Shown here: piece after piece, positions 1-64,000 of the stretch
How positions within the stretch are numbered: position 1 is the first letter of the stretch
Layout: each line of letters begins with the position of its first letter
From: Streptomyces sp. NBC_01233
GTDB taxonomy: Bacteria > Actinomycetota > Actinomycetes > Streptomycetales > Streptomycetaceae
Assembly (NCBI RefSeq): GCF_035989305.1
Contig: NZ_CP108514.1
Span: 7,792,501 to 7,856,500, forward strand
Direction: 5' to 3'
DNA length: 64,000 bases
Program-made: the position numbers and the translations under genes
The notes under the pieces: model-generated
Database searches by the model: none
What the model was told of the DNA's origin: nothing
The model's input: the letters and a program-made list of their open reading frames with translations, nothing else

Positions 1-54
1 TGGGCGGTTTCCCAGGCATAGCGAGACATGGAGAATCTCCTTGCTGGTGCGTGG

Positions 55-1188
55 TCACGCACTGGTGGGCAGCCGCTGCAGGGCGGCGACGAGCCGGTCG
101 ATGGAGTTGGGGTTGCGCAGGTTCAGGCGGCCCCCGCGGTCGAGGTTGAACCATGAGGCGGGCACCAGGTCCACGCCGCGTTCGCCAAGAGCGATCCAGG
201 GGTCGGTGACGGTCTCGTCGCCGTAGAGGTAGGCGGCGAAGCACTGGCTGCGCGGCGCCAGCCGGTAGGGGGTCTGAGCAACTGCGGCGGTCACCTTGGC
301 CAGGTTGTCTTCGACCTCGCGCTGGGTGGTGTGCTGGTAGGCGGTATCGGTGAGGGATTCGCGGGCAGCGATGATGGCCAGGCTGGTCAGTTCGATCGGG
401 TCGATCGTTCGGTCGAAGTCGTCGACGTAGGCCGCCGGTGTGACCAGGTAGCCGATGCGTAGGCCGGACAAGCCGAAGAATTTGGAGAAGCTCTCCAGGA
501 ACAGCACGTTGCGGTGGTCGTTGGCCAGTGAGGCCGAGGACAGGTGCGGGTAGATGGTGTCGGCTTCGTCGACCACGAACATGGTCTGAGGGCAGGCGTT
601 CGCCAGCTGATCGACCTCGTCTCGCCTCCAGAAACGCCCGGTGACGGCGCTGGGGTTGGAGATGATCACGAAGTCGATCCCCTGATATTGGACGAACCGG
701 ACTACGTCGTCGACCTCGAACTGGAAGGGGAATCGTGTGTGTTCCAGCCAGGAGGTGCGCACGCCGACCCGGTCGGCGAAGTACCGGAATCCCGGCCAGT
801 CCGGGCGGAGCAGGCCGATGTGCTGGGCCGAGACGCCGAAGACCTCAAACGCATAGCGAACGGCGCCCATCGCTCCGGAGGTCAGGAACACCAGGTCCGG
901 ATCGACGCCGTGCAGGGCGGCGAGGTCACCGCGCAGCCTGGCGTCCTGCGGGTTCCAGTGGTCGGTGAGCATCTCGGCGGTCGGGGTCTGGACGGCGGCA
1001 AGCGCGCGCGGTGAGGGCCGGTCGTTCTCGCAGCCGGCGAGGTTGCACCGTTTGGTGGGCTGCGTTTCCACCGAACGGAACTGCGTAGGAACAATGATCT
1101 TGTCTACCGAGAACGGGGACGGCAGCAGGGTTGGCCGCGCCCCGGACGGCCGGGGCACTGCGACGGGTTCGGGCGATGAGGGAGCCAT
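55..1188 (-). CDS. PLP-dependent class I/II aminotransferase (histidinol-phosphate aminotransferase-like)
   Basis: Predicted 377-residue fold-type I aminotransferase that would move an amino group between an amino acid and a keto acid or aldehyde using pyridoxal phosphate. Visible hallmarks are the Asn of IISNPSAVTGR (about N178), the PLP-ring Asp in VVDEAD (D207) and the Schiff-base lysine in ESFSKFFGLSGLRIGY (K236). I start at the ATG at 1188 because a GGAGAGG ribosome binding site precedes it; a longer frame reaches 1257. The N-terminal 45 residues are Pro/Ser-rich and unlike the family. A wrecked gene lies upstream on the same strand. It may belong to a broken biosynthetic cluster; the substrate cannot be told. 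Confidence 0.85.
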   Translation of the reverse strand: MAPSSPEPVAVPRPSGARPTLLPSPFSVDKIIVPTQFRSVETQPTKRCNLAGCENDRPSPRALAAVQTPTAEMLTDHWNPQDARLRGDLAALHGVDPDLVFLTSGAMGAVRYAFEVFGVSAQHIGLLRPDWPGFRYFADRVGVRTSWLEHTRFPFQFEVDDVVRFVQYQGIDFVIISNPSAVTGRFWRRDEVDQLANACPQTMFVVDEADTIYPHLSSASLANDHRNVLFLESFSKFFGLSGLRIGYLVTPAAYVDDFDRTIDPIELTSLAIIAARESLTDTAYQHTTQREVEDNLAKVTAAVAQTPYRLAPRSQCFAAYLYGDETVTDPWIALGERGVDLVPASWFNLDRGGRLNLRNPNSIDRLVAALQRLPTSA

Positions 1189-1362
1189 GGAACCTCTCCA
1201 GTGGTCTGGGCCGGTACACGGATCACGGACGGCCGGGCATCGAGGAGGCCAGAGCACCCCGAATGATGCAGATGTGCCACTTGGGTGGATGCGCGGACGG
1301 TCAGTTGATGAATTCGGGGGCGGGGTGGGCCCTGTCGCGGCGCAGGTGCTAGTAGAACCTGG

Positions 1363-1662
1363 CTACGGACCGGTCGCTCTTCGTCTGAGGCCCGGGCCGG
1401 AGGCGGCGGCCTGCAGCGCGTCAGCCAGGACATCGCGGGTCTTGCGTGCGGTGCCGATGACGATGGTGCGGGGCTTGCCGGGAGCAGGCATCGCCAGAGC
1501 GTCGATGATGGCGTACCAGCGGTCGCTGATATCCGAGCTGAGGGTGAAGAAGATCGTGCCCCACACCCCGTAGTTGTAGAAACTGGGGGCGTCTCGCCGA
1601 TCACCGTCCGGGTGGGTGAACGCCGAGTACTCGGCGTTGGCAAAGATGTCGCCGGAGAGAGG
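1363..1662 (-). pseudogene. C-terminal fragment of an unrecognised gene
   Basis: A minus-strand frame is open from about 1680 to a stop at 1363 and reads through FYNYGVWGTIFFTLSSDISD and MPAPGKPRTIVIGTARKTRD without a credible start codon. The composition looks coding, so this is probably the 3' part of a gene whose 5' part is lost at the tandem repeat at 1663-1702. I do not recognise the family. It lies directly upstream of the aminotransferase on the same strand. Confidence 0.35.
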
Positions 1663-1702
1663 AGTGTCTGAAACTCGTAGCTAGTGTCTGAAAATCGTAG
1701 CT
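1663..1702. repeat. Tandem 20-bp direct repeat
   Basis: Two adjacent 20-bp units, AGTGTCTGAAACTCGTAGCT and AGTGTCTGAAAATCGTAGCT, differ at one base. They sit exactly between two wrecked genes, so they may be a scar of recombination or of lost mobile DNA. Confidence 0.7.
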
Positions 1703-1749
1703 GATGTCGTGCAGGGTTTCCAGGTGTTGCAGGTCGGCAGTGTTGCGGC

Positions 1750-2140
1750 AGAGACCTACGTGTCGATGTTCACGATTTCGCCGAGCTCACCCACGTGGAA
1801 CACCAGCTCGTCATCCGGGAACTCCAGGTCCGGCAGCTCCTACAGCGACTCAACCCTGTTGGAGGCACAGATCAGACCGAACCGCTCGGCGGTGGGTAAC
1901 CGGCACAACTGCGCTGCCGTCAGCCGCGGACCGTACAACCGGTCCCGGTCTGCGTGCACACGCCCGCCCGGTCGAACGGCCAGCGGCGTAGCGGACACAC
2001 CATCGGGTCATCCACGCCCGTCCCGGCCCCAAGGTCCGTGTTTAGATGCGGGCAGTAGGCACTCAGCGCCTGGGCCACACCGTCGGTGCCCCGTAAAGAC
2101 GACCACACGGCTGTCCAGAAAGCTTCCCCCAATACCTTGC
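1750..2140 (-). pseudogene. Decayed Rieske [2Fe-2S] oxygenase, N-terminal part
   Basis: The frame ending at 1920 reads GVAQALSAYCPHLNTDLGAG then MVCPLRRWPFDRAGVC, the two cluster-binding loops of a Rieske oxygenase domain (C-x-H ... C-x2-H). The second loop has Arg where the cluster-ligand His is expected. The sequence continues in another frame as LPTAERFGLICA and LEFPDDELVFHVGELGE, as expected after a Rieske domain, but with stops between. Frameshifts, stops and the missing His make this a pseudogene. Its 3' part is gone. Confidence 0.6.
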
Positions 2141-2183
2141 CGGGAAGCTCATCAGTCGACCGGCAGGCAGCGCACTGCTCGAC

Positions 2184-2230
2184 CGGACGAGGCGAGGCCA
2201 GGGCAGTACGCCCCGTCCTCGCCTCGTCCG
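2184..2230. terminator. Strong GC-rich hairpin, possible terminator
   Basis: A perfect 14-bp inverted repeat (CGGACGAGGCGAGG and its complement) is separated by 19 bases. It lies between the Rieske remnant and the IS5-type element. No T-run follows, which is common for streptomycete terminators. Confidence 0.45.
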
Positions 2231-2575
2231 ATCAGGTCCCGCTCATGTACCCAATCACCTACGCCGTGCACATCCACGGCGGCACGCGCCACGCCACCAA
2301 GCGTTTGAATCCTCCCCTCCCTGGAGGATTCCGTTGGGGAATGTGTGTTTCGAGCCTCCCGGCCTGGTCATGCGGCAAGGTCGAGGCGGGCGAGGTGAGA
2401 GAGACGGCTTGTGCCGGGCGGGGTGTTGTTGAGAAGCCGTATCTCAACCGATCATGGAACGTGCAGGTCGAACAGTGTTCCTGGTCGGGTGATCTTCCGG
2501 CTGTACGTGCATGAAGGCAGGGCCTCTCGGTAGCTCGGGGATGCGAACCTGACCGAGCGATGCCGGGAGGCCCTG

Positions 2576-3496
2576 TTGTCGTTGTTGTACTCGCCCGCGC
2601 CTACCGAGTTCAACTCGTCCGCCGTGTCGTGTGATTGCCTCGCGCACGTGTACGGCAACGTGGCTGATCATCCGGACCGGGAACGCTGGTATCCGTCGGA
2701 CATGACGGACGCGGAGTGGGCGGCCATCCGCCCCCTGCTGCCGGTGCCGGCGTGGCTTCAGGGCCGGGGCGGGCAGCCCGAGGGCTACTGCCACCGCCAG
2801 ATGTTGGACGCGATCCGCTACCTGGTCGCAGGCGGGATCTCCTGGCGGGCGATGCCCGCGGACTTCCCCGCCTGGGGCCGGGTCTACGCCTTCTTCCGCC
2901 GGTGGCGCGAGCACGGACTGATTGCCGAGTTCCACGACCGGCTGCGCGGCCGGGTGAGGGAGCGCGAGGGCCGCCAGGCGGAGCCTTCGGCAGGCATCAT
3001 CGACGCGCAGTCGGTGCGGGCTGCGGGCTCGGTGCCGTCCGGGTCACGCGGCTACGACGGCGGGAAGAAGGTGCCGGGCCGCAAGCGGCACATCGTGACC
3101 GACACGCTCGGACTGCTCCTGGCCGTCGCGGTCACGGCCGCGAACATCGGCGACCGGGACGCTGCCGTGGGCCTGCTTTCGCGGCTGCGTCGCCTGCACC
3201 GCGACATCACCCTTGTCTGGGCCGACGGCGGTTACACCGGCCTCATCGTCGACTGGTGCCGCCAGAAACTCGCCCTGACCTTGGAGATCGTCAAACGCAC
3301 CGACGACATGGAGGGATTCGTGGTGCTGCCGAGGCGGTGGGTGGTAGAGCGCACGTTCGCGTGGCTGATGAACTCCCGCCGTCTGGCCCGGGACTACGAG
3401 ACACTGCCCGCGACCAGCGAGGCGATGATCCAGTGGTCGATGGTCACACGGATGAGCCGGCGTCTGGCACGGCCACAGGCCGCCGGCCGGCGCTGA
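2576..3496 (+). CDS. IS5-family transposase
   Basis: DDE transposase of up to 306 residues. MTDAEWAAIRPLLP begins the usual N-terminal DUF4096-type region. The catalytic triad is recognisable in IIDAQSVRAAG, VWADGGYTG and VVERTFAWLMNSRRLARDYE. The frame is intact, so the element may be active. The frame starts at 2576, but family members often begin near the MTDAEW methionine (2702); the longer N-terminus is uncertain. Its last 53 bases overlap the convergent accessory gene. Confidence 0.85.
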   Translation: MSLLYSPAPTEFNSSAVSCDCLAHVYGNVADHPDRERWYPSDMTDAEWAAIRPLLPVPAWLQGRGGQPEGYCHRQMLDAIRYLVAGGISWRAMPADFPAWGRVYAFFRRWREHGLIAEFHDRLRGRVREREGRQAEPSAGIIDAQSVRAAGSVPSGSRGYDGGKKVPGRKRHIVTDTLGLLLAVAVTAANIGDRDAAVGLLSRLRRLHRDITLVWADGGYTGLIVDWCRQKLALTLEIVKRTDDMEGFVVLPRRWVVERTFAWLMNSRRLARDYETLPATSEAMIQWSMVTRMSRRLARPQAAGRR

Positions 3497-3986
3497 ACGC
3501 CCCCGACGTCTCCCGGAGCAGCCACCCGCGTTCCGCCAACCGCCTGGCCTTCGACCGCACCCCCTCGACCTTCGCCGATGTCGTGGCAAGGCCCAACTCC
3601 ACCGTGATCTCCTTGGCCCGGAGCGGCCCTCGTCCCGTTCCTCGTCGCTCTTCCAACACGCCCAGAATCCGCTGATAGTCCGGTGCCAGAACCGTCACCG
3701 GCAGCCCGTCCCGCCAGGGCGGCACCACCGAGCCCGCCACCGGCGCGAACGAGGCTGCCGCTTCCTCCTCCGCCGTCACGGCTACGGTCTCGGCCGCGCA
3801 GTCCGCCAGGGCCTCGACCAGCTCCTCCCGCGCAATCACCCTCCGGTCCAGCTCGATCTCGGCTGCCTCCGACATCTCGGCAACCCGTGCGGCTTCCTCC
3901 CGCAGGCCCTCCACCCGCACGCGGGCAGCCGCCTCTCGTCCCTCCAGCACTCCCAGCACCGACGCCACCGCGCACCCCTCGACCAC
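3444..3986 (-). CDS. IS-borne accessory protein with coiled coil and winged-helix-like C-terminus
   Basis: A 180-residue frame on the opposite strand, inside the IS inverted repeats and convergent with the transposase. Residues about 10-65 are Ala/Glu/Arg-rich and probably coiled coil. Residues about 100-165 (from VLAPDYQRILGVLEERR through ITVELGLATTSAKVEGVRSK to RRLAERGWL) resemble a helix-turn-helix or winged helix in spacing. I do not recognise a named family. It could regulate transposition or be unrelated cargo; coding bias and the intact frame support a real gene. Confidence 0.55.
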   Translation of the reverse strand: MVEGCAVASVLGVLEGREAAARVRVEGLREEAARVAEMSEAAEIELDRRVIAREELVEALADCAAETVAVTAEEEAAASFAPVAGSVVPPWRDGLPVTVLAPDYQRILGVLEERRGTGRGPLRAKEITVELGLATTSAKVEGVRSKARRLAERGWLLRETSGAFSAGRRPVAVPDAGSSV

Positions 3987-4090
3987 GAAGCGGAAACAAG
4001 ACGTCGGATGCCTCCCTCACCCCGAGCGAAACCATGCCTGACCAGCAGGAATCAAACGATCAAGTTCGGTTGAGATACGGCTTCTAATCT

Positions 4091-5612
4091 CAATACCAGT
4101 GATTTAAGGGTCCGGGGTGCCTGGGGTCTTCGGTGGGTTGGTCGGGGCCGTTTTGTGGTGTGGGGCGATGGCCACGGCTCGGGCTGGGTCGAGTGTCGGC
4201 TGTGGCCAGAGCCGGTGTGCGGTGCGCTTGACGCCGAAGTTGGACATCTTGCGTTTGACGACGCGGGCGTTCGACCGCTGTCGTCGCGGTGGCAGGAGGT
4301 GACGGGCTATCTCTCGTATCCCGTCGGTGAGGGCTGTGGCCAGGCGGTCAGGGGGAAAAGGCCGCCTGCGCGGTGACCTGGCGTAGGGCGAGGCGGAGGG
4401 TGCGGGTGAAGGAAAGCCGGTCGGTATCGGTGTCGGTGTCCCGGGCGGCGGTGTGCATGAGCTGGCGGATCGCGTGATGGACGAGGAGGTGGGCCCAGAC
4501 CTCCTGTTCGACGCCGTCGGGCGATCGGGAGCGCAGGACCTGGGCGGGGCCGCGTTGGTGGGTCTTCAGCTCGTCCAGTGTGGTCTCGATCTCCCATCGC
4601 TCGTTGTAGAGGGCCGCCAACTCCGCCGCGGGTGCGGCTTCGTGGTCGAGGATGGTGGTGATCAGCCGGTACGGGGCGTCGTGCTGCGGGCGTCCGGGGT
4701 CGTCCAGGGTGTACTCGATGACCCGCACCACGGTGGGATCGGTGCGTTTGCGGTGGTCCTTGGCCGCCACGATGTCGGAGAGGTAGGACCCGTCGGGGAG
4801 CTCGCGCCGCACGGGCAGGACGGCGTTGGACTTGATGCGCCAGAGCAGGTCCGCACCGCCGGCCGATGCCGCTCGCCACTGCTCCAGCCCGGCGAAGCCC
4901 CGGTCGGCCATCAGCAGGTCATCCGGTCCAAGGGCGTCGAACAGCTCCCGCGCGATCACGGACTCCGCGGTGGTGAACGGCCCCAGAGCCGCGCGGGTGA
5001 TGGCGTGCGTGCCGCACTCCGCCAGCGCCACCACCCGCACCTGCGGGAACGCGGTCCGCTCGCCCCGGTGGGTGGCGGGACGACCGAACCGGGCGTCGTT
5101 CTCCTCACTGTCCGGCACGTCGAACGTGGTCCCGTCGACCGCCATCAGACGCCAACACCCGTACCACGCACCGGGAGTGGACTCGGTCGCCACAGGCCCG
5201 GCGGACTGCTCGAAGAGAGCCTTGAGCGGCTCGGGCCCGAGCCTGGCCCGGGCCCGGGAAACCGCACCGGGCGTAGGCACCTGCCACGAACCCGACCAGT
5301 GCTTGGCCCAGGCCAGACCCTGAGTGAGCAGCCGTGCGACCTCTTCGTAGCCCTGACCGGAGAACAAGCACATCGCCAGCACGAAGTAGACGACCACCCG
5401 TGGAGGCAGCAGCCGGTTGCGCTGCCCGGCCTTCCCGGATTCCTCCACGACCCGGTCCACCAGCTCCGGCGGGAACGTCCGCGTCAGCAGTCCGATCGCG
5501 ATCCGATCCGACAACCGCTCGTCCGTCTCCGGCTTGACCTGTCCAGGGCGTGGCATCCAGACACCTCCTGGCCAACACCCTACCAGCCGAGATCCTTAAG
5601 TCACTGGTATTG
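4091..5612 (-). mobile_element. IS4-family element with 10-bp target duplication
   Basis: Imperfect terminal inverted repeats begin CAATACCAGTGATTTAAGG (4091) and end as the near complement (5594-5612). Direct repeats CTTCTAATCT flank it at 4081-4090 and 5613-5622. That duplication contains the last bases of the IS5-type element and the first two bases of the next element, so this insertion is the youngest of the three. Confidence 0.9.
4348..5556 (-). CDS. IS4-family transposase, C-terminus probably frameshifted
   Basis: A 402-residue DDE transposase with motifs MAVDGTTFDVPDSEEN, LLMADRGFAG and YNERWEIETTLDELK. The frame stops at AAFSP in a T4C5 run. In another frame the family C-terminus continues (PDRLATALTDGIREIARHLL, then RVVKRKMSNFGVKRTAHRLW) to about 4130. 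A one-base insertion in the run would explain this. The catalytic core is complete, but loss of about 80 C-terminal residues may matter. Confidence 0.8.
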   Translation of the reverse strand: MPRPGQVKPETDERLSDRIAIGLLTRTFPPELVDRVVEESGKAGQRNRLLPPRVVVYFVLAMCLFSGQGYEEVARLLTQGLAWAKHWSGSWQVPTPGAVSRARARLGPEPLKALFEQSAGPVATESTPGAWYGCWRLMAVDGTTFDVPDSEENDARFGRPATHRGERTAFPQVRVVALAECGTHAITRAALGPFTTAESVIARELFDALGPDDLLMADRGFAGLEQWRAASAGGADLLWRIKSNAVLPVRRELPDGSYLSDIVAAKDHRKRTDPTVVRVIEYTLDDPGRPQHDAPYRLITTILDHEAAPAAELAALYNERWEIETTLDELKTHQRGPAQVLRSRSPDGVEQEVWAHLLVHHAIRQLMHTAARDTDTDTDRLSFTRTLRLALRQVTAQAAFSP

Positions 5613-5620
5613 CTTCTAAT

Positions 5621-7199
5621 CTTGAAATTTAATCTCTGCGGGCTTGGTGTTCCTTGATCGATTCGGCGCGTTTGACGGTTTTGCCGACGTTGTGGTGCTC
5701 GGCTCGTTGCTTGTTCTTCGTGCCCGGGGGTCGTCCGGGGCCGGGTCGGGACGGTTTCGGTGCGGCTGCCGGGCGGGCCGCGGTCGCACGGACGTTGCGA
5801 AACCCCCGCCTGACCCGGGCAGGGGTGAGGCGGCGGGGTTCGGTTCGTCGTTCCCAGGGCCGCCTTAGGTCTTCGGCGAGGGGCCGGGCGAGGCAGAGCT
5901 GGGTGTGGGCGGCGATGATCAGCCAGGTCCACAGGTCGGCGGTGTCGGCGCGGCGGATCTTCGGCGCGGTCCAGCCGAGCGTCTGTTTCATCAGCCGGAA
6001 GGTGTGCTCCAGGTCGAAACGGCGGAGGAAGGACTGCCACCACCAGTCCACGTCGGCCGACGCAGCTGAGGTTGCGGAGCACCACAGCCAGACCGGTTTC
6101 GGGTCGCGGTCGCCCGGCAGGTACTCCACTTTCAGTCGCATCAATGTGCCGTGCAGGACGGGCAGTTCCTCTTCTGCGTGTTCCAGCCAGGGGCCGCGGT
6201 GAGTGAGCCGGGGGTGCATCCGGTCCCAGGCCATCGTCTCCGCCTTGCCGTAGCGGGTGGTGTCCGTGGCGGTGGCGACGTCAGGCTGGTGCCAGGTGTC
6301 GGGCTTGGCGAAGGAGAGGACGCCGCCGTGCCGGCGGGGCCGCCCGCCCCTCGGTCCGGAGACGGCGGGGCCCGGGTCGCGGAGCATGACGCGGTCCGAG
6401 CGCAGTCGTCCGAGCAGCACGACAGGCAGGTCCTTCAGGGCGTGGGCGAGGTAGGCGACGTCGTAGCCGGCGTCCATTACGATCAGGATCTCGGGGTCGC
6501 CCGGCTTCCAGTGCCCCGCGTCGGCCAGGCGCTCCACGACCTCACGGAGCTGGGCGGCGGTGACGAGTGTCGCGTCGTCCGCGGGTCCGAGCCGCAGGGC
6601 GTCCAGGAGCCGGCACCAGGAGGTGCGGCCTGTTTCCAGTGCGGCGACGAAGGAGTACGGCCAGCCCGGGATGAACTGGTCCGTCTTGCGGTCGCCACGT
6701 CCGTAGACGTGGCAGAACAGCCGGTTGTCGCTGGTAGGAGCGTCGGGGCGGAGCCAGTTGCTCACGTCCACGGCCAGCACGATCCGCCCGTCGGCCGCCT
6801 TTGGCAGCGGCAACCCGGCCAGAGAGCGACGCAGACGCGTCGGTTCGATCCAGCCACGGTCTAGCCCCGAGTACAAGGCGCCGTGACCGCGCCGGTGCTC
6901 GGCTGCCAGAGACAGCTCGACCAGGGTGTTCACCGGCCCGTCCGCACACAGCACCGCGTCGGTGAGCTCGAAGAGCGCGTCGGTCCGGGCATACAGGCAG
7001 TCGTAGAACTCCACACGAAAGCGGGACAACACATCCAACGCCTCGCATCCGGACACGTCGGCAGGGAGACTCATACACAGCGGCCGTTCTCTGATGCTTC
7101 GTTACTCGACATCTCGAAGCGTGGAGAACGGCTGCCTCCGCTGTCCCGGGAAACACCGCAGATCAGCAGGTCGGGTGACGAGCGAGGATAAACGCCAAG
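5621..7199 (-). mobile_element. DDE-type element, copy 1 (here called IS-A), 5-bp target duplication CTAAT
   Basis: Ends resemble CTTGRMRTTTA (5621 onward; complement ending 7199) and match the ends of a second copy at 23881 and 34427. Direct repeats CTAAT flank it at 5616-5620 and 7200-7204. The left copy includes the last two bases of the IS5-type inverted repeat, so IS-A inserted at the edge of that element, next to an IS701 remnant. Confidence 0.8.
5629..7074 (-). CDS. IS-A transposase (DDE superfamily, IS701-like fold)
   Basis: A 481-residue transposase with acidic motifs LAVDVSNWLRPD, ILIVMDAGYDVAYL and FDLEHTFRLMKQTLGW, the layout of DDE_5-type endonucleases. The C-terminal 60 residues are basic and Pro-rich (KPSRPGPGRPPGTKNK). 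The frame is intact. A close second copy at 23.9-34.3 kb is disrupted. The exact family name is uncertain. Confidence 0.75.
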   Translation of the reverse strand: MSLPADVSGCEALDVLSRFRVEFYDCLYARTDALFELTDAVLCADGPVNTLVELSLAAEHRRGHGALYSGLDRGWIEPTRLRRSLAGLPLPKAADGRIVLAVDVSNWLRPDAPTSDNRLFCHVYGRGDRKTDQFIPGWPYSFVAALETGRTSWCRLLDALRLGPADDATLVTAAQLREVVERLADAGHWKPGDPEILIVMDAGYDVAYLAHALKDLPVVLLGRLRSDRVMLRDPGPAVSGPRGGRPRRHGGVLSFAKPDTWHQPDVATATDTTRYGKAETMAWDRMHPRLTHRGPWLEHAEEELPVLHGTLMRLKVEYLPGDRDPKPVWLWCSATSAASADVDWWWQSFLRRFDLEHTFRLMKQTLGWTAPKIRRADTADLWTWLIIAAHTQLCLARPLAEDLRRPWERRTEPRRLTPARVRRGFRNVRATAARPAAAPKPSRPGPGRPPGTKNKQRAEHHNVGKTVKRAESIKEHQARRD

Positions 7200-7203
7200 C
7201 TAA

Positions 7204-7525
7204 TATTGCAACGGTCTTTGCTGTGATGGTTTGTTGGCTTCTGGTGGTGTGTGGGCGCGTCGTTTGTAGTGGCTGGTGCGGGCTTGGTGTTGTCGTCTGC
7301 GGCGCCAGTGTGACCAGTGCAGGACGTGGTCGATGCTCGGGCGGGGCCGGGTGAGGCGGCTGATCAGGCGCCGGAGTTCGGGGAGGGTGAGGGGTATGAG
7401 CTGGGAGGATCCGTTTCTGCTTTCCCGGTGTCGAGTTCGCGGGCCCGCAGGACGGTGAGGCAGGCGTGTGCGGCCATGGCCAGGGTCATGTGGCGGTGCC
7501 AGCCGTCGAAGCGGCGGACCTGGTA
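7204..7525 (-). pseudogene. IS701-family remnant 1, C-terminal half
   Basis: In the sense direction this encodes YQVRRFDGWHRHMTLAMAAH, the end of an IS701 transposase, continuing from the piece at 10636 once the IS3 element between them is removed. After about 24 more residues the family tail (LIPLTLPELRRLISRL, HWSHWRRRRQHQARTSHYKR) is found only in the -1 frame. The end TATTGCAACGG matches an IS701 end at 50187. Confidence 0.75.
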
Positions 7526-7593
7526 TGAGCTTCCCCCGAGATGCGGGGATGGGTGACAGAGGGTCAGATGGGTCTCATGAGAGGAGCCCAGAC

Positions 7594-7617
7594 GATGCCT
7601 GCGCCGAGGAAGTATCC
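7594..7617 (+). pseudogene. IS3 orfA start, separated from its gene (copy 1)
   Basis: ATG at 7594 after GAGGAG encodes MPAPRKYP, the native first eight residues of orfA. The IS4a insertion follows directly. The rest of orfA resumes at 9394 with KYPLELRERAV, the repeated codons being the target duplication. Confidence 0.75.
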
Positions 7618-9391
7618 CAAGACCACGGAGTTATGGCTTGTCCGGCGCTGTCAACAGGGGCGGGGACAGGGGCTTGTGGAGGTTGGGGTGGTCCACTCGG
7701 GGTCGAGGGTGTAGAGGCCCCGGCCGGTGCGGCGGAGGATTCCTTCGCGGACCCAGCGTCCCAGTTCTGCGCGTAGTCCTTGGGGATCCTCCAGTCCGAT
7801 ACCGCGGGCGATTTCACATGCGCGCCAGGTGCGGTGGGGATCGGTTCGCAGGAGTTGCAGTGTGCGGTCGCGGCGTCCGTCGGGGCCTGGGCCAGCGGAG
7901 GGGTTCACAGTGACACTGATGCTGGTGATCCTGGATGCGCCCAGGACTTGTGCCTGGTGGGGCGGGGCGGCGTAGCGGGAGATCGGGCATTTGACGCGGC
8001 GTGGGTTGACGCGGGCCCGGCGGGGTGGGAGCAGATCGTGCAGCAGGGCCGGTGTGATTCGTCCCGGTCCGGTGTCGGGCAGTACGTCGGCTGCGGCGAT
8101 GAGCTGGTCTTTTGCGGTCTCCAGGGCGACGGTGAAGGAGGCGCGGTCCGGGTCGGTGCCGGGGAGGGTCTCGACGGCCTCGGCCATCGCGCGGCGCAGT
8201 GCCTGGTAGACGGTCAGGTGAGCCCAGAGTTCTTGTTGGATCCCGGTCGCGTCCTGGGATCGCAGCACCAGGCCGTGCTGCAGGGTGTGCCGAAGCGAGT
8301 AGAACGCGGACTCGATCTCCCATCGCTCGTGGTAGAGCTCCACCAGCTCTGCGGCGGGGTAGCGACGGTGATCGGTCAGCGCGGTGGCCAGTCGGTAGTG
8401 GCCTTCCAGCCTCAGCCCTTTGGCGGTCGTCACCGCGATGTGCGCATCGATGATCCTCAGCCGGGTCCCGTTGATCCTGGTCAGGAATGACCCGTCCGGC
8501 AGTAGTGCCCAGCGTGCGGGTGTCCGGGTTCCCTTGAGGCGTACCAGCAGCTGGGCGCCGGTGGCCGCGGCCTTCGCGAGGAAGTCGTCGGAGTCGAAGC
8601 CCCGGTCGTTGAGCAGCAGCATCCTGTTGTCCAGCAGTGGTAGCAGCTGCTCGGCGTAGCCGGTCTCCTTCTCGGGCGTCGGTCCGAAGACCGCACCGAG
8701 CAGGGCCCGGGTTCCGGTCTCGCACAGCACCATGATCTTCAGCATCGGATATCCGTCCGTGCCGTAACGATGCTTGTGTTTGCCCAGCCAGGCGCAGACT
8801 CGCGGCCGGTCAGGGGCCTTGGTGGAGCTGCAGCCGTCGAAGGCGACTGTGCGCCAGCACCTGTATCGCACCCCTGGTGTGATCGGCTGTGCCACGGGAC
8901 CGGCCAGTGTCTCGAAGAGCAGCCGCAGCGGCGCGGCGCCCAGCCGCCGGCGCACCTCTCGCAGCGCCTTCTCCGACGGACGCGGTGGAAGGAGCCCGCG
9001 CAGGCCGCAGGTGAGTTTGTCCCACACCCGCATGTAGCCCAGCTGCGGGAAGAGAACCAGTGCCAGCACGAAGTAGACACCCACCCTCGACGGCAGCAGC
9101 CTCAGCCTCCGCTGGGTTCCGCCAGTACGTTCCAGCACGTCATCGACCAGTTCAAAGGGCAGGTGCCGGGTCAGCTCGCCCAGATGCCCCGGAGCGAAGA
9201 CCCCGTCGGCGACGGTGATGGACGACGTGAGCGTGACGGTGGAACACTGAACGGGCAACGGGGCTCCTTCAGGCGGGAAGACCTTGGTCGGCTTCCTCGC
9301 TCTACCAGGAGTCCCGTTGCCCTGACCGGCACTTCTCCCAAATACCTCGCCCCTGTTGACAGCGGCCGACAAGCCATAACTCCGTGGTCTT
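7618..9391 (-). mobile_element. IS4-family element inside IS3 orfA (IS4a, copy 1)
   Basis: Long inverted repeats beginning CAAGACCACGGAGTTATGGC, and the complement at the right end, are flanked by 10-bp direct repeats GGAAGTATCC (7608-7617 and 9392-9401). The element is 1,774 bp and splits orfA after its eighth codon. Confidence 0.92.
7651..9258 (-). CDS. IS4a transposase, copy 1
   Basis: An IS4-type DDE transposase of about 535 residues with motifs VAFDGCSSTKAPD, LLLNDRGFDSDDF and YHERWEIESAFYSLR. The frame extends upstream to 9876, but that part is antisense to IS3 orfB. I start at the TTG at 9258, placed after a GAAGGAG ribosome binding site; a non-ATG start lowers certainty. The last about 80 residues (RTWRACEIARGIGLEDPQGL) look like a small winged helix, unusual for IS4. 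It differs from copies 2 and 3 by Ala versus Thr in LATALTDHRR. Confidence 0.82.
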   Translation of the reverse strand: MPVQCSTVTLTSSITVADGVFAPGHLGELTRHLPFELVDDVLERTGGTQRRLRLLPSRVGVYFVLALVLFPQLGYMRVWDKLTCGLRGLLPPRPSEKALREVRRRLGAAPLRLLFETLAGPVAQPITPGVRYRCWRTVAFDGCSSTKAPDRPRVCAWLGKHKHRYGTDGYPMLKIMVLCETGTRALLGAVFGPTPEKETGYAEQLLPLLDNRMLLLNDRGFDSDDFLAKAAATGAQLLVRLKGTRTPARWALLPDGSFLTRINGTRLRIIDAHIAVTTAKGLRLEGHYRLATALTDHRRYPAAELVELYHERWEIESAFYSLRHTLQHGLVLRSQDATGIQQELWAHLTVYQALRRAMAEAVETLPGTDPDRASFTVALETAKDQLIAAADVLPDTGPGRITPALLHDLLPPRRARVNPRRVKCPISRYAAPPHQAQVLGASRITSISVTVNPSAGPGPDGRRDRTLQLLRTDPHRTWRACEIARGIGLEDPQGLRAELGRWVREGILRRTGRGLYTLDPEWTTPTSTSPCPRPC

Positions 9392-9393
9392 GG

Positions 9394-9687
9394 AAGTATC
9401 CGCTGGAGTTGCGTGAGCGTGCGGTACGGATGTACCGGACCGCCGAGCCGAAGCCCGTGATCCGCCGCATGGCCGAGGAACTCGGCGTGCACCACGAGGC
9501 TCTGCGCAACTGGATCCGGCAGGCAGAGGCCGACGCCGGCGAACGCGACGACGTGCTCACCACTGGCGAGCGGGAGGAGCTTGCCGCCCTGCGGAAGGAG
9601 AATGCACAGCTCAAGCGTGCGAATGAGGTCCTGCGGACGGCCTCGGCTTTTTTCGCGGCCCAGCTCGACCCGACCCGGCCCAGGTGA
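9394..9687 (+). CDS. IS3-family OrfA (DNA-binding subunit), 5' end replaced by IS4 sequence
   Basis: Encodes an IS3 OrfA: helix-turn-helix VIRRMAEELGVHHEALRNWI, then a leucine-zipper-like stretch EREELAALRKENAQLKRANE. The native start lies beyond the inserted IS4 element. The frame remains open upstream into IS4 antisense sequence as far as 8770, so a fused OrfA with an IS4-encoded N-terminus could be made. No good ATG with a ribosome binding site is visible; an in-frame ATG within orfA (MYRTAEP, near 9430) is another possible start. It overlaps orfB by four bases. Confidence 0.75.
   Translation, partial: KYPLELRERAVRMYRTAEPKPVIRRMAEELGVHHEALRNWIRQAEADAGERDDVLTTGEREELAALRKENAQLKRANEVLRTASAFFAAQLDPTRPR
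9648..9654 (+). promoter_or_regulatory. -1 frameshift heptamer T TTT TTC in IS3 orfA
   Basis: The heptamer is in the correct register (TTT at 9649-9651, TTC at 9652-9654 in the orfA frame), and orfB lies in the -1 frame. Programmed -1 frameshifting to make OrfAB is established for the IS3 family. The same site is present in copies 2 and 3. Confidence 0.65.
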
Positions 9688-10604
9688 CGGCGCTCGTTGA
9701 CGAGCACCCGTATCTGGGGGTCGAGCCCGTACTCCGGGAACTGAACATCCCCTCCTCCACCTACTACCGGTGGCGCCAGGCCGAGACCGAACCGTGCGAA
9801 CGGCGCCGCCGGGATGCCGAGCTGACCAGCAGGATCCGGCAGGTCCACGAGGAGTCCGGCGGGATCTACGGCTCACCCCGCGTGCACGCCGTCCTCAAGC
9901 GTGAGGGCGTCCACGTCGGCAGGAAGCGCGTCGAGCGGCTCATGCGCCAGGCCGGCCTGGCCGGGATCAGTCCCCGCCGGGGCAAGGGTTTCACTCGCCG
10001 TGACCCGGACGCCGATCTGGCCCCTGACCTGGTGCAACGCGACTTCACCGCGGCCGGGCCGAACCGGCTGTGGGTTACCGACCTGACCATGATCCCCACC
10101 GGGGAGGGGCCGTTGTGGCTGTCCGCGATCCGCGACGCGTTCTCCCGCCGGGTGGTGGCCTGGGAGACCTCCGCCCGCGCCGACGCCGATCTGGTCCTGA
10201 CCTCGCTGGAATACGCCCTGGCCAGCCGCGAGGTCGCCCCCGGAGAGCTTATTCACCACGCCGACCACGGCTGTCAATACACGTCCGTGAAGCTCACAAC
10301 ACGCCTGGTCAGGGCCGGGATCCAGGCTTCCATGGGCTCGGTCGGCGACTCGTACGACAACGCCCTCGCGGAGAACCTGTGGATGGTCATCAAGACCGAG
10401 TGCATCCGCGGCCGCGTCTTCGCCACCAGGGCCGAGGCGAACCTCGCGCTCTTCGAGTACATCGACGGCTTCTACAACCCCCGCCGCATCCAGAAACGGC
10501 TCGGCTACCTCAGCCCCATCGAGTACGAGGAGAAGCACTACGCCAACCAGGCAGCGACCGAACAAGTGAACCTGAAACCACGTCAACCCACCCTGACCAG
10601 CTAG
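9684..10604 (+). CDS. IS3-family OrfB transposase, hybrid copy 1
   Basis: A 306-residue rve integrase-fold transposase. HTH_21-type N-terminus (SRIRQVHEESGGIYGSPRVH), then the DDE triad in WVTDLTMIP, HHADHGCQY and SYDNALAENLWMVIKTE, and the typical end YNPRRIQKRLGYLSPIEYEE. It starts at GTG 9684, overlapping the orfA stop, and is probably made mainly as an OrfAB frameshift fusion. Intact. Confidence 0.9.
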   Translation: MTALVDEHPYLGVEPVLRELNIPSSTYYRWRQAETEPCERRRRDAELTSRIRQVHEESGGIYGSPRVHAVLKREGVHVGRKRVERLMRQAGLAGISPRRGKGFTRRDPDADLAPDLVQRDFTAAGPNRLWVTDLTMIPTGEGPLWLSAIRDAFSRRVVAWETSARADADLVLTSLEYALASREVAPGELIHHADHGCQYTSVKLTTRLVRAGIQASMGSVGDSYDNALAENLWMVIKTECIRGRVFATRAEANLALFEYIDGFYNPRRIQKRLGYLSPIEYEEKHYANQAATEQVNLKPRQPTLTS

Positions 10605-10635
10605 TCAGCCCCTCCCGCAGTGCGGGGGAACCTCA

Positions 10636-10930
10636 GTAGTCGTCCAGGCCGCACTCCTGCTTCGCGGTCTGGAAGCATTCCTCGACCGCCCACCGGCTGC
10701 CGGCCACGCGGATTAGCTCGTCCAGTGTGGTCTCGGCCGGGCAGTAGGCGATGTAGTAGGAGATCTCCTCCGGCCGGCGGACACTTCTGCGGGCGATCAC
10801 CCAGTGCCGGCGGTCCTCGCGATGCCAGGGCCTCACCTCGACCCTCCCCAGTCACAGACCCGCGGGCCGTGGGCGCCGTTGCCACAGGAACGACGCTTCC
10901 ACTTCTGCCTCGGCAGCCCGTCGGCGGCGG
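10636..10930 (-). pseudogene. IS701-family remnant 1, central part
   Basis: Encodes HWVIARRSVRRPEEISYYIA and RWAVEECFQTAKQECGLDDY, the C-terminal catalytic region of an IS701 transposase; RWAVEE contains the third acidic residue. Just upstream, KWKRRSCGNGAHGPRVCDW is in another frame, consistent with a one-base deletion near 10850. Its far end is joined to the istB start at about 10930, so the N-terminal half is missing. Confidence 0.75.
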
Positions 10931-11008
10931 TCTGCCGGCCGGTTCGGGTCGCCTGGCCGTCCGTCCTCGCCCTGTCGGCCGTGGTCTTCGTGGCGGTGCG
11001 GGTCATCA
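10931..11008 (-). pseudogene. istB: istB 5' fragment
   Basis: Begins with ATG at 11008 after AAGGAGG, overlapping the istA stop as in IS21 elements. About 29 residues (MTRTATKTTADRARTDGQAT onward) are typical of an IstB N-terminus, then the frame runs into IS701 sequence. The ATPase domain is absent. Confidence 0.6.
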
Positions 11009-12274
11009 GGTGTCCTCCTTTCCGGCGCCGCCCTCGATGAGGGTGAACATGCGGTCGAAGGTGCCCAGTTCGCGTTGCTCGACCTCGATGCCGAGGCTGT
11101 CCGGGGCCAGGACCGCGGCCCGGGCGGCGGCCGCGCGGGCCGCCCGCTGGTGGATCACTTCGCCGCGCAGAACTTGGGCCGCGGCGGCGTGGTCGGGGTC
11201 GGTGATCGACTGGTGTTTGGCCCAGCAGCGGGCGTGTCGGGCCACGATGTCGCTGCCGGCGATGACGGTGACCTCCTCGTTGTCGGCGCGGACCATGACC
11301 CTCTTGCCGATGGCGCCGGGGTGGACGGAGTAGTCGTTGGTGTCGACGCGGATGTAGTGGTCTCGGCCGATACGGGTGTGGAAACGCCACCAGTGCGGCG
11401 GGGTGACCGGCGGGATGGCGAGCATCGCCGCGCGGTCGGCCTCCCAGCGGTCCACCGGCCGGGCGGCGATGACGCGGTGCTGGCGCCGGTTGGCGATCTG
11501 CAGCCAGGCGGTCAACTGGGTGTTGAAGCCGTCCGGGCCGGTGAAGGTCCGCCCGGGCAGAAAGCTGGTCTCCAGGTAGCCGTTCGCCCGCTCGACCAGG
11601 CCCTTCGCCTCCGGGTCGCGGGGCCGGCAGAGGTGAACCTTCACGGCGAGAAGTCCGGCGAACGCGGCGAACTCGCTGGTCAGCCTGCCCTTGCCGATCC
11701 CGGCTTCGTTGTCCCAGACCAGCATCTTCGGGACGGCTCCCCAGCCGTCGGCCAGCAGGCGCCAGTGTCCATCGATCAGGTCGCCGGTCTGCCGGGAGGG
11801 CAGCATCCGGGCCGTGATCACCCGCGAATACCCCGAGACGATGACCAGGACCGGAGGCCGGCCGGACTGACCGTAGCCGAGCGGGATGTCCACCGGTGGG
11901 AACCACAGGTCGCACTGGGCGAGCTCGCCGGGCTGGTAGACCGTCCGCGAGACCGGGTCGACCGGCAGGTAGGACGGCCGGAGCTCGCGCACGCGCTCCT
12001 TGAGGATCGTCAGCCCGCGCTCCCAGCCGATCCGCTCGGCGATGACGGTGGCGGGCATCGTCGGGGTCTGTTTCAGCAGCTCGCGGATGGCGGGCTCGAA
12101 CGCGTCCACCGCCGAGCCCTTCAGCGGACGCTGGTAGACGGGCGGCCGGTCGGTGGCCAGGGCGCGTTTCACCGTGTTCTTCGAGATGCCCAGATGCCGG
12201 GCGATCGCCCGGATCGGCATGTGCTCGGCCCGGTGCAGTCGCCGGATCTCAGCCCAGTCCTCCACGGAAATCAC
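11006..12274 (-). CDS. istA: IS21-family transposase IstA
   Basis: A 422-residue IstA. N-terminal helix-turn-helix (IRAIARHLGISKNTVKRAL), then rve domain with the acidic residues in AQCDLWFPPVDIP, MLVWDNEAGIGKG and DPEAKGLVERANGYLE. The gene looks intact, but its partner IstB is cut to a stub, so this element should not transpose alone. It differs from the complete IS21 at 42.0-44.4 kb. Confidence 0.88.
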   Translation of the reverse strand: MISVEDWAEIRRLHRAEHMPIRAIARHLGISKNTVKRALATDRPPVYQRPLKGSAVDAFEPAIRELLKQTPTMPATVIAERIGWERGLTILKERVRELRPSYLPVDPVSRTVYQPGELAQCDLWFPPVDIPLGYGQSGRPPVLVIVSGYSRVITARMLPSRQTGDLIDGHWRLLADGWGAVPKMLVWDNEAGIGKGRLTSEFAAFAGLLAVKVHLCRPRDPEAKGLVERANGYLETSFLPGRTFTGPDGFNTQLTAWLQIANRRQHRVIAARPVDRWEADRAAMLAIPPVTPPHWWRFHTRIGRDHYIRVDTNDYSVHPGAIGKRVMVRADNEEVTVIAGSDIVARHARCWAKHQSITDPDHAAAAQVLRGEVIHQRAARAAAARAAVLAPDSLGIEVEQRELGTFDRMFTLIEGGAGKEDT

Positions 12275-12377
12275 CCTCTCCTCCTGACCCTCAATGAAGA
12301 TCAGGATGATCAGACGATCGCGAGGTGGGTCACCGTTGATCCGCCGTTCAGCGGTCAGTTTTCACCCGTCGCCGAGA

Positions 12378-12424
12378 CCTGACCAGCAACCCAACATGAT
12401 CATCTGGACTTTGAATCAGCCCTG
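12378..12424 (+). repeat. Solo right end of ISAs1 element B
   Basis: 47 bases identical to the right end of the ISAs1 element at 37498-38832, including GACTTTGAATCAGCCCTG at the tip. Nothing else of the element is present, so it is a deletion scar beside the IS21 remnant. Confidence 0.85.
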
Positions 12425-12527
12425 GAGGGCGTGGAGGTCAGGGTTCTCGCGGAGGCGCGGACAAAACCTCCGCCAATCCTTCAACGCCAGCTCGACAACG
12501 GAGATCCTACACGGGCGAAAATCCTGG

Positions 12528-12680
12528 CCAAACGAATGAGGCCTGCCTCGACGCCGTCGTCAACGGACTGACCCGGCCCTCAGCAACGGCCCGACCGGGC
12601 ATCAATAACAAGATCAAAATGCTCAAACGGGAGGTGCTTCGGTCGAGGAACCTTCCCTTCCTCCGCCAGAGGACCCAGCT
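12528..12680 (+). pseudogene. ISL3-family transposase C-terminal remnant
   Basis: Translation gives VVNGLTRPSATARPGINNKI then KMLKREVLRSRNLPFLRQRT, matching the family pattern (NGLT-x-PxS-GxxEGxNNKIKMLKR-x-GRAxFxLLRxR), but with the EG pair lost. The upstream catalytic part is absent. Confidence 0.5.
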
Positions 12681-13154
12681 CTGCTGGACTACCGCGACGG
12701 TGTCACCACCGACATCGTGCCAGAGCCGAACGATTTGCAGTCCCGGGTCCTGCGGGAATGGCAGGTGGGCGGTAGCGAACAGGTTCAAGATGCCCCACTG
12801 TCCATGTAGCCGATCGGGCTCTGCCCCGCTCGTGGTCCATACATGGCCCGCGAGTCGAAAGCAAACAGAAATCGGTCGCCCGTGGCGACTGAATCGGAAA
12901 CGTCGATGGCCGCGTTCGACCGTTATGATTATTTATCTCCACGGGGAAAGGGTGACAGCATGCCTGAATCACCGCTTTACGGGGCCGAGCCGTATTGTCA
13001 GGCGAAACGTCGCATGACGATTCGGACGCCGATGATTCCGTCCATTCGGCTGAGGAAGCATGCGCCCACGCGTCTCCGAAGAGGAAATCGACGATGGCTT
13101 CGACCCGGCCGACCGCGTCCGTTGCAACGCTGCCGGAACGCACCTTGCTAATAC
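12681..13154. other. No gene recognised
   Basis: A 474-bp stretch of mixed composition ahead of the TetR gene. Short frames exist on both strands without start signals or family motifs. The segment around 12920-12960 is noticeably AT-richer than its surroundings. Confidence 0.5.
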
Positions 13155-13186
13155 AGCGTTCCGCAAACACGGCACTCACCTATAGT
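13151..13186 (+). promoter_or_regulatory. Putative promoter with possible autoregulatory operator
   Basis: A TATAGT -10-like hexamer at 13181 lies 13 bases before the TetR start codon, with TTCCGC 16 bases upstream as a weak -35. The interval AATACAGCGTTCCGCAAACA overlaps the -35 and loosely resembles operators bound by butyrolactone receptors. The match is poor, so the operator reading is tentative. Confidence 0.3.
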
Positions 13187-13199
13187 AACGGAGCATTTG

Positions 13200-14045
13200 A
13201 TGGCCAAGCAGGAACGCGCACTACGGACCCGGGAGACCTTGGTCCAGTGTGCGGCCGAGACATTCGACCGCGAGGGCTTCACGAACGCGTCGCTCACCAA
13301 GATCAGCACACAGGCCGGGGTGAGCAACGGTGCCATTCACTTCCACTTCGCCTCCAAGGCGGCCTTGGCAGACGCTGTTGAAGACGCCGCGCTGCTGAGG
13401 CTGCGGGCTGTCACCGAGAAGGCGTCCCCGGACGGTTCGAGCTACCTGCAGCACCTGGTCGGCGTGACCCACGGGCTCGCCCGGGAGTTGCGGGGCGACA
13501 TCGTGCTGCGGGCCGGCTTCAAGCTGAGCGGTGACGCGGCCCGTCCGCGCCGCACTGACCTGCGCGCGTACTTGCACCGCTGGGTCGAGGAGGAGGTGGG
13601 CCATGCCTGGGCCGAGGGGGAGCTGCGTCCGGGCGTGGCGCCGGAGGGCGCTGTGACCGCCGTGGTGGGTACGATCGCGGGGTTCGAGGCGCTGGGCACC
13701 CGGGATCCCACCTGGCTCTCGCCCCGTACGGTCGCGCAGTTCTGGGAACTGCTACTGCCTTCCCTCGCCTCGTGGGAGGTCCTTGGCAGGATCGAGGCCG
13801 AAGATGGGGCATCAAGCAGATCGAAAATTCTCGTCCTTGCGCCGCCCACTCTGACAGTCTCGGCTGAGACGCCCTGTTTGTCGGGTCAGTCTGGAGGGGT
13901 GAGACAGGAGACCCCTCAGCATGGCCAGCACCACCCCGATACCCGCCTCCAGCGCCGATCCGGCGCCGAAGCCGAAGCGGCGGACGTTCCCCGCGGAATG
14001 CAAACTGCGGATCGTCGCCGAGTACGACGCCGCGCCTTCCGGTGA
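13200..14045 (+). CDS. TetR/gamma-butyrolactone-receptor-like regulator, 3' end replaced by IS DNA
   Basis: The first about 210 residues form a TetR-family repressor of the ArpA/ScbR type: MAKQERALRTRETLVQCAAE, helix-turn-helix STQAGVSNGAIHFHFASKAA, then a ligand domain with the conserved Trp region (EEEVGHAWAEGELRPG). Such proteins gate antibiotic genes in response to butyrolactone signals. The ATG at 13200 follows GGAG. After SSRSKI (about 13830) the frame runs into an IS3 element and stops at 14045. In frame, the sequence at 15218-15230 would end the protein at KIR, suggesting the native 3' end lies beyond the IS remnant. It precedes a glycosyltransferase-exporter pair it may once have controlled. 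Confidence 0.75.
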   Translation: MAKQERALRTRETLVQCAAETFDREGFTNASLTKISTQAGVSNGAIHFHFASKAALADAVEDAALLRLRAVTEKASPDGSSYLQHLVGVTHGLARELRGDIVLRAGFKLSGDAARPRRTDLRAYLHRWVEEEVGHAWAEGELRPGVAPEGAVTAVVGTIAGFEALGTRDPTWLSPRTVAQFWELLLPSLASWEVLGRIEAEDGASSRSKILVLAPPTLTVSAETPCLSGQSGGVRQETPQHGQHHPDTRLQRRSGAEAEAADVPRGMQTADRRRVRRRAFR

Positions 14046-15222
14046 GAAGGGCGCGATCCTGCGGCGCGAGCGGCTGTACCACTCGCACGTCGTCGAGTGG
14101 CGCCAGGCCCGCGAGGCCGGCGCGCTGGACGCCCTGACCGACCGGCGGACATCGGCGGTGCGACCGAAGAAGGCCGCCGAGCAGGCCGAGGTGGAAAGGC
14201 TGCGCAAGAAGGTCGCGCGACTGGAGAAGGACCTGGCCCGCCGGGACGCCGCCCTGGAGGTCATGGGAAAAGCCAACGCGCTCTTGGAACTGCTCTCCGA
14301 GAGCGCGGACTGAAGGACGCCGCCGCGCCCGTGATCGACGAGGCGTTCGCGGGCGTCCAGGGGCAGTTGGGGATCACGGTGGCCTGCCGGCTGACCGGAC
14401 GCTCGCGCGCCACCCACTACCGCCGCCTCAATCCGAAGCCCAAACCCGAGCCCGCCCCGAGAGCCGCACCCGCCTCGGCTCTCTCGTCGGCCGAACGGGC
14501 CGAGATCCTGGCACTGCTGAACCAGCCGGAGTACGCCGACCTGCCACCCGCGCAGGTCTGGGCGCGTGAGCTGGACGCGGGGAACTACTGGTGTTCGGAG
14601 CGGACGATGTACCGGATCCTGTCCGCCGCCGGGCAGAACGGGGAACGCCGCCGTCAGGCCACGCACCCGGCCAGGACCGTCCCCGAGCTGGTGGCAACCG
14701 GTCCGTCGCAGGTCTTCACCTGGGACATCACCAAGCTGCCCGGCCCGGACAAGGGCATCTGGTACCGCGCCTACGTGATCATCGACATCTTCAGCCGCTA
14801 CGTCGTCGGCCACACCGTCGAGCTGGCCGAATCGGTGGAACGGGCCGAGGAGTTGATCCGCGAGACCATCGAGCACAACGGCATCGTCCCCGAGACCGTG
14901 CACGCGGATCGCGGCACCTCGATGACCAGCAAGAGGGTCTCCCGGCTGCTGATCGACCTCGGCGTCACCAGGAGTCACTCACGCCCCAAGGTGAGCAACG
15001 ACAATCCGTACTCGGAAAGCCAGTTCAGGACCACGAAGTACGCCGCCGACTACCCGGAACGGTTCGATTCGCTGGCCCATGCCCGGGAGTGGATGGACTC
15101 GTTCATCGCGTACTACAACCACGAGCACAAGCACTCCGGGATCGGCCTGCACACCCCCGTTTCCGTCCACTTCGGCACCACCGAGGAGGTCCGCGACCAG
15201 CGGGCCGTCGCCCTCGCCGAAA
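13850..15222 (+). mobile_element. IS3-family element, right end missing
   Basis: The left end appears to be near TCTGACAGTCTCGGCTGAGA (about 13850); no complement is found on the right, where orfB is joined to unrelated DNA at about 15222. A 9-bp motif CGAAAATTC occurs on both sides (13822-13830 and 15218-15226). Confidence 0.6.
13921..14313 (+). CDS. IS3-family OrfA
   Basis: A 130-residue OrfA with N-terminal basic region (PKPKRRTFPAECKLRIVAEY), helix-turn-helix-like core and coiled coil (AEVERLRKKVARLEKDLARR). In frame, ATG GGA AAA contains a G GGA AAA heptamer at 14265-14271, a canonical -1 slip site, and orfB is in the -1 frame. A second orfB start candidate is GTG 14331. Confidence 0.75.
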   Translation: MASTTPIPASSADPAPKPKRRTFPAECKLRIVAEYDAAPSGEKGAILRRERLYHSHVVEWRQAREAGALDALTDRRTSAVRPKKAAEQAEVERLRKKVARLEKDLARRDAALEVMGKANALLELLSESAD

Positions 15223-15353
15223 ATTCGGTGAACTGGAGCCTATGCCGTGGGCGCTTGCCTGAAAATATCGCAGGAGCAGTAGCAGTGCGTCACAGAATGA
15301 TCCATCGACGATACCTCACGTCAATCCAAACGAAGAATAAGGAAAACAAATGA
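14331..15353 (+). pseudogene. IS3-family OrfB transposase, C-terminus replaced
   Basis: rve-type transposase with triad motifs VFTWDITKLPG, HADRGTSMTS and NDNPYSESQFRTTKY, and the end HEHKHSGIGLHTPVSVHFGT. After RDQRAVALAE (about 15220) the frame enters unrelated sequence and stops at 15353, overlapping the next gene's start. The catalytic domain seems complete, but about 20-30 C-terminal residues and the IS right end are lost, so it is probably immobile. Confidence 0.7.
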
Positions 15354-16312
15354 CATTCCCATCCTTGGCGGCATTTGTTATGCCGCATTACGCCGATTGC
15401 CCCGGTGCGGCCGAGTACCTGAGCCAGGCGGTGCGGAGCCTGTTCAACCAGACGGACCAGGACTGGCACCTCGTCATCATCGATGACGCCTCACCGGATC
15501 CGCAGGATCGCGAGCGGCTCCGGGCACTGAGCCAGGCCAACCCCGGGCGCATCACGGTCCTGCAACAGCAGGTGAACCGGGGGCAGGGGTTCTGCCGGAA
15601 CGTCGGGATCCGTTGGGCACGGGAGCAGGGTTCGGAGATCGTGCTCTTCCAGGACGCGGACGACGTCGCGCACCCCAGTCGGCTCGAGGTGACGCGTCGA
15701 ACGTTTGCCGAGCGTCCCGAAGTCGACTTCGTTTACTCGACGTTCACCGTCATAGACGAGAACGGCGCCACGGTGCCGGAGAGCCGACTGACGCCTTCGC
15801 TCCGGGAGATCCTCCAGTCACACGTGCACGCCCCGGTCGAGGGTCCTAACGCGTGGATCCGGATGGGCATCGAGACGGGCTACACGACGCTCACCTCCAC
15901 GGTCGCGGTACGTTCGGAAATCGCTGCCGCCTACCCTTTCCCCCATGTGCGGGCCTCTGAGGACGCGCACGCCTGGTTTCGGATGGCCGCGGGCGGCAGG
16001 TCCCTCGCCTATCTGCCGTCAGTCCCGTGCCTCTACCGGGTACCGCAGGCAGTCACGGGTTCGTCCGATCGCGCCCGCATAGGATCCGACTACTACCAGC
16101 TCAAAGCCGAGGTCGACACGGACGGCTTCTTCGAGGCGATCTCCATCGCGCTTGAGCGGGAGACCATCCGGTTCTCCGAGGTGCAGGACCTGAAGAACGC
16201 CTTCCTCCGGCGTCTGGCGCTCACCATGGAGCGGGAGGGCCAGCAGGCCGTGGCCCGGCAGCTCTCGACGCGGTCGACCGAGTCCGTCTCTGGCGGTCGA
16301 CCGCCCTCATGA
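15350..16312 (+). CDS. Family 2 glycosyltransferase
   Basis: A 320-residue GT-A fold glycosyltransferase, predicted cytoplasmic, that would transfer a sugar from a nucleotide sugar. Residues about 5-110 form the nucleotide-binding half: SLFNQTDQDWHLVIIDDASP with the first acidic motif, and VLFQDADD as the DxD metal site (about residues 101-105). SEDAHAWFRMA (about 203-213) fits the catalytic ED region. ATG 15350 is preceded by AAGGA. It overlaps the MFS gene start by four bases, implying coupled expression and possibly export of a glycosylated product. Acceptor unknown. Confidence 0.85.
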   Translation: MTFPSLAAFVMPHYADCPGAAEYLSQAVRSLFNQTDQDWHLVIIDDASPDPQDRERLRALSQANPGRITVLQQQVNRGQGFCRNVGIRWAREQGSEIVLFQDADDVAHPSRLEVTRRTFAERPEVDFVYSTFTVIDENGATVPESRLTPSLREILQSHVHAPVEGPNAWIRMGIETGYTTLTSTVAVRSEIAAAYPFPHVRASEDAHAWFRMAAGGRSLAYLPSVPCLYRVPQAVTGSSDRARIGSDYYQLKAEVDTDGFFEAISIALERETIRFSEVQDLKNAFLRRLALTMEREGQQAVARQLSTRSTESVSGGRPPS

Positions 16313-17547
16313 CACCAGAGTGGGCCCCACCGACGCAGCGTCTTCGGATGACTCGCTGGGCGGTTTCCGGCTACTTCTTCATCAACGGCATCGCTTTCTC
16401 CTCCTGGGTCGCCCGGATTCCCGACATCAAGCAGGGGCTCCACCTCGGTGACGGCATGCTGGGTCTGGCTCTTTTGGTCGCCGCAACCGGCACAGTAGTG
16501 GGGCTGTCCACCGTCGGGCGGTTCGTCGACCGTTTCGGCGGCCAGGTGATCAGTAGGGCAGCCGCTCTCGCGGTGGCGGTCGGACTGATCGGTCCCGGCT
16601 TGGCGTCAAATGTGTTCCTGCTCATGGCGGCACTGCTGTTCTTCGGTCTCGCGGGCGGTGCGTACAACGTCGCGATGAACGCCCAGGCCCTCGCCCTCGA
16701 CAGGGTGTACGGCCGAGATATCATCACATCGTTCCACGCTGCATACAGCGTCGGCGGCCTGGTGGGATCAGGCCTGGGAATTCTGGCTGTCCGGTTTCAC
16801 ATCGGACCAGACGCAGCTTTCCCGGTGATAGCGGGGGTGCTCGCAGTCGGTTCCTGGATGTGCGGCCGCTGTCCGGATGTCCCCACCGATCCGCGCTCGT
16901 CGAGGCCGCAGAAGGATGGCGGAGCAAAGGCTCGCGTGCTCAACCCGCGCATCGCGCTCCTCGGTGCGTGCTGCTTTGTCTGCCTGCTGGTAGAGGGCGC
17001 GATCGCGGACTGGAGCTCGGTGTACCTTCGGAACGACGTCGGAGTGGCAGCAGCGATCGCGCCGACAGGCTTCACGGTCTTCTCCGTCGCCATGGCGGTC
17101 GGACGCATCCTCGGGGACCGTCTGGCAGCTGCGGTCGGCTCCATGCGACTGGTCGCCTGGTCCGCAGTCGTCTCAGGTACGGGCCTCGGCGTCGGCCTAC
17201 TGAGCAACCAGCAGTCCGGCGCCCTGCTTGGGCTGGGCGTCTTTGGTGCGGGCCTGTCCTGCATCACACCGCAGATGTACAAGACAGTGGGGGAGCAGTT
17301 CCCGGCGTCCACCGGAAGCGCGGTGGCGAGCGTCGCAACCCTTGGGTATGCGGGCCTCCTCACCGGTCCGCCGACGATCGGACTGATCGCCCATGCCGTC
17401 GGACTTCCGTCGGCCCTGGGGCTGCTGGCGCTGTTGATGATCCCGGTCGCACTTGCCTCCCGGATCGTCGCCCGATGGCACGGCGTTCAGCACGCCGTGT
17501 CCGGAGGTACCGGGCGGTTCGGTGACGTCTCCGCTCCGGGCAGGTAG
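16309..17547 (+). CDS. MFS transporter (YbjJ-like)
   Basis: A 412-residue major facilitator protein with about 12 hydrophobic segments in two halves separated by a charged loop (PTDPRSSRPQKDGGAKARVL, about residues 190-210). The first half contains the MFS loop 2-3 signature variant TVGRFVDRFGGQ. Its ATG overlaps the glycosyltransferase stop (ATGA), so the two are one transcription unit. The direction is probably outward by family, but the substrate is unknown. It ends at 17547, followed by a 167-bp gap. Confidence 0.85.
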   Translation: MTPEWAPPTQRLRMTRWAVSGYFFINGIAFSSWVARIPDIKQGLHLGDGMLGLALLVAATGTVVGLSTVGRFVDRFGGQVISRAAALAVAVGLIGPGLASNVFLLMAALLFFGLAGGAYNVAMNAQALALDRVYGRDIITSFHAAYSVGGLVGSGLGILAVRFHIGPDAAFPVIAGVLAVGSWMCGRCPDVPTDPRSSRPQKDGGAKARVLNPRIALLGACCFVCLLVEGAIADWSSVYLRNDVGVAAAIAPTGFTVFSVAMAVGRILGDRLAAAVGSMRLVAWSAVVSGTGLGVGLLSNQQSGALLGLGVFGAGLSCITPQMYKTVGEQFPASTGSAVASVATLGYAGLLTGPPTIGLIAHAVGLPSALGLLALLMIPVALASRIVARWHGVQHAVSGGTGRFGDVSAPGR

Positions 17548-17714
17548 TCACAGCGGTGGATGGGGTCGAGGAAGACGTGCTTCATGCCGACGGGCCCAAC
17601 TCGCAGGCTGCACAGGGGTAATCTGCAAGCCTTGCGCATGGCCGCCGGGCAAGTCGGATCCTCTGGCGGATTCGGAACGAAGTCGGCGTGGCCGGCTGAA
17701 GAAGGGACGAACGC

Positions 17715-18722
17715 ATGCGGGGCCAACGGCCGACTCTGGAGGCCGTCGCCGCTCACGCGGGTGTTGGGCGGGGCACTGTCTCACGGGTGATCAACGGTTC
17801 CTCGAGGGTCAGCGCGAAAGCGCGCGAGGCGGTGCTCCAGGCGATCGACGAGCTCCACTACGTGCCGAACAACCTGGCACGGGCACTGGTGCGACGGCGA
17901 ACCGACACGGTTGCTCTGGTGATGGCGGTCTCGGAGGACCGCGTCTGGGACGAACCGTATTTCTCAGTCCTCGTCCGGGGTGTCAAGGCAGGCCTCGCCA
18001 CGACTGGACTTCAACTACTGCTGGTTATACCGCAGTCGGAGCAGGAGCATAAGCAGTTGACGCATTATCTGACCGCGCAGCACGTCGACGGCGTCTTGCT
18101 GACCTCCCTGCACGGGGACGATCCCTTGCCGCGCGACCTGGAGGCCAGCGGTGTGCCCACGGTCGTTGTCGGAGCCCCGACCGGGTTCGAACCGGCCTAC
18201 CGGGTGGACGTGGACAACCGCGCCGCCGCTCGGCGTGCCGTGATCCACCTGGTGAGCCGGGGCAGGCGCCGGATCGCTACCATTACCGGGCCGCAGGACA
18301 CGCGAGCCGGAGTCCAATGCCTCGACGGATTCCACGATGCGCTGGAGGACGCCCACATGGCGTCCGACCTTGTTGCGTACGGCGACTTCACCGCCGCTTC
18401 CGGTGCCCGGGCCATGAGGGAACTGCTCCTCCTTGCCCCGGACATCGACGCGGTCTGCGCCGCCTCGGACAGCATGGCTGTCGGTGCCATGCGCGAGCTG
18501 AAAGAGCAGGGACGCCGTGTTCCCGATGACGTGGCCGTCGTTGGTTTCGACGACTCGTCGATTGCCCGGCTCAGCGATCCACCGCTCACATCGGTTCACC
18601 AGCCGCTCGAGCAGATGGGGCGGGAGATGGCACGACTGCTGATCGCCCGGATCATTGGCGAGCCGGTGGCGCAGCCGATCGTCGTCCTCAAGCCTCACTT
18701 GGTGGTACGCGAGTCGTCCTGA
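17715..18722 (+). CDS. LacI-family transcriptional regulator
   Basis: A 335-residue repressor. The N-terminal helix-turn-helix and hinge are clear: TLEAVAAHAGVGRGTVSRVI then NGSSRVSAKAREAVLQAI. A periplasmic-binding-protein fold follows, with VAVVGFDDSSIARLSDPPLT near the C-terminus, the typical effector and dimer core. ATG 17715 is used. Such regulators usually answer to sugars. It follows the glycosyltransferase-exporter pair on the same strand but with its own upstream gap, and may regulate it. Confidence 0.9.
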   Translation: MRGQRPTLEAVAAHAGVGRGTVSRVINGSSRVSAKAREAVLQAIDELHYVPNNLARALVRRRTDTVALVMAVSEDRVWDEPYFSVLVRGVKAGLATTGLQLLLVIPQSEQEHKQLTHYLTAQHVDGVLLTSLHGDDPLPRDLEASGVPTVVVGAPTGFEPAYRVDVDNRAAARRAVIHLVSRGRRRIATITGPQDTRAGVQCLDGFHDALEDAHMASDLVAYGDFTAASGARAMRELLLLAPDIDAVCAASDSMAVGAMRELKEQGRRVPDDVAVVGFDDSSIARLSDPPLTSVHQPLEQMGREMARLLIARIIGEPVAQPIVVLKPHLVVRESS

Positions 18723-18760
18723 CGTCGCACCAGCACCGAGCTGGCGGGTTGCTGCCTTAG

Positions 18761-20441
18761 CCTCGATCCACCGGCGTGGTTCGGAAGTGATCTTCTGGCG
18801 GGTTTCTGTGCCGGTTCCGGGTCGGTGCTTGTAGGTGGGCAGGTTGTAGCTGCTGGTCTGCCCAGCGTTTCCACGTGTTCGGTTCCGGTTGGGCCCTGGC
18901 GGGCGGGGGGTGGGCAGGGGCGGTTCGTGTCAGCCGGCTGGTCCGTGGACGGTGTCGAAGAGGTGTGTCCAGGCGTGCTGCCAGGGCCAGTTGTGCGGCA
19001 GGTGCAGGGTGACGCGCCGGGCGGAGCGGGCGGTCCGGGCCGGAACGTGGATCAAGTGGGTGCGGAGGGTGGCGGTGGTGGCCCTGGCGTGGAAGGCGGA
19101 GGTCAGCGCACCGGTGGCCCGCAGCAGGTTGTAGGTCATGGCCCACAGGGTCAGCCAGGCCGCGTTGGCGTTGAACTGTCCGGACGGCAGGTGGGCCAGA
19201 GCTGCGGCTTTGCTGTCGGCGATGACCTGCTCGACGACGGCGTGGTGACGGTGTTCCCGCTCGGCCTGGAGCGTTCCGGCGGGGTTGTCAGTGAAGAACG
19301 GGTGGTAGCGCCAGACGGGGAACAGCTCGCCCTGGTCACCCACGACGGTGGGTTTGGCCAGGTCACGGACGCGGCGCACGATCAGCCGGGCGGTGACCTG
19401 TTCCGCCTTCTTGCGGCCGGCGAAGGCGGTGTATGCGGGTATCTCGGCGACTTCGGCGCCGGAGATGAGCTCTCCGGTGTCGGGGTCGGGCACCGCGGTG
19501 GGATAGGTGATCTGCTGCCATGCCTGGTCGGGGATGATGTGGATGGCCCGTTTGATGGAGGGGTTCATGCCGGTGGTGACCGAGAAGCGGGCCCCGGCCC
19601 GGCGGCAGGCGGCGATGACACCGGCGTTGTAGAACTGTGAATCCGCCCGCAGGATACGGGTCCCGGTGCAGCCGGCCTCCCGGGCGGCGGCCAGGGCTTC
19701 ACTGACGAACTTGGGGGCGCCGCGGGCATCGGCCGCTTTGCCGCGGCGCATCCGCACCCCGGCGATCACCGGGCGGGAGTGCGGGGTGCAGATCGTGGCG
19801 AGCAGGGGGTGCAGGGTGCGTACGCCTTTGAACCGGCCGTACTCGGCGCCCTGCTTGGCCCGGCCGTAGACCCGTTTGTGGGTGGAGTCGACATCGATGA
19901 ACGCCTTCTCGCCCGCGCCGGGCAGCAGCGGGGTATGCGCGGCCAGAGCGGCCAGGAACCTGCGGTGCACCGCGTGGAGCTGGAGTGCGTGACCGTGGGT
20001 GAACGCGCGCAGAAACGTGCCCAGCGTGGACGGCGCACGGACGCCTGCGAACAACACGGGCATCGCGCCGTGGCGCAGGACGTGAAGGTCATCGATGCTG
20101 TCCGCACCCGCGGCCATCCCGGCCACGATGCTGGTGACCTTGGCATCCGCCGCCGCACCCGCACCGTTCTTCGCCCCGGTCAGCTTCACCTTCTCCGCGG
20201 CCAGACGGGCAAGCCCGCACCGCTCGGCCAGGCGCATCACCGGGACCAGCCCGGCATGCGCGATCAGATTCCGGTCGTCGAACGCAGCGGAGACCGCCGC
20301 CGGAGTATGGGAAGCTTTCATCTACGAGGTGCCTTGCTGATTGTGCGTGCTGGAAGCGTCAGAACTCCCATCATCGCAGGTCAGCAGGCACCTCTCTTCG
20401 GTTCTCTGTCCACAGGACACAGGCCAGTCGGTGGATCGAGG
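18761..20441 (-). mobile_element. IS1380-family element, copy 1 (1,681 bp)
   Basis: Terminal repeats begin CCTCGATCCACCG (18761) with the near complement ending 20441. The flanks are CTTAG and CTAAG, a near target duplication. A second copy of equal length lies at 47110-48790 in the opposite orientation. It cut off a Tn3 transposase remnant on its right. Confidence 0.88.
18930..20321 (-). CDS. IS1380-family transposase, copy 1
   Basis: A 463-residue DDE transposase. Motifs AFIDVDSTHKRVYG (first Asp), RILRADSQFYNAGVI (second Asp) and VVEQVIADSKAAALAHLPSG (third acidic region) follow the family order. The frame is intact. It differs from copy 2 in at least one residue (Ile versus Ser in AIHIIPDQ). 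The start ATG at 20321 lies about 120 bp inside the element end. Confidence 0.9.
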   Translation of the reverse strand: MKASHTPAAVSAAFDDRNLIAHAGLVPVMRLAERCGLARLAAEKVKLTGAKNGAGAAADAKVTSIVAGMAAGADSIDDLHVLRHGAMPVLFAGVRAPSTLGTFLRAFTHGHALQLHAVHRRFLAALAAHTPLLPGAGEKAFIDVDSTHKRVYGRAKQGAEYGRFKGVRTLHPLLATICTPHSRPVIAGVRMRRGKAADARGAPKFVSEALAAAREAGCTGTRILRADSQFYNAGVIAACRRAGARFSVTTGMNPSIKRAIHIIPDQAWQQITYPTAVPDPDTGELISGAEVAEIPAYTAFAGRKKAEQVTARLIVRRVRDLAKPTVVGDQGELFPVWRYHPFFTDNPAGTLQAEREHRHHAVVEQVIADSKAAALAHLPSGQFNANAAWLTLWAMTYNLLRATGALTSAFHARATTATLRTHLIHVPARTARSARRVTLHLPHNWPWQHAWTHLFDTVHGPAG

Positions 20442-20449
20442 CTAAGAGG

Positions 20450-21075
20450 GCCTGGTAGGCGAGGTGTTGGATCCGCCGCAGGTGAAGCGCCGCAGCACCT
20501 GCTCCGCCTCGGCGGTGCCGAGCCGGAGCGTGGTGGCGTACTTGACCATCTCGTCGTACTGCTGCTCGATCAGCTCCCAGCGGATCGGCCGCGTCAGGGA
20601 GGCATCGAGCGCGGGCCGGCCCGGCGGGGTGTCGTTCGGCCGGTACAGGCGGATGCTGCCGATGTTCTTCAGCCTCGGCAGCAGGCGAAAGTTGGACTCG
20701 ATCTGCGTCCGTGTAGTGCCGCAGAAGGCCCTCGATCATCGCCGCGACCTCGGAGGAGGAACAGCTCTTGAGCGGAGTAGATGCAGACGTTCTTGCGCTC
20801 GACGTGCCAGTAGATCGTCATGCCGTTGCCGCCGTAGCGGGCGTGATACTCGCACAGCTCGTACGGGATGCGCTCGACCTTGCCCTTGTCGTCGATGACC
20901 GCCTGGCGCCAGCCCCTGCGCACCACGCCATCCAGCGGCGCGGCGTCCGTGGCGTCCTAGAAGCGGGTCTTGCCGTCGGCGTCGGCATACTTCTTCAGCA
21001 GCTTCATGCCGTCCATCACCGGCCGGTAGGCGGTGTTGTTGCACTTGAAGCCCAGCCTATTCAGCGGCGGGGCAG
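20450..21075 (-). pseudogene. tnpA: Tn3-family transposase (TnpA) remnant
   Basis: Pieces in several frames spell a TnpA C-terminal region: [60 protein letters not shown] and EMVKYATTLRLGTAEAEQVL. The frame changes several times and the IS1380 element removes the end. No Tn3 inverted repeat or resolvase is seen. Full TnpA is about 1,000 residues, so only about 200 survive here. Confidence 0.75.
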
Positions 21076-21112
21076 TATCTGCCGGTAGTACGAGCGGTAG
21101 GAGGAGCGCAGC

Positions 21113-21250
21113 GTGGTGCGGATCTTGGCCACAGGCGGCCTGCTGGCCATGGGTCTCGGCGGCTTCCTCCTCTGGGCCCGCTTCGGCACGGAGGATCCGG
21201 TGGAACACCACAGCTCCATGCCCCACACCTGGAACCGGCCCGAAGGCTGA
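21113..21250 (+). CDS. Small single-span membrane protein, hypothetical
   Basis: A 45-codon frame starting at GTG 21113, seven bases after GAGGAG, encodes a hydrophobic helix (ILATGGLLAMGLGGFLLWAR) followed by a short polar tail ending HTWNRPEG. It could be a real small membrane protein or the leftover of a longer gene lost when the Tn3 remnant formed. Family not recognised. Confidence 0.35.
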   Translation: MVRILATGGLLAMGLGGFLLWARFGTEDPVEHHSSMPHTWNRPEG

Positions 21251-21726
21251 GCAGGTGCTTTTGAACCTGCAGTACAGAACCGAGGTGGACGACCCCGTGT
21301 ACGGGGGCACGACGGCGGACTATGGAGCAGCGGTACTCAGGGGCAGGATGTCCAACGCGCGTTGCTCGGCAACCACGGCAGGCTCATAATGGTCGGGGCT
21401 GACGGCGAGGAGGTCTGGTCGTCCGGGCTCTCTCAATAGCCGGGGTTCTCGCATCCCAGCGCGCTACCGCAGGCCTCGTCGTCACCGGTGGGATGCACCC
21501 CAGTCCGTGGGGGCGCAGGTCGAGGCACACCATGGTCGTCGGAACACCGCGCCGCCGGCGGGAACTGTCTTGCCACCATGATTTCAAATGAAATTGAAGG
21601 CCGTGGGGGCTGGGCTGTGGTGAGCCTTGGTACGGTACGTCGAAATCACCACCCATTGTGAGCCGCTAACTCGAAGACATGGCAAGCGAGTTGTTGGCTG
21701 GCGGCGCCTTCGAATGGAGGTAACCG
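21251..21726. other. No gene recognised
   Basis: About 475 bp between the small membrane frame and the zinc-finger-like gene. Short frames on both strands lack motifs and start signals. Confidence 0.5.
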
Positions 21727-22010
21727 TGATCGACAGACGGTGTCGGCGCCCTGGATGCCGGTTCGCGCGCGGACGGACAGTGAACAAAACCTCTCGACCC
21801 CGCCCGTGCTGCTCGCCCGAGTGCGTCGCCTGGTTGCGATGGGCCCGCAGAGTCGCGTCCTGGGATCCAGGACCGGCCGCTGAGGCGGAGGCACGTGAGC
21901 TCTTGGAGATCGCGCGCGCTCTGGACCAGCGCCTTGCTCCGGATGAGTTCGTACCGGGATTCTCGGTGGAGATCAACTGGTCCTGGGTGTACGACACCTC
22001 ACCGGTCTGA
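21727..22010 (+). CDS. Small cysteine-rich (zinc-ribbon-like) protein, hypothetical
   Basis: About 94 residues starting at GTG 21727 directly after GGAGGT; an upstream in-frame ATG at 21715 would add four residues. Cysteines in RCRRPGCRF and PRPCCSPECVAWLRW suggest a four-cysteine zinc site at residues about 5-40. An acidic helix follows (AEAEARELLEIARALDQRLA). Function not recognised. It lies beside an IS1182 element with no clear operon partner. Confidence 0.5.
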
Positions 22011-22039
22011 CCTGATTCGGGCGGTCTTCCCCATCAGCT

Positions 22040-23873
22040 TGACTCTGTCGGGGATCTTGGAGTTTCCGAGGTCAGCTGCCGAGGGTTCGCCAGGACTTCA
22101 GCCGGGGGATCTCGTGCTGATCGAGGTAGTTCTGGAAGGCGGTCGGCTGGCGGGGTGGGTGTGTTTCCCCGGTCGGTGGCAGTCCGCTGAGGCGCTCGAT
22201 GTTGACGGCGATGGCAGTCAGAACGTGCTGAAGGTGGGCCTTGCCCTGTCCTCGGTAGCGGCAGCGTCGCATGCCGTGGCCGTGGACGAACTCGTTGACC
22301 GTGCCTTCCACTCCGGAGCGCACCGCGTAGCGGGTCTTCCACTCGGGCGTCTGTTGCTCGGTGCGGACGCGGAGTTGCAGGTCGCGGAGTGCGCGTGGGG
22401 GAAAGCCGACGTTGCGGGCGCTTTCTCGGGAGGTGGTGCACTGGGCGCGGACCGGGCAGGGCCGGCACTGGCCCTTGGTGAACCGTGCCACGATCAGCGG
22501 GGCCGCGGTGGGCGAGGAGGTCGGGTAGGGGCCGTGCCAGCCCCGGCTGACCTGGCCCTGGGGGCAGGTCACCTGTCGGCGGTCGAAGTCGATGTGGAAG
22601 TCGTCCCGGCTGAAGCCTTCGTTCCTTCGGTGCTGGCGGGTGGGGTTGCCCGGCAGCGGCCCGGTGACGGTGACCTCGTGCTGTCGGGCGGCCTGGTCCA
22701 GGTGGACCAGGGAGGTGTAGCCGCTGTCGACGAGGTGCTCGGCAGGCAGCAGGCCGCGGTGGTGCAGGCGGGTGTGGATGCCGGGCAGGACCTGGCTGTC
22801 GTGCGTGGTGGCCGCGGTGGTGGCCACGTCCGTGATCACGTTGGGGGCGTCGGGGGCACAGGTCTCGGTCAGGTGAGCGGAGAACCCTTTCCAGCTGATG
22901 ATGTGTCCGTGGCGTGCGTAGCGGGCCGAGGTGTCGTAGGGAGAGACGATCGCCCGGGACGAGGGCGGCAGCCCGGGCCCGCCGTCCTCGTCGGTGCGCC
23001 AGAGCAGGCGGCCTGCGGCGTCGCGGTAGTAGTTCTGCACCATGATCTGGCGCAGGGCCTGGACGCGGGGGCCGGACGCTCGGTCTGCCCCGTGCTGGTA
23101 GAGGCGTTCCAGGAGCCGGAGAGCGTCGTTGCCGGTGGCGAGGATCCTGGTCTTGGGGCGGGTGGGGTTCTTGCCCAGGCGGACCGGGCGGCCGTAGCGG
23201 CGCCCCCATTCCTCATCGACCAGATCGTCCAGCAGGTGCCCGGCGGTGCGGGCGACTTCTTCCAGCACGGCACGGACGGCCTCGGTGACCAGTTCCAGCC
23301 GGGTCAGGTCGCGCATCGCGGCCAGGACGTGGGTGGAGTCGGTGCGCTGCGTGGTGCGCTCGCGTACGAGTCCGGCCTCCTTCAGGCGGGCGAGCGCGAG
23401 GTCGAGCAGACGGTCGGCGCGGTCGTCCTGGGCGAGGCGCTCGCGGAAGTCGGCCAGCACGCTGTGGTGGAAGCCGGGATCGTCCAGATCCATGGCCAGC
23501 GCGTACTTGAAATCGATGCGGCACCGGACCGCTTCCGCTGCCTGCCGGTCCGACAGACCAAGCAGGAACTGCAGCACACAGACGGTGGCCAGTTGGGCGG
23601 GCGAGATGCCGGGGCGTCCGTCGCGCGGGTACCAGCCCGCGAAGTCCTCATCGCACCACAGCCCGTCCAGCCGGTCTCTCACCCACATCGCCGTCGTACC
23701 GCCCGGGTTGCTCGCCCGCGCGATCTGCGAGGTCAGAGACGGGACTTGCTCACCGGAACGGGGACGGAGCGACAACGGGCACCTCGACAACTGCATCGGT
23801 CAACGGAACGACCCGAGCTTGCCTCCTGATCACGCTGTCGCGCCGGGAAACCCCAAGATCCCCGACAGAGTCA
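22040..23873 (-). mobile_element. IS1182-family element A, TSD AGCT
   Basis: Terminal inverted repeats TGACTCTGTCGGGGATCTTG (22040) and complement (ending 23873), with 4-bp palindromic direct repeats AGCT at 22036-22039 and 23874-23877. Length 1,834 bp. Its right duplication overlaps the flank of the IS-A copy 2 element. Confidence 0.88.
22072..23796 (-). CDS. IS1182-family transposase A
   Basis: A 574-residue transposase. N-terminal DUF772-type region ([29 protein letters not shown]), catalytic Asp in [14 protein letters not shown], then [18 protein letters not shown], and a C-terminal cysteine cluster ([13 protein letters not shown]) followed by [20 protein letters not shown] with the final Glu. 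Intact and possibly active. Confidence 0.88.
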
Positions 23874-23888
23874 AGCTGAGCTTGACGT

Positions 23889-25235
23889 TTAACGTCGCTG
23901 GGCTTGGTGTTCCTTGATCGATTCGGCGCGTTTGACCGTCTTGCCGACGTTGTGGTGCCTGGCCTGGTGCTTGTTCTTCGAGCCCGGGGGTCGTCCAGGG
24001 CCCGGGCGAGACGGTTTCGGTGCGGCCGCCGGGCGGACCGCCGTCGCTCGGACGTTGCGAAACCCCCGCCTCACTCGGGCGGGGGTGAGGCGGCGGGGTT
24101 CGACTCGCCGCTCCCAGGGACGCCGGAGGTCCTCGGCGAGGGGGCGAGCGAGGCGGAGCTGGGTGTGGGCGGCGATGATCAGCCAGGTCCACAGGTCGGC
24201 TGTGTCCGCGCGGCGGACCTTCGGCGCGGTCCAGCCGAGGGTCTGCTTCATCAGTCGGAAGGTGTGCTCCAGGTCGAAGCGGCGGAGGAACGACTGCCAC
24301 CACCGGTCCACATCTGTCGGCGCGGCCGAGGTGGCGGAGCACCACAGCCAGACCGGCTTCGGATCGCGATCGCCCGGCAGGTACTCAACCTGCAGCCGCA
24401 CCAACGTGCCGTGCAGGACGGGCAGTTCCTCTTCCGCGTGCTCCAGCCAGGGGCCACGGTGGGTGAGCCTGGGATGCATCCGGTCCCATGCCGTCGCCTC
24501 CGCCTTGCCGTAGCGGGTGGTGTCCGTGGCGGTGGTGACGTCGGGCTCGTGCCAGGTGTCGGGCTTGGGGAAGGACAGGACGCCGCCGTGCCTGCGGGGT
24601 CGCCCGCCCTTCGGTCCCGAGCGGGCGGGGCCCGGGTCGCGGAGCATGACGCGGTCCGAGCGCAGTCGTCCGAGCAGCGCGACGGGCAGGTCCCTCAATG
24701 CGTGGGAGAGGTAGGCGACGTCGTAGCCGGAGTCCATCACGATCAGGATCTCGGGGTCACCGGGCTTCCAGTGGCTGGCGCTGACCAGGCGTTCTACGAC
24801 CTCGCGCAGTTGGGCGGCGGTCACGAGCGTGGCGTCGTCCGCAGGCCCGAGGCGCACGGCGTCAAGGAGTTGGCACCAGGAGGTGCGGCCGGGCTCCAGC
24901 GCGGCGACGAAGGAGTAGGGCCAGCCCGGGATGAGCTGGTCCGCGCTGCGGTCTCCGCGTCCGTAGACGTGGCAGAACAGCCGGTCGTCGCTGGTGGGAG
25001 CGTCGGGGCGGAGCCAGTTGCTCACGTCCACGGCCAGTACGATCCGCCCGTCGGCCGCCTTCGGCAGAGGTAGGTCTGCCAGGGCACGACGCAGACGCGT
25101 CGGTTCGATCCAGCCTCGGTCCAGCGCCGAGTACAAGGCGCCGTGTCCGCGCTGGTGCTCGGCCGTCAGCGACAGCTCGACCAGGGTGTCCACCGGCCCG
25201 TCCGCACACAGCACCGCGTCGGTGAGCTCGAAGAG
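23889..25235 (-). pseudogene. IS-A copy 2 transposase, C-terminal part
   Basis: Same family motifs as copy 1 (LAVDVSNWLRPD, ILIVMDSGYDVAYL, FDLEHTFRLMKQTLGW) with many substitutions, so the two copies diverged before arriving here. The frame is open to 25268 only because it runs into IS256 end sequence. The native N-terminal 33 residues are at 34204-34302. Confidence 0.85.
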
Positions 25236-25264
25236 GGTCATGTCCCCCTTCGTGGTGTAGCCGA

Positions 25265-26110
25265 TCACTCGGTGGGCGCGTTGGTGGCGTTGGGTGGTGC
25301 GGGGGCGCTTTTAGGGAGCTCGGTGGGGTAGATCTCGTCCATGCTTCCCTCGGGCAGGTAGCGGCGGGGGAAGGCGATCCATTCGTCGTGCAGTTCGAAG
25401 AGCACGGCTGTGACCAGTCGCAGGAGGGCGTCGTCGTTGGGGAAGACCTGGACGACGTCGGTGCGGCGCTTGATCTCGCGGTTGATCCGTTCGAGCGGGT
25501 TGGTGGACTGGATCTTCTTCCAGTGCCGTTCCGGGAAGGCCGCGAAGGCGGTCAGGTCGTCCTTGGCGTCCAGGAGCATCTGTTTGACCTTGGGGAACTG
25601 CTTGCCGAGCATCTCGGCGACGGTGTCGAGCTGGGTGCGGACCGCGTCCTGGGTGGGCTGGGCGAAGACTGTGCGGATGGTTGCGGCGACCATCTCGGTC
25701 GCCTCCTTCGGAATCACCGCGAAGACATTTCGCAGAAAATGAACACGGCATCTCTGCCACGCGGCGCCGAGCATGACCTTGCGGATCGCCTTGACCAGGC
25801 CGGAATGGCTGTCGGACAGGACCAGGCGGACCCCGGTCAGGCCGCGTTCGCGCAGGGAGCGCAGGAACTCGGCCCAGAACGCCTCGGTCTCGCTGTCGCC
25901 GACCATGACGCCCAGGACCTCGCGGCCGCCGTCCTCGGTGATCCCGGTGGCGACGACCACGGCGCGAGAGACGATCTGGTGGTTCACGCGTGCCTTGCAG
26001 TAGGTGGCGTCCAGGTACATGTAGGGGAAGCGGGTGTGGTCCAGCGGCCGGGTGCGGAAGGCGGTCAGCGGCTCGTCCAGGTCCGCGCAGATCCGGGAGA
26101 CCTCGCTCTT
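25265..26110 (-). pseudogene. IS256-family transposase, C-terminal part
   Basis: Contains all three catalytic regions: MYLDATYCKARVNHQIVSRA, VLSDSHSGLVKAIRKV with AAWQRCRVHFLRNV, and STNPLERINREIKRRTDVVQ. It joins to the N-terminal part at 33638 through the 3-bp duplication CTT, which restores GISK-SEVSRICADLDEPL. Disrupted, so inactive. Confidence 0.88.
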
Positions 26111-26202
26111 TGAGCTTCCCCCGAGATGCGGGGATGGGTGACAGAGGGTCAGATGGGTCTCATGAGAGGAGCCCAGACGATGCCTGCGCCGAGGAAGTAT
26201 CC

Positions 26203-27976
26203 CAAGACCACGGAGTTATGGCTTGTCCGGCGCTGTCAACAGGGGCGGGGACAGGGGCTTGTGGAGGTTGGGGTGGTCCACTCGGGGTCGAGGGTGTAGA
26301 GGCCCCGGCCGGTGCGGCGGAGGATTCCTTCGCGGACCCAGCGTCCCAGTTCTGCGCGTAGTCCTTGGGGATCCTCCAGTCCGATACCGCGGGCGATTTC
26401 ACATGCGCGCCAGGTGCGGTGGGGATCGGTTCGCAGGAGTTGCAGTGTGCGGTCGCGGCGTCCGTCGGGGCCTGGGCCAGCGGAGGGGTTCACGGTGACA
26501 CTGATGCTGGTGATCCTGGATGCGCCCAGGACTTGTGCCTGGTGGGGCGGGGCGGCGTAGCGGGAGATCGGGCATTTGACGCGGCGTGGGTTGACGCGGG
26601 CCCGGCGGGGTGGGAGCAGATCGTGCAGCAGGGCCGGTGTGATTCGTCCCGGTCCGGTGTCGGGCAGTACGTCGGCTGCGGCGATGAGCTGGTCTTTTGC
26701 GGTCTCCAGGGCGACGGTGAAGGAGGCGCGGTCCGGGTCGGTGCCGGGGAGGGTCTCGACGGCCTCGGCCATCGCGCGGCGCAGTGCCTGGTAGACGGTC
26801 AGGTGAGCCCAGAGTTCTTGTTGGATCCCGGTCGCGTCCTGGGATCGCAGCACCAGGCCGTGCTGCAGGGTGTGCCGAAGCGAGTAGAACGCGGACTCGA
26901 TCTCCCATCGCTCGTGGTAGAGCTCCACCAGCTCTGCGGCGGGGTAGCGACGGTGATCGGTCAGCGTGGTGGCCAGTCGGTAGTGGCCTTCCAGCCTCAG
27001 CCCTTTGGCGGTCGTCACCGCGATGTGCGCATCGATGATCCTCAGCCGGGTCCCGTTGATCCTGGTCAGGAATGACCCGTCCGGCAGTAGTGCCCAGCGT
27101 GCGGGTGTCCGGGTTCCCTTGAGGCGTACCAGCAGCTGGGCGCCGGTGGCCGCGGCCTTCGCGAGGAAGTCGTCGGAGTCGAAGCCCCGGTCGTTGAGCA
27201 GCAGCATCCTGTTGTCCAGCAGTGGTAGCAGCTGCTCGGCGTAGCCGGTCTCCTTCTCGGGCGTCGGTCCGAAGACCGCACCGAGCAGGGCCCGGGTTCC
27301 GGTCTCGCACAGCACCATGATCTTCAGCATCGGATATCCGTCCGTGCCGTAACGATGCTTGTGTTTGCCCAGCCAGGCGCAGACTCGCGGCCGGTCAGGG
27401 GCCTTGGTGGAGCTGCAGCCGTCGAAGGCGACTGTGCGCCAGCACCTGTATCGCACCCCTGGTGTGATCGGCTGTGCCACGGGACCGGCCAGTGTCTCGA
27501 AGAGCAGCCGCAGCGGCGCGGCGCCCAGCCGCCGGCGCACCTCTCGCAGCGCCTTCTCCGACGGACGCGGTGGAAGGAGCCCGCGCAGGCCGCAGGTGAG
27601 TTTGTCCCACACCCGCATGTAGCCCAGCTGCGGGAAGAGAACCAGTGCCAGCACGAAGTAGACACCCACCCTCGACGGCAGCAGCCTCAGCCTCCGCTGG
27701 GTTCCGCCAGTACGTTCCAGCACGTCATCGACCAGTTCAAAGGGCAGGTGCCGGGTCAGCTCGCCCAGATGCCCCGGAGCGAAGACCCCGTCGGCGACGG
27801 TGATGGACGACGTGAGCGTGACGGTGGAACACTGAACGGGCAACGGGGCTCCTTCAGGCGGGAAGACCTTGGTCGGCTTCCTCGCTCTACCAGGAGTCCC
27901 GTTGCCCTGACCGGCACTTCTCCCAAATACCTCGCCCCTGTTGACAGCGGCCGACAAGCCATAACTCCGTGGTCTT
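26203..27976 (-). mobile_element. IS4a copy 2
   Basis: Flanked by GGAAGTATCC at 26193-26202 and 27977-27986, exactly as in copy 1. Nearly identical to copy 1, with at least two base differences (26494, 26967) shared with copy 3. Confidence 0.92.
26236..27843 (-). CDS. IS4a transposase, copy 2
   Basis: Intact frame with the same DDE motifs as copy 1 (VAFDGCSSTKAPD, LLLNDRGFDSDDF, YHERWEIESAFYSLR) and Thr instead of Ala in LATTLTDHRR. This is the only intact transposase of the IS4a type in the nest. Confidence 0.82.
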   Translation of the reverse strand: MPVQCSTVTLTSSITVADGVFAPGHLGELTRHLPFELVDDVLERTGGTQRRLRLLPSRVGVYFVLALVLFPQLGYMRVWDKLTCGLRGLLPPRPSEKALREVRRRLGAAPLRLLFETLAGPVAQPITPGVRYRCWRTVAFDGCSSTKAPDRPRVCAWLGKHKHRYGTDGYPMLKIMVLCETGTRALLGAVFGPTPEKETGYAEQLLPLLDNRMLLLNDRGFDSDDFLAKAAATGAQLLVRLKGTRTPARWALLPDGSFLTRINGTRLRIIDAHIAVTTAKGLRLEGHYRLATTLTDHRRYPAAELVELYHERWEIESAFYSLRHTLQHGLVLRSQDATGIQQELWAHLTVYQALRRAMAEAVETLPGTDPDRASFTVALETAKDQLIAAADVLPDTGPGRITPALLHDLLPPRRARVNPRRVKCPISRYAAPPHQAQVLGASRITSISVTVNPSAGPGPDGRRDRTLQLLRTDPHRTWRACEIARGIGLEDPQGLRAELGRWVREGILRRTGRGLYTLDPEWTTPTSTSPCPRPC

Positions 27977-27978
27977 GG

Positions 27979-28272
27979 AAGTATCCGCTGGAGTTGCGTG
28001 AGCGTGCGGTACGGATGTACCGGACCGCCGAGCCGAAGCCCGTGATCCGCCGCATGGCCGAGGAACTCGGCGTGCACCACGAGGCTCTGCGCAACTGGAT
28101 CCGGCAGGCAGAGGCCGACGCCGGCGAACGCGACGACGTGCTCACCACTGGCGAGCGGGAGGAGCTTGCCGCCCTGCGGAAGGAGAATGCACAGCTCAAG
28201 CGTGCGAATGAGGTCCTGCGGACGGCCTCGGCTTTTTTCGCGGCCCAGCTCGACCCGACCCGGCCCAGGTGA
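27979..28272 (+). CDS. IS3 OrfA, hybrid copy 2
   Basis: Identical in sequence to OrfA of copy 1, with its native start separated by IS4a and the frame open upstream into IS4a antisense sequence. The T TTT TTC slip site is retained. Confidence 0.75.
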   Translation, partial: KYPLELRERAVRMYRTAEPKPVIRRMAEELGVHHEALRNWIRQAEADAGERDDVLTTGEREELAALRKENAQLKRANEVLRTASAFFAAQLDPTRPR

Positions 28273-28804
28273 CGGCGCTCGTTGACGAGCACCCGTATCT
28301 GGGGGTCGAGCCCGTACTCCGGGAACTGAACATCCCCTCCTCCACCTACTACCGGTGGCGCCAGGCCGAGACCGAACCGTGCGAACGGCGCCGCCGGGAT
28401 GCCGAGCTGACCAGCAGGATCCGGCAGGTCCACGAGGAGTCCGGCGGGATCTACGGCTCACCCCGCGTGCACGCCGTCCTCAAGCGTGAGGGCGTCCACG
28501 TCGGCAGGAAGCGCGTCGAGCGGCTCATGCGCCAGGCCGGCCTGGCCGGGATCAGTCCCCGCCGGGGCAAGGGTTTCACTCGCCGTGACCCGGACGCCGA
28601 TCTGGCCCCTGACCTGGTGCAACGCGACTTCACCGCGGCCGGGCCGAACCGGCTGTGGGTTACCGACCTGACCATGATCCCCACCGGGGAGGGGCCGTTG
28701 TGGCTGTCCGCGATCCGCGACGCGTTCTCCCGCCGGGTGGTGGCCTGGGAGACCTCCGCCCGCGCCGACGCCGATCTGGTCCTGACCTCGCTGGAATACG
28801 CCCT
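28269..28804 (+). pseudogene. IS3 OrfB, hybrid copy 2, N-terminal part
   Basis: The first about 178 residues of OrfB, ending at LTSLEYAL where copy 3 is inserted (duplication CCT at 28802-28804 and 33219-33221). The first catalytic Asp (WVTDLTMIP) is here; the second Asp and the Glu are in the part at 33219-33606. Confidence 0.9.
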
Positions 28805-28929
28805 TGAGCTTCCCCCGAGATGCGGGGATGGGTGACAGAGGGTCAGATGGGTCTCATGAGAGGAGCCCAGACGATGCCTGCGCCGAGGAAGTATCCCAAG
28901 ACCACGGAGTTATGGCTTGTCCGGCGCTG

Positions 28930-29811
28930 TCAACAGGGGCGGGGACAGGGGCTTGTGGAGGTTGGGGTGGTCCACTCGGGGTCGAGGGTGTAGAGGCCCC
29001 GGCCGGTGCGGCGGAGGATTCCTTCGCGGACCCAGCGTCCCAGTTCTGCGCGTAGTCCTTGGGGATCCTCCAGTCCGATACCGCGGGCGATTTCACATGC
29101 GCGCCAGGTGCGGTGGGGATCGGTTCGCAGGAGTTGCAGTGTGCGGTCGCGGCGTCCGTCGGGGCCTGGGCCAGCGGAGGGGTTCACGGTGACACTGATG
29201 CTGGTGATCCTGGATGCGCCCAGGACTTGTGCCTGGTGGGGCGGGGCGGCGTAGCGGGAGATCGGGCATTTGACGCGGCGTGGGTTGACGCGGGCCCGGC
29301 GGGGTGGGAGCAGATCGTGCAGCAGGGCCGGTGTGATTCGTCCCGGTCCGGTGTCGGGCAGTACGTCGGCTGCGGCGATGAGCTGGTCTTTTGCGGTCTC
29401 CAGGGCGACGGTGAAGGAGGCGCGGTCCGGGTCGGTGCCGGGGAGGGTCTCGACGGCCTCGGCCATCGCGCGGCGCAGTGCCTGGTAGACGGTCAGGTGA
29501 GCCCAGAGTTCTTGTTGGATCCCGGTCGCGTCCTGGGATCGCAGCACCAGGCCGTGCTGCAGGGTGTGCCGAAGCGAGTAGAACGCGGACTCGATCTCCC
29601 ATCGCTCGTGGTAGAGCTCCACCAGCTCTGCGGCGGGGTAGCGACGGTGATCGGTCAGCGTGGTGGCCAGTCGGTAGTGGCCTTCCAGCCTCAGCCCTTT
29701 GGCGGTCGTCACCGCGATGTGCGCATCGATGATCCTCAGCCGGGTCCCGTTGATCCTGGTCAGGAATGACCCGTCCGGCAGTAGTGCCCAGCGTGCGGGT
29801 GTCCGGGTTCC
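28930..29811 (-). pseudogene. IS4a transposase copy 3, C-terminal part
   Basis: Encodes the region from ALLPDGSFLTRINGTRLRII to the C-terminus, including YHERWEIESAFYSLR. The N-terminal part lies at 31113-31841. Confidence 0.88.
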
Positions 29812-29844
29812 TGAAGTTTCCCCGTGATCTTGGACACGGTGTTG

Positions 29845-30741
29845 TTACGCTGCGAGGGCCTGGTCTTGCCGGTATCGCAGGCGGGTTTCGTGGGGTGTGA
29901 GGTAGCCCCAGTGGATGTGCTTGCGTAGGCGGCGTCTGTTGTAGAAGGTCTCGATGAAGTCGAAGATGTCGGCGCGGGCGGTGGCCCGGTCGGGCCAGAA
30001 GCGGGTGCCGATCTCTTCTTTCAGGACGGCCCAGAAGCTCTCCGCGGCGGCGTTATCGAAGCAGCTCCCGGTCCGGCCCATACTTTGCCGGTGCCCCAAC
30101 TTGCTGATTTTTGTGCGGAGTTGACCGGAGGTGTATTCCGATCCGCGGTCACTGTGGATCACACAGCCGGGTTCCAGGCGGCCCAGCGCGGCTGCCATGT
30201 CCAGCGCGTCGACGACGAGGTCGGCGCGGTGGTGGTCGGCCATCGAGTACCCGATCACCTCGCGCGTGGCCAGGTCCAGCCACGAGGCGAGGTAGAGCCA
30301 GCCCTCGGCGGTGGGGATGTAGGTGATGTCCCCGACGATTTTCGTTCCGGGACGGATGGCGGTGAAGTCCCGGCCGATCAGGTCCGGCGACGGGGCGGCC
30401 TTGGTGTCGGCCTTGGTCAGGCCGCGGCGTCCGGTGCGCCGGCTGTTCCCGGCGATGCCGTTCTCCCGCATGACCCGTGCCACCCGCTTACGGTTGACCA
30501 CCCGGCCCTGCCGGCGCAGTTCGGCGGTGACGCGCGGGACGCCGTAGTTCCGCCGGGAGGCGATGTAGATCACCGTGATCTCGTGTGCCAGGGTCTCATC
30601 CGCCCGTCGCCTGGCTTCGCGGGCCTCGGCTCCGGCCACCCACGCGTAGTACGTGGACCGGGCGGTCTTCATCACCGTGCACAGCAGCACGATCGTGTAG
30701 TTCGCCTTCTCCGCGTGGATGAACCGGCATATCGTGCTCAC
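29845..30741 (-). CDS. IS3b OrfB transposase
   Basis: A 298-residue rve transposase beginning MSTICRFIHAEKANYTIVLL. Triad motifs IVGDITYIPTAEGWLYLASW, VIHSDRGSEYTSGQL and CFDNAAAESFWAVLKEE, end RRLRKHIHWGYLTPHE. Its GTG start overlaps the end of orfA. Intact. Confidence 0.9.
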   Translation of the reverse strand: MSTICRFIHAEKANYTIVLLCTVMKTARSTYYAWVAGAEAREARRRADETLAHEITVIYIASRRNYGVPRVTAELRRQGRVVNRKRVARVMRENGIAGNSRRTGRRGLTKADTKAAPSPDLIGRDFTAIRPGTKIVGDITYIPTAEGWLYLASWLDLATREVIGYSMADHHRADLVVDALDMAAALGRLEPGCVIHSDRGSEYTSGQLRTKISKLGHRQSMGRTGSCFDNAAAESFWAVLKEEIGTRFWPDRATARADIFDFIETFYNRRRLRKHIHWGYLTPHETRLRYRQDQALAA

Positions 30742-31045
30742 CGGTCGCTCTCCTTCGCGAAGAAGGCGGTCGCTTTTTCAGGATCTCGATCGTCTTCGCC
30801 TGCTCTACGGTCAGCTTCCGCAGCCGCTTCAGTTCCTCGTCCCGGTCGTCGGCGGCCCGCACGGCGCCGGGTCCCGATCCGTTGTCCTGGGCGGCCCGGG
30901 CCTTCTTCACCCAGCCCCGCAGGGACTCCGAGCTGATCCCGAGTTCCCGGGCGACCTCGGTCACCGTCCGGCCCGACGACCGCACGAGCTCGATCGCGTC
31001 CCGCTTGTACTCGTCCGAGTACCGCTTCGTGTACTTGCTTCCCAC
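30732..31045 (-). pseudogene. IS3b OrfA, frameshifted near its end
   Basis: Starts MGSKYTKRYSDEYKRDAIEL with a typical helix-turn-helix (TVTEVARELGISSESLRGWV). In EILKK the A-run has five bases where six would keep the usual end ATAFFAKESDR in frame; that end is found in another frame up to the overlap with orfB. A one-base deletion is the likely cause, though it could also alter how OrfAB is made. Confidence 0.7.
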
Positions 31046-31112
31046 CTGGCACTACTTCCTCTGGAACCTCAGATCCCAGTCTCCAGGTGTCCACGATCAA
31101 GGGGAAGCTTCA

Positions 31113-31841
31113 TCCCTTGAGGCGTACCAGCAGCTGGGCGCCGGTGGCCGCGGCCTTCGCGAGGAAGTCGTCGGAGTCGAAGCCCCGGTCGTTGAGCAGC
31201 AGCATCCTGTTGTCCAGCAGTGGTAGCAGCTGCTCGGCGTAGCCGGTCTCCTTCTCGGGCGTCGGTCCGAAGACCGCACCGAGCAGGGCCCGGGTTCCGG
31301 TCTCGCACAGCACCATGATCTTCAGCATCGGATATCCGTCCGTGCCGTAACGATGCTTGTGTTTGCCCAGCCAGGCGCAGACTCGCGGCCGGTCAGGGGC
31401 CTTGGTGGAGCTGCAGCCGTCGAAGGCGACTGTGCGCCAGCACCTGTATCGCACCCCTGGTGTGATCGGCTGTGCCACGGGACCGGCCAGTGTCTCGAAG
31501 AGCAGCCGCAGCGGCGCGGCGCCCAGCCGCCGGCGCACCTCTCGCAGCGCCTTCTCCGACGGACGCGGTGGAAGGAGCCCGCGCAGGCCGCAGGTGAGTT
31601 TGTCCCACACCCGCATGTAGCCCAGCTGCGGGAAGAGAACCAGTGCCAGCACGAAGTAGACACCCACCCTCGACGGCAGCAGCCTCAGCCTCCGCTGGGT
31701 TCCGCCAGTACGTTCCAGCACGTCATCGACCAGTTCAAAGGGCAGGTGCCGGGTCAGCTCGCCCAGATGCCCCGGAGCGAAGACCCCGTCGGCGACGGTG
31801 ATGGACGACGTGAGCGTGACGGTGGAACACTGAACGGGCAA
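31113..31841 (-). pseudogene. IS4a transposase copy 3, N-terminal part
   Basis: Begins as in copy 1 after the GAAGGAG ribosome binding site and includes VAFDGCSSTKAPD and LLLNDRGFDSDDF, then is cut at RLKG by IS3b. Confidence 0.85.
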
Positions 31842-31976
31842 CGGGGCTCCTTCAGGCGGGAAGACCTTGGTCGGCTTCCTCGCTCTACCAGGAGTCCCGT
31901 TGCCCTGACCGGCACTTCTCCCAAATACCTCGCCCCTGTTGACAGCGGCCGACAAGCCATAACTCCGTGGTCTTGG

Positions 31977-32270
31977 AAGTATCCGCTGGAGTTGCGTGAG
32001 CGTGCGGTACGGATGTACCGGACCGCCGAGCCGAAGCCCGTGATCCGCCGCATGGCCGAGGAACTCGGCGTGCACCACGAGGCTCTGCGCAACTGGATCC
32101 GGCAGGCAGAGGCCGACGCCGGCGAACGCGACGACGTGCTCACCACTGGCGAGCGGGAGGAGCTTGCCGCCCTGCGGAAGGAGAATGCACAGCTCAAGCG
32201 TGCGAATGAGGTCCTGCGGACGGCCTCGGCTTTTTTCGCGGCCCAGCTCGACCCGACCCGGCCCAGGTGA
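31977..32270 (+). CDS. IS3 OrfA, hybrid copy 3
   Basis: Same sequence as in copies 1 and 2, fused upstream to IS4a antisense sequence; slip site retained. Its partner orfB is intact, so copy 3 still encodes both IS3 proteins. Confidence 0.75.
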   Translation, partial: KYPLELRERAVRMYRTAEPKPVIRRMAEELGVHHEALRNWIRQAEADAGERDDVLTTGEREELAALRKENAQLKRANEVLRTASAFFAAQLDPTRPR

Positions 32271-33187
32271 CGGCGCTCGTTGACGAGCACCCGTATCTGG
32301 GGGTCGAGCCCGTACTCCGGGAACTGAACATCCCCTCCTCCACCTACTACCGGTGGCGCCAGGCCGAGACCGAACCGTGCGAACGGCGCCGCCGGGATGC
32401 CGAGCTGACCAGCAGGATCCGGCAGGTCCACGAGGAGTCCGGCGGGATCTACGGCTCACCCCGCGTGCACGCCGTCCTCAAGCGTGAGGGCGTCCACGTC
32501 GGCAGGAAGCGCGTCGAGCGGCTCATGCGCCAGGCCGGCCTGGCCGGGATCAGTCCCCGCCGGGGCAAGGGTTTCACTCGCCGTGACCCGGACGCCGATC
32601 TGGCCCCTGACCTGGTGCAACGCGACTTCACCGCGGCCGGGCCGAACCGGCTGTGGGTTACCGACCTGACCATGATCCCCACCGGGGAGGGGCCGTTGTG
32701 GCTGTCCGCGATCCGCGACGCGTTCTCCCGCCGGGTGGTGGCCTGGGAGACCTCCGCCCGCGCCGACGCCGATCTGGTCCTGACCTCGCTGGAATACGCC
32801 CTGGCCAGCCGCGAGGTCGCCCCCGGAGAGCTTATTCACCACGCCGACCACGGCTGTCAATACACGTCCGTGAAGCTCACAACACGCCTGGTCAGGGCCG
32901 GGATCCAGGCTTCCATGGGCTCGGTCGGCGACTCGTACGACAACGCCCTCGCGGAGAACCTGTGGATGGTCATCAAGACCGAGTGCATCCGCGGCCGCGT
33001 CTTCGCCACCAGGGCCGAGGCGAACCTCGCGCTCTTCGAGTACATCGACGGCTTCTACAACCCCCGCCGCATCCAGAAACGGCTCGGCTACCTCAGCCCC
33101 ATCGAGTACGAGGAGAAGCACTACGCCAACCAGGCAGCGACCGAACAAGTGAACCTGAAACCACGTCAACCCACCCTGACCAGCTAG
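32267..33187 (+). CDS. IS3 OrfB transposase, hybrid copy 3
   Basis: A 306-residue intact OrfB with WVTDLTMIP, HHADHGCQY and SYDNALAENLWMVIKTE. Identical in protein sequence to copy 1. Confidence 0.9.
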   Translation: MTALVDEHPYLGVEPVLRELNIPSSTYYRWRQAETEPCERRRRDAELTSRIRQVHEESGGIYGSPRVHAVLKREGVHVGRKRVERLMRQAGLAGISPRRGKGFTRRDPDADLAPDLVQRDFTAAGPNRLWVTDLTMIPTGEGPLWLSAIRDAFSRRVVAWETSARADADLVLTSLEYALASREVAPGELIHHADHGCQYTSVKLTTRLVRAGIQASMGSVGDSYDNALAENLWMVIKTECIRGRVFATRAEANLALFEYIDGFYNPRRIQKRLGYLSPIEYEEKHYANQAATEQVNLKPRQPTLTS

Positions 33188-33218
33188 TCAGCCCCTCCCG
33201 CAGTGCGGGGGAACCTCA

Positions 33219-33606
33219 CCTGGCCAGCCGCGAGGTCGCCCCCGGAGAGCTTATTCACCACGCCGACCACGGCTGTCAATACACGTCCGTGAAGCTCACA
33301 ACACGCCTGGTCAGGGCCGGGATCCAGGCTTCCATGGGCTCGGTCGGCGACTCGTACGACAACGCCCTCGCGGAGAACCTGTGGATGGTCATCAAGACCG
33401 AGTGCATCCGCGGCCGCGTCTTCGCCACCAGGGCCGAGGCGAACCTCGCGCTCTTCGAGTACATCGACGGCTTCTACAACCCCCGCCGCATCCAGAAACG
33501 GCTCGGCTACCTCAGCCCCATCGAGTACGAGGAGAAGCACTACGCCAACCAGGCAGCGACCGAACAAGTGAACCTGAAACCACGTCAACCCACCCTGACC
33601 AGCTAG
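33219..33606 (+). pseudogene. IS3 OrfB, hybrid copy 2, C-terminal part
   Basis: Resumes LASREVAPGELIHHADHGCQ after copy 3 and runs to the native stop. It forms a 390-bp direct duplication with the end of copy 3 immediately to its left. Confidence 0.9.
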
Positions 33607-33637
33607 TCAGCCCCTCCCGCAGTGCGGGGGAACCTCA

Positions 33638-34036
33638 CTTGGAGATCCCGGTGTCCGCGCCCAGGGCCTTGACCAAGTCGTCCACCGACCGGGTGGACAC
33701 GCCATGGACGTAGGCCTCCACGATGACCGCGTACAGGGCCTGGTCGATCCGGCGCCGGCGCTCCAGCAGGCTGGGGAAGAAGCTTCCGGCGCGCAGTTTG
33801 GGGATGGCCAGCTCCAGGTCGCCGGCCTGGGTGGTGAGCGTCTTCTCGCGGTGCCCGTTGCGCAAGGCGGTACGGGCCTCGGTGTGCTCGTTCCAGCCGG
33901 CACCGATGTGGGCAGCGGCCTCGGCCTCGATCAGCTCCTGCAGCATCCGCTCGGCGATGCCGCGGACGAGTTCGAGTCCGTCTGCCGAGCGTAGTGACTC
34001 CAGCAGGCGTAATAGGTCAGACTGGGACAGGGCCAC
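33638..34036 (-). pseudogene. IS256-family transposase, N-terminal part
   Basis: Starts at GTG 34036 after GGAGGT and encodes about 133 residues (SQSDLLRLLESLRSADGLEL, AEAAAHIGAGWNEHTEARTA, YVHGVSTRSVDDLVKALGAD), ending GISK where the hybrid element entered. The usual IS256 N-terminal region is complete. Confidence 0.88.
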
Positions 34037-34203
34037 CTCGCACCTCCGTTGTTGAACTGGCCGTTCAATACGGAGAGTTGCATGGTGGCCCACCTCATGC
34101 GCAGAGAGCGCGAGCCCTCCGCGGGTGTGCGCCCGGCGAGCAAGCCCGCGCACACCTCACCCTTGATCGGCTACACCACGTGGCGGGACGCCATCTCGAA
34201 GAG

Positions 34204-34302
34204 CGCGTCGCCCCGGGCGTAGAGGCTCTCGTAGAACTCGACCCGAAAGCGGGACAACAACTCCAATGCCTCACCTGCAGGCACGACGGCGGGCAGACTC
34301 AC
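34204..34302 (-). pseudogene. IS-A copy 2 transposase, N-terminal part
   Basis: Encodes VSLPAVVPAGEALELLSRFR then VEFYESLYARGDALFE, matching the first 33-37 residues of copy 1. It is the displaced start of the gene at 23889-25235. Confidence 0.85.
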
Positions 34303-34427
34303 AGGCAGCGGCCGTTCTCTCGCACTTCGTTACTCGACATCTCGAAGCGTGAAGAACGGCCGCGTCTCGTGCGCCCAGGTTCCGGTGATCTCAGCAGGTC
34401 GAGTGACCAGCGACGTTAAACGCCAAG

Positions 34428-34789
34428 CTCAGGCCTTCCCGCCGCCCGAAGGAATTGCCTGTGTGGTGCTGCCGCCAGGCCAAATGGTGAGTGGCGAAAA
34501 GTCGTTGTACGGATCAACCACCCGGCCTGGCGTGCGCAACCAGCCTGGCGAGACCGGTGTGCGGGGTGCTGGCAGGGAAGACGAGCGAGTACCACAGCCG
34601 GACCATCGCGGATGTGCCGGTCGGCGGCCGGACGGTCGTTCCCACGTCCAGGTGCGACGCTTGGTCTGCCACGTTCTGGGTTGTCGGCAGCAGACCTTCC
34701 TTGAATCCTCCCCTCCCCAACGGAGTCCTGAAGGCCGGGGCCTCCTGGGAGAAATTCGGTGAACAGGTCCCCGGACTGTCTGCTCCGGT
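34428..34789. other. No gene recognised
   Basis: About 360 bp right of IS-A copy 2. A short stretch near 34693 (TTGAATCCTCCCCTCCC) also occurs at 2306 and may be the end of a lost IS200/IS605-type element, but no tnpA or tnpB is visible. Confidence 0.45.
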
Positions 34790-34935
34790 GCATCCTCGTA
34801 ACGGCGGTGCCGAGCCCGAGGGCGGTAGGGGTCGACGACTTCGCCCTGCGCCGCCGGCAGCGTTGAGCCGCAGTCATCATCGACGCCGACACCGGTGAGC
34901 GCATCGACGTGCTGCCCTACCGTGAGGCCGCCACG
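34790..34935 (+). pseudogene. ISL3-family transposase fragment
   Basis: Translation gives PRAVGVDDFALRRRQR, a stop, then AAVIIDADTGERIDVLPYRE, the family's first catalytic region (GVDDFALRRG-x-YxTxLxDxETGRRVDVLP). Both ends are missing. Confidence 0.6.
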
Positions 34936-35082
34936 GAATCGGGCCAGGAAGCTGACACGGAACCGAGATCGACTACCTTGTGCTGGGTAAATACCTGGTC
35001 ACGTAGACGGACCAGGCTGCATGATGATCTCGTTCCCCTGATGAGCCACTGTCCCGTTGGCGGGGGAAGAAGGGAGTCTTCC

Positions 35083-35382
35083 GTGCGTGTCGTCCAAGAG
35101 ACAACCGACCTCACGACGGTTGTGCAGGACCTGGAAAGGCTGGCCCTGGAACTGCGCGACCCGGGCCGGAAGCGCATCCCGGCGGAGATCAGCGCCGCCT
35201 GCGACGCGCTCACCTGCGCGGCCCACCTACTGCGGACGCACCAGGAATTCATGGACGGGAACGACACCCGGACCGATCTCCTGTACGACTCCGTCGCCCT
35301 GGCCCGCAGCATGGTCGAGGCGACGAAGTACGTGTGCCGTGAGCGCATGGGATCGCGGCAGGGCGCCGGTGGCGGGATCTGA
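35083..35382 (+). CDS. Small helical protein of unknown function
   Basis: A 99-residue frame from GTG 35083, with GAAGAAGGGAG a few bases upstream, predicted all helical: TTVVQDLERLALELRD, ISAACDALTCAAHLLRTH, LLYDSVALARSMVEATKYVC. No family is recognised. The frame is open upstream, with an ATG at 35041 as an alternative start. Flanked by IS fragments on both sides, so it may be a stranded single gene. Confidence 0.5.
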   Translation: MRVVQETTDLTTVVQDLERLALELRDPGRKRIPAEISAACDALTCAAHLLRTHQEFMDGNDTRTDLLYDSVALARSMVEATKYVCRERMGSRQGAGGGI

Positions 35383-35599
35383 GGGGGCCCGGCTGGCCCA
35401 CCGCGCGGCGTTCGGAAGTGCGGTGGCGGTGCTCCTCTGACCCGGTGGCCTGGCGCTGAACCGTTCCTAAAGACTGAGTTGGAGTGAGTCCTGTTGCCAG
35501 GACCCGCTTCGCTCAGCCGCGGCGGATTCAATCGGTCGTCGCAACACCTCTGTGAGCTGGAGGTTTGTGATGGGTGTGGGGAATCGGCAGCGGGCGGTG

Positions 35600-35835
35600 C
35601 GGGCGTATCGCGGGCAGGTGCCCCGGAAGCGATCTACCAGGCCCTTTATATCCAGGGCCGAGGGGCGCTCAAGCGTGAGCTGGTCGCCTGCCTGCGTACT
35701 GGACGGTCACTGCGCGTCCCGCGGGAACGCTCCAGGCAGAGCGTCCGCGGGCATGTGACCGCCGATGTGCTGATCAGCGAGCGGCCGGCCGAGGCCGAGG
35801 ACCGTGCCGTCCCGGGCCACTGGGAAGGCGACCGT
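35600..35835 (+). pseudogene. IS30-family transposase internal fragment
   Basis: Reads PEAIYQALYIQGRGALKREL then ISERPAEAEDRAVPGHWEGD, the well-known IS30 stretch before and at the first catalytic Asp. Both N-terminus and the rest of the DDE domain are missing. Confidence 0.75.
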
Positions 35836-35994
35836 GCGACACGAAGTTGCACGAATTTGAGTGGACTGACCGATGGGAGAGGCGGCTGATGATGAAGCCG
35901 TAGGTGCAGTCACGGGTCCGTGTCCGTATGACCCGTCCCCACTGTCCCTCCCCTCGTAGCGTGGAGTCCGTGATGGCAGGGGAAGTTGGGGTTC

Positions 35995-36324
35995 ATGGGT
36001 TCCAAGCAACGGACGTACACGCCTGAGTTTCGTGAGGGTGCTGTACGCATCGTGATCGAGACGGGCAGGCCGATCCCGGAGGTCGCCGAGGAGCTCGGCG
36101 TCCACTCCGGCACGCTGCACAGCTGGGTGTCGCGATGGCGGCGCAACGGGTCGGCGTCGTCCGACCGGCCGGCCGAGCCCGCGCCGGGCGGCCGGATGCG
36201 CGAAGCCGAGCGCGCCGAGCTGGAGCGGCTACGGCGGGAGATGTCGGAGAAGAACAAGCGGATACGCGAGCTGGAGATGGAGCGTGATGTCCTCAAGCGA
36301 TGCATGGTCCTCTGGGTGAAGTGA
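35995..36324 (+). CDS. IS3c OrfA
   Basis: A 109-residue OrfA: MGSKQRTYTPEFREGAVRIV, helix-turn-helix PIPEVAEELGVHSGTLHSWV, and coiled coil ERAELERLRREMSEKNKRIR. ATG 35995 is used; an upstream in-frame start at 35986 is possible. It overlaps orfB by 25 bases. Confidence 0.82.
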   Translation: MGSKQRTYTPEFREGAVRIVIETGRPIPEVAEELGVHSGTLHSWVSRWRRNGSASSDRPAEPAPGGRMREAERAELERLRREMSEKNKRIRELEMERDVLKRCMVLWVK

Positions 36325-37232
36325 CCGGGACGGACCCGGCCGCCCTGGCCGCGTTCATCGGTAACCAGAGGACCGAGCATCGCGTCCCGCACCGTCTGGC
36401 CTGCCAGATCCTGGAAGTCTCGGAGTCCTGGTTCTACAAGTGGCGCGACAAGCCCACCACTGCGCGTGAGGTCCGGCGGGGACAGCTGGCCGACGCGATC
36501 ACGGGGATCTTCGAGGGCTCCGGCGGCACCTATGGTTCCCCGAAGGTCTGGGTCCTTCTGGTCCGCGCGGGCTGGCGGGTCTCGGTGAACACCGTGGCCC
36601 GCCTCATGGCCGAACTCGGCCTGGCCGGACGGAAGGTCCGCCACCGGCGGGGGCTGACCCGGCCCGGCAAACGGCCGGCGGCCCCGGACTTCGTGCGCCG
36701 TGACTTCACCGCGGACGCTCCGGACCAGGTGTGGTGCGGCGACATGACCGAGATCACCACCGGTGAGGGCAAGCTCTACCTGGCCACCGTCATCGACCTG
36801 TTCTCGCGTCGATTGCTCGGCTATGCGATGGGCGCCCGTCACGACGCCGATCTCGTCGTCGCCTCCCTGAACATGGCCACGGCCACCCGCGGCGGTGACG
36901 TCAGGGGCGTGATCTTTCACAGCGACCGCGGCAGCGAATACGTCTCCCGGCGCTTTCGCAGGGCCTGTCGCCGCCTGGGCGTGACCCAGTCCATGGGCCG
37001 CGTCGGGTCGTGTTTCGACAACGCCGTCAGCGAGGCGTTCAACAGCGTGCTCAAGGTCGAGTACGTCCACCGGCACACCTTCACCACCCGCACCGAGGCC
37101 CGGCTGAGGATCGCGACCTGGATCACCGGCTTCTACAACACCCGACGGCTACACAGCGTATGCGAGTACCACAGCCCGATCGACTACGAACGAGACCACC
37201 AGGCCGACCCCACCGTGGAGCTGGCCGCTTGA
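36300..37232 (+). CDS. IS3c OrfB transposase
   Basis: A 310-residue rve transposase with VWCGDMTEITTGEGKLYLAT, IFHSDRGSEYVSRRF and CFDNAVSEAFNSVLKVE as the DDE motifs, and end FYNTRRLHSVCEYHSPIDYE. Intact. Confidence 0.88.
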   Translation: MHGPLGEVTGTDPAALAAFIGNQRTEHRVPHRLACQILEVSESWFYKWRDKPTTAREVRRGQLADAITGIFEGSGGTYGSPKVWVLLVRAGWRVSVNTVARLMAELGLAGRKVRHRRGLTRPGKRPAAPDFVRRDFTADAPDQVWCGDMTEITTGEGKLYLATVIDLFSRRLLGYAMGARHDADLVVASLNMATATRGGDVRGVIFHSDRGSEYVSRRFRRACRRLGVTQSMGRVGSCFDNAVSEAFNSVLKVEYVHRHTFTTRTEARLRIATWITGFYNTRRLHSVCEYHSPIDYERDHQADPTVELAA

Positions 37233-37269
37233 AAGATCTCCACAGCCCGAGGGGATTGACAAAGCCCCC

Positions 37270-37461
37270 AGGAATGGGAATCGTGGCGGGCCATCATCAG
37301 GAAGGCGATCTCCAAGCAGTACATCGCCTTCCCCGACGGCGGCTCACCGGACGATCAACGGCTCCGTCTCCTTCACACCCTTTGTCGACGACGGATTGGA
37401 GCCGCCGGACTGACAAATCCCGCACCTTCTCCTGACCGCGAGCCTCTGGGGCTTGCTTGAG
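37270..37461 (+). pseudogene. Unrecognised C-terminal coding fragment before the intron end
   Basis: An open frame reads EWESWRAIIRKAISKQYIAF then PDGGSPDDQRLRLLHTLCRR and stops at the first bases of intron domain V. Coding bias looks real and there is no start. It may be the end of an intron-encoded protein or a separate gene cut by IS3c; I cannot tell. Confidence 0.35.
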
Positions 37462-37492
37462 CCGTGTGCGGTGAAAGCTGCTTGCACGGTTC
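37459..37492 (+). ncRNA. Group II intron domain V (orphan 3' end)
   Basis: A 34-nt element starting GAGCCGTGTGCGG, with GAAA tetraloop and ending GCACGGTTC, has the length, the two stems, the two-base bulge and the end sequences of group II intron domain V, the most conserved part of the ribozyme. The ISAs1 element begins six bases later, so domain VI and the splice site are gone; upstream domains and a reverse transcriptase are not found. Confidence 0.72.
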
Positions 37493-37497
37493 TGAGG

Positions 37498-38832
37498 CAG
37501 GGCTGATTCAAAGTCGTGGTCTTGACGAGAAGCGGCTGGTCACGGACGTATGACGATGCGGGAGGCGGCCGCTACGCAGGCAAAGAGGCTCCGGTTGAAG
37601 GGTGACCTTCCCAAGTCGCCCTGTACAACCGGAGCCTCGATGTGTCGTCAGTCTGCCATCGTCTGTCTGACCAAGACGCTGTCCCGTCAACACCGCGCCA
37701 TCCCCGCACCGGCTGAGCGGCTCTGTCATCTGGCCGACCCCCGTGATCGACGCGGACGGCGCCACACCCTGGTCTCCGTCCTGCTAACCGCGGCCAGCGC
37801 GGTCCTGGCCGGCGCCCGCTCCTACCTGGCCGTGGGCCAGTGGGCCCGCCACGCTCCCCAGGACACCCTCGAACGCCTCGGCATCCGTCCGGGCGGGCCG
37901 TTCGCAGTGCGTCGCGCCCCCTCCGCCTCCACTCTCCGCCGCGTGCTGACCCTGGTATGCCCCGGCGCCCTGGCCGACCTGCTCGGATGCGACCCTGCGG
38001 GGGCCGCATCAGTTGCGGTGGACGGCAAGACCGTGCGCGGCTCGCGCATGGATACCGCTCCGGCCGCCCACCTGCCCTCGGCCGTCGTGTCCGGTGGACG
38101 CACCGTCAGCCAGCTGCGGGTACCGGACAAGACCACCGAGGTCACCGGCTTTACACGCCTGCTGGCACCGTTCGGCCTGACCGGCGTGGTCGTCACCGCC
38201 GACGCCCTGCACACGCACCGCGAACACGCGAAGTGGCTGGTGGAGGCGAAGAAGGCGCACTGCCTGCTGATCGTCAAGGGAAACCAGCCGGGTCTGGCCG
38301 CCGCTCTGCGTGCGCTGCCGTGGAAGGAAGTGACCTCCCGCCGCTACGACCGCGAGGCCGGACACGGCCGGCGCGAAACACGCTCGGTCCGCACGCTTAC
38401 GGTCACCGATCTGGGCCTGGACTTCCCACACGCGGTCCAGGCGGCGAAGATCCTGCGGCACCGCACCGACACATCAAGACCGGCACGGTCACCCGGCAGA
38501 CTGTCTACGCGATCACCGACATGACGGCCCGTGAGGCGTCGCCACAGGCCATCGGCCGGCTGGCCAGGTCGCAATGGGAAATCGAGGCCCTGCACCATGT
38601 CAGGGACGTGACGTTCACCGAGGACGCTTCGAAGATCCGGGCCGGGCACGGACCGGAGAACATGGCCACGCTGCGGAACTTCGCCATCACCACCCTGCGG
38701 GACGCGGGCCACCGCAGCATCGCCGCCGGCCTACGGGAAACCTCCTACGCCCCCTTCACACGCCCACTGGACCTCCTCGACCCGGCCTGACCAGCAACCC
38801 AACATGATCATCTGGACTTTGAATCAGCCCTG
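37498..38832 (+). mobile_element. ISAs1-family element B, copy 1
   Basis: Terminal repeats CAGGGCTGATTCAAAGTC (37498) and complement (ending 38832). No target duplication is found. A near-identical copy lies inverted at 58301-59635, and a 47-bp solo end at 12378. Confidence 0.85.
37640..38790 (+). pseudogene. ISAs1-family transposase B copy 1, frameshifted
   Basis: From MCRQSAIVCLTKTLSRQHRA the frame carries VAVDGKTVRGSRMD and VVVTADALHTHREHAKWLVE (first two catalytic regions) to about 38470. The rest ([40 protein letters not shown] with the final Glu) is in the -1 frame. No slippery sequence is present at the break near KILRHRTDT, so this is a mutation. The same break occurs in copy 2. Confidence 0.82.
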
Positions 38833-39003
38833 CCCCGGAAGAGGAGCTGCTCATCTTCATGGACACCGGAGGACAGATCGGTCACGAATCGGACTGCGCG
38901 GCGGGGGGATCGAACACACCTTTTTCCATTTACGTCCATAGACTCATTTCCCCAGGGCTGGAGCACCCCGCCCGCGGCACACACCAAGCATACGGAGGTA
39001 CCC

Positions 39004-40026
39004 GTGGTGTCTGAACTTCCTATTTTTGAGCGCCCGAGTTCCGAGAGAGCACCCGAAGGCCTAGCGGACCTCACGGCCCATCTGTACGCACAGTACGGCC
39101 AGAGCAAAGAGATGGGAGAAAGCGCGTCGGACTCCAACCTTCCTCACTTCTTCCTGCTCCGTAAGTTCCTCGGAGAGAATGATCTGCTCACGATTCTCAA
39201 CACTAAGCGCTGCCGATATCGCTGCCACTTCTGCAATCTTCCTGATAAATCGTCCGCCACGCCTGTCGAAGCGGATTCGATCAAGGCGCAGTTCCGGTTC
39301 GTTATCAAAGAGAACAAACACTCCCTGAGTATCCTCGATCGCGTGACCCTGAGTAATGAAGGGTCGGTGCTAGACGCCACTACGCTGCCCCGGGAGGCGT
39401 TGCTCGACATAGTCGCGGCGGTGGGACGCCTGAAGCGCGTGAAGACCCTGGTCTTGGAGTCCCGTCTGGAATTCGTCGACGCGGATGAAATTCGACAGAT
39501 CGCCCTCTTGGCACCTCGCGCAGGGGTCGATATTCTTACCGGATTTGAAACGGTCAGTCCCGAACTGCGCGATAATGTGCTTAAGAAACGAGAGCCGCTG
39601 GAACTCTTCCTCTCGGGCCTGGATCAGGTGGGTGAAGCCGGCGCTCATCTGACGGCATATGTACTCTTCAAGCCGTCTCCGGAAATGTCAGATTCCGATG
39701 CGATTTCCGAGGCCAATGAATCGATCGCCTATCTGACTGCGGAATGCGCCCGCCGACGGATTCCGTTGACCGTCAGATTGAACCCCATGTATCTGTCGGA
39801 GGGGACAGCGTGGAAGAAAAGGGCGCTCGAGTGTGCCCAGTATCAACCGCCTCGCTTGACCGACGCCCTTAGGGTTGCCCGCTCCTGGTCGGAAAGGGGG
39901 GTGAAGGTCTATCTAGGTCTCTCCGCCGAGGGTCTCAGCGAACCTCGGGGCACCTACCAGGCCCGTGAGGACTTCAGCCGAGCCCTCCTGAAAGAGGCCA
40001 TCCTCTTCAACGCCTGCAAGGTTTAG
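39004..40026 (+). CDS. Radical SAM enzyme (RaSEA/Elp3-related type)
   Basis: A 340-residue protein with a CxxxCxxC cluster (C70, C74, C77 in RCRYRCHFCNLP), which would bind a [4Fe-4S] cluster and cleave S-adenosylmethionine to start radical chemistry. The fold continues with VTLSNEGSVLDATTLPREAL and LTGFETVSPELRDNVLKKRE, as in the family that includes the archaeosine enzyme RaSEA. Start GTG 39004 (or 39007) follows GGAGGT. Its base composition is clearly less GC-rich than its neighbours, suggesting transfer. A hotdog thioesterase-like gene starts five bases after its stop, so they are probably one operon. The substrate is unknown. Confidence 0.85.
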   Translation: MVSELPIFERPSSERAPEGLADLTAHLYAQYGQSKEMGESASDSNLPHFFLLRKFLGENDLLTILNTKRCRYRCHFCNLPDKSSATPVEADSIKAQFRFVIKENKHSLSILDRVTLSNEGSVLDATTLPREALLDIVAAVGRLKRVKTLVLESRLEFVDADEIRQIALLAPRAGVDILTGFETVSPELRDNVLKKREPLELFLSGLDQVGEAGAHLTAYVLFKPSPEMSDSDAISEANESIAYLTAECARRRIPLTVRLNPMYLSEGTAWKKRALECAQYQPPRLTDALRVARSWSERGVKVYLGLSAEGLSEPRGTYQAREDFSRALLKEAILFNACKV

Positions 40027-40031
40027 CCGCC

Positions 40032-40502
40032 ATGAACGAGGCAAGGCTCTGGGCGCCGACATCCCTGGCCGCAGCAATCGACTCCGGCTATGCGTGTGTG
40101 GAAGGTCGCGCGGTGTACTTCGACATTGCGCAGTCCTGGTGCGCACCAGGAGAGGACCGCATCGGCTACACCACGATCACCCGCCTCGTGGAGTGCGTTC
40201 GGGAACTGCACTGGGAACAACAGATCCGGCAGCTTGCGCCGGCCGGCGTGGACAGCATGACCAGGTCCTTGCTCGCAGATTTTACACGACCTGTCAGGGC
40301 AGGCCTCCCTATACGGGGTACATACGATCTACTGCGCGTGGGAAACACCTCATACGACCTCCGCGTAATTCTTAGCTCCGTGGCGAGTTCATCCGTCGCC
40401 GCCACGTTCACCCTGATCAGCATCTTCTGCGAACCGGAGACGGGGAAACCCGTGCCAGCGCCGAAGGGCTTGCGCCCAACGCTGCCCCACAATCCCTCGT
40501 AG
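40032..40502 (+). CDS. Hotdog-fold thioesterase-like protein
   Basis: A 156-residue single-domain protein. GRAVYFDIAQSWCAPGEDRI, GYTTITRLVECVRELHWEQQ, SLLADFTRPVRAGLPIRGTY and SYDLRVILSSVASSSVAATF follow the strand-helix-strand order of 4-hydroxybenzoyl-CoA-type hotdog proteins, which hydrolyse or bind acyl thioesters. An acidic catalytic residue is not obvious in the usual place. It begins five bases after the radical SAM stop, so translation is probably coupled. Role inferred only from fold and pairing. Confidence 0.65.
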   Translation: MNEARLWAPTSLAAAIDSGYACVEGRAVYFDIAQSWCAPGEDRIGYTTITRLVECVRELHWEQQIRQLAPAGVDSMTRSLLADFTRPVRAGLPIRGTYDLLRVGNTSYDLRVILSSVASSSVAATFTLISIFCEPETGKPVPAPKGLRPTLPHNPS

Positions 40503-40636
40503 ATGAAGTGCCAGAATTCGCGACAGACCTTCCACGGCGGTCGGGATCATGGGACCCCTACACCCCCGAGGGTGCTGTATCGAGTCAAGCTGCTTGTGAG
40601 CTTGTTCCGCTTTAACGGACACGTTTGGTGTGGTGG

Positions 40637-40747
40637 TCACGCCGCGAGGGCAGTCTCGTATTCAGTGGGACCGCGATGGCCGAGGCTGCTGTGGAGCCGG
40701 TGCAACTTGTGCCAGCTCTCGATCCAATCGAAGATCGCGGTTCGTAA
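40637..40747 (-). pseudogene. IS3-family OrfB C-terminal remnant
   Basis: Encodes AIFDWIESWHKLHRLHSSLG then HRGPTEYETALAA, the last about 35 residues of an IS3 OrfB, up to its native stop. Confidence 0.75.
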
Positions 40748-40830
40748 AGGCTGAGGCTCGGATCCTGGGCCACGGTGGGATCCGAGCGCTCGCCCAGGCG
40801 GCCGGGGCCAGCGAGACGAGCCTTGACCCA
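40748..40830 (+). pseudogene. ISAzo13-type N-terminal remnant
   Basis: Encodes EARILGHGGIRALAQAAGAS, close to the AEARVLGHGGIRLVARAAGV stretch of the full ISAzo13 transposases in this window. It sits immediately left of ISAzo13 copy 1. Confidence 0.6.
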
Positions 40831-40851
40831 AGGCCAGGTAGTTAGGGCTCG

Positions 40852-42000
40852 CAGAGGATTAACCCGTAGCTTCCCGATCTGGCGGTCGTTGGCGTGGTAT
40901 GGAAGCGGCGGAAGAGATAGCGGCGGCCTTGGTGGCGAAGTTCACGGTGCTGTTCCCGCATCTGGACGAACGTCAGCGTCGTCTCCTGCTGGCGGCCGAG
41001 GCCCGGGTACTGGGCCATGGCGGGATCAGGCTGGTCGCCCGGGCGGCTGGAGTGCGAGAGGCCACGGTGTCGCTTGGTGTCACTGAACTGGACTCCGGTG
41101 AAGCCCCGTTGGGGCGGGCGCGCCGGGTCGGTGGTGGCCGCAAGCGGGTAGTGGACCTGGACCCGGGACTGCGTCCGGCACTGTTGGCCCTGGTCGAGCC
41201 GGACATGCGCGGGGACCCGATGTCGCCCCTGCGGTGGACGACGAAGTCCACCCGCCACCTCGCCGCCGAGCTCACGCGCCAAGGCCACCGGATATCCGCC
41301 GACACCGTCGCCGACGTGCTGCGCGAGGAAGGCTTCAGCCTCCAGGGCAACGCCAAAGTCATCGAAGGCCGACAGCACCCGGACCGGGACGGCCAGTTCC
41401 GCTATATCAACGAGCAGGCCAAGGCCCACCAGGTGGCCGGCGACCCGGTGATCAGCGTCGATACGAAAAAGAAGGAAGTGGTGGGGCCGTTCAAGAACGG
41501 CGGCCGGGAATGGCGGCCCGCAGGCAACCCCGAGCGGGTCAGCACCCACGACTTCCCGGACAAGGAACTCGGGAAGGCCGTGCCCTACGGCATCTACAAC
41601 CTGGCTGCGAACACCGGCTGGGTCAGCGTCGGCACCGACCACGACACCGCCGCCTTCGCCGTCGAATCCATCCGCCGCTGGTGGAATGCCCGCGGCAAGG
41701 AGGACTACCCGCAGGCCAGGCGGCTGCTGATCACCGCCGATGCCGGCGGCTCCAACGGCTACCGCACCCGCGCCTGGAAGGCCGAACTCGCCGCCCTGGC
41801 CCTGGAAACAGGCATGGAGGTCACTGTCTGTCACTTTCCTCCGGGCACATCGAAATGGAATCGGATCGAGCACCGGCTGTTCTCACACATCACCATGAAC
41901 TGGCGCGGCAGGCCGCTGACCAGCCACGAAGTCATCGTGCAGAGCATCGCCGCGACCACCACCCGCACCGGGCTGAAAGTCCACGCCGAACTCGACACCG
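40852..42000 (+). mobile_element. ISAzo13-family element, copy 1, right part deleted
   Basis: Left end GGGCTCGCAGA preceded by TTA, as in copy 2. The element stops at 42000, where an IS21 element starts; its remaining part is not found on the other side, so the insertion was accompanied by a deletion. Confidence 0.85.
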
Positions 42001-42020
42001 TGTCGGCGTACGGGCTGTAG
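40899..42020 (+). pseudogene. ISAzo13-family transposase, copy 1, C-terminus lost
   Basis: Of the 561 residues in copy 2, about 367 remain, ending VHAELDT before the IS21 end. Catalytic motifs VISVDTKKKEVVGPFKNGGR, LLITADAGGSNGYRTRAWKA and SKWNRIEHRLFSHITMNWRG are present. Nearly identical to copy 2 (Asn for Asp in YGIYNLAANTG). Confidence 0.85.
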
Positions 42021-42063
42021 TGCAGAGGTGTGTACGGGCTGATGTGCAGAGCTTGATCCTGTG

Positions 42064-42837
42064 TCAGCTGGCCGCAGTGATGCCGCCTTCGATGGCTGTG
42101 AGGCGGTTCTTCAGGCGGTAGCTGGCGCCGTTGATGGCGAGGATCTCGCAGTGGTGGAGTAGGCGGTCGATGATGGCAGTGGCCAGGACGTCGTCGCCGA
42201 AGACCTGACCCCACTCACTGAAACTCTTGTTCGAGGTCAGCAGGGTGGAGCCCTTCTCGTAGCGCTTGGAGAGCATCTGGAAGACGAGGTTTGCCTCGTC
42301 ACGCTCCAGCGGGAGGTAGCCGACCTCGTCCACCACGAGAACGTGAGGCCGCAGGTAGGTGCGGAGTTTGCTGGCCAGGCGGCCGATGGAGTCGGCGGCC
42401 TTGAGCTGGCGGACCATGTCGTCGAGGGTGGTGAAGTAGATCGAGTAGCCGGCCCGGCAGGCGGCGACAGCCAGCGCGACGGCGATATGTGTCTTGCCGA
42501 CCCCGGGCGGGCCCAGCAGCGCGACGTTGGACTTGGCCTCGACGAACGCGAGGGTGGCCAGGTCCTTGACCTTCCTGGGGTCGAGTTCGGGCTGGTAGGA
42601 GAAGTCGTACTCCTCAATCGTCTTGTGGTGTGGCAGGCGGGAGACCCGTAGCGCGTGGCGGAAGCGGCGTTCTTCACGGACGGCAAGTTCTTCTTCCAAG
42701 ACCAGGTCGAGGAAGTCGAGGTAGGCCATCGACGCGGCGTCGGCCCGGCCGACGTGCTCGGCCAGGGCCTCGGTGAGGTGGGGCAGGCCGAGTTTGGTGG
42801 CGGTGGTGCGGATCCGGGCGGTGACCAGCTCGCTCAA
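42064..42837 (-). CDS. istB: IS21 helper ATPase IstB
   Basis: A 257-residue AAA+ ATPase that selects targets and activates IstA. Walker A ALLGPPGVGKTHIAVALAVA and Walker B VLVVDEVGYLPLERDEANLV are intact, as is the sensor region TLLTSNKSFSEWGQVFGDDV. Its ATG overlaps the istA stop by four bases. Confidence 0.93.
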   Translation of the reverse strand: MSELVTARIRTTATKLGLPHLTEALAEHVGRADAASMAYLDFLDLVLEEELAVREERRFRHALRVSRLPHHKTIEEYDFSYQPELDPRKVKDLATLAFVEAKSNVALLGPPGVGKTHIAVALAVAACRAGYSIYFTTLDDMVRQLKAADSIGRLASKLRTYLRPHVLVVDEVGYLPLERDEANLVFQMLSKRYEKGSTLLTSNKSFSEWGQVFGDDVLATAIIDRLLHHCEILAINGASYRLKNRLTAIEGGITAAS

Positions 42838-44252
42838 CGCATGTCCTTGGGGTCGATGGGGGCGGGGTTGAACGGGCGGGTGCCGGCGATCTGGTCGTAG
42901 AGGGCCAGCGGACGGGTGCCGACGTGGACTTGCGCGGCTCTGGCCCGGGTCAGCAGCGAGATCAGACCGCCCGGTTCCTCGGCGCCGGAGCGGGCCGGCC
43001 TGCTCACGGGTGGCGGAAGGTCGGTGGTGGTGGCGCGGGTGTGTCCGTCGGGCAGGGCCTTCCAGTGGGCCTCATCCACGATCCTCGCGCTGCGTCCGAC
43101 CGCGCGGGAGTGCACGGCCAGCAGCGTGATGCCCTGCGCGTCGGGCACGGTGGAATGCAGGGCCACGGTGCCTGCGGAGGCTCTGACCTCGACGAGCTGG
43201 CGGTGGCGGACCTTGGTGGCGGGCACCGAGTAGAGGTTGGCGTCGAAGGCGACCAGGCAGTCCTTGGCCACGTGTCGCAGGTGCCGATCGGCCACGATGT
43301 AGGGCTTGGCGGGCAGCGCCCGCAGCGCGGCGTGATCCCGCTTGGCCCGCACGCCGATCACCTCGCCGTGGGTGCGGTGCGTACGCGCCCGGCGCTGGGG
43401 CACCCAGGCCATGAACGCCCCGTCCATGTCATCCAGGCTGGAGAAGGACCGCCCCGCGAGCACATGATCGCGGACGATGAGGACCTGGCGCTCGACGCGG
43501 CCCTTCCCCGTCGGCCGGTAGGCGGCCAAGACGTCGATGTCGAAGTCGTAGTGCCCGGCGAACGCCACGGCCTCCGGATGCAACGGGACCGCCTCGCCCG
43601 GGGCGACGTGACGGCGCACGACAGTCTTGGTCCGGTCGTAGACGATCACCCCGGGCGCCCCGCCGAAGTGCGCGAACGCCCGCCGGTGGCACTCGAAGAA
43701 CGATGCCAGATTCTGGCTGGTGGTGAAGCAGCAGAACGGATCTCGGGAGTAGGACAAGGTCATGTGGAAGGAGTAGACCTTCGGGATGCCGACATGGGCC
43801 AGGATGTTGCCCTCGTCGCCCCAGTCGACCTGGGCCTGGGCGCCGGGCACCACCTCGAAGCGGCGGTGCAACTTCGCCAGCTCGCGCGGGGTATATCCCA
43901 ACTCCTCGGCGATGCGGGGTCGGGCCTGCTGCACGTACATCTTGACGCGCTGGTAGTGGTGCGGGAAGGCATACTGCTCGACCAGACGCTCATGGATGAC
44001 CGCGGCCTTCAGCAGCACCTCAGCCCGTAGCCACGCATCAATCACATGCGCCCACGGCTTGATCACCTGGTTGCCGAGATCCGAGCGCGGCGCCGGAGCC
44101 GGCGGAACCGGAGGACCGTCGCTCTCCAGATACTTCTTGACCGTACGCCAGTTCAGACCGGTCTCCCGAGCGATCTCCGAGATGCTCGCGCCCGCCTCAT
44201 GCAGAGCCCGGAAACGCCGCAGCTCCAGCCACCGCCCCGGTTCCAGCAACAT
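42834..44252 (-). CDS. istA: IS21-family transposase IstA
   Basis: A 472-residue transposase. Helix-turn-helix ASISEIARETGLNWRTVKKY, then the DDE core in AQVDWGDEGNI, VIVYDRTKTVVRRHVAPGEA and the VERQVLIVRDHVL region. Complete and paired with an intact istB, so this element may be active. Confidence 0.9.
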   Translation of the reverse strand: MLLEPGRWLELRRFRALHEAGASISEIARETGLNWRTVKKYLESDGPPVPPAPAPRSDLGNQVIKPWAHVIDAWLRAEVLLKAAVIHERLVEQYAFPHHYQRVKMYVQQARPRIAEELGYTPRELAKLHRRFEVVPGAQAQVDWGDEGNILAHVGIPKVYSFHMTLSYSRDPFCCFTTSQNLASFFECHRRAFAHFGGAPGVIVYDRTKTVVRRHVAPGEAVPLHPEAVAFAGHYDFDIDVLAAYRPTGKGRVERQVLIVRDHVLAGRSFSSLDDMDGAFMAWVPQRRARTHRTHGEVIGVRAKRDHAALRALPAKPYIVADRHLRHVAKDCLVAFDANLYSVPATKVRHRQLVEVRASAGTVALHSTVPDAQGITLLAVHSRAVGRSARIVDEAHWKALPDGHTRATTTDLPPPVSRPARSGAEEPGGLISLLTRARAAQVHVGTRPLALYDQIAGTRPFNPAPIDPKDMR

Positions 44253-44569
44253 CCGACAGGCCCTCCTCGACGCTTCACAAGATCAGCGTCAGGCTCCTCT
44301 CATCGAGCCGGGCCCCACCCCGACACGCCGAGTCACCTCTGTAGATCAACCCGTACGCACCTCTGCATCAGAGCCCGTACGCCGACACCCCCCGGACCGG
44401 CCTCCAACGCCGAATTCAGCCGGGTCAATTACGCCATCGAGCAGACTTCTTCGCGACTGAACCTTCTCTGCCGCTGCCGCGTAGCCGAGGGAGTAACGGG
44501 TCTGCATGTCGTCCGCAGACTCGACAGGCCGCAAGGCCGCGGCCGCCCGGGACCCGATGGGGGCAGACA

Positions 44570-45352
44570 GTGGACGCACGAAACCGAGCCGAAGCGGCTG
44601 CCCCCGAGACGGTCCTCATCCGGGATCACCCCGTGGCCGCCGCGAGCGACACCCTGCGCCTGCTGACGGCGCTCGAACACCTCAGGCCAGATCAGAACTA
44701 CTTGCTCGGCCTGCCCGTCAACCAGGAGACCGGAGTCGAACACCTGACCCCGCTCCTTGCCGCGTTCCTGTGCAACGTGAACAGCACGATCGAACCCCTC
44801 GAAGTCCAGGGCCAAGTCAACTCCCTCGAGGGCTCCGTAAGGGAATTCTTCAAAGAGCTGACACAGGCACCGCGCTTCGCCCGCAGCCATGTTTCGGTCT
44901 CGGAGACCGAAGGTATCCGATTCGGCCTCGCCACGGCCGTGAACCGGATGCCGAATGCTCCCGTCTACCTCAGCGACCAGGCCAAGTGCGGCCTCCCTGG
45001 CGCGGTGCTCGCGCTCGGCGCCGAACTGGTGACCATCGGCACACGGCTCGATGGCACCATGGACGCGGTGGAGTTGCGTCGTGCGGTGGCCGCGGGCACC
45101 GCACGACGTCCGGACTCCGGCGCCATCATCCTGGCCATCTGCGGCAATGCCGAGACCGGAGCCGTGGACGATATTTCCGAGCTGCGCTTGGCCGCGTCTG
45201 CGGCGGGCCGGGTCTACGTGCACACCGACGCGACGCTCGGTGGCATGGTCGCCGGCTATGCGCCGTCCGGCCCGTCCTGGTCATTCCAGCATGGCGCCGA
45301 CTCCGTGTCCATCTCTGCCCACCGGGTGCTAGGGTCAACGCCGTTCAGTTAG
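44570..45352 (+). pseudogene. Group II PLP decarboxylase (histidine decarboxylase-like), truncated by ISAzo13
   Basis: The 260 remaining residues match the pyridoxal-dependent decarboxylase fold: SVSETEGIRFGLATAV, ILAICGNAETGAVDDISELR and YVHTDATLGGMVAGYA with the PLP-binding Asp (D220). The motif that normally reads S-G-H-K-x-x-G is SISAHRVLGSTPF, so arginine (R252) takes the place of the Schiff-base lysine. The frame is then cut by the ISAzo13 insertion, losing about a third of the protein. GTG 44570 is the likely start. Even uncut, it could not have been a normal decarboxylase. Confidence 0.75.
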
Positions 45353-47105
45353 GGCTCGCAGATCATTAACTCGCTGGTTTGATCTCTGCTGGGAGGGTGA
45401 TTCCACGGGTGCTGGCGAAGTCGTAGAGGTCGTCGAGGGTGGCGAGTCGGTCGTCGGCGGGCTGGATGGGGTGCCCGGCTGTTTCCAGGAACTGCCGGAT
45501 GTCGCGGATGCGTCTGTTGATTGTTCCGGGGTGGACGGTGAGCAGGGCGGCGACGGCGACTTGGGGCAGGGCGAGCCGGTAGTGGAGGAGTGTGGCTAGG
45601 AGCCGGTCGGCGAGGGTGAGGACGGGGCGTCGGCCGGTGGTGCCGTCGCCCTTGACGCGAGGTCGGTGGCCGCGTCGTTGGTCCAGGTGAGTCTCGCGCT
45701 GGGCGTCGTGGAGGATGGTCAGCGCGGTGATGAGGGTGTCCCACTCGGCGGGCGGCAGTCCGGTCAGGGCGGGGTGGCATAGCCAGGCGAGGTCGGGGCT
45801 CGGCTGATCGAACGGGTCTGGTGCGTCGTTGACCTGGGTGTATGCCTCGGGGCGGAGTGTGTAGTTCCAGTCGCCGTGCCAGTCGTGGCGTGTGACGGGG
45901 AGGACGTCCATCTGCCCGTCACCGATGCGGACCCCGGTCTCGTAGGTAGCGGTGTCGAGTTCGGCGTGGACTTTCAGCCCGGTGCGGGTGGTGGTCGCGG
46001 CGATGCTCTGCACGATGACTTCGTGGCTGGTCAGCGGCCTGCCGCGCCAGTTCATGGTGATGTGTGAGAACAGCCGGTGCTCGATCCGATTCCATTTCGA
46101 TGTGCCCGGAGGAAAGTGGCAGACAGTGACCTCCATGCCTGTTTCCAGGGCCAGGGCGGCGAGTTCGGCCTTCCAGGCGCGGGTGCGGTAGCCGTTGGAG
46201 CCGCCGGCATCGGCGGTGATCAGCAGCCGCCTGGCCTGCGGGTAGTCCTCCTTGCCGCGGGCATTCCACCAGCGGCGGATGGATTCGACGGCGAAGGCGG
46301 CGGTGTCGTGGTCGGTGCCGACGCTGACCCAGCCGGTGTTCGCAGCCAGGTCGTAGATGCCGTAGGGCACGGCCTTCCCGAGTTCCTTGTCCGGGAAGTC
46401 GTGGGTGCTGACCCGCTCGGGGTTGCCTGCGGGCCGCCATTCCCGGCCGCCGTTCTTGAACGGCCCCACCACTTCCTTCTTTTTCGTATCGACGCTGATC
46501 ACCGGGTCGCCGGCCACCTGGTGGGCCTTGGCCTGCTCGTTGATATAGCGGAACTGGCCGTCCCGGTCCGGGTGCTGCCGGCCTTCGATGACTTTGGCGT
46601 TGCCCTGGAGGCTGAAGCCTTCCTCGCGCAGCACGTCGGCGACGGTGTCGGCGGATATCCGGTGGCCTTGGCGCGTGAGCTCGGCGGCGAGGTGGCGGGT
46701 GGACTTCGTCGTCCACCGCAGGGGCGACATCGGGTCCCCGCGCATGTCCGGCTCGACCAGGGCCAACAGTGCCGGACGCAGTCCCGGGTCCAGGTCCACT
46801 ACCCGCTTGCGGCCACCACCGACCCGGCGCGCCCGCCCCAACGGGGCTTCACCGGAGTCCAGTTCAGTGACACCAAGCGACACCGTGGCCTCTCGCACTC
46901 CAGCCGCCCGGGCGACCAGCCTGATCCCGCCATGGCCCAGTACCCGGGCCTCGGCCGCCAGCAGGAGACGACGCTGACGTTCGTCCAGATGCGGGAACAG
47001 CACCGTGAACTTCGCCACCAAGGCCGCCGCTATCTCTTCCGCCGCTTCCATACCACGCCAACGACCGCCAGATCGGGAAGCTACGGGTTAATCCTCTGCG
47101 AGCCC
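45352..47105 (-). mobile_element. ISAzo13-family element, copy 2, complete, TSD TTA
   Basis: Inverted ends GGGCTCGCAGA at 45352 and complement ending 47105, with TTA on both sides (45349-45351, 47106-47108). It interrupts the decarboxylase. An IS1380 element has since inserted at its right edge. Confidence 0.85.
45366..47051 (-). CDS. ISAzo13-family transposase, copy 2
   Basis: A 561-residue transposase with N-terminal helix-turn-helix (GGIRLVARAAGVREATVSLG), catalytic motifs VISVDTKKKEVVGPFKNGGR, LLITADAGGSNGYRTRAWKA and SKWNRIEHRLFSHITMNWRG, and a C-terminal extension of about 190 residues (from ATYETGVRIGDGQMDVLPVT) containing a second helix-turn-helix-like stretch (LPQVAVAALLTVHPGTINRR). 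The extension is unusual for a compact IS transposase and the frame is continuous. Confidence 0.88.
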   Translation of the reverse strand: MEAAEEIAAALVAKFTVLFPHLDERQRRLLLAAEARVLGHGGIRLVARAAGVREATVSLGVTELDSGEAPLGRARRVGGGRKRVVDLDPGLRPALLALVEPDMRGDPMSPLRWTTKSTRHLAAELTRQGHRISADTVADVLREEGFSLQGNAKVIEGRQHPDRDGQFRYINEQAKAHQVAGDPVISVDTKKKEVVGPFKNGGREWRPAGNPERVSTHDFPDKELGKAVPYGIYDLAANTGWVSVGTDHDTAAFAVESIRRWWNARGKEDYPQARRLLITADAGGSNGYRTRAWKAELAALALETGMEVTVCHFPPGTSKWNRIEHRLFSHITMNWRGRPLTSHEVIVQSIAATTTRTGLKVHAELDTATYETGVRIGDGQMDVLPVTRHDWHGDWNYTLRPEAYTQVNDAPDPFDQPSPDLAWLCHPALTGLPPAEWDTLITALTILHDAQRETHLDQRRGHRPRVKGDGTTGRRPVLTLADRLLATLLHYRLALPQVAVAALLTVHPGTINRRIRDIRQFLETAGHPIQPADDRLATLDDLYDFASTRGITLPAEIKPAS

Positions 47106-47109
47106 TTAG

Positions 47110-48790
47110 CCTCGATCCACCGACTGGCCTGTGTCCTGTGGACAGAGAACCGAAGAGAGGTGCCTGCTGACCTGCGATGATGGGAGTTCTGACGCTTCCA
47201 GCACGCACAATCAGCAAGGCACCTCGTAGATGAAAGCTTCCCATACTCCGGCGGCGGTCTCCGCTGCGTTCGACGACCGGAATCTGATCGCGCATGCCGG
47301 GCTGGTCCCGGTGATGCGCCTGGCCGAGCGGTGCGGGCTTGCCCGTCTGGCCGCGGAGAAGGTGAAGCTGACCGGGGCGAAGAACGGTGCGGGTGCGGCG
47401 GCGGATGCCAAGGTCACCAGCATCGTGGCCGGGATGGCCGCGGGTGCGGACAGCATCGATGACCTTCACGTCCTGCGCCACGGCGCGATGCCCGTGTTGT
47501 TCGCAGGCGTCCGTGCGCCGTCCACGCTGGGCACGTTTCTGCGCGCGTTCACCCACGGTCACGCACTCCAGCTCCACGCGGTGCACCGCAGGTTCCTGGC
47601 CGCTCTGGCCGCGCATACCCCGCTGCTGCCCGGCGCGGGCGAGAAGGCGTTCATCGATGTCGACTCCACCCACAAACGGGTCTACGGCCGGGCCAAGCAG
47701 GGCGCCGAGTACGGCCGGTTCAAAGGCGTACGCACCCTGCACCCCCTGCTCGCCACGATCTGCACCCCGCACTCCCGCCCGGTGATCGCCGGGGTGCGGA
47801 TGCGCCGCGGCAAAGCGGCCGATGCCCGCGGCGCCCCCAAGTTCGTCAGTGAAGCCCTGGCCGCCGCCCGGGAGGCCGGCTGCACCGGGACCCGTATCCT
47901 GCGGGCGGATTCACAGTTCTACAACGCCGGTGTCATCGCCGCCTGCCGCCGGGCCGGGGCCCGCTTCTCGGTCACCACCGGCATGAACCCCTCCATCAAA
48001 CGGGCCATCCACAGCATCCCCGACCAGGCATGGCAGCAGATCACCTATCCCACCGCGGTGCCCGACCCCGACACCGGAGAGCTCATCTCCGGCGCCGAAG
48101 TCGCCGAGATACCCGCATACACCGCCTTCGCCGGCCGCAAGAAGGCGGAACAGGTCACCGCCCGGCTGATCGTGCGCCGCGTCCGTGACCTGGCCAAACC
48201 CACCGTCGTGGGTGACCAGGGCGAGCTGTTCCCCGTCTGGCGCTACCACCCGTTCTTCACTGACAACCCCGCCGGAACGCTCCAGGCCGAGCGGGAACAC
48301 CGTCACCACGCCGTCGTCGAGCAGGTCATCGCCGACAGCAAAGCCGCAGCTCTGGCCCACCTGCCGTCCGGACAGTTCAACGCCAACGCGGCCTGGCTGA
48401 CCCTGTGGGCCATGACCTACAACCTGCTGCGGGCCACCGGTGCGCTGACCTCCGCCTTCCACGCCAGGGCCACCACCGCCACCCTCCGCACCCACTTGAT
48501 CCACGTTCCGGCCCGGACCGCCCGCTCCGCCCGGCGCGTCACCCTGCACCTGCCGCACAACTGGCCCTGGCAGCACGCCTGGACACACCTCTTCGACACC
48601 GTCCACGGACCAGCCGGCTGACACGAACCGCCCCTGCCCACCCCCCGCCCGCCAGGGCCCAACCGGAACCGAACACGTGGAAACGCTGGGCAGACCAGCA
48701 GCTACAACTTGCCCACCTACAAGCACCGACCCGGAACCGGCACAGAAACCCGCCAGAAGATCACTTCCGAACCACGCCGGTGGATCGAGG
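47110..48790 (+). mobile_element. IS1380-family element, copy 2 (1,681 bp), TSD CTTAG
   Basis: Ends CCTCGATCCACCG and complement, with perfect 5-bp direct repeats CTTAG at 47105-47109 and 48791-48795. Inverted relative to copy 1. Confidence 0.92.
47230..48621 (+). CDS. IS1380-family transposase, copy 2
   Basis: A 463-residue intact transposase, almost identical to copy 1 (Ser for Ile in AIHSIPDQ). Motifs AFIDVDSTHKRVYG, RILRADSQFYNAGVI and VVEQVIADSKAAALAHLPSG. Confidence 0.92.
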   Translation: MKASHTPAAVSAAFDDRNLIAHAGLVPVMRLAERCGLARLAAEKVKLTGAKNGAGAAADAKVTSIVAGMAAGADSIDDLHVLRHGAMPVLFAGVRAPSTLGTFLRAFTHGHALQLHAVHRRFLAALAAHTPLLPGAGEKAFIDVDSTHKRVYGRAKQGAEYGRFKGVRTLHPLLATICTPHSRPVIAGVRMRRGKAADARGAPKFVSEALAAAREAGCTGTRILRADSQFYNAGVIAACRRAGARFSVTTGMNPSIKRAIHSIPDQAWQQITYPTAVPDPDTGELISGAEVAEIPAYTAFAGRKKAEQVTARLIVRRVRDLAKPTVVGDQGELFPVWRYHPFFTDNPAGTLQAEREHRHHAVVEQVIADSKAAALAHLPSGQFNANAAWLTLWAMTYNLLRATGALTSAFHARATTATLRTHLIHVPARTARSARRVTLHLPHNWPWQHAWTHLFDTVHGPAG

Positions 48791-48795
48791 CTTAG

Positions 48796-50182
48796 TACTG
48801 CAACCGCATGTGGCGTGACGGTCGGTGAGGTTGCTCGTTGTTGTGACTGTGTGATGAATCGCTGACGGTTGAGCAGATCGAGTCGTGGTCCGAGGGTGTA
48901 GCGGGGTTGCATGCCCGGTTCGGGCATCGTTTTGGCAGGTCGGAGCCACGTGATCGGGCTCTGGACTACATGACGGGCCTGCTTGCGCCGCTAGAGAAGA
49001 AGAACGGGTGGACGCTGGCCGAGCAGGTCGGCCAGCTCCGCCCGGACGGTGTGCAACGCCTGCTCAACCACTCCGAATGGGACGAGAACGCGGTCCGCGA
49101 CGATGTCCGGGACTTCGTCGTGGAGACCATCGGCGCCAAGGATGGCGTGCTCATCGGGGACGACACCGGGTTCCTGAAGAAGGGCACCAGGTCAGCAGGG
49201 GTCCAGCGGCAGTATTCCGGCACCGCTGGCCGCACCGAGAACTGCCAGATCGGCACCTTCCTCGCCTACGCATCCGCCAAAGGGCGGGCGCTGATCGACC
49301 GGGAACTCTACGTCCCGAAGTCCTGGACGGACGACCGCGACCGCTGCCGGGCAGCCGGGATCGACGACACCGTGCCGTTCGCCACGAAGATCGAGCACCT
49401 CAAGTGGATGCTGCAACGCGCCATCGACGCGGCTGTTCCCTTCGCCTGGGTGACCGCGGACGAGGCATACGGGCAGGTCAAGCACTTCCGCGCCTGGCTG
49501 GAAGAACGCCAGGCCGCGTATGTGCTGGCCACCAAGGTCAACGACACCGTGATCACCGCCGACGGCCGGGACGCCCGCGTCGACGAGCTGATCGCGGCCC
49601 TGCCGAAGCAGGCATGGAAGCGGATCTCCGCCGGAGCAGGCGCCCACGGCCAGCGGATCTACCACTGGGCCCGCGTCGCGATCCGGCCCACCTGGGAGGG
49701 CGGATCCGGGCACTGGGTGCTCGCCCGCCGCAACCTGTCCGACCCCACCGACATCGCCTACTACGTCTGCTACGGCCCCGTCACTTCCCGGCTGAAAGAC
49801 CTGGTCAGGACCGCCGGAGCCAGGTGGGCGGTGGAGGAATGCTTCCAGACCGCGAAGGGTGAATGCGGGCTCGACCACTACCAGGTGCGGCTCTACCGGG
49901 CCTGGTACCGGCACATCACCCTCGCCATGGCCGTCCTGGCCTACCTCACGGCCATCCGTGCCGCAGAAGCCGCAAAAGGGGCAGCGGAGATGACGAGCAA
50001 GACCTCATACCCCTCAGCGTCCCGGAGATCCGCCGGATGATCGGGCACGTCGTCGTCACGCCCCGCTGCCACAGCAACGAGCACCGTCTGCACTGGTCAC
50101 ACTTCCGGCGCCGCAGCCAGGCCCGAGCCCGCCGCTGCCATTACCAACGCCGAGGCCACGACCCACACATGCGGTTGCAGTA
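48796..50182 (+). mobile_element. IS701-family element 2
   Basis: Perfect ends TACTGCAACCGCATGTG (48796) and complement (ending 50182). The flanks are TTAG on the left and CTAG on the right; CTAG is the usual IS701 target. Immediately right of CTAG another IS701-type end (TACTGCAACGG) begins. Confidence 0.88.
48907..50040 (+). CDS. IS701-family transposase 2, tail in the -1 frame
   Basis: A 377-residue frame with DDE motifs VLIGDDTGFLKKG, FAWVTADEAYGQ and RWAVEECFQTAKGECGLDHY. The first codon is uncertain: TTG 48907 is the first listed start, but conserved residues (VEQIESWSEGVAGL) precede it without an ATG or GTG in frame. After EAAKG the frame ends SYPSASRRSAG, whereas the conserved family tail DLIPLSVPEIRRMIG through RRSQARARRCHYQRRGH lies in the -1 frame and stops at 50186, inside the CTAG target. 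The junction contains AAAAGGGG. Confidence 0.85.
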   Translation: MHARFGHRFGRSEPRDRALDYMTGLLAPLEKKNGWTLAEQVGQLRPDGVQRLLNHSEWDENAVRDDVRDFVVETIGAKDGVLIGDDTGFLKKGTRSAGVQRQYSGTAGRTENCQIGTFLAYASAKGRALIDRELYVPKSWTDDRDRCRAAGIDDTVPFATKIEHLKWMLQRAIDAAVPFAWVTADEAYGQVKHFRAWLEERQAAYVLATKVNDTVITADGRDARVDELIAALPKQAWKRISAGAGAHGQRIYHWARVAIRPTWEGGSGHWVLARRNLSDPTDIAYYVCYGPVTSRLKDLVRTAGARWAVEECFQTAKGECGLDHYQVRLYRAWYRHITLAMAVLAYLTAIRAAEAAKGAAEMTSKTSYPSASRRSAG

Positions 50183-50186
50183 CTAG

Positions 50187-50213
50187 TACTGCAACGGTCT
50201 TTGGTCTGACAGG
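50187..50213 (+). repeat. IS701-type end remnant
   Basis: TACTGCAACGGTCTTTG matches the end of the IS701 remnant at 7204. It is cut by an IS1182-type end at 50214. Confidence 0.7.
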
Positions 50214-51050
50214 TGACTCTGCTGCCCAATTCGCTGCGGGGGTGCGGGCGGGTCGGCGATGATCGTTCCTGAGGTCGTTTTTCCGTCGTGCGGCCGTGGA
50301 GGCGGTACGGATGTCGATGCGGCCGGTGGGTCTGCCGGAGATCCCGGAGCAGACCGTGGTGGTGGCGCGGGCGGCGTTCCCCAAGGGGAGTCTGGCGATA
50401 CGGGTGCGGGACCACCTCGCGGAGGTCTTCGCCGATGAGCCGTTCTCCGAGGCGTTCGGGCTGCGCGGGGCACCGGGCCTGTCGCCTGGGGTGTTGTCGC
50501 TGGTGACGGTGTTGCAGTTCGCCGAGGACCTCACCGATCGGCAGGCCGCGGCGATGGCGGTGCGGGCCATCGACTGGAAGTACGCACTCGGAGCGGATCT
50601 CACCGACACCGGCTTCGATGCCAGTGTGCTCAGCAAGTTCAGGGCCCGGCTCGCGGACAACGGCATGGAGCGGGTCGCCTTCGACCGACTCCTGGAGCAC
50701 TGCAAGGACGCCGGGCTGGTGGCGGCCGGAGGCAAGCAGCGCACCGACTCCACCCACGTGATCAGCGCGGTGCGGGACTTGAACCGCCTGGAGCTGGCCG
50801 GCGAGAGCGTGCGCGCTGCCCTGGAGGCCCTCGCGGTCGCGGCCCTCTCTGGCTGGCCGGTCAGATCGACGTGACGGAGTTCGCCGACCGGTACGGGCCG
50901 CGCGTCGATGGCTGGCGCATGCCGCCCTCGCAGACGAAACGCGACCGACTCGCCCAGGTCTTCGGCCAGGACGCGCTGGCCTTGTGCCGGGCAGCCTGGG
51001 CCGAGGACGCCCCGGCATGGATCCGTCAGATCGAGGCCGTGCACGCAGAT
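50214..51050 (+). pseudogene. IS1182-family element C, N-terminal transposase fragment
   Basis: Starts with an IS1182-type end TGACTCTGCTGCCCAATTCG at 50214. The frame from ATG 50311 reads MSMRPVGLPEIPEQTVVVAR and includes [20 protein letters not shown] with the first catalytic Asp. It shifts frame near 50860 (continuing EFADRYGPRVDGW) and ends at about 51050. The second half is missing. Related to the IS1182 transposase at 55.1 kb. Confidence 0.8.
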
Positions 51051-51122
51051 CAGCCGCGGTGCGCTCCCTCAGTGACGCCTCATCACCCCTACCGAAGCGG
51101 CGAGGTTAGCTGGGAGAGCAGT

Positions 51123-51488
51123 TCAAGGGATTCCGTATCCGTGTTCCGAGAGGTCGAACCAGTTGCCCTCCGGGTCGATAGCCCGGTACTCGGCGTACGG
51201 CCGTTTCGACGCGCGGAGTGCGGGCTCTTCAAGGCCGGCCTCGGTCAGGGCCGTTCGGGTCCCGTCCACATCGTCCAAGTGGAAGCCGAAGTGGTTCAGG
51301 CCCAGTGGCGCCTCGCCTGCCATCTGGTGTTTCAGCACGGCGAGCGTCAGATACCCGTCGCTCAGAAAGTGGTTGCCATCCGGATCACTCATGATGACTT
51401 CCATGCCAAATTTCTCGCGATAGAAACCCGTCAGGGCCTCTGGATTGCTGGCGTAGAGCGCCAGATGGCGGATTCTCGGTCTCGTCAC
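51123..51488 (-). CDS. VOC-superfamily (glyoxalase-fold) protein
   Basis: A 121-residue single vicinal-oxygen-chelate protein. RIRHLALYASNPEALTGFYR starts the first beta-alpha-beta-beta-beta unit with His as the first metal ligand position; LNHFGFHLDDVDGTRTALTE starts the second with His; IDPEGNWFDLSEHG provides the acidic ligand. Such proteins are metal-dependent isomerases, dioxygenases or drug-binding resistance proteins. It lies 56 bp downstream of the JAMM-SgcJ fusion gene on the same strand, so it is probably the second gene of that operon. The exact reaction is unknown. Confidence 0.85.
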   Translation of the reverse strand: MTRPRIRHLALYASNPEALTGFYREKFGMEVIMSDPDGNHFLSDGYLTLAVLKHQMAGEAPLGLNHFGFHLDDVDGTRTALTEAGLEEPALRASKRPYAEYRAIDPEGNWFDLSEHGYGIP

Positions 51489-51544
51489 GGTTTACTCCTT
51501 GTTGATGTCAGGGTGGTCGTCATATCGATGAGAGGCGGCGTTAC

Positions 51545-52576
51545 CTAACCGGCAAGCGGTCGCATCGGGACCATGTTCATGAATGAGATGATCTCCCACG
51601 ATCCACCTCGGCGTTCGAGGACGGACTGGGCGTGCATGGAATTGCCCGGGTTGCCTCCGACGCCTTCAGCGGGAGTGCCGTCCGTGCGCGCCAGCTGCGT
51701 GTCCACGTGAACTATGGCTATATCCGGTCTTGGATACGTCACACGTTCCACGGTGGCCGTGAGGCGTGTGCCGGAGTAGATGGACTGGAACAGCCGAGTG
51801 TGCGCGGCTGCGATCTCACGACTGCCGTCGATGTGGTCGCAGCGCACGGATGTGAAGTCGGCATCTGCCGCAAAAGCACGGGTGAAATCTTTGCCGTCAC
51901 CCTTGGACCATGCGATCATCATGTCCGCGAATATGTCGCGGATCGCCTTGTCGTCATCCGCCTCGGACGCTCGCTTGTCGTCAAGCGTGAACTGAATCGC
52001 CAGCGGCTCACAGGTTGCGTCACCGGTAGACCTCCACGCCCCGAGGCTGTAACGCACGACTTGGTTCACGCACTCCAGGTAGCAGATCAGGTTGACCGGC
52101 CATGTGGTGTTGCGGAACATGTAGACGTCCATCGGCGTGGGTGCCGCACTGATCGTGAGCCCTCGCTCGCCGTCTGGCCCAATCCGGTGCCAGTCCGGGT
52201 GCATGTGTATGGACCCGATGATCTCCAGGCCATCCGCATCAGCTTTTCGATAGATGCGCAGGAGGTCGCTGGAGTTGCACCAGAACCCACGGTGCTCGTT
52301 GTCGTAGGCGACCCCGAAATTCGGCACGATTGTCGCACTGAACTCGTCCAGCGCAGCTGGGTCCGTGGACCGCACATTGCGCCCGAACTCGACTCTGTGG
52401 ACAAAAGCCTCACCCTCAACGATCTCGCCGACCAGGATCGCGAAACAGGAGGGTGGCTTGCCGGGCGTACACGTCTCGTACGCACTCTGAGCGGATGCGA
52501 GGAACTCTTCGAATGTGCGATGACTCAGGATGACCGTCCCGCAACGGGTCAAATGTTCCTCATACATTGAAACCAT
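51545..52576 (-). CDS. JAMM/MPN-like metalloprotease domain fused to SgcJ/SnoaL-like domain
   Basis: A 343-residue two-domain protein. Residues about 10-190 resemble a JAB1/MPN fold: GSIHMHPDW supplies His124 and His126, and AAPTPMD supplies Asp150, an HxH ... TxxD variant of the JAMM zinc site with a longer gap than usual. Residues about 208-340 (KAIRDIFADMMIAWSKGDGK, HTRLFQSIYSGTRLTATVER, SVLERRGGSWEIISFMNMVP) match the SgcJ/EcaC/SnoaL-like cone fold seen in polyketide and enediyne clusters. Start ATG 52576 or 52567. JAMM proteins remove ubiquitin-like or sulfur-carrier tails, so a carrier-processing role is possible but speculative. Confidence 0.6.
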   Translation of the reverse strand: MVSMYEEHLTRCGTVILSHRTFEEFLASAQSAYETCTPGKPPSCFAILVGEIVEGEAFVHRVEFGRNVRSTDPAALDEFSATIVPNFGVAYDNEHRGFWCNSSDLLRIYRKADADGLEIIGSIHMHPDWHRIGPDGERGLTISAAPTPMDVYMFRNTTWPVNLICYLECVNQVVRYSLGAWRSTGDATCEPLAIQFTLDDKRASEADDDKAIRDIFADMMIAWSKGDGKDFTRAFAADADFTSVRCDHIDGSREIAAAHTRLFQSIYSGTRLTATVERVTYPRPDIAIVHVDTQLARTDGTPAEGVGGNPGNSMHAQSVLERRGGSWEIISFMNMVPMRPLAG

Positions 52577-52701
52577 GAATATGTCTCCCGTCGGGCTGCA
52601 TCGGAGGACCCCTGCGCGTACAGGCTTGCCTGCTGACTTGTTTTCTACGCTACGCGAGCTTCATTCGCTAGTGTCTCGTAATCCTGAGCCCGTCAGTTTG
52701 A

Positions 52702-52850
52702 ACCGTTATTGACGAGTTTCTTCACGTTGGTCTGGGCGAGGCGGACCTTCGCGAGGATCTCCTCGGCGGACCGGGTCCAGACAAACGGATTCGCGTACTC
52801 ATCCCAGGAGTTGACGTAGTCGCGGATCTGCTTGACCAGGCAGGCTTGAT
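52702..52850 (-). pseudogene. IS630-family transposase C-terminal remnant
   Basis: Encodes QIRDYVNSWDEYANPFVWTR then SAEEILAKVRLAQTNVKKLV, the typical last 40-45 residues of IS630 transposases, up to the native stop. Confidence 0.7.
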
Positions 52851-52869
52851 TCAAGGTCTGAGTGATCTT

Positions 52870-53075
52870 GGCAGAGTGCAGGTCAGGCCACGTCGAGCAG
52901 GTCCAGTGGGCTGGGAAGGGCGCGTAGGAGACCTCGCGCAGGCCGGCGGCGATGCTGAGGTGCCCGGCCGCACGGAGGATGTTGATCGCCGAGTTCCGCA
53001 GAGTGGCCATGTTCTCGCCAATGTTGAGCCGGTGGTGGACGTTGTTGCCACTGAAGGCGTCCAGGGGTGCGCTGC
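52870..53075 (-). pseudogene. ISAs1-family C-terminal remnant
   Basis: Encodes LNIGENMATLRNSAINILRA then AGHLSIAAGLREVSYAPFPA, the C-terminus of an ISAs1 transposase. It differs from elements A and B in this window, so it is an older relic. Confidence 0.7.
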
Positions 53076-53359
53076 CGATGTAGCTGGCGAAGTGGTGACT
53101 CCAGGTACCGAGATCGCCCGGGGCGAGGATACCGGGAGGGCGGATCACCTGCTTGCAGGGATGCAAATGGCAAGTCAGAGCTACTTCTACAGCTCCATTC
53201 CCAGGTCGATCCGCGCCCCTCCTTTCAATTCCAAGGCCTACGCCAGATCGAGTGCGGCCGCAGCACGGTCCGCAATCAGCCCTGGGGAGAATCTGGGGAG
53301 TTTCAGCCAAAGGGCCATGGCGTTACCTCGGGGCCTGATCGCAAACGACTGCGGTTCCT

Positions 53360-53735
53360 GCCGGATCCGCAGCGCTGCGGGGTGCGGCACCCCGTCGTGC
53401 CGGTACTGCTGATCAGGGCCTCCTCGGTCGTTGCCGACACACGTCGTTCGCTGCTTTCGACCAGTGGGCCGAGAACGTGCCGCACGCTCTGGCCCGTCTG
53501 GGCGCCCGAGCAGTCCGCGCGCTCGGCGTACCGGCCCGTCCAAACGCCTCAACGCTCCTTCAGGGCATCGCCCTGGCATGCCCGGGCGGGCCAGGCCGAT
53601 CCGACTGGCGCCGATCCCGCCGGCTCGGACTGACTGTCTTTCGACGGCAAGGCGGCCACACCTGGCCCGCCGCCCACCTCTTGGCCGCGATGAGCGGCGA
53701 CAGCCGGACCGTCAACCAACTGCGCCTTCCGGCGG
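53360..53735 (+). pseudogene. ISAs1-family N-terminal and central remnant
   Basis: In two frames it reads GVRHPVVPVLLIRASSVVAD and FDQWAENVPHALARLGARAV, then LLAAMSGDSRTVNQLRLP, the order found in ISAs1 transposases. The first catalytic region (VDGKxxRGS) is lost. Frameshifted and cut at both ends. Confidence 0.65.
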
Positions 53736-53892
53736 CGTGCCGTCGCCCGTGCGGCTCGACGAACCCGACGACCACCTCGGCACCGGCCGCGGCAAGCCGC
53801 TACCCCTCCTCCGGCATGGCGTACGTCTTTCCCACCCCGGGGCGGCCCCGAGGTAGACCCATCCGCAACCGTCCGCGCACCATCGGAGTGCT
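53736..53892 (-). pseudogene. kdpD: kdpD N-terminal fragment (potassium sensor kinase)
   Basis: Read in two frames, this gives VYLGAAPG and VGKTYAMPEEG, a stop, then RLAAAGAEVVVGFVEPHGRR, the signature N-terminal Walker-type region of KdpD, the sensor kinase of the Kdp potassium system. One frameshift and one stop are visible and the rest of the 800-residue gene is absent. A stray core-genome piece in the IS graveyard. Confidence 0.65.
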
Positions 53893-54506
53893 CCTGCCCG
53901 GCCGTCACATCGCTCCGCCTCCTCCGTGATGCTCCTCGCTCGCCTCCGCCGCGCTCTGTCCTGCCCGGAAGCCCGGGCGCCACCGACGCGGCTGCCGTCC
54001 CGTGCAGAGGATCGGCTCCACGGCGCCGAGGACCCTACGGTGAGCTCTACTCTCAGCCGCCCTGCCGGGTACGCGGCGGACGCTGGGCCCGTGTGCTCAA
54101 AATCAAGGAGAAGAGGAGACCTACGACACCCGGCATGGTGGCAGCAGACGTACGCGGCGTCGACTACCAGGATGCCGACCAGCTGAACGCCGAGCGCGGC
54201 GGCGATGAGCAGTTGGGCCCAGCCGAACAAGCGCGGGCGGAGGATGCGCCGGCGCCGCCAGGGCAACATCCAGCCTCAGCTGAGCGTCGCGACACCGGAC
54301 GCGGCAGGCCACGCACGTAACGAGCAGGCCGCACATCACGCTCGCACGCAGATTTGCAGGTCAAGCACCCTTCGCCACCGACTCCTAGGTCGCCACGCGC
54401 TCCACGTGGTGCGTCACAAGAAACAGGTCTACCCAACACAGGTAGAAGGAAATCTCAGGCCAGAGCATCGCGGGGCTGATTCCACGACGCGAGTGGTGTG
54501 CGTTAG
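53893..54506. other. No firm gene; one possible membrane-helix frame
   Basis: About 610 bp between the kdpD fragment and the IS701 remnant. A minus-strand frame near 54150-54269 encodes a hydrophobic run (LFGWAQLLIAAALGVQLVGI) after a basic start, possibly a relic of a membrane protein. Nothing else is recognised. Confidence 0.4.
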
Positions 54507-55078
54507 TACTCCAGCCGGACTTCTCCATTACCGCTGGTCAAGTGCTTGAGTGTGGGGAGTGTAGCGGGCCGGTGATGGGTGCGGGACGGTCTTGGCTGAC
54601 CGTCCCGCGAACGTGTGCCCACGCCGCATGTAGTGACAGTGCCGGGCGCGTGCTTGGTGGCGGCGGCGCCATTGCGACCAGTTCACCGCGTGTGCGCGTG
54701 GTGCAGGACGGCGGCGAGGTTCAACTGCCAGCAGACGACGGATTTCGGCCGGGGTGAGGTCCACGAGGTCGGGTGTGTCGGCCTCACCACCCCCTTTTCG
54801 CGTTCCTGGACGGCCATCGCCGCGAGGAAGATGTGGGCGAGCATGGCGAGCGTGATGTGCCGGTACCAGCCGACGTACCGGCGGACCTCGTAGTGGTCCA
54901 GGCCGCACTCGTTCTTCGCGCTCTGGAAGCACTCCTCGATCTTCCAGCGGCAGCCGGCAACACGGACCAGGTCGGCGACGGTGGCCTCCAGCGGGGCGCA
55001 GGCGAGGTAGTAGGCGATCTCGTCCGGCTTGGCGATGCTGCGGCGGGCCAGCATCCACCGCTGCCGGGTGGGTTCGTC
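54507..55078 (-). pseudogene. IS701-family remnant 3, C-terminal part
   Basis: Encodes RQRWMLARRSIAKPDEIAYY, CRWKIEECFQSAKNECGLDH and YEVRRYVGWYRHITLAMLAH. After QEREKG the conserved tail (DLVDLTPAEIRRLLA, NWSQWRRRHQARARHCHYMR) is in the -1 frame, and GAA AAG GGG at the break is an in-register A AAG GGG slip heptamer. The N-terminal half was removed where IS1182 element B starts. The left end TACTCCAGCC resembles an IS701 end. Confidence 0.75.
54581..54608. terminator. Perfect 11-bp hairpin inside IS701 remnant 3
   Basis: GCGGGACGGTC and its complement are separated by six bases, just after the conserved transposase tail. A likely terminator or end-protecting structure of the element. Confidence 0.5.
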
Positions 55079-55101
55079 GACTCTGTTGCTCAATTCCGGG
55101 G

Positions 55102-56832
55102 TCAGGCTGTGAGCTGGTAGCCGAGGCGAGCGAGGCGGCCGGTTCGGGGTGGGGTGTCCGTGGTGGTCCAGTGGGCGTCGAGGCGGACGATGTTGATCGC
55201 GGTGGCGGAGAACGTGTGTTGGAGGCGGACCTTCGGGAGGCCGCGGTAGCGGGCCCTGCGCAGGCCAGTGAGGTCGAGGGCCTGGTTGATGGTTCCCTCG
55301 ATGCCCGAGCGCAGGGCGTACTTGTCCTTCCAGGTCCGGGACTTCTGCTCGGCGCGGGCCGTGGTCAGGGCAGCGTGGAGGTGTTCGGGGTAGAGGGTGA
55401 GCATCCGGTTGCCGCGCCGGGACCGGGTGCACAGCTTCAAGACGGGGCACTCGCGGCAGTCGGAGCGGGCGAACTCGACGACGATGGCGTCGCGTCCGTG
55501 CTGTTTCACCGGGTGCCACCCGGTGCTGGTGCGGCCTTCGGGGCAGGTGGCCTGGCGTGTCTTCCAGTCGATGCCGAAGGCGTTCTTGTCATAGCCGGCG
55601 GCCGCCTTGGCCTGGGGCGAGTGGTCCAGGAGCACGGGGGTGACCATGATGATGCCCTGCCCTGCGGCCTGGGTGATCAGGTCGGCCGAGGGGTAACCGG
55701 AGTCGAGGTAGTGCTCGGCCGGCTTCAGGCCGCGGGCGGTGAGCGCGGCCTGGACGGTGGCGGTCGCCTTCACGTCCGGGACGGTGGCCACCGTGGTCAG
55801 CACATCCGTGATCAGGTTCACCGCCCGGACCGGCTCCTGCCTCCCCACCGCCCCGGCTTCGGCTTCGGCTTCGGCTTCGGCGGGAGTGTCGCAGGTCTCG
55901 GTGAGGTGGACCTTGTAGCCCAGCCAGAACAGATCCTCGCCCTTGGCCGCCCAGCGCGCGTCGGCGTCATAGGGCGAGGCGAGGCGGAGATGACCGGGCG
56001 GAACGCCGTCCGTGTCGGCCTCCCGCTTCCTGACCACCTCCCGCCCGCGCGTATCGGTGCTGATCACGTACGTCTGGACCAGGACCTGCCGCAGCAGGGC
56101 GACCGGCTCGATCTCCCGCAGCCACCCGGGCGCCCCCGGTGCCCAGACCGCCCGGCACAGGGCCAGCGCATCCTGCCCGAAGACCAGCGCGAGCCGCTCC
56201 CGCTTCGTCTTCGAGGCCGGAAGCGTCCAGCCCTCAATCCGCTGCCCGTAGCGGTGGGCGAGTTCGGGCACGTCTACCACGCTGGCCAGCCAGGACGGCG
56301 CGGCCGCCGCGAGGGCTTCCAGCGCGGCCCGCACGCTCTCCCCGGCCAGCTCCAGCCGGTTCAGGTCCCGCACCGCGCTGATCACATGGGTCGCGTCCGT
56401 GCGCTGCTTCCCGCCCGCCGCCACCAGCCCCGCCTCCCGGCAGTGCTCCAGCAACTTCTCGAAGACCACCCGCTCCATGTCATGCTCGACCAGCCGGGCC
56501 CGGAACTTCGACAGCACGCTGAAGTCGAACCCCGGATCCTCCAGCTCCACCCCGAGCGCGTACTTCCAGTCGATCGCCCGCACCGCCATCACCGCGGCCT
56601 GCCGGTCGGTCAGGTTCTCCGCGAACTGCAAGACCGTGACCAGCGACAACACCCCCGGCGACAATCCCGGGGCCCCACGAACCCCGAACGCCTCGACGAA
56701 CGGCTCGTCCGCGAACACCTCACCGAGCCGATCCCGCACCCGTATCGGCAGACTCCCCTTCGGGAAAGCGGCCCGGGCCACCCGCGCCGTCCGTTCCGGC
56801 ACTGGCGGCAACCCGCTCGACCGCAGCGACAT
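55102..56832 (-). CDS. IS1182-family transposase B
   Basis: A 576-residue transposase from ATG 56832 (the frame extends to 56874). DUF772-type N-terminus (LSPGVLSLVTVLQFAENLTD), RTDATHVISAVRDLNRLELA with the first Asp, YLDSGYPSADLITQAAGQGI, cysteine cluster CRECPVLKLCTRS, and RSGIEGTINQALDLTGLRRA with Glu. A run of Glu-Ala repeats (AEAEAEAEAGA, near residue 340) is unusual. Intact. Confidence 0.88.
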   Translation of the reverse strand: MSLRSSGLPPVPERTARVARAAFPKGSLPIRVRDRLGEVFADEPFVEAFGVRGAPGLSPGVLSLVTVLQFAENLTDRQAAVMAVRAIDWKYALGVELEDPGFDFSVLSKFRARLVEHDMERVVFEKLLEHCREAGLVAAGGKQRTDATHVISAVRDLNRLELAGESVRAALEALAAAAPSWLASVVDVPELAHRYGQRIEGWTLPASKTKRERLALVFGQDALALCRAVWAPGAPGWLREIEPVALLRQVLVQTYVISTDTRGREVVRKREADTDGVPPGHLRLASPYDADARWAAKGEDLFWLGYKVHLTETCDTPAEAEAEAEAGAVGRQEPVRAVNLITDVLTTVATVPDVKATATVQAALTARGLKPAEHYLDSGYPSADLITQAAGQGIIMVTPVLLDHSPQAKAAAGYDKNAFGIDWKTRQATCPEGRTSTGWHPVKQHGRDAIVVEFARSDCRECPVLKLCTRSRRGNRMLTLYPEHLHAALTTARAEQKSRTWKDKYALRSGIEGTINQALDLTGLRRARYRGLPKVRLQHTFSATAINIVRLDAHWTTTDTPPRTGRLARLGYQLTA

Positions 56833-56892
56833 CCACATCACCCCCACGGCCGCACGACAGGGAAGCGACCGCACGATAGATCATCACGCACC

Positions 56893-58254
56893 CAGGGCAT
56901 CGGCACGAAGGTGACTTGAGGGTGTTCACCCCGACTTGCCTTGCTGGGAGGGTTCGTGACGAAATGTGGCAGGCACGGTCACCGGCGATCATGTGAGTGT
57001 CTACGTCCCATGATCCTGCTGGAAGACCGTGCCTGCCGTTGCCGAATCATCCCTCATGCCCGCCTCGCTTGACCAACTCGCCACCGCATCGTCTCTGTCG
57101 GTTGAGGAGTGCCCGGGCCTGTTGACCTGCCTTGCGACGGTGACGGACCCCCGTGACCCACGGGGCCGGCTTCACCCCCTGGTCGGCGTGCTCGCCATCT
57201 GCGCCGCTGCGGTCCTGACCGGCGCGACCTCTCTGCTGGCGATCAGTGAGTGGGCGGCTGACGCCTCGCAGTCGGTCCTGGCCCGGCTCGGTGCCCGCTG
57301 CGACCCCTTCACCGGCCAACACCACGCCCCTGGTGAGGCCACCATCCGCCGGGTACTCGCCCAGGTCGACGGTGACGTACTCGACCGAGCCGTCGGCAGC
57401 TGGCTGTCCGCCCGATGCCCGCAACCCAGCGAGCGGTTGCTGCGGGCGATCGCGGTGGACGGCAAATCCCTGCGCGGCGCCGCCCGCGCGCACGACCGGA
57501 AGATCCACCTGCTGGCGGCCGTCGACCACGCCACTTCCGCCGTCCTGGGCCAGGTCGACGTTGAGACAAAGACGAATGAAATCACCTGCTACCAGCCACT
57601 ACTGGATGCCATCGACCTGACCGGAGCGGTCGTGACCAGCGACGCGATGCATACCCAACGCGAGCACGCCGAGTACCTGGGAGGCCGGGGCGCCCACTAC
57701 ATCGTCATCGTCAAGGGAAACCAGAAGAAGCTCCGCAAGCAGATGAAGTCCCTTCCCTGGAAGCAGATCCCACTCCAGAACCGCACCGTCGGGACCGGCC
57801 ACGGCCGCAGCGAGATCCGCCGGATCAAGGTCTGCACTGTCGCCGGCCTGCTCTTCCCCGGCGCCGCCCAGGCCATCGAACTCAAGCGGCGCCGAGTCAA
57901 CCGCAAGACCGGCAAGGTCAGCACCAAGACCGTGTACGCGGTCACCAGCCTGACCGCCGAGCAGGCCAATCCGGCCCAGCTCGCGTCCTTGATCCGCGGC
58001 CACTGGTCGGTAGAGGCGCTCCATCACGTGAGGGACACGACCTTTGCCGAGGACGCCTCACAGCTGCGGACCGGCAACGCGCCCCGCGCCATGGCCACCT
58101 GGCGCAACCTCGCCATCGGAGCCCTTCGCCTGGCCGGTCTCCGCAGCATCGCCACAGCTCTCAGAGGAAACGCCCGCGACGCCACCCGGCCCCTGCGAAT
58201 CCTGGCCATTCCGTGATCAAAAAACGGTCATACCTGCTTCATGCCGGAGCCCTG
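56893..58254 (+). mobile_element. ISAs1-family element A, TSD ATCACGCACC
   Basis: Ends CAGGGCATCGGCACGAAG and the near complement of CAGGGCTCCGGCATGAAG; perfect 10-bp direct repeats ATCACGCACC at 56883-56892 and 58255-58264. Length 1,362 bp, inserted upstream of the IS1182 transposase gene. Confidence 0.93.
57029..58216 (+). CDS. ISAs1-family transposase A
   Basis: A 395-residue intact H-repeat-type transposase: [74 protein letters not shown] and [20 protein letters not shown]. Start GTG 57029, or ATG 57056. It is distinct from element B. Confidence 0.9.
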
Positions 58255-58300
58255 ATCACGCACCAACCGAACCACGCAGCCGGAATTGAGCAACAGAGTC

Positions 58301-59635
58301 CAGGGCTGATTCAAAGTCCAGATGATCATGTTGGGTTGCTGGTCAGGCCGGGTCGAGGAGGTCCAGTGGGCGTGTGAAGGGGGCGTAGGAGGTTTCCCGC
58401 AGGCCGGCGGCGATGCTGCGGTGGCCCGCGTCCCGCAGGGTGGTGATGGCGAAGTTCCGCAGCGTGGCCATGTTCTCCGGTCCGTGCCCGGCCCGGATCT
58501 TCGAAGCGTCCTCGGTGAACGTCACGTCCCTGACATGGTGCAGGGCCTCGATTTCCCATTGCGACCTGGCCAGCCGGCCGATGGCCTGTGGCGACGCCTC
58601 ACGGGCCGTCATGTCGGTGATCGCGTAGACAGTCTGCCGGGTGACCGTGCCGGTCTTGATGTGTCGGTGCGGTGCCGCAGGATCTTCGCCGCCTGGACCG
58701 CGTGTGGGAAGTCCAGGCCCAGATCGGTGACCGTAAGCGTGCGGACCGAGCGTGTTTCGCGCCGGCCGTGTCCGGCCTCGCGGTCGTAGCGGCGGGAGGT
58801 CACTTCCTTCCACGGCAGCGCACGCAGCGCGGCGGCCAGACCCGGCTGGTTTCCCTTGACGATCAGCAGGCAGTGCGCCTTCTTCGCCTCCACCAGCCAC
58901 TTCGCGTGTTCGCGGTGCGTGTGCAGGGCGTCGGCGGTGACGACCACGCCGGTCAGGCCGAACGGTGCCAGCAGGCGTGTAAAGCCGGTGACCTCGGTGG
59001 TCTTGTCCGGTACCCGCAGCTGGCTGACGGTGCGTCCACCGGACACGACGGCCGAGGGCAGGTGGGCGGCCGGAGCGGTATCCATGCGCGAGCCGCGCAC
59101 GGTCTTGCCGTCCACCGCAACTGATGCGGCCCCCGCAGGGTCGCATCCGAGCAGGTCGGCCAGGGCGCCGGGGCATACCAGGGTCAGCACGCGGCGGAGA
59201 GTGGAGGCGGAGGGGGCGCGACGCACTGCGAACGGCCCGCCCGGACGGATGCCGAGGCGTTCGAGGGTGTCCTGGGGAGCGTGGCGGGCCCACTGGCCCA
59301 CGGCCAGGTAGGAGCGGGCGCCGGCCAGGACCGCGCTGGCCGCGGTTGGCAGGACGGAGACCAGGGTGTGGCGCCGTCCGCGTCAATCACGGGGGTCGGC
59401 CAGATGACAGAGCCGCTCAGCCGGTGCGGGGATGGCGCGGTGTTGACGGGACAGCGTCTTGGTCAGACAGACGATGGCAGACTGACGACACATCGAGGCT
59501 CCGGTTGTACAGGGCGACTTGGGAAGGTCACCCTTCAACCGGAGCCTCTTTGCCTGCGTAGCGGCCGCCTCCCGCATCGTCATACGTCCGTGACCAGCCG
59601 CTTCTCGTCAAGACCACGACTTTGAATCAGCCCTG
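58301..59635 (-). mobile_element. ISAs1-family element B, copy 2 (inverted)
   Basis: Same ends and length as copy 1 at 37498, in the opposite orientation, with only a few base differences. It abuts IS1182 element B on the left and ends four bases before the carboxylic acid reductase stop codon. No target duplication. Confidence 0.88.
58343..59583 (-). pseudogene. ISAs1 transposase B copy 2, frameshifted and with a nonsense change
   Basis: Carries the same frameshift after KILRHRTDT as copy 1, plus an extra stop where CGA became TGA (LADPRD then stop). It is therefore more decayed than copy 1 and probably immobile on its own. Confidence 0.85.
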
Positions 59636-59638
59636 CAT

Positions 59639-62600
59639 TCAAATCAGGTTCAGCAGGCGTAGATCGGCGACGTACTTGCGGATGAGAGAAATCGAGAGGT
59701 TGGGAATCTCCCTGTCGGTACCGATCCCGGCCGCCCTCACCGCAGCACGGAACCGGTCGGCGGGAAGACCGCACCCGCGGACGGCCTCACCGGGCTCGGC
59801 GAACACGTGCAGCAGCGGCAGCAACGAACGACGTCCTTGCTTCTGCGGCAGCGCGAGGATCGTGGTTTCCAGGCGCGTCAACCACTTCTCATAGTCGTCG
59901 ATCCGTTCGATAGGGCAATCCGCCTCGATCAGCCAGTCGACGAAGACATCCAGCGAGATGCCGTCGTCGTGAGGGTTGAGGGCGTTGAACGTCTGGTACC
60001 CCTTCGCAGTCTGCTCGCCCAGCGTGGCAACGGCTTCCGCGACGAAGTCCACCGGGAGCCCGTCATAGTGGGCACCGCCGGATCGGTAGAACGAACGCGG
60101 GGCGGTGCCAGTAGCGAGGACGCTGATCAGCAGTCGGGTGAACATGTCGGGCACGTTCAGCTGCCCGGCGTACCGAGTGTGAGCGAGGATCATGCTGGGC
60201 CTGAAGGTGACCACGGGCAGTCCACACTTCTCGTGAGCTTCGCGCAGGAGAACCTCGCCGGCCCACTTACTCGTCGTGTAGCCGTTGGCGTAACTCTGGT
60301 CGAGCTGCCGGACCGGGCTGGACACGCGGATGTCTGCGTCCTCGTCGGCGGTCGAGGACTGCGAGGAGACTACGGCGAAGGTCGAGAGGTACGTGAACGG
60401 CTTGAGGCGCCGCGTGATCGCCAGCCGGATCAACTCGGCAGTGCCAACAACGTTGGATCCGAACAGCTGGTCGTACGGCAGGACGTGGTTGACCAGGGCC
60501 GCCGGGTGGACGATCATGTCGACGGTGTCGGCCAGGCGCTGCCAGGTCGGGCCGTCAAGCCCAAGGGCAGGCTCCGCGATGTCCCCGGCGAGAACCTCCA
60601 GACGGTCTGCGGCCAGGCGCCGGAAGCGCCGGATCAGCTCCGGATCACCGCTGTCGAACACGTCCTCGAGTCGCTTTCGCGCCTGGTCCGCAGATCCGCC
60701 CCGGACCAGACAGAGCACCTTGCCCCCGGTCACCTCCATCCGGGCCAGCCACTCCAGACACAAGAACCGGCCGAGATATCCGGTCGCGCCGGTCATGAGA
60801 ACGGTGTGTGCGGGACCGCTCGGGCGCGGCAGCGTCGCGGCATCGGTGAGCGTCTTCGCGTCGATCAGCTTCTCCAGCGTGAGGTCACTGGCGCGGGCCT
60901 GCGAACGACCAGCACCGTGGACGGTCGTGAACGTGCGCGGCTTCGCCCCGGACTCCAGTGCGCTCTCTATGTGGTTCGCCAGCCGCTGGAAGTCGTTGGC
61001 GGGATTGATGACGACGCCAACCGGCACCTCGATGCCGAAGGTCTCCCCGAGCAGCCGGGAAAAGACCAGTGCGGACAGCGAATCGCCTCCCAGCTCAGTG
61101 AAACGCCCCTCGGGGGAGGCCGGATGACCTAGCAGTGCCTGCGCCGTCCGCACGACAGTATCGAAGACCGGCCCCCGACGACCGGCAAGCCGCAGCTCGT
61201 GCAGCTCGCGCGCTTCCTGTTCGGCCAACTCGTGGTACATCCGCTCCAGCCGCGCGCCGTAGTGGGCCAAGAGCCTGGGGCGAAGCGGCTTGCGGAGTTC
61301 GGAAAGCAGGCGGTTCTCCGTGCTGAAAGGTGTGGTCTCGACCAGGAAGTCGCGTGGACTCTCATAGGAGTTCAAGTCAGCGTCCCGCGCAATCTGCCGC
61401 AGCGACCGACTGATCGACGACTTGAGGTCCTCGCCGGTGGTGGCCGCGCGCTCGACCGCCTCCGGGGTCGCGACGACCACCGCGAGCGGGTACGACCGTT
61501 CGCTGCTGCAATGGATGAAGATCTGCTGGATCAACGGGCTTCCGGCGAAGAGCATCTCCAGCCGCGAGACGGCAACGAACTTGCCGTGCGCCAGCTTCAG
61601 GACGTTGTTGCGGCGATCGACGTAGAGCAGTTCGTTCGGTCTGGTCTCGGCCATGATGTCGCCGGTCCGGTAGTAACCGTCCTCATCGAAGAGCTTCGCC
61701 GTGAGCTCCGGCCGCTTGTAATACCCCGGAATCAGGGTTTCGGACCTGACTAGCAGCTCTCCCCGTGGATATGGGGTGTCCGTGCGGAAGTAGCCGAGCT
61801 CGGGGACGTCGACGAGCTTGTAGTCGAGCACCGGTGGCCGCGAAATCCGCCGGTCGTACATTATCCGGCCGGTCTCCGTCGAACCGTAGCCGTCGCGCAG
61901 CGGAACCCCCAGGCATGACTGGACGAACTCCGCCGTCTCTGCGGACAGCGGTGCGGACGCACTCGCCGCCCGTACGATGCGGCCACCGAGGACCCTGTCC
62001 CGCAGCTCGGCCTTCGCCTCCGCCTCGGCCACGGCCCGGTCCTGACGGACTCGGCGGTGGAGTTCGCTCTGGTACAGCTGCAGAAGGACGTCGCAGACGC
62101 GCGGAACCAGCAGCAACTCTGTCGGGCGGACCAGCGCAACGTCCTCGAGGAGCGTCGAAAGGTCGCTCTTCGCCGTGAAGTAGCCGGTGCCGCCGCAGAT
62201 CAGGGTTTCCATCAGCAGCGCGCGGCCCACCGCGTGAGTCATCGGCAGATAGTTGATCCCGATGATGGGTAGGCCTCGCGCATACGGCCAGAATTCCGTC
62301 CACAGTGTCCTGATCAGCTTGTGGGTGAACATGGCCCCCTTGGGGGTGCCGGTGCTGCCGGAGGTGTAGAGCAGGGTCGCCAGCCGGTCGTCGTCCGGCG
62401 TGGCCTCGAAGTCGGGAGCGGGCGGCAGGAGCGATCCGCGCTCGATCACGTCGGTCAGCAAGTCGAGGACGATCGGGCTGCCCGACTCCGTCAGGCGACG
62501 GCGTGCCGCCTCGAGTTTCTCCCGCTGGTCGTCGATCTCTCCGCAGTAGTCGAAGACGAGGAGCCGACGCAGCGAGGTGCTCTCCGCCGCCGCGTCGAGG

Positions 62601-63118
62601 GCGGTGTCCAGCAGTTCGATGCTGGACGCGAGGATGCGCGGTTCGGTCTCCGCGATGATCGGTTTCAGCTGGGCGGCCGGCGCGCTGGACTGCAACGCGA
62701 CAGAGATCGCTCCGGCCCGGACACAAGCCAGGTCGATCGTCGTGAAGTCGCAGCTGGTGAAGCCCAGGATGCAGACGAACTCCCCCACACGCAAAGAGTT
62801 ATGGTGCCACTCGCGGGTGACCGCGCCGACTCGATCCCACAGCTCGCCGTAGCTGGTCGTCTCGAACCTCGGGAGCAGACGCAGCGAGCAGCGCCCGGTT
62901 GCCGGGTCGACGACCACTTCCGTGGCGCGTTCCCCCAGCGCCGGCCTGTCCGCGTAGCCCGCCATGGCCGTGGCCAGGATCTTCGTGAACGCCATCCCGG
63001 GCTGCCGCTGTGCCACGGTGACCGGCTCGAGCGGTTCGGCATTCCGGAACTGGACGTCATCGGCGTACAGCTCTGCGACACGGCGCTCCAGCGGGCCGTC
63101 AAGGCCGTCGATCTTCAT
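59639..63118 (-). CDS. car: Carboxylic acid reductase (adenylation - carrier - reductase)
   Basis: A 1,159-residue enzyme that would activate a carboxylic acid with ATP, load it on a phosphopantetheine arm and release it as an aldehyde with NADPH. Adenylation core LLYTSGSTGTPKGAMFTHKL (about residue 250) and DGYGSTETGRIMYDR; carrier site FTELGGDSLSALVFSRL with the attachment Ser near residue 678; reductase NADP-binding loop VLMTGATGYLGRFLCLEWL near residue 777; the YxxxK pair in SYANGYTTSKWAGEVLL. All three domains look intact and length is normal for the family. I choose ATG 63118 (MKIDGLDG), which overlaps the upstream stop. Activation needs a phosphopantetheinyl transferase, not seen here. 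Acid substrate unknown. Confidence 0.92.
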   Translation of the reverse strand: MKIDGLDGPLERRVAELYADDVQFRNAEPLEPVTVAQRQPGMAFTKILATAMAGYADRPALGERATEVVVDPATGRCSLRLLPRFETTSYGELWDRVGAVTREWHHNSLRVGEFVCILGFTSCDFTTIDLACVRAGAISVALQSSAPAAQLKPIIAETEPRILASSIELLDTALDAAAESTSLRRLLVFDYCGEIDDQREKLEAARRRLTESGSPIVLDLLTDVIERGSLLPPAPDFEATPDDDRLATLLYTSGSTGTPKGAMFTHKLIRTLWTEFWPYARGLPIIGINYLPMTHAVGRALLMETLICGGTGYFTAKSDLSTLLEDVALVRPTELLLVPRVCDVLLQLYQSELHRRVRQDRAVAEAEAKAELRDRVLGGRIVRAASASAPLSAETAEFVQSCLGVPLRDGYGSTETGRIMYDRRISRPPVLDYKLVDVPELGYFRTDTPYPRGELLVRSETLIPGYYKRPELTAKLFDEDGYYRTGDIMAETRPNELLYVDRRNNVLKLAHGKFVAVSRLEMLFAGSPLIQQIFIHCSSERSYPLAVVVATPEAVERAATTGEDLKSSISRSLRQIARDADLNSYESPRDFLVETTPFSTENRLLSELRKPLRPRLLAHYGARLERMYHELAEQEARELHELRLAGRRGPVFDTVVRTAQALLGHPASPEGRFTELGGDSLSALVFSRLLGETFGIEVPVGVVINPANDFQRLANHIESALESGAKPRTFTTVHGAGRSQARASDLTLEKLIDAKTLTDAATLPRPSGPAHTVLMTGATGYLGRFLCLEWLARMEVTGGKVLCLVRGGSADQARKRLEDVFDSGDPELIRRFRRLAADRLEVLAGDIAEPALGLDGPTWQRLADTVDMIVHPAALVNHVLPYDQLFGSNVVGTAELIRLAITRRLKPFTYLSTFAVVSSQSSTADEDADIRVSSPVRQLDQSYANGYTTSKWAGEVLLREAHEKCGLPVVTFRPSMILAHTRYAGQLNVPDMFTRLLISVLATGTAPRSFYRSGGAHYDGLPVDFVAEAVATLGEQTAKGYQTFNALNPHDDGISLDVFVDWLIEADCPIERIDDYEKWLTRLETTILALPQKQGRRSLLPLLHVFAEPGEAVRGCGLPADRFRAAVRAAGIGTDREIPNLSISLIRKYVADLRLLNLI

Positions 63119-63393
63119 ATCCTGTGCTCCGGGTAGGTGATCGGCGTGGCGGAAACCTCGTCCAGCCACCACCGGACTTCTTCGGGCAGTTCCACGGACC
63201 CCGAGGCGTGGGACTCGGACAGCTTCCCGGCTGTCTGCGCGCCGGCGAGCGCGGCCACCACCCGTGGCCGGCCGCGGGTCCAGCTCAGCGCGACCACCGC
63301 CAGCTCCCGCGCAGACACGAGAACCTCGTGCACGAGGAGGTACCCAAGCCGACCCGGGACACCTCCCCCGCCGGAGTGTTTGCGCTTCTTCAC
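63115..63393 (-). CDS. Aldo/keto-reductase C-terminal-like short protein
   Basis: A 92-residue frame. ARELAVVALSWTRGRPRVVA then ALAGAQTAGKLSESHA and ELPEEVRWWLDEVSA match the last about 70 residues of aldo/keto reductases (barrel end and NADPH-tail region). The catalytic Tyr/Lys/His half is missing. It starts at GTG 63393 overlapping the thioesterase stop, and its stop overlaps the reductase start, so it is translated in the chain. It is either a remnant kept by coupling or a small protein of new function. Confidence 0.5.
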   Translation of the reverse strand: MKKRKHSGGGGVPGRLGYLLVHEVLVSARELAVVALSWTRGRPRVVAALAGAQTAGKLSESHASGSVELPEEVRWWLDEVSATPITYPEHRI

Positions 63394-63815
63394 CCTTCTC
63401 CGCCCTTGGCGCGCAACGCGCAGCTCAGTCGGGCGGTGCAGATACGGGCACCCCGTTCGTCGGTGATCACGATCTCGAAGGTTGACAACGTGCGACCCAG
63501 GTGTAGAGGTGTCACTACGGCGGTGACCAAACCCTCGAACACGCCGCGGTGGTGCGAGCAGGACAGCTCGAGGCCCAGGGCGACGCGGTCTTGGTCCGCC
63601 GCGTGTCTGGCTGCGGCGACCGAGCCGAGCGTCTCGGCGAGTACCGCGCTGGCGCCGCCGTGCAGCCGTCCCGACGCCTGCTGGTTGCCGACGACCGGCA
63701 TGGTTCCCACCAGGCGGTCCCGGTTCGGCTCGGTGATCCGGATGCCCATCCGGACCGCCAGCTGGTCGAGCTTCGGATGGGGCTGCGGGTCGGCCTCGTG
63801 TTGGGGTTGGTTCAT
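63390..63815 (-). CDS. PaaI-family hotdog thioesterase
   Basis: A 141-residue single hotdog-fold protein from ATG 63815. LDQLAVRMGIRITEPNRDRL, VGNQQASGRLHGGASAVLAE and TLGSVAAARHAADQDRVALG carry the family HGG motif and following helix. PaaI-type enzymes hydrolyse acyl-CoA thioesters. It begins 14 bp after the P450 stop and its stop overlaps the next start, so it is in one operon with P450 and carboxylic acid reductase; it might free the acid that the reductase then takes. That pairing is inference. Confidence 0.85.
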   Translation of the reverse strand: MNQPQHEADPQPHPKLDQLAVRMGIRITEPNRDRLVGTMPVVGNQQASGRLHGGASAVLAETLGSVAAARHAADQDRVALGLELSCSHHRGVFEGLVTAVVTPLHLGRTLSTFEIVITDERGARICTARLSCALRAKGGEG

Positions 63816-63829
63816 GTCACCGGACCTTC

Positions 63830-64000
63830 TCACTGCAGGACGACCGGAAGCGCGTCCAGTCGGCGCATGAACTTTCCCGGCCGCCAGCGCGCCTGCTCGG
63901 GCGGATCGATCAGCCGCGTGCCGGGGAACCGCTGGAAAAGCGTCCGCAACGCCGTTGCTGCTTCGATCTTGCCGAGTTCGGAACCCAGGCAGCGGTGGAC
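63830..64000 (-). CDS. Cytochrome P450, C-terminal end (continues beyond the window)
   Basis: The visible 56 residues begin VHRCLGSELGKIEAATALRT, the heme-binding segment with its Cys ligand as the fourth residue, and end LDALPVVLQ. This is the end of a bacterial P450, a heme monooxygenase; the N-terminal about 350 residues lie outside. It is the first visible gene of the operon leading to the carboxylic acid reductase. Confidence 0.9.
   Translation of the reverse strand, partial: VHRCLGSELGKIEAATALRTLFQRFPGTRLIDPPEQARWRPGKFMRRLDALPVVLQ

What the first reader, a model, noticed from the sequence alone, without database searches (positions are those of the whole stretch)
26111..33637. An IS3 element carrying an IS4 element appears to move as one 3.1-kb hybrid transposon
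Three copies (7526-10635, 26111-33637, 28805-33218) have the same IS4 insertion at the same base of IS3 orfA with the same inner duplication GGAAGTATCC, but each outer copy has its own 3-bp target duplication: GTA, CTT, CCT. So the IS4 inserted once and the hybrid then transposed at least twice using the IS3 ends. One copy landed inside another. The IS4 cargo rides on IS3.
Basis: seen in the sequence. Interest (0 to 1): 0.75.

Follow-up and report, generated by a model that had tools for sequence, protein, structure and literature searches.

The report
IS4 that homes into IS3 elements
In this Streptomyces genome one small jumping element (IS4 family) was found only at the same few codons inside the transposase gene of another kind of jumping element (IS3 family), and several of its relatives do the same to other jumping elements, so it looks like a parasite of transposons rather than a one-off hitchhiker.

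Summary
In detail: three IS3-IS4 hybrids, each with its own 3-bp outer duplication (GTA, CTT, CCT). Corrections: the inner duplication is 9 bp, and copy C's IS4 carries a further IS3-family element.

The inference "same base, so IS4 inserted once" fails. The genome search found 16 copies of this IS4 (close to ISSav1). All 16 lie at codons 6-8 (Lys-Tyr-Pro) of IS3-family orfA, in at least four different IS3s and both orientations. A 21-base pattern for that site occurs 17 times in the genome; all 17 abut the IS4. Relatives in Streptomyces, Catenuloplanes and Nocardia use the same site. A sister clade sits at one site in IS5-type transposase genes (13 of 13); others sit in IS110, IS256 and IS3-orfB-like genes.

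Transposases of this superclade carry a roughly 100-residue C-terminal extension, predicted as a winged helix, that CTAG-targeting relatives lack. I propose it reads the target (inferred; one group has it without targeting ISs).

Whether the window's hybrids moved as units or were each hit after the IS3 spread stays open, about even: nine complete hybrids have proper IS3 duplications and no empty copy of this IS3 was found, but every matching site is filled.

The parts
7526..10635 (+). Copy A: complete IS3a element (orfA/orfB on +) carrying the IS4; outer TSD GTA (7523-7525, 10636-10638)
7618..9392 (-). IS4-family element (close to ISSav1), 1775 bp, in copy A; transposase on the - strand
7654..9258 (-). 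IS4 transposase, 535 aa (TTG start): Nterm_IS4 + DDE_Tnp_1 + C-terminal extension with a predicted winged helix
7654..7953 (-). C-terminal extension (residues about 436-535; winged helix predicted at residues 462-518), absent from CTAG-targeting relatives; proposed target reader
7609..7617 (+). Left copy of the 9-bp IS4 target duplication GAAGTATCC, orfA codons 6-8 (orfA ATG at 7595)
9393..9401 (+). Right copy of the 9-bp IS4 target duplication GAAGTATCC
9394..9687 (+). Rest of IS3a orfA (HTH_Tnp_1); its frame stays open back into the IS4
9684..10604 (+). IS3a orfB (HTH_21 + rve), 306 aa
26111..33637 (+). Copy B: hybrid interrupted by copy C; outer TSD CTT (26108-26110, 33638-33640); IS4 at 26203-27977
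28805..33218 (+). Copy C: hybrid inserted in copy B's orfB; TSD CCT (28802-28804, 33219-33221); IS4 pieces 28897-29811 and 31113-31975
29812..31112 (-). Further IS3-family element (called IS3e here) inserted in copy C's IS4, TSD TCC

Best explanation
The IS4 is a site-specific insertion sequence that preys on other insertion sequences. Its transposase inserts it, in either orientation, at one 9-bp position over codons 6-8 (Lys-Tyr-Pro) of IS3-family orfA, duplicating 9 bp. It has done so repeatedly and fills every site that matches the consensus pattern in this genome. Once inside, it can also be carried when the IS3 ends move. The nine complete hybrids with their own 3-bp duplications come from such carriage, from separate hits on IS3 copies already spread, or from both. 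Shown from sequence: repeated same-site insertion, both orientations, occupation of all pattern matches, and lineage-specific targets in relatives. Inferred: the C-terminal winged helix reads the target, and the hybrid can move as a unit.
For: All 16 IS4 copies found in the genome have orfA Lys-Tyr-Pro-type flanks on both sides: 12 with matching 9-bp duplications and 4 recombinants. GAARTAYYC occurs 307 times in the genome, but in the wider orfA context 17 times, and all 17 abut the IS4. In the IS3-site clade of the tree, 6 of 6 members with a readable junction (one, L107, readable on one side only) use this site; 2 more (L027, L029) have none. In the IS5-site clade it is 13 of 13. Pfam names flanking genes as IS110, rve, IS5-type and Mutator transposases. 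Two other IS4-family groups in the same genome have other kinds of sites (one copy straddles an IS end). The C-terminal extension is present across the superclade apart from four rows with short frames (L027, L052, L062, L113), and absent from the CTAG clade; it is predicted as a winged helix with block pLDDT 86-94.
Against: Specificity rests on natural insertions only; nothing was tested at the bench. 14 of 43 distinct superclade sites could not be assigned to a transposase gene, and the Nocardiopsis group, which has the extension, sits in other places; one of the superclade flank pieces is a peptidase gene. So the extension does not by itself mean targeting of other ISs. Same-target pairs have only a somewhat more similar winged helix than different-target pairs in the same core-identity bin: 0.36 (n 6) vs 0.30 (n 162), 0.53 (n 4) vs 0.48 (n 23), 0.70 (n 36) vs 0.53 (n 10, but with lower core identity). 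In Catenuloplanes only 1 of 3 matching sites is occupied. The tree is a quick one with warnings about long branches.
Confidence: 0.85

Rival explanations
1. Hitchhiking: one IS4 insertion into an IS3 made a 3.1-kb hybrid, and the hybrid then spread by IS3 transposition. This can be true for the same-orientation copies even though the IS4 is site-specific.
For: Nine complete hybrids with matching 3-bp duplications at different flanks. No empty IS3a found: all 12 IS3a right parts adjoin the IS4. Seven of nine in one orientation. IS3 orfA remainder and orfB open and identical between copies. Complete hybrids with 3-bp duplications GGC and GCG in two other Streptomyces.
Against: Two copies have the opposite orientation, so a second IS4 arrival in IS3a or an inversion is needed. 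The IS4 cuts orfA off from its own start codon, and a sigma-70-type scan found no promoter-like site. Occupation of all 17 matching sites makes separate hits equally able to explain the pattern. Orientation p = 0.18.
Confidence: 0.5
2. Pure homing: IS3a spread first, empty; the IS4 arrived later and hit each copy separately. The hybrid never moved.
For: Repeated same-site insertion in different IS3s. 17 of 17 matching sites occupied. In G055 nine matching sites, all empty, so the IS3 can spread alone.
Against: It needs at least nine separate hits with a 7:2 orientation split. In Catenuloplanes only 1 of 3 matching sites is occupied.
Confidence: 0.4
3. Safe haven only: the IS4 inserts anywhere, but copies elsewhere are lost by selection, leaving those inside other ISs.
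For: ISs are dispensable DNA (general knowledge), and nested ISs occur in this window.
Against: Selection would not choose the same nucleotide position in different IS3s, nor one site in IS5-type genes in 13 of 13 cases. Two other IS4-family groups in the same genome do not show it.
Confidence: 0.04
4. Assembly artefact or segmental duplication.
For: Long exact repeats are a classic source of misassembly, and reads could not be examined. Some copies are duplicated with the chromosome ends.
Against: Different flanks with intact 3-bp duplications at nine places. The same junction type occurs in independent genomes.
Confidence: 0.03

Closest known systems
ISSav1 (IS4 family)
   Same: Transposase 482/534 (90%) identical to P0008, which a source names ISSav1 family, including the C-terminal extension. 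That ISSav1 comes from Streptomyces avermitilis is recalled.
   Different: Its own insertion sites were not examined here. One search (ISSav1 with 'insertion sequence') listed 5 of 8,658 papers, none holding ISSav1; papers holding ISSav1 alone are not excluded.
ISRm22 (IS4 family, IS4Sa subgroup) in REP sequences
   Same: An IS4-family member with strict target choice, nine copies in the text and 10/10 in the table in REP elements (PMC1525189, passages seen; subgroup from PMC2266710).
   Different: Its target is an extragenic palindrome, not a codon run in another IS's transposase gene.
IS231 in class II transposons such as Tn4430
   Same: IS4-family elements that insert at a fixed place in another transposon (PMC1626470, passages seen).
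   Different: There the site is in the terminal inverted repeat of class II transposons; here it is inside a coding sequence, at orfA codons 6-8.
IS4321/IS5075 (IS1111 group) in Tn21 inverted repeats
   Same: ISs that target other transposons at one site (title in the reference list of PMC11187229, seen in passages).
   Different: DEDD transposase guided by a seekRNA, with no added target bases. Here a DDE transposase with a 9-bp duplication and no RNA guide proposed.
IS with passenger genes (tIS)
   Same: An IS3-family element moving with extra DNA would resemble a tIS (term recalled; papers only listed).
   Different: The passenger is a complete IS with its own transposase that enters at a preferred site.

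Membership tests
IS4 family | IS4 transposase profile above the curated cut-off | tested here: met
   NF033592 144.5 bits vs 115; PF13006 101.1 vs 25; PF01609 53.5 vs 23
IS4 family | DDE triad and Y(2)R(3)E(6)K motif | tested here: inconclusive
   D141, D218, E316, Y309 and R312 invariant in 40 sequences; that these are the catalytic residues is inferred from the motif spacing; the K position is R323 in this element (sequence). Motif from PMC2266710 (passages)
IS4 family | CA tips with inverted repeats and a target duplication of about 10 bp | tested here: met
   CAAGACC..GGTCTTG, 16/16 terminal match, 9-bp duplication
IS4 family | Fold related to Tn5 transposase | tested here: met
   Best PDB matches of the predicted model are Tn5 transposase chains, E 7.8e-8
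IS3 family (the host element IS3a) | orfA (HTH_Tnp_1) and orfB (HTH_21 + rve), TG..CA ends, 3-bp duplication | tested here: met
IS3 family (the host element IS3a) | Programmed -1 frameshift between orfA and orfB | not testable with these tools
   A T6 run lies near 9648; no assay
Site-specific ISs that target transposons | Repeated insertion at one position of another mobile element | tested here: met
   16 of 16 copies found in the genome; relatives
IS1111/IS110 RNA-guided ISs | DEDD transposase with a long non-coding region giving a guide RNA, no target duplication | tested here: not met
   DDE_Tnp_1 domain, 9-bp duplication, 33 bp and 134 bp outside the gene
IS with passenger genes (tIS) | Passenger gene not involved in transposition | tested here: not met
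   The passenger is an IS with its own transposase

The most novel reading that the evidence does not exclude
A branch of the IS4 family gained a C-terminal winged-helix domain that works as an exchangeable target reader. Different lineages of the branch read different conserved coding motifs in transposase genes (IS3 orfA Lys-Tyr-Pro, the IS5-type Tyr-Cys-His-Arg...Asp-Ala motif, IS110, IS256), making them parasites of transposons that fill the copies of their prey and ride on them.
Probability: 0.4. Interest if true: 0.85.

Novelty: new variant of a known kind. Interest (0 to 1): 0.62.

Why it matters
Transposons that strike other transposons at one base are known in a few cases; those I met in print strike terminal repeats. 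Here a whole IS4-family branch appears to do it inside conserved coding motifs, with the motif changing from lineage to lineage and a candidate protein domain that could set the choice. That makes target choice by DDE transposases testable by domain swaps, offers a natural case of one mobile element checking or exploiting another, and warns that identical nested junctions are not proof of shared descent. The copies also sit at rearrangement points, including the edge of the chromosome's terminal inverted repeats.

Tried and rejected
Chance insertion: rejected by exact repeats and single-base precision.

A 9-mer as the whole target: rejected. GAARTAYYC occurs 307 times in the genome, and 16 IS4 copies can account for at most 32 of these; the wider orfA context matters.

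Target resembles the element's own ends (recalled for some ISs): tested. For the IS3-site elements the best 12-mer match near the site (6-9 of 12) was no better than in control stretches. Rejected for this clade. Sites of the Nocardiopsis group and of L044, L052 and L061 do lie between CAAGG/CCTTG-like arms (read by eye); unexplained.

Conserved winged helix among same-target pairs as proof of its role: one search shows only a modest tendency; not used as proof.

IS4-borne promoter driving orfA: (sigma-70-type consensus only) found none; the orfA frame is open into the IS4 in both orientations but no start is evident. Left open.

Sequence search of the extension against solved structures: nothing significant, best E 0.1. 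Foldseek gave winged-helix proteins only at E about 0.2-0.5 over about 60-77 columns; the matched range was not shown, so that these lie on the extension is inferred.

Literature: searches gave no description, in titles, abstract starts and the passages I opened, of an IS4-family lineage that inserts in other ISs' transposase genes. Searches returned no paper. The library lacks most subscription journals, and only four papers were opened (PMC2266710, PMC11187229, PMC1525189, PMC1626470), in passages, plus section 7 of PMC2266710.
Full report
Observation. The three hybrids are real and as described, with corrections. Copy A (7526-10635), copy B (26111-33637) and copy C (28805-33218, inside B's orfB) have IS3 outer ends TGAGCTTCCCCC..GGGGGAACCTCA with target duplications GTA, CTT and CCT. 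The IS4 is 1775 bp with tips CAAGACC..GGTCTTG. Copies in the opposite orientation show that the duplication is 9 bp, GAAGTATCC, not 10. Copy C's IS4 is split again by a 1301-bp IS3-family element with duplication TCC. Profiles confirm an IS4-family transposase (NF033592, 144.5 bits against a cut-off of 115) and IS3-family OrfA and OrfB.

In the whole genome. The window is part of a 10.3-Mb genome held in 4 contigs; its genus is Streptomyces, since the same-genus genome G321 matches Streptomyces sp. H27-H1 (L138 and L025, 100% over 4,578 bases). One search found 16 copies of this IS4 (15 in one piece plus the split copy C; 40 of 368 first-look candidates were scored). The junctions of all 16 were read. 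Twelve have the same 9 bp on both sides. Four are recombinants (L015, L016, L020, L023), but every one of their flanks is also an orfA site. The targets are codons 6-8 (Lys-Tyr-Pro) of orfA in at least four IS3s: IS3a (both orientations), IS3b (on the 70.5-kb contig C2), IS3c (about 83% like IS3a over the part that aligns) and IS3d. The names IS3a to IS3e are mine. The IS4 is 99.8-100% identical in all of them. A single insertion followed by carriage cannot give this. Position 8382 is C in copy A and in L017 (IS3c) and T in the other copies of this genome that cover it and in two other genomes, so the IS4, or its sequence, also passed between two different IS3s.

Saturation. GAARTAYYC occurs 307 times in the genome. 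The longer pattern GAARTAYYC-N4-GARYTNMG, which also spells the following orfA codons, occurs 17 times, and all 17 are next to the IS4. The pattern misses IS3d, which is also occupied. In the genome of L138 it is 1 of 1 and on the NBC_00998 plasmid 1 of 1; in the Catenuloplanes genome 1 of 3; in the Nocardia vaccinii genome the pattern does not occur. In the 13 other same-genus genomes given to these calls, chosen because they carry the IS3 or an IS4 relic, 0 of 36 sites are occupied. The IS3 is commoner than the IS4: 51 of 392 genomes of the genus have an IS3 match at E 1e-100 or better, and 11 of 392 an IS4 DNA match at that limit, G000 counted in both. Of the 29 IS3 loci from other genomes fetched, 25 are empty at the site, 1 (L181) carries the IS4 and 3 (L192, L197, L199) lack the junction.

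Relatives. Element ends and duplications were looked for in the 80 loci (383 stretches encoded a relative; the best 80 were kept), in those and in the genome's own. After dropping loci without resolvable ends or duplication, with short flanks, or with a repeated site, 73 distinct target sites remained (L026 was dropped there for a short flank but has a clear site). On a quick tree of 84 rows (the program warns of long branches) the superclade of 54 rows has SH-aLRT 100. The clade of the window's IS4 has eight rows with SH-aLRT 100; 6 of 6 with a readable junction sit at the Lys-Tyr-Pro site (L107 on one side only), and L027 and L029 have none. A separate pair, L143/L062, gives one more Lys-Tyr-Pro site. 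A relic, L110, not in the tree, has its one readable end at the same kind of site. A clade of 13 (SH-aLRT 88) sits at one site in IS5-type transposase genes (Tyr-Cys-His-Arg-x-Met-Leu-Asp-Ala), 13 of 13: ten by motif, three by the DNA of the site, where the motif search failed. Two copies in one genome (L149, L166) use that site in IS5 copies of different sequence. Other relatives sit in IS110 (L142, Pfam run on the identical L030), rve-type (L141 through L111, L032), IS5-type at another site (L140 through L112), Mutator/IS256 (L058) and DDE_Tnp_4 (L065, on a long branch) transposase genes, and L153 lies in or beside one. By my hand classification 28 of 43 distinct superclade sites are inside transposase genes (IS3a is counted twice, once per orientation), 1 in or beside, and 14 not assigned.

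Controls. Relatives that lack the extension have other targets. Twenty-four tree rows have CTAG- or TTAG-centred duplications, and one subfamily of this same genome has six sites with no common sequence. With equal treatment, the longest open piece next to each junction was scanned with Pfam: 0 of 56 pieces from 30 control sites matched a transposase family, against 8 DDE_Tnp_1, 2 rve, 2 DDE_Tnp_4, 1 Mutator and 1 IS110 matches (some pieces may match two families) among 84 pieces from 42 superclade sites. This method missed the orfA targets because longer antisense frames were picked. One control-subfamily copy (L117/L124, duplicated with the chromosome ends) straddles the end of an IS3e copy and was not among the 30.

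A candidate reader. Past alignment column 440 the superclade transposases have 94-121 more residues, except four rows with short frames (L027 0, L052 5, L062 2, L113 20) and L041 187, L046 197 and L065 52, while the CTAG/TTAG and no-consensus groups have 0-33 (rows whose frame held a stop were left out). AlphaFold2 on 40 sequences gives mean pLDDT 84.3; residues 462-518 fold as helix, short strand, helix, helix, strand, strand, a winged helix, at block pLDDT 86-94. Foldseek puts Tn5 transposase first (E 7.8e-8), and roughly 60-77-column matches to winged-helix proteins follow at E 0.2-0.5. Pfam AbiEi_4 matches 8 of 19 of these domains at E 0.01 or better, below its cut-off for the window's own. 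A search with this part alone found 31 proteins, 30 of them with DDE_Tnp_1. That the domain reads the target is inferred from presence, fold and phylogeny. The comparison of same-target and different-target pairs was only modestly in favour, and the Nocardiopsis group has the domain without an IS target that I could name.

Did the hybrid move as a unit? Nine complete hybrids have matching 3-bp duplications at nine different places, no empty IS3a was found (40 of 275 first-look candidates scored), and complete hybrids with duplications GGC and GCG exist on the NBC_00998 plasmid and in Streptomyces sp. H27-H1. But a site-specific IS4 could also have hit each IS3a after it spread; the 7:2 orientation split gives p = 0.18, and across other IS3 targets both orientations occur. 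The IS4 separates orfA from its own start codon; the frame stays open into the IS4 in both orientations, but no promoter-like site was found. I put carriage and homing at about even odds for the window's copies.

Known context. IS4-family elements make about 10-bp duplications, and some have strong target preference (PMC2266710, section 7 and passages). ISRm22 sits in REP elements (PMC1525189, passages). IS231 elements sit at the ends of class II transposons (PMC1626470, passages). IS4321 and IS5075 target Tn21 inverted repeats (title in the references of PMC11187229). The window's element is 90% identical in protein to one named ISSav1. The parts are thus known kinds. The coding-motif targets, their change between lineages and the extra domain were not met in the searches named under Tried and rejected.

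Noticed in passing
L012, L015 (C1:169366-178476 and C1:10007974-10018235): The chromosome's two ends are 100% inverted copies where sampled at 50 and 100 kb, not at 176.5 kb, and identity of L012 and L015 stops at the IS4/IS3 junction about 175.4 kb in, so the repeat edge lies at this IS4, probably through recombination between IS4 copies.
   Followed up: partly
L015, L016, L020, L023: Chimeric copies (IS3 right half - IS4 - IS3 right half, and IS3a-IS3b mixtures) point to recombination within the IS4 between chromosome places and contig C2.
   Followed up: partly
window 7909 and 8382: Two derived bases in copy A's IS4; the one at 8382 is shared with L017 in a different IS3, 79 kb away.
   Followed up: yes
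L118-L125 and L126-L133: Two more IS4-family groups in this genome: one with 10-bp duplications without consensus, one with TTAG/CTAG-centred duplications.
   Followed up: partly
L035-L038, L040, L044, L052, L061: Target sites of these relatives lie near CAAGG- and CCTTG-like arms resembling the element's own tips.
   Followed up: no
L146, L148, L150, L151, L165, L170: A sister clade whose flanks are not direct repeats but often inverted or unrelated; perhaps flank exchange between copies or wrongly placed ends.
   Followed up: no
P0029: A 357-aa protein annotated with PF14104 (DUF4277) carries a stretch like the C-terminal extension (53% over 83% of the query part); perhaps the same domain on another transposase, or an insertion.
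   Followed up: no
window 18756-20446/47105-48795, 37497-38832/58301-59636, 40844-42000/45950-47106: Three pairs of 100% complementary inverted repeats of IS size.
   Followed up: no
L024 (C1:1453290-1453483): Old remnant of an IS3-IS4 junction of the same type, 86-94% identical.
   Followed up: partly
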